Positions 1 through 32,530 of a stretch of 32,530 nucleotides of DNA are shown in pieces. The position numbers were made by a program, and so were the translations under genes. Every line of letters starts with the position of its first letter. Positions within the stretch are counted from its first letter, which is position 1. Source of the DNA: Promethearchaeota archaeon (GTDB lineage: Archaea > Asgardarchaeota > Lokiarchaeia > Sigyniarchaeales > SOKP01); NCBI GenBank assembly GCA_019894715.1, contig JAGXOA010000202.1, positions 1-32,530 on the forward strand. The letters run 5' to 3'. Under the pieces are notes generated by a model. That model was not told where the DNA came from. It saw nothing but the letters and a program-made list of their open reading frames with translations, and ran no database searches.

Positions 1-127
1 ATCCTCAGTGAACGAGGAATCATTCCAAATATGATGGAATGGTTTTCTACGATAAACAGGCCAACCCATAGTAGAAGCGGTTGTGTACTCGTAGGAAGCC
101 ACGGTCTTTAGGCCGTGTGTAGTTCAC
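1..127 (+). mobile_element. omega-RNA-like right end of a TnpB (IS200/IS605-type) element, copy 1, cut by window edge
   Basis: This is one of three copies of a conserved segment of about 127 bases in the window; the others are at 15584-15710 and, inverted, at 32406-32530. All share the blocks GAACGAGGAATC (or GGACGAGGAATC), GGTTTTCTACGA, AGAAGCG and ACTCGTAGGAA. They end in a short hairpin with loop TTTA or similar followed by GTAGTTCAC. A terminal hairpin of this kind next to GTAGTTCAC is typical of the right end of IS605-type elements, where the 3' part of tnpB overlaps the omega RNA. No tnpB lies in frame here because the window starts at the repeat edge. Whether it is transcribed cannot be seen. 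Confidence 0.7.
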
Positions 128-312
128 TATCCTCTCAAAATAGATATTTTTATCAAGAATTAGATCATTTGATATTATCACCTTGTAATAACGATTATTT
201 TTACTAAAATAGTAAATTTTTAATCTATTATGAATATTAAGGCTATTACCATTTGATAACGTGATCACATTATGAGATTATAAGAAGATCGCAGAGGATT
301 TAATAAAAAAAG

Positions 313-644
313 ATGAAATTAGCTGAACAACATCAAGTACCTTATTTAAAACAATTATCTCATTTATATCATTTGACTAAAAATCTTTACAATCTAGCAA
401 ATTTATATGTTAGATAGGACTTCTTTCATCTGGACAATGTTCTTTTTCAGATGATGAGCCAATAGAATAGCATAAAATATATGTAGGAAGGGAAATTTCA
501 CGTAGGATATTTAAAACCTCAAAAGAAAAGATAACCAATGTTGATGTAAATGGTGTATATAATATAATGAGAAAATCATTCCCAATTATCATCCCTGCTG
601 ATGGTATAGAGGAATTTGGATTGATGTCAGAGATAATTTCTTAA
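313..644 (+). pseudogene. tnpB: Collapsed tnpB (RNA-guided nuclease of an IS200/IS605-type element)
   Basis: The remnant begins with an ATG at 313 and reads MKLAEQHQVPYLKQLSHLYH, then TKNLYNLANLYVR, before a TAG at 415. This is the usual TnpB N-terminus of the type KLxEQH...LxKNLYNxAN. From about 417 a second frame encodes the usual C-terminus: CSFSDDEPIE, a TAG at 468-470 where Lys is expected, HKIYVGREISRRIFKTS, then VDVNGVYNIMRK containing the last RuvC aspartate, ending at TAA 642-644. The whole middle (most of RuvC and the zinc ribbon) is missing, so an internal deletion plus a point nonsense mutation and a frame change have killed it. No intact right end follows directly. Confidence 0.8.
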
Positions 645-740
645 AATATAAATGATAATATTATTTAAAATAAAATAAGTATTGTTTTATTCATTTTGAT
701 TATCTCAAAGTGATTGAAATATACAATATTTTATAAAATA

Positions 741-755
741 GAAAAGGTATAAATT
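741..755 (+). promoter_or_regulatory. Candidate BRE/TATA promoter of the first small GTPase gene
   Basis: A purine-rich stretch (GAAAAGG) directly precedes TATAAATT (748-755). A start site about 25 bases downstream would give a leader of only a few bases before the ATG at 787, which fits a near-leaderless archaeal mRNA. No Shine-Dalgarno sequence is visible before this ATG, consistent with that reading. Such boxes are easy to find in AT-rich DNA, so this is only a candidate. Confidence 0.4.
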
Positions 756-786
756 AAATAATTATTATTTAAATATTTGAATAAAA

Positions 787-1323
787 ATGGTTGAACCAAA
801 TTATATCGTAAAGCTATGTCTTCTTGGAGAGGCGGCTGTAGGCAAGACTTCTTTAGTATATAGATTTGTCCAAAATTCTTTCAGAGAATCTTATAAAAGC
901 ACTCTTGGCGTTAACTTACTTAAGAAAGATATGATTGTTGATAAATATGGAGGAGTTTCAGCACAAATCTGGGATTTAGGTGGTCAAGAAAGTTTTAAAT
1001 CACTACGTAAACTTTATTTAGAAGGTGCAAATGGTGCTTTAGTAATCTATGATACAACAAATGCAAAATCATTTAAAAAATTGGATGAATGGGTGGGGAG
1101 TTTTAAAGATACTAGAGGTGTAAAACCACTATTTCTAATAGGAAATAAAGCAGATTTAAAAGAAAAGATGAAAGTTTCGGAAGAAGAGGGGAGACAATAT
1201 GCCGAAGATAATAAAATGAGTTTTATGGTTACTTCTGCTAAAACCGGTAACAATGTTGAAATGGCATTTAAAACACTTATAGAATCAATACTAGATGAAA
1301 TTTCAAAAGATGATTTGTCCTAA
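787..1323 (+). CDS. Ras/Rab-like small GTPase
   Basis: The 178-residue product is a single GTPase domain. G1 (P-loop) is GEAAVGKT at 14-21, the switch I threonine is Thr40, G3 is WDLGGQE at 63-69 with the catalytic Gln present, G4 is NKAD at 121-124 and G5 is TSAKTG at 150-155. All residues for GTP binding and hydrolysis are therefore in place. Family knowledge: Asgard archaea encode many such proteins, thought to act as molecular switches in membrane or cytoskeleton processes. There is no C-terminal cysteine motif for prenylation, so any membrane attachment must be indirect. It stands alone between TnpB-element remnants. The start is the ATG 14 codons before the P-loop. The specific partner or pathway cannot be told from sequence. 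Confidence 0.93.
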   Translation: MVEPNYIVKLCLLGEAAVGKTSLVYRFVQNSFRESYKSTLGVNLLKKDMIVDKYGGVSAQIWDLGGQESFKSLRKLYLEGANGALVIYDTTNAKSFKKLDEWVGSFKDTRGVKPLFLIGNKADLKEKMKVSEEEGRQYAEDNKMSFMVTSAKTGNNVEMAFKTLIESILDEISKDDLS

Positions 1324-1328
1324 ATCTC

Positions 1329-1335
1329 TTTTTTT
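1329..1335 (+). terminator. Candidate oligo-T terminator after the first GTPase gene
   Basis: A run of seven T (within AAATCTCTTTTTTT) begins six bases after the stop codon. The same AAATCTCTTTTTTT string follows the profilin stop codon at 15500. Archaeal RNA polymerase terminates at oligo-T tracts without needing a hairpin, so the shared sequence is a reasonable terminator candidate. Confidence 0.45.
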
Positions 1336-1372
1336 ATAAATTTTAATAAAATATTTATCATATAAACAAAAG

Positions 1373-1449
1373 AAAATCCATTCTTTTTAGGGATAGGATG
1401 AATTTTGTTAAAAAAAGTATTGCAAAAATCACTAATTGATATCACACCT
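1373..1449 (+). repeat. Dispersed repeat A (right-end-like remnant), partner at 3714-3790
   Basis: This segment matches 3714-3790 over its whole length, including TTTAGGGATRGGATGAATTTT, AAAAATCACTAATTGA and ATCACACCT. The imperfect hairpin around TTTAGGGAT followed by GGATGAATTTTGTT resembles the right-end hairpin of a second IS605-type family, different from the GTAGTTCAC family. Both copies have the same orientation and flank a block holding genes 1654-3512. No transposase frame is attached. Confidence 0.6.
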
Positions 1450-1509
1450 AATTTTTAAATAGAGGAAAAACTCTATATTAAGTATTGATGATAAATTAGA
1501 TACCCGATA

Positions 1510-1637
1510 ATTCATCATCATACTACTGTAGGGACTACGGGATGTCAAGCGTTTGGAGAAACTGTAAAATTTAGGTAATCCATTGAGCTCATTTCGATGA
1601 ATTACGAATCCAACACCTTTAGGTGATGGTAGTTCAA
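1510..1637 (+). mobile_element. Remnant omega-RNA/right end of a further IS605-type element
   Basis: The segment contains GTAGGGACTACGGGATGTCA, then AGCGTTTGGAGAAAC, GAGCTCA, GAATTACGAA and a terminal hairpin CACCTTTAGGTG followed by GGTAGTTCAAA. This block order is characteristic of the omega-RNA region and right end of IS200/IS605 tnpB elements. It differs in sequence from the three GTAGTTCAC copies, so it is a separate element type or a diverged copy. No tnpB reading frame precedes it. The identification rests on recalled element architecture, not on an alignment. Confidence 0.5.
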
Positions 1638-1653
1638 ATTCCTTATAAGAAAT

Positions 1654-2016
1654 TCATTCATTAAAATTCATTTCTGTTTTTTGGCAAATAGCTCTAATTG
1701 AATCGAGATACTCTTGATATAATTCATTTAATAACTCCGCATCCTTTGCCTTTTTATATGCCATAAGAAATAATTGATTTAGTGATCTTTCATTATTTTC
1801 AGAATAGATGTTATTTTTTAATCCAATGAGATCACCATATTGATCCAAAAAATTACATAAAATATATCTATTCTCTATTTTTAAATTAAATCTATTTAAT
1901 GCTCCAAACATTCGAAGAATTAAAGGTGTTTTATATTTACTCCCTAAAGTATCAATTGTATTTAAAACATTAGAAAAAACATGCTTAAGATTATAACTTC
2001 TTGAAAATAAACTCAT
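1654..2016 (-). CDS. Hypothetical protein, 120 residues
   Basis: I do not recognise this protein. It is predicted mostly helical, with leucine/isoleucine heptad-like spacing and two acidic-basic helices near the C-terminus (around residues 85-110). There is no signal peptide, membrane segment or cysteine motif. It is the last minus-strand gene after the GTPase-thioredoxin-V4R group, with a gap of about 100 bases from the V4R gene, so it could be transcribed with that group or alone. The ATG start at 2016 has no clear ribosome binding site. Its 3' end lies next to the TnpB-element remnant at 1510-1637. Confidence 0.55.
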   Translation of the reverse strand: MSLFSRSYNLKHVFSNVLNTIDTLGSKYKTPLILRMFGALNRFNLKIENRYILCNFLDQYGDLIGLKNNIYSENNERSLNQLFLMAYKKAKDAELLNELYQEYLDSIRAICQKTEMNFNE

Positions 2017-2119
2017 ACATAGAATAGGAATTAAGATGATTTAATGAAAAAGAGTAATATGCCAATATTACTATTTTATCAAAAAATAATAAAATTATTG
2101 AAATTAATTTTTAATAATT

Positions 2120-2599
2120 CTAATCTTTTTGAAAAACAATCATGAACTCACAAAAATTTTCTCCTGTCTGTAAACCACAACTTAATTCTTGAGCAAAACA
2201 ATGTACATCACTTATTCCTTCCACGATCCCTGCTAATAAGCCTGCTTCAAAAGAACAGAAATTTGCTTTAGTTTTTATTTCTTTACCAATTAAAGTTTGT
2301 AGTGATGAATGGTTCTTTAATTTTAATTGGACTATTTCATCTGTTTTGTTAGTTATTTCAACATCACCTATATTAAATTCTTTTATGATTTCTTTTATCT
2401 CTTCATGAATCTTTTCTGGTGATATTGTTTCTTTAGTTTTTATGAGAGTGCCTAGTTCATGACCCAAATAATAGAAAATGGCTTCTAGCTGCTGCCCTAA
2501 AGCAAAAAGAGCCCCATATTTAAGATCTCCTATTGATTTTCCATCCTTTAGATATATTTTCATTTGAGTTAATATTTTTGATAATAAGGAACGATCCAT
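2120..2599 (-). CDS. V4R-domain protein (TRAPP/Bet3-like fold)
   Basis: The 159-residue product has an N-terminal helical part with SIGDLKYGALFALGQQLEAI (22-41), in the position where V4R/Bet3 proteins carry the conserved helix. Its C-terminal part has the V4R signature: FCSFEAGLLAGI at 114-125, then a CFAQELSCGLQTGENFCEF stretch at 134-152. The cysteines at 115, 134, 141 and 150 fit the Cys pattern of V4R domains. Family knowledge: V4R domains bind small hydrophobic ligands or act in regulators, and they are the prokaryotic relatives of TRAPP Bet3 subunits, which help form the Rab GEF in eukaryotes. An AAAGGAG ribosome binding site sits 8 bases before the ATG. It is the third gene of a likely operon with a small GTPase, 57 bases after the thioredoxin-like gene. 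A role as partner of that GTPase is inference. Confidence 0.75.
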   Translation of the reverse strand: MDRSLLSKILTQMKIYLKDGKSIGDLKYGALFALGQQLEAIFYYLGHELGTLIKTKETISPEKIHEEIKEIIKEFNIGDVEITNKTDEIVQLKLKNHSSLQTLIGKEIKTKANFCSFEAGLLAGIVEGISDVHCFAQELSCGLQTGENFCEFMIVFQKD

Positions 2600-2656
2600 A
2601 AATTCTTCTCCTTTATTTCTAATCTCTTTTTATTTTCTAATTCATTTAATTTTTAA

Positions 2657-2959
2657 TTAAATTTTTACAGAGGCGATAAAAGCATATAAAATACTATCAA
2701 TAATATCCTCTTCTTCAATATTTAACATTAATTTTCTGTCTCCTATAATTAATGTTGGTACTGATGTAATATTATATTCATTTATGAGCTCTCGGTTTTC
2801 TTGCATATTTATATTTATTTTATCTATTTGTAATCTTTTACCAAACATAGATATGTTTATTCTTTTTAATTTTTCTTCTACAGGCTTACAAGGCATACAA
2901 TGCTGCGATGAAAAAAACAAAATTTTTGGGTAATCTTGTTTGAAATTCTCATTAATCAT
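2657..2959 (-). CDS. Thioredoxin-like protein with CMPC active site
   Basis: The product of about 100 residues has a thioredoxin fold pattern: a beta strand ILFFSS leading to the redox motif CMPC followed by KPVEEKL, a middle strand around QIDKINI, and the cis-proline loop TSVPTLII. It should act as a small cytosolic thiol-disulfide oxidoreductase or glutaredoxin-like protein. I chose the ATG at 2959, 13 bases after the stop of the upstream GTPase. A longer form starting with TTG at 2992 would overlap that gene by 20 bases and has no better ribosome binding site. The tight spacing says it is cotranscribed with the GTPase and the V4R gene. Its physiological electron donor is not visible here. 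Confidence 0.82.
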   Translation of the reverse strand: MINENFKQDYPKILFFSSQHCMPCKPVEEKLKRINISMFGKRLQIDKININMQENRELINEYNITSVPTLIIGDRKLMLNIEEEDIIDSILYAFIASVKI

Positions 2960-2972
2960 ACAAAATACAAGT

Positions 2973-3512
2973 TTATTTATCTTTATATTCAAAATATAAT
3001 TCTTTTATAATTTCTTGAAATCCTTCATATACTCCGGCACCCGTTTTTGCTGATGTATTAAAATATTTAAGGAAACCTTTATCTTCAACTAATTTATTGA
3101 CTTTTTTGTTATCCAAGTCTTTTTCATTTATTAAATCTTTTTTATTTCCAAATAGTACAATTGGGATATCTCCACAATATTTTTCAATATCTTCATACCA
3201 TTTTGGTATATTTTTAAAACTATCCTCATTTGTATGTGAAAATACAATAATTGCGGCTTTGCTTCCTTTATAAAATGTAGGTCGCATAAAATTCCATTCA
3301 TCTTGACCAGCTATATCCCAGAAGAAAAGCTTACAATTTTCATCATCTATTTCCTCATCATATTTTGAAAATTGAGCACCCATAGTCTTTATATAATCTT
3401 TTTGGAATGAGCCTTTCGTATATTTTTTAATAAGAGATGTTTTTCCTACTGCTCCATCACCAATTACTGTTATTTTAAAGATAAATCCTCTCTTTTCTTC
3501 ATTATCTTTCAT
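2973..3512 (-). CDS. Ras/Rab-like small GTPase, first gene of the V4R operon
   Basis: The 179-residue product has G1 GDGAVGKT at 18-25, switch I Thr43, G3 WDIAGQDE at 65-72 with the catalytic Gln70, G4 NKKD at 123-126 and G5 TSAKTG at 153-158. It is a complete, apparently active Rab/Ras-type GTPase with no lipidation cysteines. The ATG is preceded by a GAGTGATTGA element that matches the GTGAT core of an archaeal Shine-Dalgarno site. Downstream genes encode a thioredoxin-like protein (13 bases after the stop) and a V4R/Bet3-like protein, all on one strand. The operon suggests a shared process, possibly membrane-associated and redox-linked, but the sequence does not name the effector. The two other GTPases in the window are clearly distinct sequences. 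Confidence 0.93.
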   Translation of the reverse strand: MKDNEEKRGFIFKITVIGDGAVGKTSLIKKYTKGSFQKDYIKTMGAQFSKYDEEIDDENCKLFFWDIAGQDEWNFMRPTFYKGSKAAIIVFSHTNEDSFKNIPKWYEDIEKYCGDIPIVLFGNKKDLINEKDLDNKKVNKLVEDKGFLKYFNTSAKTGAGVYEGFQEIIKELYFEYKDK

Positions 3513-3713
3513 TCAATCACTCTGTAGAAATAATAATTCATTTTTATAAAACAATGAATATTTGATAATTATATTTTGTTTTGTTTATTAGTTATTAAAT
3601 TATAATATATATTATAAAACTTTTATTAAAAATTATCCCAGACTTTTTCTTTGTTTTCCCTTTTATTTATTAACCACTTTTTTACATTGATATAACTTTA
3701 CCATAATAATAAA

Positions 3714-3790
3714 GGAAAGCCCCTCCTTTAGGGATGGGATGAATTTTGTTAAAAAAAAAAATTTCAAAAATCACTAATTGAGATCACACC
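3714..3790 (-). repeat. Dispersed repeat B, same family and orientation as 1373-1449
   Basis: On the + strand it reads CCCCTCCTTTAGGGATGGG, then GATGAATTTTGTT, an A-run, and AAAAATCACTAATTGAGATC. It matches 1373-1449 nearly base for base outside the A-run. The CTTTAGGG loop resembles the right-end hairpin of IS605-type elements. It lies in the 286-base gap between the GTPase operon and the small gene at 3799-4050, and it abuts the 3' end of that gene. The strand is given arbitrarily because no transcript direction is proven. Confidence 0.55.
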
Positions 3791-3798
3791 TTATTCTT

Positions 3799-4050
3799 TC
3801 ATGTAAGTTCCTTGTTTTTTTTCTTAGTTTTTTCTTGCTCTAAACATGAGAATCCTGGATTATCCATCTTAACTATATCATTCACCAGAAAGCTTTTTGC
3901 AGACATATTAAACACAGTTATAATCTTCTCATATATTTTTTTTAGCTCCCTCAAATCTTCTTGAGTTTCTAAGGTTAATGAAACGAAATACTTACTTACG
4001 TGTTTTGAGAATCTGAATCCTTTGCATCTTATCCGGATATATCCGAACAT
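3799..4050 (-). CDS. Hypothetical small protein, 83 residues
   Basis: I do not recognise this product. It has a basic beta-type N-terminus (FGYIRIRCKGFRF), an amphipathic helix around residues 30-45 (TQEDLRELKKIYEKII) and a lysine-rich tail. This layout looks like a real small domain and not random translation, but there is no named motif. The ATG start at 4050 lacks an obvious ribosome binding site. Its 3' end runs up to the dispersed repeat at 3714-3790, so the lysine-rich tail may be altered by that insertion. Confidence 0.4.
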   Translation of the reverse strand: MFGYIRIRCKGFRFSKHVSKYFVSLTLETQEDLRELKKIYEKIITVFNMSAKSFLVNDIVKMDNPGFSCLEQEKTKKKNKELT

Positions 4051-4162
4051 TGATAGCTCGAATCATTTATATTTAAAAAGAAAGAATCATTGTTTAAATG
4101 GATTACATTGCTGTGGTTTTTTGATTTTTTTTTCAAAAAAATCATACTTAATTCATCACCTC

Positions 4163-4168
4163 TATAAA
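4163..4168 (+). promoter_or_regulatory. Candidate TATA box for pncC
   Basis: TATAAA lies about 50 bases before the pncC ATG at 4217, which would give a leader of roughly 25 bases. It is the best TATA-like match in the short intergenic gap between the divergent genes. AT-richness makes this weak evidence. Confidence 0.3.
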
Positions 4169-4216
4169 TGAAGCTGTATTCTTAAGCATTCATGATAAAA
4201 AAAGATTAAAAAAAAA

Positions 4217-4693
4217 ATGGAAATATTAAAAAGAATCCAACTTATTATTGACCAATTTCATCAAAAGAAAAAGAAAATAGCAATTGCTGAATCTTGTACG
4301 GGAGGGTATATTTGTCATATGATAACAAATATATCTGGTGCTTCAAAAATCTTTGAAAGAGGAATAATTTGCTATAGTAATCAAGCAAAAATAGAACTTT
4401 TAGGAATCGAAGAAGAGACTTTAAAACAATTTGGAGCCGTATCTGACATTGTTGCACATAGATTAGCAACTAATATAAGACAACTTTCAAAGGTAGATAT
4501 TGGAATCGGAATTACATGTATTGCAGGACCTACTGGTGGGACATCATTAAAACCTGTTGGATTAGTATTTATTGGATTTTCTTCTACAGAAAAAACTTTA
4601 GTAAAAAACTTTCAAATTAAAGCCAGTCGAATTAAAATTAAAGAGAAGATACTTGATGAAGTTCTAACACTACTAGAAGAATATAATCAATAA
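4217..4693 (+). CDS. pncC: Nicotinamide-nucleotide amidase (CinA C-terminal domain family)
   Basis: The 158-residue product is a stand-alone CinA C-terminal domain. It carries the family motif AESCTGG at 24-30 with the catalytic serine Ser26, the YSNQAK motif at 53-58 with conserved Tyr and Lys, and the glycine-rich block AGPTGGT followed by KPVGLVFIG. Family knowledge: these enzymes deamidate nicotinamide mononucleotide to nicotinate mononucleotide, recycling NMN in pyridine-nucleotide salvage. The length matches single-domain PncC proteins (about 160 residues), so it is not a truncated full-length CinA. It is transcribed alone on the + strand, convergent with the zinc-ribbon gene at 4711-5064. 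The ATG at 4217 follows an A-rich stretch without a clear ribosome binding site. Confidence 0.9.
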   Translation: MEILKRIQLIIDQFHQKKKKIAIAESCTGGYICHMITNISGASKIFERGIICYSNQAKIELLGIEEETLKQFGAVSDIVAHRLATNIRQLSKVDIGIGITCIAGPTGGTSLKPVGLVFIGFSSTEKTLVKNFQIKASRIKIKEKILDEVLTLLEEYNQ

Positions 4694-4710
4694 TTATATT
4701 GTATTTTGAT

Positions 4711-5064
4711 TTATTTTTCAGAACATTTATTGCAATAGAATTGAATCATAATATTTTGCCATATTTCAACAACTTTTCCTATTCCTAAAGAAGAATTTAG
4801 ATAAAAAAAATCAATAAAATCAATTTTATTTCCACAATAAAAACAAGTTCTTTTTTCCAGATCTGTAAAGTTTATACCTATATCATCTAATAAACTAATA
4901 AAGGCCTCTCTTTTAGAATTTATAAAATTCCTCCAAATTTTAGCAATATTTTTTTTTTTTGTTTTTAAGTTAGAAGGGATAATTTTAATTGAACTAATAA
5001 TAGGAGAAAGTTTGTTATTGTAAGACTTATTTAGAATAATAGAATCTAGATTGAATTTAAGCAT
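4711..5064 (-). CDS. Hypothetical protein with a C-terminal four-cysteine zinc ribbon
   Basis: The product of about 117 residues is not one I recognise. Its C-terminal half contains CFYCGNK and, about 35 residues later, FYCNKCSEK, i.e. two CxxC pairs that could bind one zinc ion. The N-terminal half is lysine/isoleucine-rich without motif. I chose the ATG at 5064; a GTG at 5073 would add three residues. It is convergent with pncC, 18 bases from that gene's stop. A nucleic-acid-binding role would be typical of such ribbons but is not shown. Confidence 0.55.
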   Translation of the reverse strand: MLKFNLDSIILNKSYNNKLSPIISSIKIIPSNLKTKKKNIAKIWRNFINSKREAFISLLDDIGINFTDLEKRTCFYCGNKIDFIDFFYLNSSLGIGKVVEIWQNIMIQFYCNKCSEK

Positions 5065-5073
5065 CAAAACCAC

Positions 5074-5416
5074 TAATTCATATATTTACAATTGAACGAT
5101 TTGTCTTTTTAATTTTATCAAGTATTTGTGTTGGAAAATTATCAATTCATATAAATAGTTGTCGATCTTAAAAATTATTTGTTATTTAATATTTTACACC
5201 TAATTTAGGTTAAAAAAAATGATTAAAATAAAGAAAACTCCTTTTTATATACTCTAATTTACGTGTTAACAATAGTATTTCATTTTTATCTCAAATTATT
5301 TTATTTCACGTGAATAGTGAAAAATTCAATACTTTTATATGAATGATTGATTATTCAAATTATGACTTTATATATTTTATCTGTCTAATAGATGTTAATT
5401 GGGAGTAGTGATCACT
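5074..5416. other. Intergenic region between divergent genes, with a 10-base palindrome
   Basis: This AT-rich stretch separates the zinc-ribbon gene (minus) from the longin-like gene (plus). No coding frame of note is present. It contains the perfect palindrome TTCACGTGAA at 5305-5314, which could be a binding site for a dimeric regulator. GTGATC at 5408-5413, three bases before the ATG at 5417, looks like a Shine-Dalgarno core and supports that start over an upstream TTG at 5399. Confidence 0.45.
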
Positions 5417-5875
5417 ATGGTAATAAGAGAAGCAGGGTTGCTTTTTAGAGGAAAAAATTTAGTTAATATTCAATACCATGCAACAAGTGAAGAGATAGAT
5501 GAAGATATTAGGAGTGCTTTGATTACTGCAATAATTGATTTTGTAGAAATTGCCTTCGATTCAAATAATATGAAATATTTAGGTGGAGATAAATATATAA
5601 TTGCGTTTATAGAAAATAAAATTACTTCTATTGATATGACTGTTCCTGAATCTTTTTATGCATATCTCATTATAGATAAAGAGAAAAAAATGGAAAAATA
5701 TTTTAAAAAAGTAATTCGACCTCTTTTAATAAAAGTTACGAATAGATTTAAATCTGCATACGATGGAAAATACCTCTCTGAAATAACTCAATTTTTAGAG
5801 TTTAAAAAGGAATTGGATAAAATTTTGGGTTCTGCTACTCAAACAGTTGATCAAAAATTGCATAGTACTTTCTAA
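5417..5875 (+). CDS. Longin/roadblock-like small protein
   Basis: The 152-residue product has the layout of the archaeal longin-like family: an opening strand GLLFRGKNLV, an acidic loop EEIDEDIRSALITAI leading into a helix, then strands KYLGGDKYIIAFIENK and SFYAYLIIDK, and two long C-terminal helices. Longin and roadblock domains are small alpha-beta folds that serve as platforms or regulators for small GTPases, and they are abundant in Asgard genomes. That makes a link to the GTPases nearby plausible, but no partner is encoded next to it. The assignment rests on fold pattern and not on strict motifs. The GTGATC element before the ATG fixes the start. It is convergent with the deoxyhypusine synthase gene. 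Confidence 0.6.
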   Translation: MVIREAGLLFRGKNLVNIQYHATSEEIDEDIRSALITAIIDFVEIAFDSNNMKYLGGDKYIIAFIENKITSIDMTVPESFYAYLIIDKEKKMEKYFKKVIRPLLIKVTNRFKSAYDGKYLSEITQFLEFKKELDKILGSATQTVDQKLHSTF

Positions 5876-5906
5876 TTTTTAATAACATCCATTTTCTTCT
5901 CATTTT

Positions 5907-6851
5907 TTAATTTATAATACTCTTTAGATACCAGTAAATTAAAGGAAGAATTATTGTTGCATCTGAAATTATTGTAGAATATTCTGCTTTCTCGTGTATT
6001 TTACCCCAAGACATTGCTTCTTTAAGGGATGCACCACTGAGGCCTCCTGGTTCTGGACGATCCATTGTTATCTGAATAGCATATTTTGCAGAATTTGGGC
6101 AAAATTGTTGAGATTGAAAAATAAAGTTTTTAGGTGTGCCTCCACCTACAATACAAACACCAGAAGATTTTGCTTCCCATGAAATATCAATCAATTCTAA
6201 CATATCCTTAAAATGATTAAGATTTAATTCTCGATTATGAAAACCTAATTGCAATGCTAACCCCGAATCAGTAAATGCTGGGCAAAAAATAGGAATATTC
6301 CTTTTCGAAGCAATTTTTAAAATTGATTTTGACTTTTCTGGTAGTTGTTCTCCTAGAAATTTCAAGAATTTACTAACTGGCATAAAATTATCTGGTATTT
6401 CTAATGTGGAAATGAAGTCTTCCAATCCCTCATATACACTATTAGGTAAAAATACATCATAAATCCGATTTATCTTCTCTTGATATAAGACACTATCATC
6501 TATTTTATGAATATCTATATCTCCTTGAAGATGGTGATAACCTAAACTTTCTGCAATATCATGAGTTAAATTTGCACCTGTAGTCACCAAAACATCAATA
6601 AATCCATCTTTGATGAAGTCATAAATTATTCCTTGCATTCCTGCTGGAACCATAGCACCAGCTAAACCAAAGAATTTTACACAATCTTTATTATTTACCA
6701 TAGATTCATATATTTTACATGCTTTGGCTAATCTTTTAGCATTAAATCCCGTGTTTGCAAAATTATTTATGATTTCTTGAATAGTTGTTTCTTTATTTAT
6801 TCTAAATTGGTTTACTTTATTTAAATAATCTTTAAAATCTTTTTCAGCCAT
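5907..6851 (-). CDS. dys: Deoxyhypusine synthase
   Basis: The product of about 314 residues matches the archaeal enzyme length. Visible family motifs, numbered from the GTG at 6860, are GLAGAMVPAG (65-74), TTGANLTHD (93-101), CPAFTDSGLALQLG (193-206), VGGGTPKNF (238-246) with the active-site Lys244, and EAMSWGKI (281-288). The enzyme transfers an aminobutyl group, normally from spermidine using NAD, to a lysine of translation factor aIF5A, the first step of hypusine formation. In some archaea agmatine is proposed as the donor with an agmatinase-like partner. The gene directly follows the agmatinase gene (a GTG start at 6860 abuts its stop; I chose the ATG three codons later), so cotranscription is almost certain. 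It is the last gene of the argS-agmatinase-dys group. Confidence 0.95.
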   Translation of the reverse strand: MAEKDFKDYLNKVNQFRINKETTIQEIINNFANTGFNAKRLAKACKIYESMVNNKDCVKFFGLAGAMVPAGMQGIIYDFIKDGFIDVLVTTGANLTHDIAESLGYHHLQGDIDIHKIDDSVLYQEKINRIYDVFLPNSVYEGLEDFISTLEIPDNFMPVSKFLKFLGEQLPEKSKSILKIASKRNIPIFCPAFTDSGLALQLGFHNRELNLNHFKDMLELIDISWEAKSSGVCIVGGGTPKNFIFQSQQFCPNSAKYAIQITMDRPEPGGLSGASLKEAMSWGKIHEKAEYSTIISDATIILPLIYWYLKSIIN

Positions 6852-6860
6852 AAATTTCAC

Positions 6861-7760
6861 TTATTTAATTGATATGAATGATATAAATTCGATAATTAAT
6901 TTTGCTGCTAAATTTGATGTTATATGATTTGATAAATCTAAATTAGGAGCAACTTCAACCAAATCAAATCCAATTATTTTAAATTCTTTTGATATTCTTT
7001 TCAATATTTTCCAAAATTCTCTGTAAGTGAATCCTCCTGGAATTGGAAAACCTGTAGCTGGAGCAATTGAAGGATCTAAAACATCAATATCAATAGAGAT
7101 ATAAAGAGATTCAATACCAGATGATTTATAGAATGTAATAATATTATTGATATATTTATCTAATCCAATGTCACTAAGAATATATGAATTGAAATAAGTA
7201 ATGTTTTCTGATTTGGCAATTTCAATTTCAGGGATATCAATATCTCTTGTTCCTACAATTAATAGGTTTTTATTGTTTACGTAATCTAAATCATAGATTC
7301 TGTGTGTAACTGTTGCATGAGAATATACTCGTTTATCCCATTCATTATATAAATCCAAATGTGAATCAAATAATAATATACCAAGTGTTTCTTTATTTTC
7401 TAAATTTTTTCCAATTGCTTTAAAAACAGGAAAAGTACAGAAATGATCCCCCCCAATCATTACAGGAATTATATACTTATTTTTCTCATAAATTTGATCA
7501 ACAAAATTCTTAATTTCCTTTAAATTTGCTTTTATTTCTTTATGAATTATTTTAACATCTCCAATATCTACGACTTTAAGATTTGGTATTAACAAACCTA
7601 ATTCTGTAGTTAGAGCTAAATCAAAAGTAACTTCTCTTATTTTTTTAGGTGCAATTGAAGAATTTGGGGCTTTAATTGATGTTAAATAATCCCAAGGAAT
7701 CCCAAATAATACAAATTTGGTATCATTATCAATTAAAATTCCATAATCATAAAAAGTCAT
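6861..7760 (-). CDS. speB: Agmatinase-type ureohydrolase
   Basis: The 299-residue product has all metal-binding motifs of the arginase/agmatinase family: GGDH at 103-106, DSHLD at 132-136, SIDIDVLDP at 222-230 with Asp224 and Asp226, and GFDLVEV at 264-270. These bind two Mn ions that activate water for hydrolysis of a guanidino group. Agmatinase (agmatine to putrescine plus urea) is the likeliest activity because the gene sits directly before deoxyhypusine synthase. It could act in polyamine synthesis or directly in an agmatine-based hypusination route. Arginase, formiminoglutamase or guanidinobutyrase activity cannot be excluded from motifs alone. It lies 24 bases after argS and contacts the next gene, so the three form an operon. 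Confidence 0.92.
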   Translation of the reverse strand: MTFYDYGILIDNDTKFVLFGIPWDYLTSIKAPNSSIAPKKIREVTFDLALTTELGLLIPNLKVVDIGDVKIIHKEIKANLKEIKNFVDQIYEKNKYIIPVMIGGDHFCTFPVFKAIGKNLENKETLGILLFDSHLDLYNEWDKRVYSHATVTHRIYDLDYVNNKNLLIVGTRDIDIPEIEIAKSENITYFNSYILSDIGLDKYINNIITFYKSSGIESLYISIDIDVLDPSIAPATGFPIPGGFTYREFWKILKRISKEFKIIGFDLVEVAPNLDLSNHITSNLAAKLIIEFISFISIK

Positions 7761-7784
7761 ATTAAAACCATTTTTTTAAATTAA

Positions 7785-9470
7785 TTACATATTTTTAGGA
7801 GCACTTATTCCCAAGATATTTAATCCATTTTTTAATATAATACGTGTACATTCAGCTAATAATAATCGAGCTTCTCGTAATTCCTTATATTCTTTCAATA
7901 TATTACAAATATTATAAAATTTATTAAATGTTTGAGAAACCTCGATGAGATAGGAGGCAATTATATGAGGTTTATAATCTATTGCTGCCTTTTGTATAAT
8001 TTCTCTATATTCTCCTAAAATTTTAATAAGTTCAAATTCAATATCTTCCTTAAGAAGATTAAAATTGACCACTATATTTAGTTTATCTTCTGATTTTCTC
8101 AAAATACTGCAAATTCGTGCATGTGTGTATTGGATATATGGTGCAGTTTCTCCTTTAAAGTCTAATGCTTTTTGCCATGAAAAATCAATGTCATTTGTTC
8201 TATCATTGGATAAATCTCCAAAAATAATTGCTCCTATCCCAACTTGTTCAGAAACCAAGCTTTTTTCTGGAAGATCTGGATTTTTTTCTTCAATAATTTC
8301 TCTTGCTGCATTAATAACTTTATCCAATACTTCACTGAGAGGGATAAAATTTCCTTGTCTCGTTGACATCATAACTCCTTCATAGGTCATAGTTCCAAAA
8401 TCTATATGAATGAATTTGTTTTCATCAAATCCTAAATTATCTAACACAGCAAATAATTGTTTGAAATGTAATTTTTGAGGAGCACCTACTACATATAAAA
8501 TCTTTTCAGGATTATATTCCTTAATACGATATAAAGCAGCAGCAATATCTCTTGTATGATATGTTGATGCTCCATCTGATTTTTGGATAATCATTGGAGT
8601 CTTTATTCCCTTATCTTCTAATTTTGTAATTAATGCCTTCTCAGATATTTCTGTTTGAATATTATCCTTTAGGAAATTAATTGTATCTGTTAATTTATTG
8701 TTATAAAAGGATTCTCCCTGAAAATAATCAAATGAAATATTCAATCTATCATAATATTTTTGAAACTCTTCTAAACTTAATTCTCTAAATCTCTCCCAGT
8801 ATTTGGTTTCCTTATGCGCTCCATTTTCTAGATTCTTAAATGATTTTCTTGCCTTTTCATTTAAATCAGGATTATCTTTTACTTTTTGTCCAAATTCAAT
8901 GTAAATCTTTACTAAATAATCAATAGCGTTTTCTTCTAAATTCTTTTCATCTCCCCATTCATCAAAAGCAACCATCAGTTTACCAAATTGAGTTCCCCAA
9001 TCTCCTAAATGGTTTATCTTTATTATTTTATATCCTAATTTTGAAAAGATATTACATAATGCATTTCCAATCACGGTTGAACGTAAATGTGCAATCCCAA
9101 AAGGTTTTGCAATATTTGGTGAGGAGAAATCGACTACTAATGTTTTATTTTGACCTATTATTTGTGAACCAAACTCTTCCTTTTTCTTAAATATATAAGT
9201 TAGATTGTTTTTTATTAATTCCTCCCTACTAACAAAAAAATTGAGATAAGCACCTATATTTTTAACACTTGAAAAATAAATACCCAAAGTTATTTTTTTT
9301 GCAAGTTCTTCAGCGATCTGTTTTGGATCTTTCCTAAATTCTTTAGCTAATTTAAAACATGGAATAGAATAATCACCAAACTCCGGATTTGGTGGTTTTT
9401 CAATTAAAGACTTCTCTATCTTAATAATAGGTTCTAAAATTTTAGTGATTTCTTCTTTAAACTCAATCAT
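7785..9470 (-). CDS. argS: Arginyl-tRNA synthetase
   Basis: The 561-residue class I synthetase has an N-terminal ArgRS domain (residues about 1-90, with PNPEFGDYSIPCF), then the HIGH-type motif in GIAHLRST (125-132), HLGDWGTQFGKL (154-165), and a degenerate KMSKS loop MMSTRQGNF (367-375). An anticodon-binding DALR domain ends in LGISAPKNM, the usual C-terminus of the family. Length and motifs are those of an intact enzyme charging tRNA-Arg with arginine. The ATG at 9470 opens a minus-strand operon with agmatinase and deoxyhypusine synthase; both downstream enzymes connect to arginine-derived metabolites. It is divergent from the small GTPase gene at 9825. Confidence 0.97.
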   Translation of the reverse strand: MIEFKEEITKILEPIIKIEKSLIEKPPNPEFGDYSIPCFKLAKEFRKDPKQIAEELAKKITLGIYFSSVKNIGAYLNFFVSREELIKNNLTYIFKKKEEFGSQIIGQNKTLVVDFSSPNIAKPFGIAHLRSTVIGNALCNIFSKLGYKIIKINHLGDWGTQFGKLMVAFDEWGDEKNLEENAIDYLVKIYIEFGQKVKDNPDLNEKARKSFKNLENGAHKETKYWERFRELSLEEFQKYYDRLNISFDYFQGESFYNNKLTDTINFLKDNIQTEISEKALITKLEDKGIKTPMIIQKSDGASTYHTRDIAAALYRIKEYNPEKILYVVGAPQKLHFKQLFAVLDNLGFDENKFIHIDFGTMTYEGVMMSTRQGNFIPLSEVLDKVINAAREIIEEKNPDLPEKSLVSEQVGIGAIIFGDLSNDRTNDIDFSWQKALDFKGETAPYIQYTHARICSILRKSEDKLNIVVNFNLLKEDIEFELIKILGEYREIIQKAAIDYKPHIIASYLIEVSQTFNKFYNICNILKEYKELREARLLLAECTRIILKNGLNILGISAPKNM

Positions 9471-9811
9471 ATTTCAAGAATTGAAAGAATTAAAGAATTA
9501 AAAATTTTTTTGATAAGATAAATTAAAACTATTTATTATTCAATATTTTTATCTTACCTTTGAAAATTAAATTTGTTGATATCGTAAAAATTCGGGATAG
9601 AATTTAGTGTATTCTGTTGTATCCTTGATACAATTATATTTTCATATATCTCCTTAGAAAAAAGTAAAAATAACAATGTTTAAAAATATTTTAACTATGT
9701 TTGTGTAAAACAAATTTATTTATAATTTAAAAGGTTATTAATTACATTACAAGATTAACAATTTTTAAATAATAATAACAAATAGAGATCAAAAGATAAA
9801 TATAATCCTTT
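9471..9811. other. Intergenic region between divergent argS and small GTPase gene
   Basis: Roughly 340 bases of very AT-rich DNA with no credible coding frame. It must hold promoters for both directions. TTTATTTATAATTTAAAAGG around 9715-9734 is a plausible TATA region for the rightward gene, which would then have a leader of about 65-80 bases. This fits the clear ribosome binding site at 9812-9818. No hairpin or repeat stands out. Confidence 0.4.
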
Positions 9812-9818
9812 GGGGTGA
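9812..9818 (+). promoter_or_regulatory. Shine-Dalgarno site GGGGTGA that points to an AUA start codon
   Basis: GGGGTGA matches the GGTGA core of the archaeal anti-Shine-Dalgarno complement. Six bases further lies ATA at 9825, in frame with a complete small GTPase. Its TGA is itself the in-frame stop that closes the frame upstream, and no ATG, GTG or TTG lies in frame between it and the P-loop. Similar GTGA cores precede the starts at 3512, 5417 and 14449, so the motif is in use in this genome. Confidence 0.6.
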
Positions 9819-9824
9819 ATCAAT

Positions 9825-10361
9825 ATATCAATTTATGATGCAACTTTCAAACTAGTAATCTTTGGAGATGCTGGAACAGGAAAGACAACACTTACACATA
9901 GATTTTTAACTAATTTATTTAAATCAGATAGCACCATGACTATTGGTGTTGATTTTAACGTTAAAAGTCTGGAAGTTAATGGAAAAAAAGTAAAATTACA
10001 AATATGGGATTTTGGGGGAGAAGAAAGATTCCGATTTTTATTACCAACCTATGTAAGAGGTGCTTCTGGAGCTCTTTTTATGTATGATATCACTAACTTT
10101 TCATCTTTAGCACACATTGATGATTGGCTTATGGTAGTAAAAAAAGAAATTAAACCTGAACATGTTTTACCTATCTTAATGGTTGGTGGAAAAGCAGACT
10201 TAATGGATCAAAGAGAAGTTCCTTCTGATGAAGGAATCAATATTGCAAAATCTCGAGATTTAAGTGGATATATAGAATGTAGTTCAAAAACAGGAAAAAA
10301 TGTAGAAAAAGCATTCGAAGGGATTACTCAACTGATGATGAGAAATTCTCGTATTGTTTAA
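9825..10361 (+). CDS. Small GTPase with apparent AUA start and altered G3/G4 motifs
   Basis: Read from ATA at 9825 the product is 178 residues, the same length as the first GTPase, and the P-loop GDAGTGKT falls at 14-21 in both. Starting at the first ATG (9936) would remove the P-loop and leave a useless protein. G3 is WDFGGEE (61-67), with Glu66 where the catalytic Gln normally is. G4 is GGKAD (121-125), with Gly122 replacing the Asn of NKxD. G5 is CSSKTG (152-157). The switch I threonine is about residue 39. Nucleotide binding looks possible, but hydrolysis and guanine selectivity may differ. There is no lipidation motif. It is convergent with an acyl-CoA ligase fragment. A sequencing error at the start codon is the main alternative. 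Confidence 0.88.
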   Translation: MSIYDATFKLVIFGDAGTGKTTLTHRFLTNLFKSDSTMTIGVDFNVKSLEVNGKKVKLQIWDFGGEERFRFLLPTYVRGASGALFMYDITNFSSLAHIDDWLMVVKKEIKPEHVLPILMVGGKADLMDQREVPSDEGINIAKSRDLSGYIECSSKTGKNVEKAFEGITQLMMRNSRIV

Positions 10362-10418
10362 ATAATAGAAATAATGTGAGATAATTAAATTAGTGACAGA
10401 AATAAAAAAAGTTTGAAT

Positions 10419-10817
10419 CTAAATTTTATCTTGTTCTTTTGGTTCTCCATGTTTTTTTCGATATATAGGATCATTTATTTGAAGAATTCTTCTTTGTACT
10501 TTACCAATTAAGTTTTTTGGTATATCTTCTATAATATCTATATAGTAAGGTCTTTTAAAATGAGTAATATTTTTATTAATACAGCCTTTAATCTCCTTTA
10601 ATGAGATTTTCGAGCTAGGTACTAGTTGAATCCAAGCTTTTACAGCCTCTCCAAACTCTTCATGTGGTATAACTGCAATAGCTACTTCAGAGATGTCTGG
10701 ATGTCTCATTATTAATTCTTCTACTTCTTTTGGAAAAACAGAATAACCTTTTACTTTTATAAGTTCCTTTTTTCTATCTTTTAAAACAACAGTACCGTCA
10801 CCTTTAGTTGAAAACAA
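10419..10817 (-). pseudogene. C-terminal fragment of an AMP-forming acyl-CoA synthetase
   Basis: About 130 codons encode only the mobile C-terminal domain of an adenylate-forming ligase: DRKKELIKVKGYSVFPKEVE (hinge and A8 region), EVAIAVIPHEEFGEAVKAW, and IPKNLIGKVQRRIL with the conserved A10 lysine. The domain that binds ATP and the fatty acid (about 400 residues) is missing. The reading frame opens at a TTG preceded directly by a TAG, exactly where the left side of the IS607-like element begins. Beyond the element (12230-12400) there is no sign of the missing 5' part. The gene was therefore cut by the insertion together with a deletion or rearrangement, and the fragment is unlikely to be active. 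Confidence 0.8.
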
Positions 10818-10862
10818 CTAAGACAATCTTGGACATTATAAAGAAAATTTTATAAGAAGGGT

Positions 10863-11504
10863 ATGCTATTATCAATTTCGCAGGTTGGAATCGTTTTAGG
10901 TGTATGTACTAAAACATTAAGGCGGTGGCATCGAAAAGATATATTTATCCCTAATTGTAGGACTGTAGGAGGGCATAGAAGATATTCTATAGAAAATATT
11001 GAGTCATTTATAGAAATCGAATCGAAAAATAATAGGATAAGAAAACGATTACAAACCACTCCACCTGTTCAAAAGTTTCAAACCGCGGCTATTTATGGTC
11101 GAGTATCTGCCTCGAAGCAAAAAAATGATATAAAAAGGCAAATTGAATATCTTGTACGGCAATCTCAAGACGCAGGTATTCGCACTCATATCATTTATAA
11201 AGATATTGCCTCCAGATTAAATGATAAGAGGTCTGGTCTAAAAAGACTGATAAGGGATGCATTTGCTCAAAAATTTACTACAATCTTCATTACTCATAAA
11301 GATCGGCTCGCAAGGTTTGGTACTTCTCTCATTTATCAAATTTTGAGACTTTTAAATATAGAAATCTTAGATGATGACCTTAAATCTAAAACCCAACAAG
11401 ATAGTAATGAAGCCCCCATGAATACCTTAGTAAATGATGTTCTTGCGATCCTCACCTCATATTCTGGTAAGTTATATCGACTACGTCGAGGTACTTTTAC
11501 GTGA
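10863..11504 (+). CDS. tnpA: IS607-type serine recombinase/transposase
   Basis: The 213-residue protein has an N-terminal MerR-like helix-turn-helix (residues about 4-50, with LGVCTKTLRRWHRK and VGGHRRYSIE) followed by a small serine-recombinase catalytic domain. YGRVSASKQK at 78-87 contains the nucleophile Ser82, and THKDRLARFG at 144-153 carries the conserved arginines. The C-terminal part (NDVLAILTSYSGKLYRLRR) matches the conserved end of IS607 TnpA proteins. It seems complete and could excise and insert DNA through a circular intermediate without strong target choice. The ATG at 10863 lies close to the left break in the ligase gene. The codons are less AT-biased than those of neighbouring genes. 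Confidence 0.93.
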   Translation: MLLSISQVGIVLGVCTKTLRRWHRKDIFIPNCRTVGGHRRYSIENIESFIEIESKNNRIRKRLQTTPPVQKFQTAAIYGRVSASKQKNDIKRQIEYLVRQSQDAGIRTHIIYKDIASRLNDKRSGLKRLIRDAFAQKFTTIFITHKDRLARFGTSLIYQILRLLNIEILDDDLKSKTQQDSNEAPMNTLVNDVLAILTSYSGKLYRLRRGTFT

Positions 11505-11590
11505 AGCGCTTTAGAAAATTACTTAATCACTACTCCTTCCTCAAATAAATATCATTATTTCTTTTTTCGGATAAGAAATAACTACAAATT

Positions 11591-12229
11591 GTGACAATAA
11601 ATTTGGAACTAATTCGCCTTCCTCAGGACCAAATTATAGAAGATGGGACTTCCTCGTTTAAACCGGGCATTTTTAAGGTTTGTCCGGAGAAAGAAGCGGT
11701 GAGAACCTATTCTAATGGACTTAGCTTTAAGCATATTCCCGGACCTAAGCGAAGGACTTATCAATTAGCGGTTGCAAAGCGTGTACGAGAGTTGGGGATT
11801 GAGTCTCTAAATAAATGTTATAAATATGCCCCTTTCATTATGTTACTCTTTGAGCGTTATAAAGAGCTGAAAAAATGTGTTGATACTGCACCTCAGCAGG
11901 AAAAAATAGGTGTGAATCAAGAAATAAAAGGATTTTTAGAAAAGCTTGGATTAAATACTTCACGTTTTAAAGAAAATACTATTTTCGGAGTATTAACTAA
12001 AAAACTATGTTCTAGTGAGCCTAAGTATTTAGCCGCTAAGTTTGCAGAATTATGTAAAGATCGTACTAATTTGGGGCAATCCTCCTTTCTTAGACTGGTT
12101 GGTACAGGGCGAGGCTATATTGAAGCGATTGAAAAGGTAACCTGGTTGTTAAAACGTTTTCAGTCTGAACCGGCTGAATTTGTATCATTTTTATTTATTG
12201 GCACTTTATATTCACATCTTAATGTATAA
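11591..12229 (+). CDS. Unrecognised partner protein of the IS607-like element
   Basis: I do not recognise this 212-residue product. It starts at GTG 11591, 86 bases after tnpA. It is rich in basic residues, mixed alpha-helical, with blocks FKHIPGPKRRTYQLAVAKRV (residues about 47-66) and FLRLVGTGRGYIEAIEKVTW (about 164-183). None of the RuvC or zinc-ribbon motifs of TnpB is present. In IS607 elements the second gene is usually tnpB, so this may be the N-terminal part of a diverged TnpB/Fanzor/Cas12-like protein whose nuclease half was lost, or a different cargo protein. The frame ends at a TAA at the border to AT-rich DNA. Base composition matches tnpA, not the host. Confidence 0.6.
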   Translation: MTINLELIRLPQDQIIEDGTSSFKPGIFKVCPEKEAVRTYSNGLSFKHIPGPKRRTYQLAVAKRVRELGIESLNKCYKYAPFIMLLFERYKELKKCVDTAPQQEKIGVNQEIKGFLEKLGLNTSRFKENTIFGVLTKKLCSSEPKYLAAKFAELCKDRTNLGQSSFLRLVGTGRGYIEAIEKVTWLLKRFQSEPAEFVSFLFIGTLYSHLNV

Positions 12230-12400
12230 ATATTGCTTTTTTTTCAATTACACAGCTAATTATATAATCAAAACTAGAATATTAATAAAATTTAAAATTT
12301 TAAATATATCTGATTTTAACTCTTTAGAATATAATAAACTTAATGCTTCAAATTGAAAACATAATAAAAATAAAAAAAAAAATAATTTTTAGGAATTTAT

Positions 12401-13414
12401 CTAGAATTCTGTTTCTTCCATGGTAATAAATGTTAGAAGAAATACTATAATAAATATCCCTGCTAGTACAATCATGCTAATGATACTAATAATTTCAACA
12501 CCTGTGTTTTGAAATATTAGGACATTTGATCCCATAAATAGAGCTGCCAAAATATAACCCAAAATATGGCTCTTATATTTTCCAGTTTTCTGTTTTTCAG
12601 CAAAATAATTTACTATAGATACAAAGATTATTAATATAAAACCAGCAGTATAGAAAAATTCTATAATTTTAAATTTTCCATAGGCTAAATATAGAAAGAA
12701 AACAAATAATCCAAGTTCTACGATATTCACATACCACATTTTCTTCTTTTGAGTTTTATCAACCATTATTGACTCATATTCACTTATACCTTTATTTGCT
12801 AATAAAACAAATAAAGATCCAATAGCGAGTGCAGTACATAAACAATAACTCCATATATAAATATGTTCTGTCAAATCCGCCCAAATTGATGTAGAGAATA
12901 AGAATGAAATTCTTACAAATTCACTAATTATAGAAATAGTACAAAAAATCGGAAGAAGAGCAGCACCTACCATAAGTAATTTAGTACTAAATGGGGTTTT
13001 GGATTCATCCCAATTCTCCTTTTTCCTAGTAGAACCTTGCCAAGCTAAAGACATAAAACTTATTATTGATATAAAGGGTGTTATTATCGGTAATATAAAT
13101 ATAAAGATCACTACTACAGCAATAGCTCCATAAAACAATTTTAATCTTAAAGGAATTATAGAGATTGTATTGTCCATTTTATCAAAAGACATAGCAAGTC
13201 TATTCAGAAAAATACCAATAAAAAAAATCCATGATAAACTAAATACTAAAGGACATAGTACCTTTGTCATCCAAAATATAGTATTTGGGTCATCTGTATA
13301 CCATAATTCAAAATCTGCGAATATAAAGATTAGAAATGAGGATAAAGGAATTATTATAAGAGCTATTAGGATTATTAATCTACTAACTATTATACCTCCA
13401 ACTTCACGAGACAT
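12401..13414 (-). CDS. Polytopic membrane protein, unknown function
   Basis: The 337-residue product has about nine or ten hydrophobic segments, among them residues about 9-33, 48-70, 93-115, 143-165, a Trp/Tyr-rich one near 185-207, and a C-terminal one ending in ITMEETEF. There is no transporter signature, ATP-binding site or catalytic motif I can name. The gene stands alone on the minus strand between the IS607-like element and the ABC transporter, with a 342-base gap on its upstream side. ATG at 13414 is the start. It could be a permease-like or sensor membrane protein; the sequence does not decide. Confidence 0.75.
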   Translation of the reverse strand: MSREVGGIIVSRLIILIALIIIPLSSFLIFIFADFELWYTDDPNTIFWMTKVLCPLVFSLSWIFFIGIFLNRLAMSFDKMDNTISIIPLRLKLFYGAIAVVVIFIFILPIITPFISIISFMSLAWQGSTRKKENWDESKTPFSTKLLMVGAALLPIFCTISIISEFVRISFLFSTSIWADLTEHIYIWSYCLCTALAIGSLFVLLANKGISEYESIMVDKTQKKKMWYVNIVELGLFVFFLYLAYGKFKIIEFFYTAGFILIIFVSIVNYFAEKQKTGKYKSHILGYILAALFMGSNVLIFQNTGVEIISIISMIVLAGIFIIVFLLTFITMEETEF

Positions 13415-13756
13415 AGATTTATCAATTCTTTTTTTTTTCTATTAAATAATAATATTATTAATTACTCTCTATTAAATTTTTATAAAAGGAAATAAAAAGC
13501 TTAAAAAGATGTATTCTCTTACATTAAAAAGAAAATAAGATTTTCAAGAATGGAAATTATCGATAGTAAATTAAATAATAGAAATATTTAATGCCTACAC
13601 CTCTTAAGAATAGTAAAGGGTTTTAGGCTAGATTTTAAATTTATAGATTGCATATTATCATGTGTTCTACAAACTAAAATAAAGATTTATTAAATTATTT
13701 TAAAACAGAATTAAAAATAAAATAAAAATTCTTATGATAAGATTTATGTTAAAAAA
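13415..13756. other. Intergenic region, no gene seen
   Basis: This AT-rich stretch lies between the ABC transporter ATPase stop and the start of the membrane-protein gene. Reading both strands I see only frames of about a dozen codons (for example from ATG 13591). It should hold the promoter of the 12401-13414 gene and the 3' end of the ABC operon. No hairpin, repeat or mobile-element end is evident. Confidence 0.4.
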
Positions 13757-14449
13757 TTAATTTATACTTTGGATTTTTCCCCGTTTCATACTTATTATCT
13801 TATCAGCATAATTATTTAATTTAACCCGATGAGTAACAACTATTATTGTTGTATCTGAATCTTTATTTATCTCTTTTAATAAATCCATAATTTCTTTCTC
13901 AGATTGGGGATCAAGATTTCCTGTAGGTTCATCAGCTAATATTACTCTTGGTCTATGAATTATTGCTCTCGCTAATCCACACTTCTGTTTTTCCCCCCCA
14001 CTCAATTGAACAGGAAAGTGATCCTTTCTTTCAATTAAATTTACATCTCTAAGTGCTGTGATTGCTCTTTTTTCAATTTCAGAAGATCTTAAAACAGACG
14101 GCCATAGAACACTTTCTACATTTTCCATTGCTGTTAAAGTATTGATTAGATTAAAATCTTGAAATACAAATCCAATTTTCATTCTTCTTATTCTAGAAAG
14201 TCTATCTTCTTTTGCCCTGGCTATGTTTTCACCATCGAATATAATTTTTCCTGAATCTGGAATATCCAAACCTGATAAAACATTTAACAATGTAGATTTA
14301 CCACAACCTGTAGGTCCTTGAATAATTACAAATTCACCTGATTTTATGGTTAAATTGACATCATTTAAAGCATGAATAATTGAACCTGCTCGTCTATATT
14401 CTTTATTTACATTCAGGGCTTCAATCATGGTATCTTTAGATATTGGCAT
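13757..14449 (-). CDS. ABC transporter ATPase, LolD/MacB type
   Basis: The 230-residue ATPase is complete: Walker A GPTGCGKST (45-53), Q-loop Gln97 in FVFQDFNL, signature LSGGEKQ (149-155), Walker B VILADEP (169-175) with GNLD following, and the H-loop His207. The LADEPTGNLDP and FQDFNLI sequences place it in the LolD/MacB/FtsE-like subfamily. Members of this subfamily work with FtsX-type permeases in lipoprotein or peptide extrusion or mechanotransmission. An AGGTGAG ribosome binding site precedes the ATG. It starts five bases after the stop of the permease gene, so both form an operon and probably one complex at the cytoplasmic membrane. The substrate cannot be read from sequence. Confidence 0.95.
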   Translation of the reverse strand: MPISKDTMIEALNVNKEYRRAGSIIHALNDVNLTIKSGEFVIIQGPTGCGKSTLLNVLSGLDIPDSGKIIFDGENIARAKEDRLSRIRRMKIGFVFQDFNLINTLTAMENVESVLWPSVLRSSEIEKRAITALRDVNLIERKDHFPVQLSGGEKQKCGLARAIIHRPRVILADEPTGNLDPQSEKEIMDLLKEINKDSDTTIIVVTHRVKLNNYADKIISMKRGKIQSIN

Positions 14450-14454
14450 TTTTT

Positions 14455-15000
14455 CTACTCACCTATCCTTTTTAAGGCTATTATTGGCCTTACTTTTAAT
14501 ACTTTTCGATAAATTAACATTATTGAAAGAAGCTGTACAACTATAAAAAGAAAGCTAGTTGCAATAATAGGTATTAAATCAATTAAAATTATGGGAAGAT
14601 CAAAAGTTATATCGGCACTGCCAAGATAAGCGATAATCGCCGTATAATGAAAAACAACTTCAATTACAATAAATAAACCCGTAAGTGTGGTAAAGAGAAT
14701 TATTCCTGATATAATAGAAATTATATTTTTATTTGTATAACCTATACATTTAAGAGTTGCCCAATCTCTACGTTTACGGGATACTAAAATCCAAGCATAA
14801 AGTAAAGACAAGACCAGACTAATGAAAAGAAAAATTAAAATTAAATATCCTGATGAATCAGTAAAACCTTGATTGTATGTATTGTGCCAAAAAAGACTTG
14901 TTAAAAAGATCAGCAATGTATAAATCAATGTAAATATCATAAAGGTTCTTTTTTCCCTGAGAGTTAAAAGAATTCCTTTTCTCCATATACGTAATCCCAA
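14455..15000 (-). CDS. Minimal FtsX-like ABC permease
   Basis: The 181-residue protein has four hydrophobic segments (about 20-38, 51-72, 92-115 and 138-165). It also has the cytoplasmic FtsX-type loop SRKRRDWATLKCIGYTNKNI between segments two and three, which couples to the ATPase. Usual MacB/FtsX permeases have a large extracellular domain after the first helix; here only about 13 residues (HNTYNQGFTDSSG) lie there. It starts at TTG 15000, preceded by AAGGTTGA and with an in-frame TGA three codons upstream. It is therefore either a naturally minimal permease or the 3' part of a longer gene whose front was lost. The ATPase gene follows after five bases. Confidence 0.82.
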   Translation of the reverse strand: MGLRIWRKGILLTLREKRTFMIFTLIYTLLIFLTSLFWHNTYNQGFTDSSGYLILIFLFISLVLSLLYAWILVSRKRRDWATLKCIGYTNKNIISIISGIILFTTLTGLFIVIEVVFHYTAIIAYLGSADITFDLPIILIDLIPIIATSFLFIVVQLLSIMLIYRKVLKVRPIIALKRIGE

Positions 15001-15061
15001 ACTATGTCAACCTTTTTTTTTTTTATAAAAGCTATTAATTTAAATTATAGTACTATATTAC

Positions 15062-15071
15062 TTATATAAAT
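15062..15071 (+). promoter_or_regulatory. Candidate TATA box of the profilin gene
   Basis: TTATATAAAT lies 28-37 bases before the profilin ATG at 15099. At the usual archaeal TATA-to-start spacing this predicts a leaderless or nearly leaderless transcript. No Shine-Dalgarno sequence precedes the ATG, which agrees. Confidence 0.45.
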
Positions 15072-15098
15072 AAAACACGCATATAATATTTAGGAAAA

Positions 15099-15500
15099 AT
15101 GTCAAATATAGAATCCATTATTGATAATCTTTTAGATAAAGAGCAAAATATACATGGTGTTGCTATTATTGGCACAGATGGCAAATTAAAGACTCAAACA
15201 GAAAATTGGAATCTTATAAATGATTTACCTCTTATTAATAAATTACTTCAAACACAATTAAAATTAGGAGAAAAAGGTATATCAAGTATAATAATCCAAG
15301 GAATTAAATATATGATCGTTGAAAATACTGAAGAGAGAAAAATTGGAACAAGTATAACAGGTAAAGGGCATTTAATAGTTTGTCCTGTTCCGGTAGGTGG
15401 TAAGGGAGCGTTAATATGCTATATAAATCCACAAGCAGGTCCTCGAGAAGCATTATTTACGGCCCAAGAAGTCGCTAAAGAATTGGCTAAAATTATTTGA
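15099..15500 (+). CDS. Profilin
   Basis: The 133-residue protein follows the profilin pattern from end to end: an N-terminal helix IESIIDNLLDK, the strand pair GVAIIGTDGKLKTQT, a central helix, IIIQGIKYMIVENTEE, then GKGHLIVCPVPVGGKGALICY and a C-terminal helix AQEVAKELAKII. Plant profilins show the same AAIIGxDG, GxKYM and GKxG...ALI blocks and the same length. Profilins bind actin monomers and control filament growth. Asgard archaea encode them with actin homologues, and the proteins have been shown to act on eukaryotic actin. No actin gene is in this window. It has its own promoter, diverging from the ABC permease gene, and an oligo-T terminator. A roadblock-domain assignment is less likely because of the KYM block. 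Confidence 0.8.
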   Translation: MSNIESIIDNLLDKEQNIHGVAIIGTDGKLKTQTENWNLINDLPLINKLLQTQLKLGEKGISSIIIQGIKYMIVENTEERKIGTSITGKGHLIVCPVPVGGKGALICYINPQAGPREALFTAQEVAKELAKII

Positions 15501-15507
15501 AAATCTC

Positions 15508-15514
15508 TTTTTTT
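15508..15514 (+). terminator. Candidate oligo-T terminator after profilin
   Basis: Seven T in AAATCTCTTTTTTT start eight bases after the profilin stop, and more T-rich DNA follows. The same string ends the first GTPase gene (1322-1335). Confidence 0.45.
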
Positions 15515-15583
15515 CTTTTCTTTATTTTAAAAAATTATATAAAAAATAATTACAAAACATAAATATGATTTCCTATCGCGTAA

Positions 15584-15710
15584 ATCCTCAGTGGACGAGG
15601 AATCATTCCTATCTCAATGGAATGGTTTTCTACGACATATAGACTAATCCATACTAGAAGCGATTGTGCACTCGTAGGAAACCACGGCCTTTAGGCCGTG
15701 TGTAGTTCAC
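15584..15710 (+). mobile_element. omega-RNA-like right end of a TnpB element, copy 2, complete
   Basis: This is the full-length internal copy of the repeat also found at 1-127 and 32406-32530. It carries GGACGAGGAATC, TGGAATGGTTTTCTACGA, AGAAGCGATTGTGCACTCGT, a hairpin CACGGCCTTTAGGCCGTG and the end GTAGTTCAC (15702-15710). The bases just upstream (CGCGTAAATCCTCAGTGG) read RVNPQW, which looks like the very C-terminus of a TnpB, but no tnpB precedes it. In intact elements the RNA continues past the end GTAGTTCAC into flanking DNA, which serves as guide. Here that flank is the antisense of the GH94 gene 3' end. The repeat end supplies the stop codon of that gene. Confidence 0.75.
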
Positions 15711-18073
15711 TTTCCCATTTTAACAATAACATTATGTTTTTTATTATCATTAAAAATTGGAATCAAATTTCCTTCTATAGTTTTATTGTCTATACTTATT
15801 TCTTGTATTCCTTTTGAAATATTTTGTGGATTTTGAACATTGATATTATAAATTGAATTTCTGAAATGACGCATAATACTAAATCCATTCCACGCTGTAG
15901 GGATACAAGGGTCGATTAGTAAACCATTGAAGTCAGATCTTATACCAAGAATCCAATCTGTTGCTGCTTTTAATGTCCATGCTGCTGTTCCTGTAAGCCA
16001 AGAATTCTTTGCTTTTCCAAATTTTGGGTGATTATTCCCCGTTATCATTTGAGAAAATACATAAGGTTCTGTCATATGAATTTCTGCTATATTATTTTTT
16101 GTTGTTGGTGCTATTTTTTTATAATATTCATAGGCATAATTACCTCTTCCTAAAATACATTCTGCTATTTCAACCCAAGGGTTAGTATGACTAAAAATAC
16201 TACCATTTTCTTTAAGACCTGGTGGAAAAGTTGTTATTCCCCCCATTTCAGGATAATAATGAGTATAAGGAGGATTCAATAATTTTATACCATAATCAGT
16301 AACTAAATTTTCTCTTACTGAATTCATACATTGTAATGCTCTATTTTCAGAAGTAATTCCACTATATACGGCCCAAGATTGAGTATTGAGAAATATTTTA
16401 CCTTCATTATTTTTATGACTTCCTAACACTGAACCATTATCGTCATAAGCACGTATGTACCATTTCCCATCCCAAGCTTTTGAATTAAGATGTTCTTTCA
16501 TATCTTTTGCTAGATTTATATATTCTAAACTATCTTCTTTCATACCTAATTCTTGGGCTATATCACTTAAATCCAATAAAGCTTTATGGTATTGCATGGC
16601 AATCATTACACTCTCACCATGTTTGTTAGGTCCATGCAATTGAAGAGTATCATTCCAATCAGCAGTTCCAATTAATGGAAATCCATGAGGACCAATATTA
16701 TTCTTTGTGAATTCTATTGCTTTTTTAAGATGTTCATATAAATCTCCTTTTGAGCCTTCTACATATGCCACATCTTGTTTTAAAATAGAAAGATCTCCAG
16801 TCTCTTTTAGGTAATTACTTACTGCAAAGATCATCCATAAATGATCATCACCAAAAAAAAACTGATGAGTATTAGTATAATTAGGAAAATCTCCTTTATT
16901 TGTTAATGGATAATAGAGATGATAAACTTTTCCACTTTCAAATTGGGTCTCTGCTATTATTAATAATCTTTGACGAACTTGCTCAGGAATTCTATTACAA
17001 ACACCTAAGGAGTCTTGATTAAAATCTCGAAATCCTATACCTCTTCCGATTCCGGTTTCATAAAATGATACATAACGAGCCCAATCAAAAGTCATTTTAC
17101 ATTGGTATGGATTCCATGTATTCACAATTAAATTAAAGTCTTCATCTGGAGTATTTATTTCATATTTATCAAGATAAAAACTCCATTTTTTTTTCAATTC
17201 TTCTAAAGAGGATTCAATCTTCTCTATGTTATTATATTTGCTTGTTATATCTTTTATCTTGGATTTTTCTTGAGTGATCCCTAAAAGAAAAATAACTTTT
17301 TTTGTTTCATTTGGATTTAGAGATATTTTACTAGAAGTTGCTGCTATAGGATTTCCTCCTAAAGCAATTGAATTCGAACATACACCTTTTTCGACACTTA
17401 TTGGATTTTCCTCAGAACGATAATTGCCTATAAAAGCATCCCTATCCCCGTCGTAGGTATCAATATTATTACTAGAATAAAAAAAAACCAATCCATTAAA
17501 TAAACTAAACAGATGATAGATTATGGCATTTTGTTCTTCATCATATTTGGATACGGCAATATTTTGACTATATTGTAAATCTATTTGATCATTTTCAGCA
17601 TCCCATAGACAGAATTCCGCATATGAAAATAAATCTAAATTCTTTTGCTCAGAAGTTTCATTTTTTACAGTAAGCATCCAAATTTCTAAATTATCATTTA
17701 TAGGTACGAAATATAAAATCTCACTACTAATTCCTTGATATGATGAACTTATTTTTGTATACCCTAATCCATGAGTACATCTATAATTTTCAAGTTTATT
17801 CATTGTTGGTTGCCAAGTAGGAGACCAATATTCAGAAGTCTCTCTATCTCGTAAATATAAATAACGTCCAGGTCGATCAACAGGAATATTATTATATCTA
17901 TATCGAAGGATCCTGTTACTTTTTGGATCAATATAAAAACTAAATCCCCCGCCTGTATTAGAAATCATTGCACAATACTTGCCATTATTGAGATAATTTA
18001 TCCAAGGTGTAGGTGTGTCTGGTCTTGTAATAATATACTCTCTATCCTTAACAGAAAAATAACCATATTTCAT
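15707..18073 (-). CDS. GH94 glycoside phosphorylase, cellobiose phosphorylase-like
   Basis: The 788-residue protein aligns by eye over its full length with bacterial cellobiose phosphorylases: an N-terminal GYFSVKDREYIITRPDTPTP, YRYNNIPVDRPGRYLY (58-73), the catalytic-domain blocks GIGRGIGFRDFNQD (341-354), IGTADWND (468-475) with the candidate general-acid aspartate, KENGSIFSHTNPWVEIAE, and EPYVFSQMITG, and a C-terminal EGNLIPI. GH94 enzymes split a beta-linked disaccharide with phosphate, giving a sugar-1-phosphate and saving ATP. Cellobiose is the best guess; chitobiose or longer cellodextrins remain possible. There is no signal peptide, so it is cytosolic and needs imported sugar. It stands alone and is divergent from the methyltransferase gene. 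Its stop codon TGA (15709-15707) lies inside the end of the TnpB-type element, but the homologous C-terminus is essentially complete. Confidence 0.92.
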   Translation of the reverse strand: MKYGYFSVKDREYIITRPDTPTPWINYLNNGKYCAMISNTGGGFSFYIDPKSNRILRYRYNNIPVDRPGRYLYLRDRETSEYWSPTWQPTMNKLENYRCTHGLGYTKISSSYQGISSEILYFVPINDNLEIWMLTVKNETSEQKNLDLFSYAEFCLWDAENDQIDLQYSQNIAVSKYDEEQNAIIYHLFSLFNGLVFFYSSNNIDTYDGDRDAFIGNYRSEENPISVEKGVCSNSIALGGNPIAATSSKISLNPNETKKVIFLLGITQEKSKIKDITSKYNNIEKIESSLEELKKKWSFYLDKYEINTPDEDFNLIVNTWNPYQCKMTFDWARYVSFYETGIGRGIGFRDFNQDSLGVCNRIPEQVRQRLLIIAETQFESGKVYHLYYPLTNKGDFPNYTNTHQFFFGDDHLWMIFAVSNYLKETGDLSILKQDVAYVEGSKGDLYEHLKKAIEFTKNNIGPHGFPLIGTADWNDTLQLHGPNKHGESVMIAMQYHKALLDLSDIAQELGMKEDSLEYINLAKDMKEHLNSKAWDGKWYIRAYDDNGSVLGSHKNNEGKIFLNTQSWAVYSGITSENRALQCMNSVRENLVTDYGIKLLNPPYTHYYPEMGGITTFPPGLKENGSIFSHTNPWVEIAECILGRGNYAYEYYKKIAPTTKNNIAEIHMTEPYVFSQMITGNNHPKFGKAKNSWLTGTAAWTLKAATDWILGIRSDFNGLLIDPCIPTAWNGFSIMRHFRNSIYNINVQNPQNISKGIQEISIDNKTIEGNLIPIFNDNKKHNVIVKMGK

Positions 18074-18201
18074 AAGTAATTCTCAAATATATGAAAAATT
18101 TAGAATAATTATATCAATAATTCAATATAAATTAATTTTTTTAAAAAAGAATATAAACAAGATAAATAATATTTTAGAATATCAAAATAAAACCTAAGTA
18201 C

Positions 18202-19683
18202 ATGAACATAAGTAACAACGATATTATCCTCAAATTCCAAAATGAATTAGTTATTCCAGAAATTTCCTCTAAATTCAAGAAAGAGGGATATTGTTCGAAG
18301 ACCTATATTGAAGAAGTATACAGAGTAAATATGAATTTATGGAATAATATGCTTATCTGGGGAGATAATAAAGATATTATGATTGCTTTATTAAAAAATT
18401 ATAAAGAAAAAATTGACCTTATTTATATTGATCCTCCTTTTTTCACTGAAAACGATTATTATAAGAGAGTTTTTCTAAATAAACAGTATATTCAAAAGAT
18501 TTCATATTATGATAAATGGAACAAAGATTTAGATTCATACTTAGCCTTCCTTTATGAAAGACTAATTGTTATGAAAAATTTACTTTCAAAAAAAGGATCT
18601 ATTTATGTTCATATTGATTGGCATGTTAGTCATCATGTGAAACTTATTATGGATAAGATTTTTGGAACAGAAAATTTTCGAAATGAAATTATCTGGTTTT
18701 ATCCAGCAGCTTCTTCTCAAACTAAAAGGTTTTATGTACGTTCCTATGATTCTATTTTTTTCTATACAAAATCAGAGGATTACATTTTTAATGACAATCC
18801 TGAGATTTATATGGAGTATTCAAATCGAGTTAAAAATGCTTTGAAAAAAGATGAAAAAGGTTATTATTATCATAGAGGAGGTAGTCATGATGGTAAAAAA
18901 TTAAAAAAAAAAGTATACACAGAAAAAAAAGGTGTATTCCCAAGAGATGTTTGGATGGATATTCCTTATATAAGAGCAAATACTCCTGAATATCAAGGTT
19001 TCTCAACCCAAAAACCTGAAAGGTTACTGAAAAGGATAATTATTGCTTCTAGTAATAAAGATAGTATTGTTGCAGATTTCTTTTGTGGGTCAGGATCTAC
19101 TGTTGCTGTAGCGGAAAAATTAGGGAGGAAATGGATAGGTTGTGATCAAAATAAAGAAGCAATCTTTACATCATGGAAAAGATTACTTGAATTAAATAAT
19201 TCTAATGACATTTTAAATTGGAAAAACAAATATAATAGCATTGTAAGACCCTTTAAAATATATAATACCGAAATCCAAGATAGAAAAAGAGTATTTCCAA
19301 ATAATTTTTTAAAATCTGATGAAAAAATCCAACTTGAAAATCTAAAAGAACCCAAAATTGAGATAAAACTTGAAAGAGAAAATAATAAAATAAAGATAGA
19401 AATCTCTAACTACATTGCCTCTTATTTAAATTTGTTAAATAATGAGATCAGAACCTCCATAAAAGATTGGTATGATTTAATAGATTGTATCTTAATAGAT
19501 TTCAATTATAATCGAGAAATTTTTAGACCAATATGGATTTCATATAAAACTCCAAAAAATAGAGAATTATTACTTAGAACGGGTGAATTTGAATATGATG
19601 AGAAAAAATCATTCAATATTATGATAAAAGTTATTGATATAATTGGATTTGAAGTCATAAAAAATATAGCTATTTGTACCTAG
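18202..19683 (+). CDS. Solitary DNA methyltransferase, beta class (Type III Mod-like)
   Basis: The 493-residue protein has motif IV DPPF (77-80, in IYIDPPFFTEND) before motif I FCGSGST (294-300), followed by KLGRKWIGCD. The order IV then I marks a beta-class amino-methyltransferase (N6-adenine or N4-cytosine). STQKPERLL (268-276) is the usual segment before motif I. The region between (about 160-260) would hold the target recognition part, and residues about 335-493 form a C-terminal extension I do not recognise. No restriction subunit lies beside it, so it is an orphan methyltransferase that may act in epigenetic regulation or be left from a restriction system. The ATG at 18202 diverges from the GH94 gene, 128 bases away. 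It is convergent with truD. Confidence 0.88.
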   Translation: MNISNNDIILKFQNELVIPEISSKFKKEGYCSKTYIEEVYRVNMNLWNNMLIWGDNKDIMIALLKNYKEKIDLIYIDPPFFTENDYYKRVFLNKQYIQKISYYDKWNKDLDSYLAFLYERLIVMKNLLSKKGSIYVHIDWHVSHHVKLIMDKIFGTENFRNEIIWFYPAASSQTKRFYVRSYDSIFFYTKSEDYIFNDNPEIYMEYSNRVKNALKKDEKGYYYHRGGSHDGKKLKKKVYTEKKGVFPRDVWMDIPYIRANTPEYQGFSTQKPERLLKRIIIASSNKDSIVADFFCGSGSTVAVAEKLGRKWIGCDQNKEAIFTSWKRLLELNNSNDILNWKNKYNSIVRPFKIYNTEIQDRKRVFPNNFLKSDEKIQLENLKEPKIEIKLERENNKIKIEISNYIASYLNLLNNEIRTSIKDWYDLIDCILIDFNYNREIFRPIWISYKTPKNRELLLRTGEFEYDEKKSFNIMIKVIDIIGFEVIKNIAICT

Positions 19684-19684
19684 A

Positions 19685-19690
19685 TTTTTT
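19685..19690 (+). terminator. Candidate oligo-T terminator after the methyltransferase
   Basis: Six T begin two bases after the TAG stop at 19681-19683. The gap to the convergent truD stop is only 31 bases, so a short oligo-T terminator is the only visible candidate. Confidence 0.3.
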
Positions 19691-19714
19691 CGAATTAGGA
19701 TATGAAAAATTAAT

Positions 19715-21106
19715 TTAGGCAGATTTCATCAATTCTCTAATAAGCATTGTTGCATAGGACCCCTTATTTAAAGAAAATTCTATCTTAACTTTCTTTTTTT
19801 CTAAGAAGATATCATCATCATCAAATTCTATTATTTTAAGACCAATTGGTCTGGTTGTGATAGCTCTATATGAACCTTTCATATTAAATCGTTCAAAAAA
19901 TTCACTTTTAAAAATATCTAAATTAATACCTTCTTCTTTAACAATTTCATGAAAAATATTCTTCATTAAGGGAAAATCGTTAAGATCTGTGCTGAATCCT
20001 ACTATAGGTGCTAAAATGACTGCTCGATCTAAGCGAATGGCTTTTTCTAAGTATTCATCATATGAATTGCCAAAAATATAGCTAATATTTGTGATATTTC
20101 CTTTTGTATCATCTAGAATACAAATTCTATCTCCTTCTATAGGTTCAAATAATGAAATTCCTTTTAAAACCCGTAAAGAAATCATTTTATTGAAAAGATA
20201 TGATTGAAATGCATTAATAATAAGATTCAAAATATTAGGATTTAATCTCTTAAAAGCTCCTACATAATCATTATGATGAGTTATAATATGTTCTATTAGT
20301 GTACATTCATAATTTAAACTTCTAGGAAATTTCCTATAATAATCCTCAAGAAGATCTGGATTATCTAAAGATTCTCCAATTTTGGCTCTAATTTTACATA
20401 ATTCTATACTTTCTGTAGAATAAGTGGTGGTTACAAATTCTTCAAAAGCCCTTCTATAATTTCCTTCTAATAAATATCTACCTATTAGATGGGAATTTGG
20501 CCTATATGTTCCAAATCTTTGTAAACCAAAAAAATTTGGAATTCCCTTTTGTGTTAGAGTATTTAATATACCTTTTATTCTAGATTCTAAATTATCTTGA
20601 TCTTTTATGTCTCTAATTGTAATTGTAAAATTATTTCCCCTATTACTTCCTAACATCACAGATTTTTTAGAAGGTGATATTGATCTTATGAAAATATTTC
20701 TTATTTTCAATTTTTTAAGTTTGTTGATATGATTGCCTTTGATTGCAATTTTCTGCACACTTATAGAACATTTATCTTTTAAACCTGAATAGAAAATATT
20801 AGCTTTAGGAATTTTCAGATCTTGACTTAATCTATTGAGTGCACCAAAGGTATTTTTATTAATTTTAATCAAATTAAAAGTAGTGAATTTATCTCTCTTG
20901 TCTGAATATGAAGAACTTTCTCTATCTTCTTTAATTTCAAGGATTTGTCCAAATTTAGTTATTTCTTTTACAATAAAATCCTTATAACTATCTTTATAAA
21001 TTCCACCAATTCCTTTTATTTCTGGAGTTGAATATATCTCTATTCCGGTGAAATGCTCAATTTCTATATTATTATCATTATTCTCAAATATATAATTGAA
21101 TTTCAT
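19715..21106 (-). CDS. truD: tRNA pseudouridine synthase D
   Basis: The 463-residue protein carries the TruD catalytic block FYSGLKDKCSISVQ (105-118) with the nucleophile Asp111. It also has NFFGLQRFGTYRPNSHLIGR, where the family has its second conserved region and the TRUD insertion follows, and INAFQSYLFNKMISLR. Length is usual for archaeal TruD. The enzyme converts a uridine of tRNA (position 13 in bacteria; archaeal and Pus7-like relatives have wider targets) to pseudouridine. It is the last gene of a minus-strand translation cluster, 25 bases after pth2, and this neighbourhood of Pth2 and TruD is common in archaea. The start is ATG 21106. Confidence 0.93.
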   Translation of the reverse strand: MKFNYIFENNDNNIEIEHFTGIEIYSTPEIKGIGGIYKDSYKDFIVKEITKFGQILEIKEDRESSSYSDKRDKFTTFNLIKINKNTFGALNRLSQDLKIPKANIFYSGLKDKCSISVQKIAIKGNHINKLKKLKIRNIFIRSISPSKKSVMLGSNRGNNFTITIRDIKDQDNLESRIKGILNTLTQKGIPNFFGLQRFGTYRPNSHLIGRYLLEGNYRRAFEEFVTTTYSTESIELCKIRAKIGESLDNPDLLEDYYRKFPRSLNYECTLIEHIITHHNDYVGAFKRLNPNILNLIINAFQSYLFNKMISLRVLKGISLFEPIEGDRICILDDTKGNITNISYIFGNSYDEYLEKAIRLDRAVILAPIVGFSTDLNDFPLMKNIFHEIVKEEGINLDIFKSEFFERFNMKGSYRAITTRPIGLKIIEFDDDDIFLEKKKVKIEFSLNKGSYATMLIRELMKSA

Positions 21107-21131
21107 TATTATTCAACTTTTTAAATTTATA

Positions 21132-21488
21132 TTATAATAATTTAAGTGTACCAGTTATCTTATCAATCTTGTTTGATAAATTAGGACCTATACCTAAAGC
21201 TGTGGTTGTACCTGGTTCTAATTGTGTTAATCCCGCATCATTTATTATTGCACAGATTATATTGTTTCTTTTTAATTTTCCAAATATTTCCTCTAATTGT
21301 TCGAGACTCTGGATTTTAAGTACAACTTTTTTTTGACCTGAGTTTATCCAATCTTTCCATAATTTAGTATCTGTTTTTCTAACCCTATTTGAAGAACTTA
21401 TACTTGCATGACAAGCCTGAGCACATTTTTTACCAGCACTCATCTTTAAATCAGTTCTAATTATAATCACTTGTTTTATTTCGTCCAT
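21132..21488 (-). CDS. pth2: Peptidyl-tRNA hydrolase, archaeal/eukaryotic Pth2 type
   Basis: The 118-residue protein is a complete Pth2: IIIRTDLKMSAGKKCAQACH (8-27) with the conserved Lys and His, a central KKVVLKIQSLEQLEEI, and the block INDAGLTQLEPGTTTALGIG with the catalytic Asp. The enzyme frees tRNA from peptidyl-tRNA lost by stalled ribosomes. It lies 25 bases before truD and 108 bases after the zinc-ribbon/KH-like gene on the same strand. The length is the same as in other archaea (about 115-120). Confidence 0.96.
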   Translation of the reverse strand: MDEIKQVIIIRTDLKMSAGKKCAQACHASISSSNRVRKTDTKLWKDWINSGQKKVVLKIQSLEQLEEIFGKLKRNNIICAIINDAGLTQLEPGTTTALGIGPNLSNKIDKITGTLKLL

Positions 21489-21596
21489 ATAAATAACCTT
21501 ATTGTTAAAATTAATTTATCTGAGCCACTTAATTTAAATAGAAGATACAAATATTTTTGGAAATCAAATAAAAATAGGAAATAAGAACCCTAAAAT

Positions 21597-22106
21597 CTAA
21601 TTATATTCAATTCTAACTATTTCATCAGTTAATTCTAATACAAGCTCTTCTAATTCTTCTTTCGTAAAAAGAATTCTATCTGTATCTTGTTTTTGGAGAA
21701 CTGCTCGATATTCTGTATCTCCTGTTGCTAAAAAGATTTCATTCAAAGAATTTACTTTACCTGGTGTAATTAAACTCTCGATAACGACTATTGGTTTTTT
21801 AGACTTTTCAATAAGAATAATCTTTTCTAACTCATACGTCTCTATTATCCAATTTATGAGAACTTGTGTTATTCTTATTTTATCTCCTCGTCCAATAACA
21901 ATAATTACAACATCTTCATAATCTATTGCTTTGAAAAACGATACTTTTTCTAAAAATCCAAATTCTACATTCTCTTCTAATTTAAGCAAATCTTTAGCTA
22001 AATCTAATTCAAATGAAGTGATCTTATCTTCGTCTAGTTTTTTTTGACAACTAGTACACAAAAATCCAGATTTTACACAAGTCTCGCATGCTGGAAGAAA
22101 TTTCAT
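21597..22106 (-). CDS. Zinc-ribbon protein with KH-like domain (archaeal NusA-like factor candidate)
   Basis: The 169-residue protein starts with a small cysteine motif, ACETCVKSGFLCTSCQ (6-21), containing two CxxC pairs. It is followed by a helix and a KH-like module with VVIIVIGRGDKIRIT (around 66-80), where GRGD stands for the KH GxxG loop. Archaea have a family of this layout (N-terminal four-cysteine ribbon and a divergent KH domain) annotated as NusA-like or transcription-elongation related. I place it there from the pattern only. It lies 14 bases after the L38e gene, hence in one operon with a ribosomal protein, upstream of pth2 and truD. A role in RNA binding coupled to transcription or translation fits this context. 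Confidence 0.65.
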   Translation of the reverse strand: MKFLPACETCVKSGFLCTSCQKKLDEDKITSFELDLAKDLLKLEENVEFGFLEKVSFFKAIDYEDVVIIVIGRGDKIRITQVLINWIIETYELEKIILIEKSKKPIVVIESLITPGKVNSLNEIFLATGDTEYRAVLQKQDTDRILFTKEELEELVLELTDEIVRIEYN

Positions 22107-22120
22107 AGTATTAAAACCAA

Positions 22121-22324
22121 TTATAACTCTATTATATCACAACTTATATCTCTTAAAATTCTTTCAGCAGAGCTAGGATCAGTCTTATATGTGTATAATG
22201 TCTTCTTTGTTCTTAATTTCAATTTAACAGTATCTTTCACTCTTTTTACTCTACAGTGAACAGCACGATCTGATAAATTTACAAACTCTTCTTCATTAAA
22301 TATTTCTTTTGGCAATTTAAACAA
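22121..22324 (-). CDS. rpl38e: Ribosomal protein L38e
   Basis: The 67-residue protein matches eukaryotic/archaeal L38e: PKEIFNEEEF, then LSDRAVHCRVKRVKDTVKLK, LRTKKTLYTYKTD and a C-terminal AERI motif. It is a small component of the large ribosomal subunit found in eukaryotes and only part of the archaea. There is no ATG. The frame opens at TTG 22324 directly after a TAG; TTG at 22315 would give a start at MPKEIF, closer to other L38e proteins, and is my preferred true start. It heads the minus-strand cluster with the KH-like gene, pth2 and truD, and diverges from the L40e gene. Confidence 0.85.
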   Translation of the reverse strand: MFKLPKEIFNEEEFVNLSDRAVHCRVKRVKDTVKLKLRTKKTLYTYKTDPSSAERILRDISCDIIEL

Positions 22325-22535
22325 CTATTATATTTGTTATTGAAATAAATCCTTAGTATATACTATCTTATTATTTATTAAATTTTAATTTTATTACTAG
22401 ATTTTAATTTTAAGAATTATCTTTCTCTTAGAAACTTACATATTCAAAAATTTTATTTTAAATGTAATTTTTTTTATATTAATCTCATATAGAGTGATTT
22501 TAACCTACTAATAAATAATTTAAAATTGAATAATC

Positions 22536-22697
22536 ATGCCACTTGATGACCCATATAAGAAAGCAATAGCTCGCCATCACTTGCTAATGAAAACCGTATG
22601 TAGAAAATGCGGTTCTTTAAATCCTGTAAAAGCAAAAAAATGCAGAAGATGTCGTAGTAAGGATTTACGATTAAAGAAAAGAGAAGTATCAAAATAG
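22536..22697 (+). CDS. rpl40e: Ribosomal protein L40e
   Basis: A 53-residue frame encodes MPLDDPYKKAIARHHLLMKT, then VCRKCGSLNPVKAKKCRRCR and a basic tail RLKKREVSK. The CxxC...CxxC zinc motif and the RKCGxxNPxKAxKCRRC sequence are those of archaeal L40e, the ribosomal half of the eukaryotic ubiquitin-L40 fusion; here no ubiquitin is fused. It is a 60S/50S subunit protein near the factor-binding site. It diverges from L38e across 211 bases, with TTTATATT at 22473-22480 as a candidate TATA box, and a T6 tract (22709-22714) follows the stop. Its neighbours are all translation genes. Confidence 0.95.
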   Translation: MPLDDPYKKAIARHHLLMKTVCRKCGSLNPVKAKKCRRCRSKDLRLKKREVSK

Positions 22698-23125
22698 TTT
22701 TCTCATCCTTTTTTATAAGTTCTATTTATTTATCTTTATTGACTCTTTTACATATCTAAATTCAATTATTTTAGAAATACATCTAGTAGATATTATCCCA
22801 GATTATTTTTTTTTAATATGATGTGTGAGAAATATATTATCTAAGTATGTATAAGACTTCGTGAAAGCTCGATTTCACGAAATAGTATTTCCTTTATATA
22901 TTATTTTTGAATTTATTACTTTTATTCAAAACAATGGCTAAAATCCAACCTTATTGCTTTTTTTATTAATCCCAAATAATAATCATTAACATATTTTAGT
23001 TTTAAAATCCAATTTTTAAATCAATTATTATAATGATGTGGAATATGATAAGAAAAATAATACTATTGACAACTATTACTTTTTAAAAGCTATTAAAAAA
23101 AGAAAAAAAAAAAAATAATTTTTAT
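22698..23125. other. Intergenic region with a strong hairpin
   Basis: About 430 bases without a credible gene. A T6 tract at 22709-22714 probably ends the L40e transcript. At 22858-22881 a perfect 9-base inverted repeat (TTCGTGAAA, loop GCTCGA, TTTCACGAA) stands in otherwise featureless AT-rich DNA. It may be an operator, a transcript-end stem shared with the dockerin gene, or a remnant of an element end. The stretch before 23126 is A-rich (T-rich on the minus strand), which could terminate the 1512-codon gene. Confidence 0.5.
22858..22881. promoter_or_regulatory. Perfect 9-base-stem hairpin/palindrome
   Basis: TTCGTGAAA (22858-22866) and TTTCACGAA (22873-22881) are exact inverted repeats separated by GCTCGA. 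The core GTGAAA/TTTCAC resembles the palindrome TTCACGTGAA at 5305-5314. The function is open: regulator site or RNA stem. Confidence 0.5.
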
Positions 23126-26100
23126 TTAAGATGGAAATTCTGTAATCAGTCCAACATAGTATTGAGCTATAAGAAGCGCATCAACAATATCTACAGCCCC
23201 ATCATTATTTACATCTGCTAACTCTGCATGAAATCCTGGTTGAGGTACACCCACATAATATTGGGCCGTCATTAGAGCATCCACAATATCAATAACACCA
23301 TCCATATTGACATCTCCTATGGCATATACTGGTCCTATAACCCCAAGAGCAAATATTCCCAAATTATTTATTTTGATATATGCTAGATTTGTTAAAAGAT
23401 CTATCTCTATATCAAAATCAACAATATCCCAAGTATTCGTTGTCTCATTCCAAATCATTAATGAAAGAATATCACTATTTAAATCATAATTTTCTGGTAA
23501 TGATACACTAAGAATAAAGGGATATTCAGGATCATTTAATGATATGCTATAATCAGGCTGATCTGTATCAATGATAAAATAAATCCCATTGTTTGTATTG
23601 AATGGATTACTTGAACCACTTATAGGATTTTCATTCCATACACCTCCGAAGATAACAGCTCCTAAGGTAGTAATACTTATGATTTCAAGATCTCCCAAAG
23701 GAATGTTCGTATATGTTTGATGTTCATACAATTCAACACTATCTATAGTATTTAATTCGATTAGGTTATTCTCCAAAACTAAAATGTGTATATCATGTCT
23801 AATATAAGTTGACATAATTGGATCATAAAAAATTGCTGTTATTGTATAAACACCTGGAGGTAAAATATTTGAATCTATATTAAAATTTATACTGCTTCCT
23901 ACATTCCAATCAATGATCTCCCCTAATGGATTCTCCCAATCAAAATTAAAAAATATTTCACATTTTGGAATAATGATCATTGATTCTGAAAGTATCCAAG
24001 TTAATTTGAAAGTCTCAATATTAACATCATTATAGACATATGAGAGATCATTTGGATTTTGAACTTTTGGTTGTTCATATTTACTTAAAGCAAAAATACC
24101 CCATTCTAATAAACGAAAAGTATAAGTACCTCGAATCCAATCAATTTCATCAAGAAAATCCGTATAAACCCATCTGTTATTAATGGAATCCCATTTCATA
24201 AGAATATAGTTATCTTCTTCAGGATTATAATCTCCTGGTAAAGATACTGTAAATAATGTTGGATATACTATTGATGTAAAATTTATAGGAGCGCTACCTT
24301 GAATTGTAAAAAAAAGCGTATCACTAATAAAAGGATTTTGGTCATTTACAGGATTTTGATCCCATTCTCCAACCATTATAACTGTTTGAGAAATGATGTG
24401 AATTTGTTCACATGTAATATCTGTACTCCCAAACGTCCTAGGAATACCATGTAATGGATATTCACCATATATTTCGCTAGCTATATTATTAGGATTATGT
24501 GCAACATCACTATCAAGAATATACACCAAAACTTCATCAATTATATAACTATTTGGGTCTCCAGCATAATCTTCCCAGACTACTAACCAAATATAATGAA
24601 AGCCAATATTAAGTGCTAATTCATTACAATCAAAACTAACAATTGCACTAGAACTCCATTGATTAAGAGGGGTGATAGCTTGACCGTCTAAATATACAAC
24701 TAATTGAGGATCAATTACATTGTTATCATAAACTGTCCAACTTAAAGGGTTAGGAGTTGTAACTCCTTCATATGAAATGATATCCTCTGAACCATATATT
24801 ATTGGTGGGCCATCTGGTATATCCGGTGTCACATAAATACTTATTGGATTATATGTCATAGACATACCATTATCATTCATAGCGCTTATTGTAAATTCAT
24901 GATAACCTACTTCTGAAATAAGATCATAAGACCCCGATGGTGATGTACTAATTTCATTAGCAACTGTTGCACTTGGAGGTTTATATAAAATAGATACAGA
25001 TTCAATTGATCTTGGATAATAATCCGAAATTGACCAATAAAAAATTCCTGGATTTAGAACTGTTGGAGAATCAGGTACTGTAATAGATACTTGAAAAGCA
25101 GGATCTATAGTATTTAATGGATCAAATCCATTATCAATTTCCCAACCATCAGATAACCCATCTAAATCTGTATCCCAATATACATGTAAAGTGCCTTGAC
25201 TAACTTCAATTCCATCTTTGATGCCATCATGGTCTGTATCATCACTATTTGGATCTGAATAACATTCAACATCAAATGTAATAATCTCAGCGCCATTATA
25301 AATTTGAACGGTCTGAATTATGCCATTTATTTCTTCATTATCATCCAGATCATCAAAATCACTATCTGGTTCATTAGGTAAGGTTTCATATACAAATATT
25401 TCATAACCATCAATAATCGTATCACCGTCACTATCAGGATCAGTAGGAGATGTTCCATAATAATGTATTTCATGACCATCTAGAACATAATCATTATCAT
25501 AATCAGGATCTCTTGGATCTGGATCTAAAGATAAAGACAATAAATCCTGATCTAAGTCATCATCAGCAACAATTGGATTTGATTTAAAGTAATAAATCTC
25601 TTCAATATCAAGAAAACCATCTCCATCACTATCTACCATTTCTGTAGATGTAGATCCTTGCATATATATTGGATCGGCCCAATATCTATATTCGGCACCA
25701 TCATCAATTCCATCTCTATCTGAATCTGGATGATAAGGATCTGAGTTAAATTCGTTTACTTCCTGAGAATTTGTTAGAGTATCTCCATCAGAATCAACAA
25801 TTTGAATTGGAATTTCGACAGCAGGGAAAAGTGTACTAGCTTGGTTTAAATTTCTAAATGCATTATGTGCAAATCCAAATGTACTAAAAGCACTGAATAC
25901 ACTTATTCGAGTATCGTCAAGCGGATCATTAACATCTTGTATGTTCCAAATATTTAATGAATAGGTTTCTGGAAGCTCATCATATTTGCTGTCAAATTTA
26001 ACATTTGCGTCAAAATTTGCATAATATACAAGCGAAAACATAAACGTAGTTAAGCAATTATGTGCATAATACAACGCCTCAGGCTCTCCTTTAATAGATT

Positions 26101-27664
26101 CCTCATTTGCAGTTTGATATTGAGCATAATAATATCCATACTTACCTATATCATTAAAATCAACTACTCCATCTCCTGTAAGATCATCTATTTGATTTAC
26201 ATTTGTATTGAAAGAATTATAGACAGCATTACTACCCCACCGAACTGCATTATCACTTGGGATTATATTCCCTGTACTTTTTTCTATACAATTATTTACA
26301 TTATCACGTAATAACCACTGTGGTTCACCAGAGGGAAGCTCTTCGTTAATTTGAATAAAAGCTTGACTTGTTTTAAGAACTTCCAGAGCAATTTGAACTG
26401 CCGCATAAATTGATGCCTTCAAATAATTAAGATTAACCATATAAGCGGCATAATTTATAGTCTTTATTTCTTGAGCTGCCTGTTGAGCCTTTAAGATATC
26501 AGCTGTAAGAAGCATGCATATAAGAGGTATTGCTGCTGCTGCACCACCAGAAAATATGGATAACATATCGTCAATAAATTGATAAACATTTATTGCGAGT
26601 TCTCTGTTTTCTTCTGTATTTGGAAGCCCTAATATTTCAAAACCTAACCCTACAAGCCCCTCTACTATCATATCTTTTGCATAGTCTTTTACTTTGTCTA
26701 CTATTTTATCCTTAAATCCTAATGGATCTCCTTGTTTTCCTTCTATAAAATCAGAAACTATTTCTCTATATCCCATAATTGAGTTAAAGTCTGCTGTATA
26801 ATCTATAGGATTAAGATCTGCTGCTTGCATTTTTTGCATTAGATAAGAATTAAAAGCTGGTTCCAATTCAAAATTTATCTTTACATGTGGAATATATAAA
26901 TTGAACATTTGATAAGGATTTGGAGTAAAAGTTTGTGGATCGACACCATTAGTTTCAGCAGTTCCTTCATATATCAATGTATAAACTTCCCATTGTTGTT
27001 CAATGTCCAATATAACAGGTTTATGATATTCTGGATATATATGGGAATTTGTTAAAACATTTGATTGACCACTTGGTAAAGCAGTTATATCATATAGAAA
27101 TGTTCCATCTTTATATACACTATAGATTGCACCAATTCTTTCTAATAGATTTTTAAGGCCAGCATCAACCCCTAATGGTGGAATAGATACAGTTTGATAT
27201 ACTGAACTTGTTCCAGGGCCTGGATAATATTGATTTGGTATAATAATTCCGAAATCATTTTCAAAAGCAGATTGACCACCCGGATAATTGTTTATATCAT
27301 TATATGGTACTTGAACATGATAATCTGAACCAAAAGCACCAGTATTAAAACCATAAGGTCCAACGTTTATTTTCTGCTGGCTAGGGTCCAAAGGTTGATA
27401 ATATGCAGAATAGATATTCCCTCTATACATATCATCTTCCCCCAATATCATCTCTGAATAGAGTGTCTCTTGTATTCCTTGACTTGCACTCGTTCTCAAT
27501 GAATCTACTAGATTTTTATTAATTTCAAGAGTTTTAACATCTTTTTGAGCATTCGTTTTTTGCATCTCTTTATTAATACTTATTAAGGATGAAAAACCAC
27601 TAAAAAGTATTGTAAAGATTAGGCAACTAATTATAAATTTGCCTCTAAAACTATTAATTTTCAT
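23126..27664 (-). CDS. Large secreted protein with TSP3-like calcium repeats and C-terminal dockerin
   Basis: The 1512-residue protein begins with a signal peptide or anchor (IISCLIFTILFSGFSSLISI, residues about 11-30). Residues about 40-470 form an unrecognised alpha-rich domain. Near residue 490 is a lone dockerin/EF-hand-like loop, DLTGDGVVDFNDIGKYGYYY. Residues about 620-852 hold many DxDxDGxxDxxE repeats (for example DSDGDGFLDIEE, DSDRDGIDDGAE), like thrombospondin type 3 calcium repeats. Then come Ig-like beta domains, including a duplicated unit of about 145 residues whose copies end in GIFALSKYE and GIFALGVIG. The end is a type I dockerin with two calcium repeats (GDVNMDGVIDIVDALMTAQY and DVNNDGAVDIVDALLIAQY). 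Dockerins bind cohesins; no cohesin is in the window. It is probably exported to the cell surface. Upstream lies the propeller/wHTH regulator gene, same strand. Confidence 0.9.
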   Translation of the reverse strand: MKINSFRGKFIISCLIFTILFSGFSSLISINKEMQKTNAQKDVKTLEINKNLVDSLRTSASQGIQETLYSEMILGEDDMYRGNIYSAYYQPLDPSQQKINVGPYGFNTGAFGSDYHVQVPYNDINNYPGGQSAFENDFGIIIPNQYYPGPGTSSVYQTVSIPPLGVDAGLKNLLERIGAIYSVYKDGTFLYDITALPSGQSNVLTNSHIYPEYHKPVILDIEQQWEVYTLIYEGTAETNGVDPQTFTPNPYQMFNLYIPHVKINFELEPAFNSYLMQKMQAADLNPIDYTADFNSIMGYREIVSDFIEGKQGDPLGFKDKIVDKVKDYAKDMIVEGLVGLGFEILGLPNTEENRELAINVYQFIDDMLSIFSGGAAAAIPLICMLLTADILKAQQAAQEIKTINYAAYMVNLNYLKASIYAAVQIALEVLKTSQAFIQINEELPSGEPQWLLRDNVNNCIEKSTGNIIPSDNAVRWGSNAVYNSFNTNVNQIDDLTGDGVVDFNDIGKYGYYYAQYQTANEESIKGEPEALYYAHNCLTTFMFSLVYYANFDANVKFDSKYDELPETYSLNIWNIQDVNDPLDDTRISVFSAFSTFGFAHNAFRNLNQASTLFPAVEIPIQIVDSDGDTLTNSQEVNEFNSDPYHPDSDRDGIDDGAEYRYWADPIYMQGSTSTEMVDSDGDGFLDIEEIYYFKSNPIVADDDLDQDLLSLSLDPDPRDPDYDNDYVLDGHEIHYYGTSPTDPDSDGDTIIDGYEIFVYETLPNEPDSDFDDLDDNEEINGIIQTVQIYNGAEIITFDVECYSDPNSDDTDHDGIKDGIEVSQGTLHVYWDTDLDGLSDGWEIDNGFDPLNTIDPAFQVSITVPDSPTVLNPGIFYWSISDYYPRSIESVSILYKPPSATVANEISTSPSGSYDLISEVGYHEFTISAMNDNGMSMTYNPISIYVTPDIPDGPPIIYGSEDIISYEGVTTPNPLSWTVYDNNVIDPQLVVYLDGQAITPLNQWSSSAIVSFDCNELALNIGFHYIWLVVWEDYAGDPNSYIIDEVLVYILDSDVAHNPNNIASEIYGEYPLHGIPRTFGSTDITCEQIHIISQTVIMVGEWDQNPVNDQNPFISDTLFFTIQGSAPINFTSIVYPTLFTVSLPGDYNPEEDNYILMKWDSINNRWVYTDFLDEIDWIRGTYTFRLLEWGIFALSKYEQPKVQNPNDLSYVYNDVNIETFKLTWILSESMIIIPKCEIFFNFDWENPLGEIIDWNVGSSINFNIDSNILPPGVYTITAIFYDPIMSTYIRHDIHILVLENNLIELNTIDSVELYEHQTYTNIPLGDLEIISITTLGAVIFGGVWNENPISGSSNPFNTNNGIYFIIDTDQPDYSISLNDPEYPFILSVSLPENYDLNSDILSLMIWNETTNTWDIVDFDIEIDLLTNLAYIKINNLGIFALGVIGPVYAIGDVNMDGVIDIVDALMTAQYYVGVPQPGFHAELADVNNDGAVDIVDALLIAQYYVGLITEFPS

Positions 27665-27877
27665 TTTTTTTAGATTGTTTTTTTTTTAAAGTTTATATAA
27701 AATCATCCAATATCTTGGATTAATCTAAAAAAAATTAAAGTGTATTAAATAATTTAAGGTATACTTATCTAACTATTATTTAAGCGAAAAAAATAATTGG
27801 AAATAATATATTTATACAAAATCTATTGGATAAGATAATTCATAAGAAAAGTTTAAGCTTTAATCCACTAAAATATC
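27665..27877. other. Short intergenic gap upstream of the dockerin gene
   Basis: About 210 bases between two minus-strand genes. It is AT-rich with a run of A/T next to the dockerin ATG, and it would hold that gene's promoter. I see no clear operator, though a site for the neighbouring membrane regulator would be expected here if it controls this gene. Confidence 0.35.
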
Positions 27878-30097
27878 CTATTTTTTGATATATAATTTTA
27901 AAAACCGACCCTCTTTAATAGATGTTATCAATTTTTTCTTTTCTAATTTATGAATATGATAATTAATTGTACTTCTTTGAAAGTTAAGATTATCTGCAAT
28001 AACAGATGGAATTATTCCAGGATTTTTTTCAATAATATCTAATATTGTTAAACTTGTGTCTGATTTTATCAAGATATCATTATATCTTTTTGATTCATAT
28101 TTTTCCCTTATTGGGTAAAAAAGATTATATTGTCCTATCTTTCTTTTTTTTATTATTCCATATTCTAATAAGACTCTTAAATGCCATTGTAATTGACCAT
28201 GGGAGAGATCACATTCTCTCAATAATTCATTATAGTGAATTCCTGAATTATTAAGAATATTTTCGATTATATTTTGGCGGTTTTCATTCTCAAAGATTTT
28301 ATCAAAAGTAATTTTACGAAAGGATATATTTTCAATGTCTTTAGTTTTTAGATATGATTTATATTCTTTTAGAGTAATTACTAACGAAATTGATATTAAA
28401 ATTAGTAAAATTATTCCTATTAAAAGCAAGAAATAAGGAATTATAAAAACAAAGTAATTATCTGAAAATAAGTTTATTTCATTTTCACGATTGTAATTTA
28501 TCTGAATGATCTGAATTGATATAATACTTGCACTTAAGAGAAGATTAGTTCCATTTACAAATGTTTTTTTCCTAAATGATCTAAAATTTATCTTAGATTT
28601 GTTATCATATAATAATAAAATTCCAGTAATCCCCAATATCAATAAGCTCAGAACTAAATTTATATAATAAAAATCAATAGGAATGGGAATTGGTTGCATT
28701 GAGAAAAAAATATACATTATTTCAATATCATTGCCCCATATTCCATCTGTTCCGTCTGACCATACAATATGCAAATTTCCCAAAGTATCAAAAGCCATTG
28801 ATGGATTTGCGCTATTATCATCATTCCAATATACTCCGTTATAACCATCAGATATTATTGTAATATTTGACCATCCAGAAATATTGTTAAAACGTGTCAA
28901 CATGATTTCTGCATCATTACCCCATTTACCATTAGTATGACCTTGCCATATGACATATGGATTACCTAATTGATCTATTGTTATTTTTGGTATCCAATTA
29001 TCTCCATTATTCCACCCTGTCTCGTCATCAGATATTATTGTAATATTAGACCAATAATATCCATCATTAGACGAAACATACATAATCTCTGTATTATTAT
29101 CCCAATTTCCATCTGTTTCATCCATCCATACAACATTCAGCTCTCCTATATTATTCACAGCAATTGAAGGAAAAAAAGACCATCCGTCATTCCATTCTGT
29201 ACCATTAAATCCGTCTGAAATTACGGTAGCATTTGACCATATTATACCATCTGTTGAGGAGGAATATAAAATATCCATATCAGCACCCCATATACCATCT
29301 GTAGTACCAGACCAGACTATATGTCTCTTGCCATTACTATCAACAGTTATTTCTGGAGAAAAGCAACTTCTTGAATAAGAATATGTTCCATTATATCCAT
29401 CAGAAATTACTGAAGCATTCGACCATGATATGCCATCTGTTGAGGAAAGATACATAATTTCAGGACCCATACCCCATATACCATTTGTATTATCCTCCCA
29501 AACTACATGAATTCTACTTGAATTATCTACTATAATATCTGGATAATTACTATCTCCATCATTCCAATATGTCCCATTAAAACCATCCGAAATTACGGTA
29601 GCATTTGACCATTCTATTCCATCTAATGATGATGAATACATAATTTCTGTATCATTTCCCCATGTCCCATTTGTCCAATCCTTCCAAACAACATAAACTA
29701 TTCCATTATTATTGACTGAAATTGAAGGTTCCATACTACTTCCATTGTTCCAATATGTCCCATTAAAACCATCCGAAATCACAGTGGTATTTGACCATCC
29801 TAATTCTTCTGTATAATAACTATACATAATTTCAGTATCATTTCCCCATATACCATCTGTATTATCTTCCCAGACTACATGAATTCTATTAAAAATATCA
29901 ACATCGATGTTGGCATCTATACTATTACCATTATTCCATGGTGTTCCATCATTATCTTCTGAGATTATAACTGTATCCATATAATTAATTGAATTGGTCT
30001 TTAGTGAACTTTGATTATTTAGATTTCCAGAATTATTTAGAAGAAGGATGAAAATTGTTAAAGTAATTAATATATTAAAAAAAATAGCCTTCTTCAT
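27878..30097 (-). CDS. Membrane-bound regulator: extracellular seven-repeat propeller, TM segments, two winged helices
   Basis: The 739-residue protein starts with a signal/anchor (MKKAIFFNILITLTIFILLL). Seven repeats of about 58-66 residues follow, each with a core such as IHVVWEDNTDGIWGNDTEIM and then WSNxTVISDG. This is the pattern of BNR/sialidase-type beta-propeller blades, so a seven-bladed propeller outside the cell is likely. Three hydrophobic segments follow (about 467-492, 512-530 and 550-578). The cytoplasmic end has two winged-helix domains: ILNNSGIHYNELLRECDLSH...LQWHLRVLLEYGIIKKRK (about 605-660) and LDIIEKNPGIIPSVIADNLN...STINYHIHKLEKKKLI (about 683-730). It would act as a one-component receptor/transcription factor. 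I chose the ATG at 30097 over a TTG at 30109. Ligand and targets are unknown; the dockerin gene next to it is a natural candidate target. Confidence 0.88.
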   Translation of the reverse strand: MKKAIFFNILITLTIFILLLNNSGNLNNQSSLKTNSINYMDTVIISEDNDGTPWNNGNSIDANIDVDIFNRIHVVWEDNTDGIWGNDTEIMYSYYTEELGWSNTTVISDGFNGTYWNNGSSMEPSISVNNNGIVYVVWKDWTNGTWGNDTEIMYSSSLDGIEWSNATVISDGFNGTYWNDGDSNYPDIIVDNSSRIHVVWEDNTNGIWGMGPEIMYLSSTDGISWSNASVISDGYNGTYSYSRSCFSPEITVDSNGKRHIVWSGTTDGIWGADMDILYSSSTDGIIWSNATVISDGFNGTEWNDGWSFFPSIAVNNIGELNVVWMDETDGNWDNNTEIMYVSSNDGYYWSNITIISDDETGWNNGDNWIPKITIDQLGNPYVIWQGHTNGKWGNDAEIMLTRFNNISGWSNITIISDGYNGVYWNDDNSANPSMAFDTLGNLHIVWSDGTDGIWGNDIEIMYIFFSMQPIPIPIDFYYINLVLSLLILGITGILLLYDNKSKINFRSFRKKTFVNGTNLLLSASIISIQIIQINYNRENEINLFSDNYFVFIIPYFLLLIGIILLILISISLVITLKEYKSYLKTKDIENISFRKITFDKIFENENRQNIIENILNNSGIHYNELLRECDLSHGQLQWHLRVLLEYGIIKKRKIGQYNLFYPIREKYESKRYNDILIKSDTSLTILDIIEKNPGIIPSVIADNLNFQRSTINYHIHKLEKKKLITSIKEGRFLKLYIKK

Positions 30098-30109
30098 AAA
30101 TTTAATCAA

Positions 30110-30345
30110 GTTAATAATAATATCTTACAATTTTAAAAAAAATGCGAATAATTATATTAATATCCCATCCTAAATAACTTTATAAAAAAAAAGATTAGAA
30201 AACCTAATGCTATTTTTTGAATTATATGATTAAAGAATTAAAAAATGGACTCTAAATGAAAGAAATTAGCTCCAAAATTATATATTTTTTTAAAAATTCT
30301 GATTAAAATAGAATTAAATCCTAATGGTGAAATAGTGAATTATAA
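30110..30345. other. Intergenic promoter region of divergent regulator and LRR genes
   Basis: About 236 bases of AT-rich DNA. ATTATATATTTT near 30278-30289 is a TATA candidate for the LRR gene. GGTGA (30326-30330) and GTGAA (30335-30339) precede its ATG; the second has the better spacing for a ribosome binding site. No gene or mobile-element end is seen. Confidence 0.4.
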
Positions 30346-32367
30346 ATGAAGGAATTTAAAGTAAATGAGTATTTAACACTCAAATTAGAAAATAATAAAA
30401 CAATAATCTATGTTAAGGATGAAGAATATTTAGATTGTAAGTTTCTACTTTTGGAAATTCCAGTCAAGCAAATAACCTCTTTAAATAGTATTGATTCAAT
30501 TGACGAGGCAACAGAACGATTAGACTCTTCATTAGAAGGTTTTGAAGGTGATATTGTAAAGATTCCTCCTGAAACTGAGTTTTGGGGTCATTGCTCTAAT
30601 TTACAAGTATGGTATGAACATGATTATGATACTCGATTGCTTCATTCAAATTTATCATTTCCATTATTAAAAAAATTATCAGAAATGGGTGATCCTCTTG
30701 CTAAAAAAGTGTTCAAAGATGAAATTGTTATAAGAATTACCAGTGGATATGCTCCTGTAATTGAATATTTACTAGAAGAAGGATATTTAGATTATTTTAC
30801 AGAGGAAGAAGTAAAAACTCTATTTCAAGAATATGAATTTGTGGAACATAATGGAAAAAGAATTCCTGTAATTCATGGTTATTTAAACCTCGATGGAAAA
30901 ATAATAGTGGACTTATCAGAAGTAATAGGATTGACCGACCTCAAATCGCTCCATACTCTAATATTAGAAGCTACTCAATTAAAATCACTCCCTAAATCAA
31001 TAGGTGATCTTACATCACTTCAATCTTTAAATATAGCAAATAATCAATTAAAATCACTTCCAGAATCAATAGGTGATCTTACATCACTTCAATCTTTAAA
31101 TATAGGATGGAATCAATTAAAATCACTTCCAGAATCAATAGGTGATCTTATATCACTCCAAACTTTAAACATAGATAATAATAAGTTAACAACACTCCCA
31201 GAATCCATTGTTAATCTTACATCACTTCAATCTTTAAATATAGGAAGAAATCAATTAAAATCGCTTCCTGAATCAATAGGTAATCTTACATCACTTCAAT
31301 CTTTAAGTATAGGAAGTAATCAATTAAAATCACTTCCTAAATCAATAGGTGATCTTACATCACTTCAATCTTTAAATATAGGAAGTAATCAATTAAAGTC
31401 ACTTCCAGTATCAATAATCAATCTTAAGAAACTCAAATCCCTATCCATAGGATATATTAATTTAAACGGATTCCCTGAATCAATATGCAAACTTACATCG
31501 CTTCAAGAGATATACTTATATTCTATTAATTTAACATCACTTCCCGAGACAATAGGTAATCTTAAATCACTCCAAATTTTAACCATAGATAATAATAAGT
31601 TAACAGCACTCCCAGAATCCATTGTTAATCTTAAATCACTTCAAAAACTATATTTAAGGGATAATCAATTAAAATCGCTTCCTGAATCAATAGGTAATCT
31701 TACATCACTTCAAACATTAGTGATATCTAATAATAAGTTAACAACACTCCCAGAATCCATTGTTAATCTTAAAATGCTTCAATCTTTAAATCTAGGAAGA
31801 AATCAATTAAAATCACTTCCAGAATCAATAGACAATCTAATATCGCTTCAATCTTTAAACCTAGGAAGTAATCAATTAAAATCACTTCCAGAATCAATTG
31901 GTAATCTTACATCACTTCAATCTTTAAATCTAGGAAGAAATCAATTAAAATCACTTCCAGAGTCAACTGGTAATCTATTATCGCTTGAAATTCTTTCCTT
32001 AGACTTTAATAAGTTAACATCACTCCCTGAGTCAATAGACAATCTAATATCGCTTCAATCTTTAGAATTAGGTATTAATCAATTATCATCACTCCCTGAG
32101 TCAATTGGCAATCTTACATCTCTTCTATCTCTAAGTTTGGATGAAAATAACATATCATCGCTTCCAGAGTCATTTGGCAATCTTACATCACTTGAATATC
32201 TTTCTTTAGACAATAATTTAATAACATCATTTCCTAAGGTACTAATGACACTTCCTTTTCTTGGAATGTTAAGATTAAAGAATAATTCTCTGGGAAGAAA
32301 AATAGATTCAGAAACACAAGAAATAATTGAACAATTACAAAAAGAAGGTGTTGATATAGATCTTTAA
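30346..32367 (+). CDS. Leucine-rich-repeat protein with an Asgard-type N-terminal module
   Basis: The 673-residue protein has an N-terminal region of about 200 residues with IPPETEFWGHCSNLQVWYEH (73-92), LLHSNLSFPLLKKLSEMGDP and AKKVFKDEI. I recall this module from many repeat proteins of Lokiarchaeota. From about residue 202 follow some 19 LRRs of 23 residues with consensus LQSLNIGxNQLKSLPESIGNLTS, then an irregular cap to the end (LGMLRLKNNSLGRKI). The repeat type (LPxSIGNLxxLxxLxLxxNxL) is that of Ras-group/SHOC2-like LRRs, which in eukaryotes bind small GTPases or phosphatases. No signal peptide is present, so it is cytosolic. A link to the Ras-like GTPases of this genome is inference. 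The closing repeats are less regular than the central ones. Confidence 0.93.
   Translation: MKEFKVNEYLTLKLENNKTIIYVKDEEYLDCKFLLLEIPVKQITSLNSIDSIDEATERLDSSLEGFEGDIVKIPPETEFWGHCSNLQVWYEHDYDTRLLHSNLSFPLLKKLSEMGDPLAKKVFKDEIVIRITSGYAPVIEYLLEEGYLDYFTEEEVKTLFQEYEFVEHNGKRIPVIHGYLNLDGKIIVDLSEVIGLTDLKSLHTLILEATQLKSLPKSIGDLTSLQSLNIANNQLKSLPESIGDLTSLQSLNIGWNQLKSLPESIGDLISLQTLNIDNNKLTTLPESIVNLTSLQSLNIGRNQLKSLPESIGNLTSLQSLSIGSNQLKSLPKSIGDLTSLQSLNIGSNQLKSLPVSIINLKKLKSLSIGYINLNGFPESICKLTSLQEIYLYSINLTSLPETIGNLKSLQILTIDNNKLTALPESIVNLKSLQKLYLRDNQLKSLPESIGNLTSLQTLVISNNKLTTLPESIVNLKMLQSLNLGRNQLKSLPESIDNLISLQSLNLGSNQLKSLPESIGNLTSLQSLNLGRNQLKSLPESTGNLLSLEILSLDFNKLTSLPESIDNLISLQSLELGINQLSSLPESIGNLTSLLSLSLDENNISSLPESFGNLTSLEYLSLDNNLITSFPKVLMTLPFLGMLRLKNNSLGRKIDSETQEIIEQLQKEGVDIDL
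30949..32328 (+). repeat. Tandem 69-base repeats encoding LRRs
   Basis: About 19-20 units of 69 bases. Many are almost identical in DNA also at synonymous sites (for example AATCAATTAAAATCACTTCC and TCTTACATCACTTCAATCTT recur unit after unit). A two-unit super-repeat, NNKLTxLPESIVNL followed by NQLKSLPESI, appears at repeats 4-5, 10-11 and 12-13. This indicates recent expansion by unequal recombination or slippage, possibly still active. Confidence 0.85.
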
Positions 32368-32405
32368 TTATCTAGATTACTTTTATACAAAAATTATGAT
32401 CCCGA

Positions 32406-32530
32406 GTGAACTACCACGCCCTGAAGGACGTGGCTTCCTACGAGTGCACGATCGCTTCTACTACGGATTGGCCTGTATATCGTAGAAAACCCTTCCATTG
32501 GTTTTTGAAGGATTCCTCGTTCACAGAGGG
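32406..32530 (-). mobile_element. omega-RNA-like right end of a TnpB element, copy 3, inverted, at window edge
   Basis: On the minus strand it reads GTGAACGAGGAATC, GGGTTTTCTACGATATACAG, GTAGTAGAAGCGATCGTGCA, CTCGTAGGAAG, a well-paired hairpin CCACGTCCTTCAGGGCGTGG and the end TAGTTCAC at 32406. It is the third copy of the repeat at 1-127 and 15584-15710. The hairpin shows compensated changes compared with copy 2, which argues for a conserved RNA or DNA structure. It lies 39 bases after the LRR stop, reading towards that gene. The window ends where the repeat begins, so no tnpB can be seen. Confidence 0.72.

Follow-up and report, generated by a model that had tools for sequence, protein, structure and literature searches.

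We report that a three-gene cluster encoding a Ras/Rab-like small GTPase, a thioredoxin-fold protein (Trx) and a V4R/Bet3-fold protein is kept in one order and on one strand at 64 of the 70 loci of its V4R subfamily found in 227 Asgard genomes, and we are highly confident that it constitutes a functional unit. Within the lokiarchaeal class, small GTPases of three distinct lineages pair repeatedly with V4R proteins. Since V4R pairs with two further GTPase lineages, and since Trx-V4R-V4R fusion proteins exist, the V4R protein of the triad is probably a hub, with thioredoxin on one side and the GTPase on the other.

The window, a stretch of 32,530 nucleotides, is one entire contig of a 3.36-Mb genome assembled in 288 contigs. 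The initial annotation had described a complete Ras/Rab-type GTPase, a CxxC thioredoxin and a V4R protein sharing the Bet3 fold at positions 2120-3512; these coordinates, strands and identities are borne out by the open reading frames, the Pfam matches, and the model and PDB fold matches of the V4R protein. The three genes are complete and follow each other head to tail, with 13 nt between the GTPase stop and the Trx ATG, and 57 nt between the Trx stop and the V4R start. Start sites are purine-rich, that of the V4R gene being preceded by an AAGGAG-type site. A TTG start for Trx would overlap the GTPase gene, and the alignment favours the ATG.

Table 1. Positions of the triad genes and of two further genes of interest in the window
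Feature	Position	Strand	Remarks
Ras/Rab-like small GTPase	2973..3512	-	179 aa; heads the cluster
Thioredoxin-fold protein (Trx)	2657..2959	-	probably starts at ATG 2959, otherwise at TTG 2992
V4R/Bet3-fold protein	2120..2599	-	159 aa
RAB2, second Ras-like GTPase, another clade	787..1323	+	Pfam Ras 165.5 bits; convergent to the triad
Possible longin-fold protein	5417..5872	+	upstream of the triad, opposite strand

The GTPase scores 160.4 bits with the Pfam Ras model (cut-off 21.6), and its best PDB matches are Rab23 and Rab5. The G motifs, including the catalytic Gln, are present, with the P-loop GDGAVGKTS at 3435-3461, and residues K24, T43, D66, G69, Q70, N123, K124, D126, S154 and A155 are found in 53/53 homologues (window included; the RAB2 genes of loci L128 and L131 were left out of this set). 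The GTPase, Trx and V4R homologue sets were all limited to proteins measuring 0.8-1.4 times their query, and alignments A1-A3 comprised 24, 22 and 22 chosen sequences. No cysteine occurs among the last six residues of any of the 53 GTPases; as the protein thus lacks the C-terminal prenylation cysteines of eukaryotic Rabs, we call it Rab-like rather than a Rab. This genome carries 55 loci of Ras-like GTPases, and 29 of the 54 other than the triad locus were included in a GTPase tree, in which triad GTPases and their paralogues form one clade (support 100/99). The triad GTPases alone are not a clade: paralogues without Trx or V4R neighbours (eight rows, seven loci) are interspersed among them, and the triad label requires four changes on the tree, indicating that the partnership with Trx and V4R is not obligatory. 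The Trx protein matches the Pfam Thioredoxin model at 31.1 bits (cut-off 23.5), with the active site C-M-P-C (codons 2897-2899 and 2888-2890) and an SVPT loop. Both the CxPC motif and the loop proline, P79 when numbered from the TTG, are present in 51/51 homologues.

By sequence models, the V4R protein falls below threshold, scoring 20.4 bits with Pfam V4R (PF02830; cut-off 31) and 26.3 with DUF2507 (cut-off 35), and its sole credible sequence match in the PDB is MJ1460 (2OSD/2OSO; E 1.5e-4). Its AlphaFold2 model (pLDDT 87.6) matches PoxR (Z 14.3, 3.2 Å over 130), MJ1460 (Z 14.0, 2.5 Å over 105), a chain of the Bet3-Trs33-Bet5-Trs23 complex (Z 13.3, 3.1 Å over 123) and Thor-TRAPPC3 (Z 12.1, 2.8 Å over 126), Z scores within 1 of each other being read as tied. 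The phenol-sensing V4R domains of PoxR, MopR and DmpR thus rank near the top by fold score (Z 14.3-13.1), almost level with MJ1460 and the Bet3-complex chains; these domains are fused to a transcription activator, whereas the triad protein stands alone beside a GTPase. YslB/DUF2507 is a further fold match (Z 11.1). The Asgard protein Thor-TRAPPC3 (PDB 7YH3 and 7YH2, Z 12.1 and 11.5; PMC10933270) shares with the triad protein the Bet3/V4R fold and a cysteine zinc site, putative in the latter, at 17 and 16% identity; unlike the triad V4R gene, it is not described as lying in an operon with a GTPase or Trx gene in the available text of that study. Bet3/V4R proteins are marked by two glycine pairs with three-residue spacing in helices 2 and 5 (Podar 2008, PMC2253512), and the triad family has both pairs, with G46/G50 conserved in 55 and 53, and G120/G124 in 55 and 51, of 55 sequences. 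Taken together, the modelled structure and these motifs, rather than the PF02830 model, place the protein as a divergent subfamily of the V4R/Bet3 superfamily.

The four cysteines of the V4R protein, C115 (codon 2255-2257), C134 (2198-2200), C141 (2177-2179) and C150 (2150-2152), stand at the residues first given for them. They are strongly conserved, as is E138: among 55 sequences, C115, E138 and C141 are found in 55, and C134 and C150 in 54, C134 being replaced by A in one f2 sequence. This richness in cysteines, beside a CxxC thioredoxin, had been taken as a sign of redox control, an argument that proves weak. C115, C141 and C150 have a spacing (26 and 9) that resembles that of the zinc cysteines of DmpR (26 and 8), where three Cys and one Glu coordinate the zinc (PMC7264223; likewise PMC10715001), and Thor-TRAPPC3 binds zinc with four Cys and contains internal cavities (PMC10933270). 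All but one of the four cysteines thus agree with the usual zinc site, and we rejected an argument for redox control from the cysteine count alone. By analogy, the fourth zinc ligand may be E138 or C134; E138 precedes C141 by three residues, whereas the Glu published for the DmpR type precedes its cysteine by five. C134 is the sole cysteine that could be extra to the usual site, and it could perhaps be a zinc ligand too.

To define how widely the cluster is kept, we searched the 227 Asgard genomes with a V4R subfamily threshold of E<1e-20. The subfamily was found in 68 genomes, all of one order, with 60/65 genomes in the family of the window (f1), 1/1 in f2, 7/8 in f3 and 0/5 in f4, that is 68/74 in the three lokiarchaeal families f1-f3. 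Another 19 genomes have hits at the weak level of E 1e-6 to 1e-3, located in other frames. A motif-seeded search of the subfamily likewise returned relatives named Lokiarchaeota, Lokiarchaeia, Prometheoarchaeum sp. and Harpocratesius repetitus at 69/69 distinct loci, the record of the window itself possibly not being among them; the Prometheoarchaeum sp. MAGs have the V4R gene, and their contigs (L113, L125) carry the cluster with wider spacing. The 68 genomes provide 70 loci, two of them having two each. Besides the 64 loci with the order GTPase-Trx-V4R, one (f2) has GTPase-V4R-Trx and four are cut by contig ends (G152, G136, G090, G088); in G136, Trx and GTPase genes lie at the start of another contig. 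At the remaining locus (G105), an 894-aa LAGLIDADG protein (40.8 bits, cut-off 22.5; L128 111-2795) precedes a broken V4R frame, and the GTPase and Trx genes lie near the end of another contig, an incomplete triad likely explained by insertion of the LAGLIDADG gene between Trx and V4R. The gene order is therefore not unique to this contig, and it is kept in three families, confined to one order among the 227 genomes.

In f1, the wider neighbourhood is syntenic too (CinA-like protein, deoxyhypusine synthase, arginase family, Arg-tRNA synthetase), and the triad order there is thus partly inherited. By contrast, in seven f2/f3 stretches queried with 20 window genes, the triad is kept and all other non-GTPase neighbours of the window are gone; GTPase paralogues also remain in two of the seven. 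Order and strand conserved at 64/70 loci, including families without the other neighbours, exceed what chance would leave. Trx-V4R gaps (n = 56) measure 12-105 nt in 44 cases, 160-501 in 11, and are negative in one, the permuted f2 locus, some of the longer ones being artefacts of automatic Trx start picking (e.g. L075, L098). The triad genes of f3 lie roughly 0.1-0.5 kb apart, so that co-transcription is only putative there. None of the six V4R-less genomes of f1 and f3 has a Trx match at E<=1e-7, on a scan that scored just 22 candidates in many genomes, including five of the six; conversely, G152 has the V4R gene and no orthologous Trx, its contig being cut at that point. More distant GTPases of the triad clade are present in five of the six, and G092 has one that may be the orthologue, without its partners. 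As the genes are adjacent and these six genomes are 71-90% complete, missing contigs explain the joint absence as well as joint loss does.

Pairing of V4R with a GTPase recurs beyond the triad. The other V4R gene of this genome (G000:C179) lies directly downstream of a gene for a 343-aa protein, the C-terminal half of which is an Arf-like GTPase (PF00025 93.6 bits, versus 51.8 for Ras; Arf in 21/21 members). We call this GTPase distinct because Pfam Arf outscores Ras, the GTPase tree having been built without it. It carries an extra N-terminal domain, which matched no longin model of Pfam in the 21 members. The second V4R gene directly follows the Arf-like GTPase gene on the same strand at 29/29 testable loci, of 30 sampled from 64 genomes with a match; the 30th ends at a contig edge. 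A third pair was found in G080, G081, G082 and G083, outside the order of the window and within its class, where V4R lies directly beside a GTPase of another clade (100/96); in G081, the 209-aa frame beside the GTPase scores 45.6 bits with V4R. In the tree, neither the triad clade nor the G080-G083 clade includes any of the 29 other GTPase loci sampled from this genome. Assuming 1 kb per gene and random placement, a rough figure for finding by chance a GTPase no more than two genes away from each of the two V4R genes of this genome is 0.004. Around 60 V4R loci, which were chosen from the best matches listed, frames of about 500 codons first, and are not a random sample, all six GTPases (E<1e-8; two of them at L281) lie within two genes of V4R, that is 6/218 genes within two of V4R versus 0/459 further away. 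A GTPase is the direct neighbour in three of these 60 loci, all in the class of the window; outside this class, none of the sampled V4R genes has a GTPase directly adjacent, and L266 has one two genes away. On these sampled loci, we rejected the idea that V4R-GTPase adjacency is general across Asgard.

The other side of the putative hub appears in Asgard lineages where Trx and V4R are joined in single proteins. Trx-V4R-V4R proteins were found at 14 loci in families f12, f13, f14, f15, f16, f17, f19 and f26, their genes spanning about 460-540 codons, except one truncated after 421 aa and one trimmed of its CxxC part. CxxC is present in 13 of the 14, and 13 carry two copies of the E..C...CxF motif, against a single copy in the truncated protein. 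One such protein, run against Pfam, gave Thioredoxin_3 at 32.7 bits (cut-off 24.8) and V4R at 101.4 bits over two stretches. The thioredoxin-V4R link thus exists independently of the triad. In a Trx tree, operon and fusion thioredoxins were not grouped with support (71/25, long branches), and the fusion may be a separate invention from the operon. At 13 of the 14 loci, no GTPase was found within four genes on either side. Several neighbours and relatives were seen in passing: an AhpC/TSA-like peroxiredoxin directly follows the fusion gene in L270 (Pfam 130.9 bits) and L271 (recognized by eye), both of f17, and a Roadblock/LC7 protein (54.6 bits), a GTPase-regulator fold, is encoded directly upstream of it in L268 (G051, f15). 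In four f17 proteins of about 660-690 aa (L364, L365, L366, L380), a Trx-like domain is flanked by sensor-like regions and by an end that resembles a histidine kinase; scoring covered the Trx part, the other domain names being read by eye in three of the proteins.

We give about an even chance to a mechanism in which the triad is a three-gene signalling unit and V4R a ligand- or redox-sensing adaptor for a soluble Rab-like GTPase. The V4R protein would dimerize in the manner of Bet3 and PoxR, its hydrophobic pocket being tied by zinc, and would read a small hydrophobic ligand or the redox state. Trx would dock on V4R, as its counterpart does by fusion in other Asgard lineages, and would set or protect V4R thiols, C134 being the candidate unless it is a zinc ligand. 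V4R would in turn bind the soluble, non-prenylated GTPase and control its location or cycling. For the direct contact between V4R and the GTPase taken by itself, the balance tips in favour.

The best placed of the other explanations, in our view unlikely, is that the V4R pocket binds a lipid and tethers the non-prenylated GTPase to a membrane, with Trx as a folding or repair helper. It is consistent with the lack of C-terminal cysteines in all 53 GTPases, with a V4R fold supported by structure matches, and with the palmitate found in the same cavity of mouse TRAPPC3 (PMC10933270); however, every Asgard GFP fusion that the same paper examined in HeLa cells was diffuse, and Trx is given no specific role. 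It is rather improbable that transcription is shared without contact, Trx and V4R acting as a redox/ligand pair and the GTPase only sharing their promoter. The dearth of GTPases around the fusion genes and the stand-alone GTPase paralogues would fit such an arrangement, but three distinct GTPase lineages pair with V4R, and in the vicinity of two of these no Trx was seen.

The adaptor mechanism is also preferred to a TRAPP-like exchange factor, in which a V4R dimer would open the nucleotide pocket of the GTPase under redox control by Trx, a proposal that we consider improbable and the least likely of the explanations. The fold of V4R is that of Bet3, its pairing with GTPases recurs, and a possible longin gene lies about 1.9 kb upstream of the triad. 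This longin-like gene is near the triad in 36/52 f1 stretches and in 0/7 f2/f3 stretches, and thus is not part of the conserved unit, although a longin partner encoded elsewhere is possible. Its product has no Pfam match, and its AF2 model (mean pLDDT 72.4, residues 14-32 under 50) no Foldseek match at E<=0.001; of the ten VIA rows that score best, eight belong to longin or longin-SNARE structures (Z 9.6-8.0), the best with an rmsd of 5.0 over 111, so that the longin identity is no more than suggestive. The family is multicopy, with nine matches in this genome and a match in 76/79 genomes of the order, and may be a stand-alone longin-fold protein. The V4R protein itself ends 5-12 residues past F152 in 24/24 sequences, and 7 past it in 22/24. 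The end of its model aligns to residue 183 of the 188-residue 3CUE chain E, which we take to be Bet3, and the protein seems to lack the C-terminal extension of Bet3. In TRAPP, the catalytic site is built mainly by the longins TRAPPC1/C4, and switch I clashes sterically with the C-terminus of Bet3 (PMC10152722). Statements on the minimal complex differ, C1-C3-C4 being inactive without C5 in that review and sufficient in PMC8204870, longin subunits being needed in both; the Asgard TRAPPC3 paper, for its part, argues for ligand binding (PMC10933270). The triad thus resembles the eukaryotic TRAPP core with Rab1 (Bet3, Bet5, Trs23, Trs31) in placing a Bet3 fold beside a Rab-like GTPase, and differs from it in that the unit has no longin, the C-terminal extension of Bet3 seems to be missing, and the GTPase has no prenylation cysteines. 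Of the initial suggestion that the cluster represents an ancestral TRAPP-like GTPase-regulator pair, the conserved pairing stands, and the exchange-factor part is weak.

A tentative evolutionary scenario, possible though less probable than not in our estimate, is that Bet3-fold proteins partnered or regulated archaeal small GTPases before TRAPP, that the lokiarchaeal V4R hub links ligand and, via Trx, thiol state to Rab-like GTPases, and that eukaryotic TRAPP later added longins. Among the matches listed in titles and abstracts of the open-licence PMC literature, we found no published report of the cluster or of Trx-V4R-V4R proteins. Ras-like GTPases number in the dozens in Asgard genomes, 74 being reported in MK-D1. 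A 2024 structural study (PMC10933270) states that MK-D1 GTPase genes do not generally share operons with genes for roadblock, longin or TRAPPC3 proteins, and considers it difficult to assign regulators to Asgard GTPases from the way genomes are laid out. Three specific V4R-GTPase pairs, one with Trx, are now defined, of a size that suits direct biochemistry. Should V4R bind the neighbouring GTPase, whether the Bet3-GTPase partnership predates TRAPP becomes testable experimentally; the cluster offers concrete protein pairs with which to test the origin of the vesicle-traffic machinery. A redox-linked ligand sensor in further Asgard lineages is suggested by the Trx-V4R-V4R fusions.

RAB2 is a possible further member of the unit. 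In 52 f1 stretches, RAB2 lies downstream of V4R on its strand, starting <1.25 kb from the V4R start, in 31; it is on the opposite strand in 17, further off in one and absent from three. RAB2 and the triad may together represent an older four-gene unit. A third Ras-like GTPase is encoded in the same window at 9840-10361 (+).

Follow-up and report, generated by a model that had tools for sequence, protein, structure and literature searches.

A predicted Lokiarchaeal transmembrane one-component regulator with a propeller ectodomain and a candidate operator upstream of surface-protein genes

For the receptor gene in the window (the whole 32,530-nucleotide stretch of DNA that was analysed), the product is probably a Lokiarchaeal transmembrane one-component regulator, in which the propeller would sense a ligand, the winged helices (wHTHs) would bind a DNA element and surface genes would most likely be activated. 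The computational analysis shows the architecture, the topology signals, the family membership, the conserved element with its co-occurrence with the GQLQWHL branch, and the twin ectodomains; from these we infer the following steps. The anchored seven-bladed propeller would bind an extracellular ligand, which may be a polymer, a glycan or a partner surface protein; ligand binding would alter the three membrane helices so that the signal reaches the two cytoplasmic winged helices; the wHTH pair would bind an element of about 30 bp that adjoins, on the upstream side, the TATA region of secreted or surface protein genes; and transcription of the surface genes would, most likely, be raised. In the window, the gene of a dockerin-bearing surface protein is the predicted local target. 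The receptor would probably let the cell switch its surface proteins by what touches it from outside. For Lokiarchaea in general, the balance tips slightly towards a wider reading, in which a family of membrane tandem-wHTH receptors has ectodomains twinned with neighbouring surface proteins as interchangeable pairs, the ectodomains being unrelated (propeller, Ig-like, LamG-like and several unnamed), and one branch reads a dedicated operator of a surface-protein regulon including extracellular proteases and cohesin/dockerin proteins, as a direct kinase-free contact-to-gene pathway.

The features of the locus are listed in Table 1. The receptor open reading frame was present only in the minus-strand reading, and many stops were found on the plus strand of the same segment.

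Table 1. Features of the receptor locus, in window coordinates
Feature	Position	Strand	Basis
Receptor CDS, transmembrane tandem-wHTH with propeller ectodomain, 739 aa	27878..30097	minus	ORF, Pfam, AlphaFold, 66%-identical ortholog
Signal sequence / N-terminal hydrophobic helix, aa 1-22	30032..30097	minus	hydropathy; model helix 2-21
Predicted extracellular 7-bladed sialidase-like beta-propeller, aa 43-466, seven ~62-aa repeats	28700..29971	minus	repeats, AlphaFold2, Foldseek
TM helix 1, aa 474-503, out to in	28589..28678	minus	hydropathy, model, loop charges
TM helix 2, aa 508-538, in to out, weakest hydropathy of the three	28484..28576	minus	hydropathy, model, loop charges
TM helix 3, aa 548-575, out to in	28373..28456	minus	hydropathy, model, loop charges
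Winged helix 1 (wHTH1), PF24266 HTH_HVO_0163_N, aa 604-664, recognition helix GQLQWHL	28106..28288	minus	Pfam, model
Winged helix 2 (wHTH2), MarR_2/HTH_24-like, aa 678-737	27887..28066	minus	Pfam, model
Candidate operator GTTAGATAAGTATACCTTAAATTATTTAAT, 79 bp upstream of dockerin gene start	27744..27773	minus	window/ortholog comparison, PWM
Dockerin gene, 1512-aa secreted protein, TSP3 repeats and C-terminal dockerin, predicted target	23126..27664	minus	ORF, Pfam, candidate operator upstream
Dockerin domain of the neighbour, aa 1450-1502	23159..23317	minus	Pfam Dockerin_1 3.6e-9

The original prediction had described seven blade repeats, three membrane segments and two different winged helices, forming a one-component signal transducer with the propeller outside and the tandem wHTHs inside, and the AlphaFold model, the Pfam matches and the charge topology agree with this description. 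The blade unit of 62 aa occurs seven times at aa 54-464 (consensus WNnGdSysPsIAiDnnGnIHVVWeDdTdGiWGtDsEIMYanYtdgiGWSNaTVISDGYnG). The seventh copy is without the final strand; one is available in the N-terminal segment DTVIISED, which directly follows the signal sequence, so that the propeller can form a closed seven-blade ring. Completion of the last blade by an N-terminal strand is the usual closure of propellers. The AlphaFold2 model, built on a 44-row alignment (mean pLDDT 82.9, pTM 0.65), contains seven times three long strands, followed by helices at 474-503, 508-538 and 548-572/576-585 and by two wHTH folds. In Pfam, the HTH_HVO_0163_N match of the first winged helix reached 2.7e-17, and a MarR_2/HTH_24-type match above cut-off was found at aa 681-726. 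No Pfam family was matched by the blade repeats, and a PDB sequence search with the receptor gave little except HTH fragments. With the propeller model, most structural matches returned by Foldseek were carbohydrate-active propellers, namely sialidases, BT3686-type glycoside hydrolases (GH) and ulvan lyase (E 1e-8 to 1e-11).

The membrane helices, which rest on hydropathy and one predicted model and of which the second is weakly hydrophobic, are joined by loops with charges of +6/-0 (first to second helix) and +1/-3 (second to third), and the part after the third helix carries +7/-4, indicating by the positive-inside pattern that the propeller is outside and the wHTHs are inside. The opposite topology, with the winged helices outside, which the original prediction had named as the outcome that would speak against it, is thus not the predicted one. 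N-glycosylation sequons were also tried as topology evidence; enrichment was observed in the receptor (17 vs 9.4, P=0.006) and in one relative, was not significant in the rest, and was left unused.

A full-length ortholog of the receptor (G001:C91) with 66% identity was found in an independent genome of the same genus, so the predicted architecture is not a chance ORF. Between the two proteins, identity was 79% in wHTH1, 73% in wHTH2, 71% in the propeller and 55% in the membrane part, with the comparison of blades 1-2 blurred by alignment; the wHTHs were the best conserved parts. Many relatives consist of the same propeller and Ig-like domains without wHTH, which would fit a protein that is mainly a surface adhesin with the wHTHs as relics, but this reading is highly unlikely in view of the conservation of both winged helices and of the wHTH pair being kept in all receptor classes.

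The wHTH pair is carried by three receptor classes (A, C and D); class B, a further group, shares only the propeller. Class A, with propeller, membrane part and wHTH pair, was found only in G000 and G001, two genomes of one genus, with several copies each, and the propeller-fused form was seen only there. Class C, with a different ectodomain of mostly ~190 aa, one membrane helix and the wHTH pair, was detected in 66 of the 79 genomes of the order, mostly once per genome. Class D, with two membrane helices and the wHTH pair in 235-275 aa, is common in the family; in its operons (L094-L107), a gene encoding a 4-TM ICMT/PEMT-like methyltransferase adjoins that of the 2-TM tandem-wHTH regulator, and in some genomes one or more genes encoding LVIVD-propeller surface proteins lie ahead. 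The calls of class A and D presence were classified by hand with an E-value cut-off and open-frame length, and the gene calls are simple ORF picks with hydropathy calls on draft genomes. That the predicted membrane/tandem-wHTH module is widespread in the order is a new observation here, as is the twin arrangement described below. Class B, also widespread, combines the class A propeller with a C-terminal anchor, has Ig-like domains in some cases and lacks the wHTH. It is expanded in a Helarchaeal genome (G054, L048-L050), where this propeller was matched about 35 times; one of the proteins has 14-15 blades and one frame is 3682 aa long, and those read were without wHTH.

The dockerin gene adjoins the receptor gene on the same strand with 213 bases between, as originally described. 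The suggested conserved pairing of receptor and dockerin genes failed as adjacency, since the ortholog locus has a methyltransferase gene in that place and no dockerin gene; a 28-bp stretch after the receptor gene is kept between the window and the ortholog, though the downstream gene differs. As read from gene order, the conserved link is with secreted and surface genes in general and with twin ectodomain genes, not with the dockerin gene. In the receptor's genus, 8 of 13 receptors adjoin a predicted secreted gene, compared with 12 of 120 (P=5e-5).

Receptors were often encoded beside a surface protein with a copy of their own ectodomain, both where this is a propeller and where it belongs to one of several other types. 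In class C loci (L157-L186, L109-L118), the adjoining upstream gene encodes S, a signal-plus-anchor protein, in 27/27 loci with enough flank, and the genes of the class C receptor and the S protein are a pair close to the core gene set of the order. The class C ectodomain is matched by the S profile with E-values of about 1e-7 to 1e-10 and with 97% probability in profile comparison. For unrelated ectodomains (L187, L189, L190, L192, L193, L112 and L198), neighbours were 33-45% identical over 150-600 aa; the AlphaFold model of the receptor at L187 had a mean pLDDT of 58, and its ectodomain model was not used. The propeller receptors of G001 at L084 and L085 are followed by genes encoding propeller surface proteins, and the receptors at L087 and L088 have Ig-like and LamG-like segments in common with secreted neighbours. 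At BLAST level, 11 of 43 receptors had a homologous non-receptor neighbour, while the figure for other genes was 27 of 630 (P=7e-6); related loci enter this count separately, so that the true strength is somewhat lower. The arrangement is restricted, as far as examined here. The window receptor is without an adjoining twin; its neighbours encode the dockerin protein on one side and, on the other, a leucine-rich-repeat protein of the cytoplasm. Because the effector often carries a copy of the receptor ectodomain, a ligand common to receptor and twin effector, or direct binding between the two, is probable.

The intergenic segment 27665-27877 had been proposed as the target of the cytoplasmic part, and the candidate operator lies inside it. 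The 30-bp element GTTCGAAAAGTGCACCTYAAAYCTTTAWAA tracks one wHTH branch (recognition helix GQLQWHL); its layout over ~30 bp is GTTCGAAAAGTGCACCTYAAA, then TATA-like CTTTATAA, and its consensus is GTTCGAAAAGTGCACCTTAAAC with the core GTATACC. The window copy is among the weaker sites (26.7 bits). An inverted-repeat search was uninformative alone in this AT-rich intergenic DNA. A probe seeded from the window and ortholog sites only found 12 sites elsewhere at up to 5 mismatches compared with 0.67 in shuffles, and the weight matrix (PWM) found 33 sites of at least 20 bits compared with 0 in shuffles of 961 kb; the matrix was trained on sites later re-found, and the two-site-seeded search, the whole-genome core search and the 83-genome test are less circular. 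Nearly every PWM site precedes, by 20-150 bp, a class D operon, a propeller twin or a secreted gene adjoining a receptor. In the whole-genome core search of two congeneric genomes, 27 sites were found versus 5 for the reversed pattern, and signal sequences, counted by eye from hydropathy, were present in 16 of the 23 identifiable downstream genes versus 9/155 in the background (P=1e-11). The genes after the element in these genomes encode proteases of four families (S8, C11, C13 and trypsin-like), LVIVD and FG-GAP propellers, a BspA-like DUF285 protein and one propeller receptor, and a weaker copy was found 51 bp upstream of a C25 protease with cohesin.

In a comparison of 83 genomes, the core pattern showed co-occurrence with class A/D regulators (P=3.6e-9), for which the reversed pattern, used as control, gave P=1.0. 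Of the 51 sites outside the genus, 32 had a class D gene no more than 6 kb away. The recognition helix is GQLQWHL in the motif-associated branch and G-N-L-x-WH or similar in most of the motif-less branch; class C loci, with the other recognition helix, had no element copy at >=14 bits. This co-occurrence, the presence of the element at the head of regulator operons and the parallel between helix change and motif presence or absence make it unlikely that a different transcription factor reads the element and controls the surface regulon and the regulator operons, the propeller receptor having another target. Consistent with such a factor, no strong site was found near the neighbours of the propeller receptors C93/L031, C158/L086 and C102/L032, of which L032 has the other recognition helix, and six genomes had a motif match without a detected class A/D gene; however, five of these are <80% complete and the sixth is 85% complete. 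The element is presented as a candidate operator, new here and common across genera to the same wHTH branch.

For the sign of regulation, activation by the receptor is the preferred reading. The best conserved core immediately precedes the TATA-like element, which is the usual position of activator binding in archaea, and the better known membrane-anchored ToxR, TcpP, CadC and ArnR are activators, so that a repressor freed by ligand is a tentative and rather doubtful alternative. It has in its favour that the related ArsR/MarR-type wHTH proteins are commonly repressors released by ligand and that the conserved stretch extends into the TATA-like sequence.

By membership, the receptor is a transmembrane one-component transcription regulator (TTR). 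PF24266, HTH_24 and MarR_2 matches over the Pfam cut-off and the wHTH folds of the model give the DNA-binding domain, and hydropathy, model helices and positive-inside charges give at least one membrane region in the same protein; the candidate operator and regulon point indirectly to a protein that would act on transcription from the membrane. The first winged helix is a clear member of PF24266 (54-63 bits, curated cut-off 31), a family defined by the HTH alone, for which no description of function was found in the literature searched. TTRs are a known and widespread kind (PMC10269533), so the original view of such a receptor as uncommon holds only for the propeller fusion, which is limited to one genus, and, as far as examined here, for the twin arrangement. 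The text of that survey mentions neither Asgard archaea nor propellers, and a literature search on Asgard membrane regulators returned nothing specific. Like ToxR, CadC and TcpP, the receptor combines a DNA-binding domain and a membrane segment in one protein, in which an outside signal would reach DNA with no phosphorelay, and no HisKA, HATPase_c or receiver domain, as expected of a TTR/two-component hybrid, was found in it by Pfam; unlike them, it has a C-terminal two-wHTH part, a large N-terminal seven-bladed propeller and three membrane helices. Some TTRs pair with a second membrane protein, such as TcpP with TcpH (PMC11323476), whereas the partner in this receptor family is a copy of the ectodomain. 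ArnR/ArnR1 of Sulfolobus acidocaldarius are likewise archaeal membrane-bound one-component regulators, and ArnR is an activator controlling surface structures (PMC6396743); ArnR carries its HTH at the N-terminus and two membrane segments at the C-terminus, has a putative HAMP and is without propeller or tandem wHTH, whereas the domain order of the receptor is reversed and no HAMP match was found in Pfam.

The nearest functional parallel is RsgI/SigI of Clostridium thermocellum, where the sensor ectodomain is related to a secreted regulon enzyme (the RsgI6 GH10 is 57% identical to Xyn10D, a secreted protein of its own regulon) and the regulon includes cohesin/dockerin proteins, as does the candidate regulon here (PMC4711584). 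Unlike RsgI, which acts through a sigma factor, the receptor has DNA-binding domains of its own, and no RsgI_N sigma-binding domain was found by Pfam in this archaeal protein. To our knowledge, archaea use no bacterial sigma factors. Polysaccharide-sensing RsgI factors signal through cleavage (PMC12203970), and regulated proteolysis could similarly free the wHTH part from the membrane, but this is improbable, as no constantly linked protease gene was seen in the loci read; signalling through the membrane helices is preferred.

The predicted propeller fold resembles the sialidase superfamily (GH33, BT3686-type GH and PL25 ulvan lyase), with an Asp-box-like turn SSTDGIxWS. GH33 sialidase propellers have 6 blades, unlike the seven similar blades here. 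No FRIP signature/RIP motif was found in the receptor, nor any Pfam or NCBIfam sialidase match or Pfam BNR match, and the propeller, judged by its sequence, probably binds rather than catalyses. The sialidase/GH/PL propeller fold would allow a ligand that is a sugar or part of a cell surface. Extracellular proteases are prominent in the candidate regulon, so it is equally possible that the ligand is a proteinaceous or mixed polymer.

Other observations concern the genus and the window. Dockerin domains are abundant in the receptor's genus (~10 matches in G000 and ~20 in G001), cohesin PF00963 gave 7 matches there, 6 over cut-off (L142:7026-11753 = G000:C50; G000:C214; G000:C58), and relatives of the genus have scarcely any of either domain; a cohesin-dockerin surface system in Lokiarchaea is possible. 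One protein of the sister genome (L051:2-886) contains a propeller, an Ig-like segment and a dockerin-like motif, and a dockerin match (G001:C69:35809-36015) lies within an 11,376-residue open frame. In the window, the cytoplasmic protein with a long leucine-rich-repeat array (30346-32367) is encoded divergently from the receptor; a resolvase with a MerR-like HTH, then a possible TnpB-like fragment (10863-12229), resemble an IS607-type element by eye; and the gene order at a GH94-family glycoside phosphorylase (15707-18073) is kept in the sister genome (L083).

Asgard sensing of the outside and control of the surface have hardly been known so far, and a complete candidate pathway can here be read from sequence, from ectodomain, membrane part and DNA-binding part to operator and regulon. 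With the twin-ectodomain rule, the neighbour gene offers a guess at each receptor's ligand, and the twin families are a natural supply of swappable membrane receptors. If true, contact at the surface would act on genes directly, without a kinase, in the archaea most closely related to eukaryotes.
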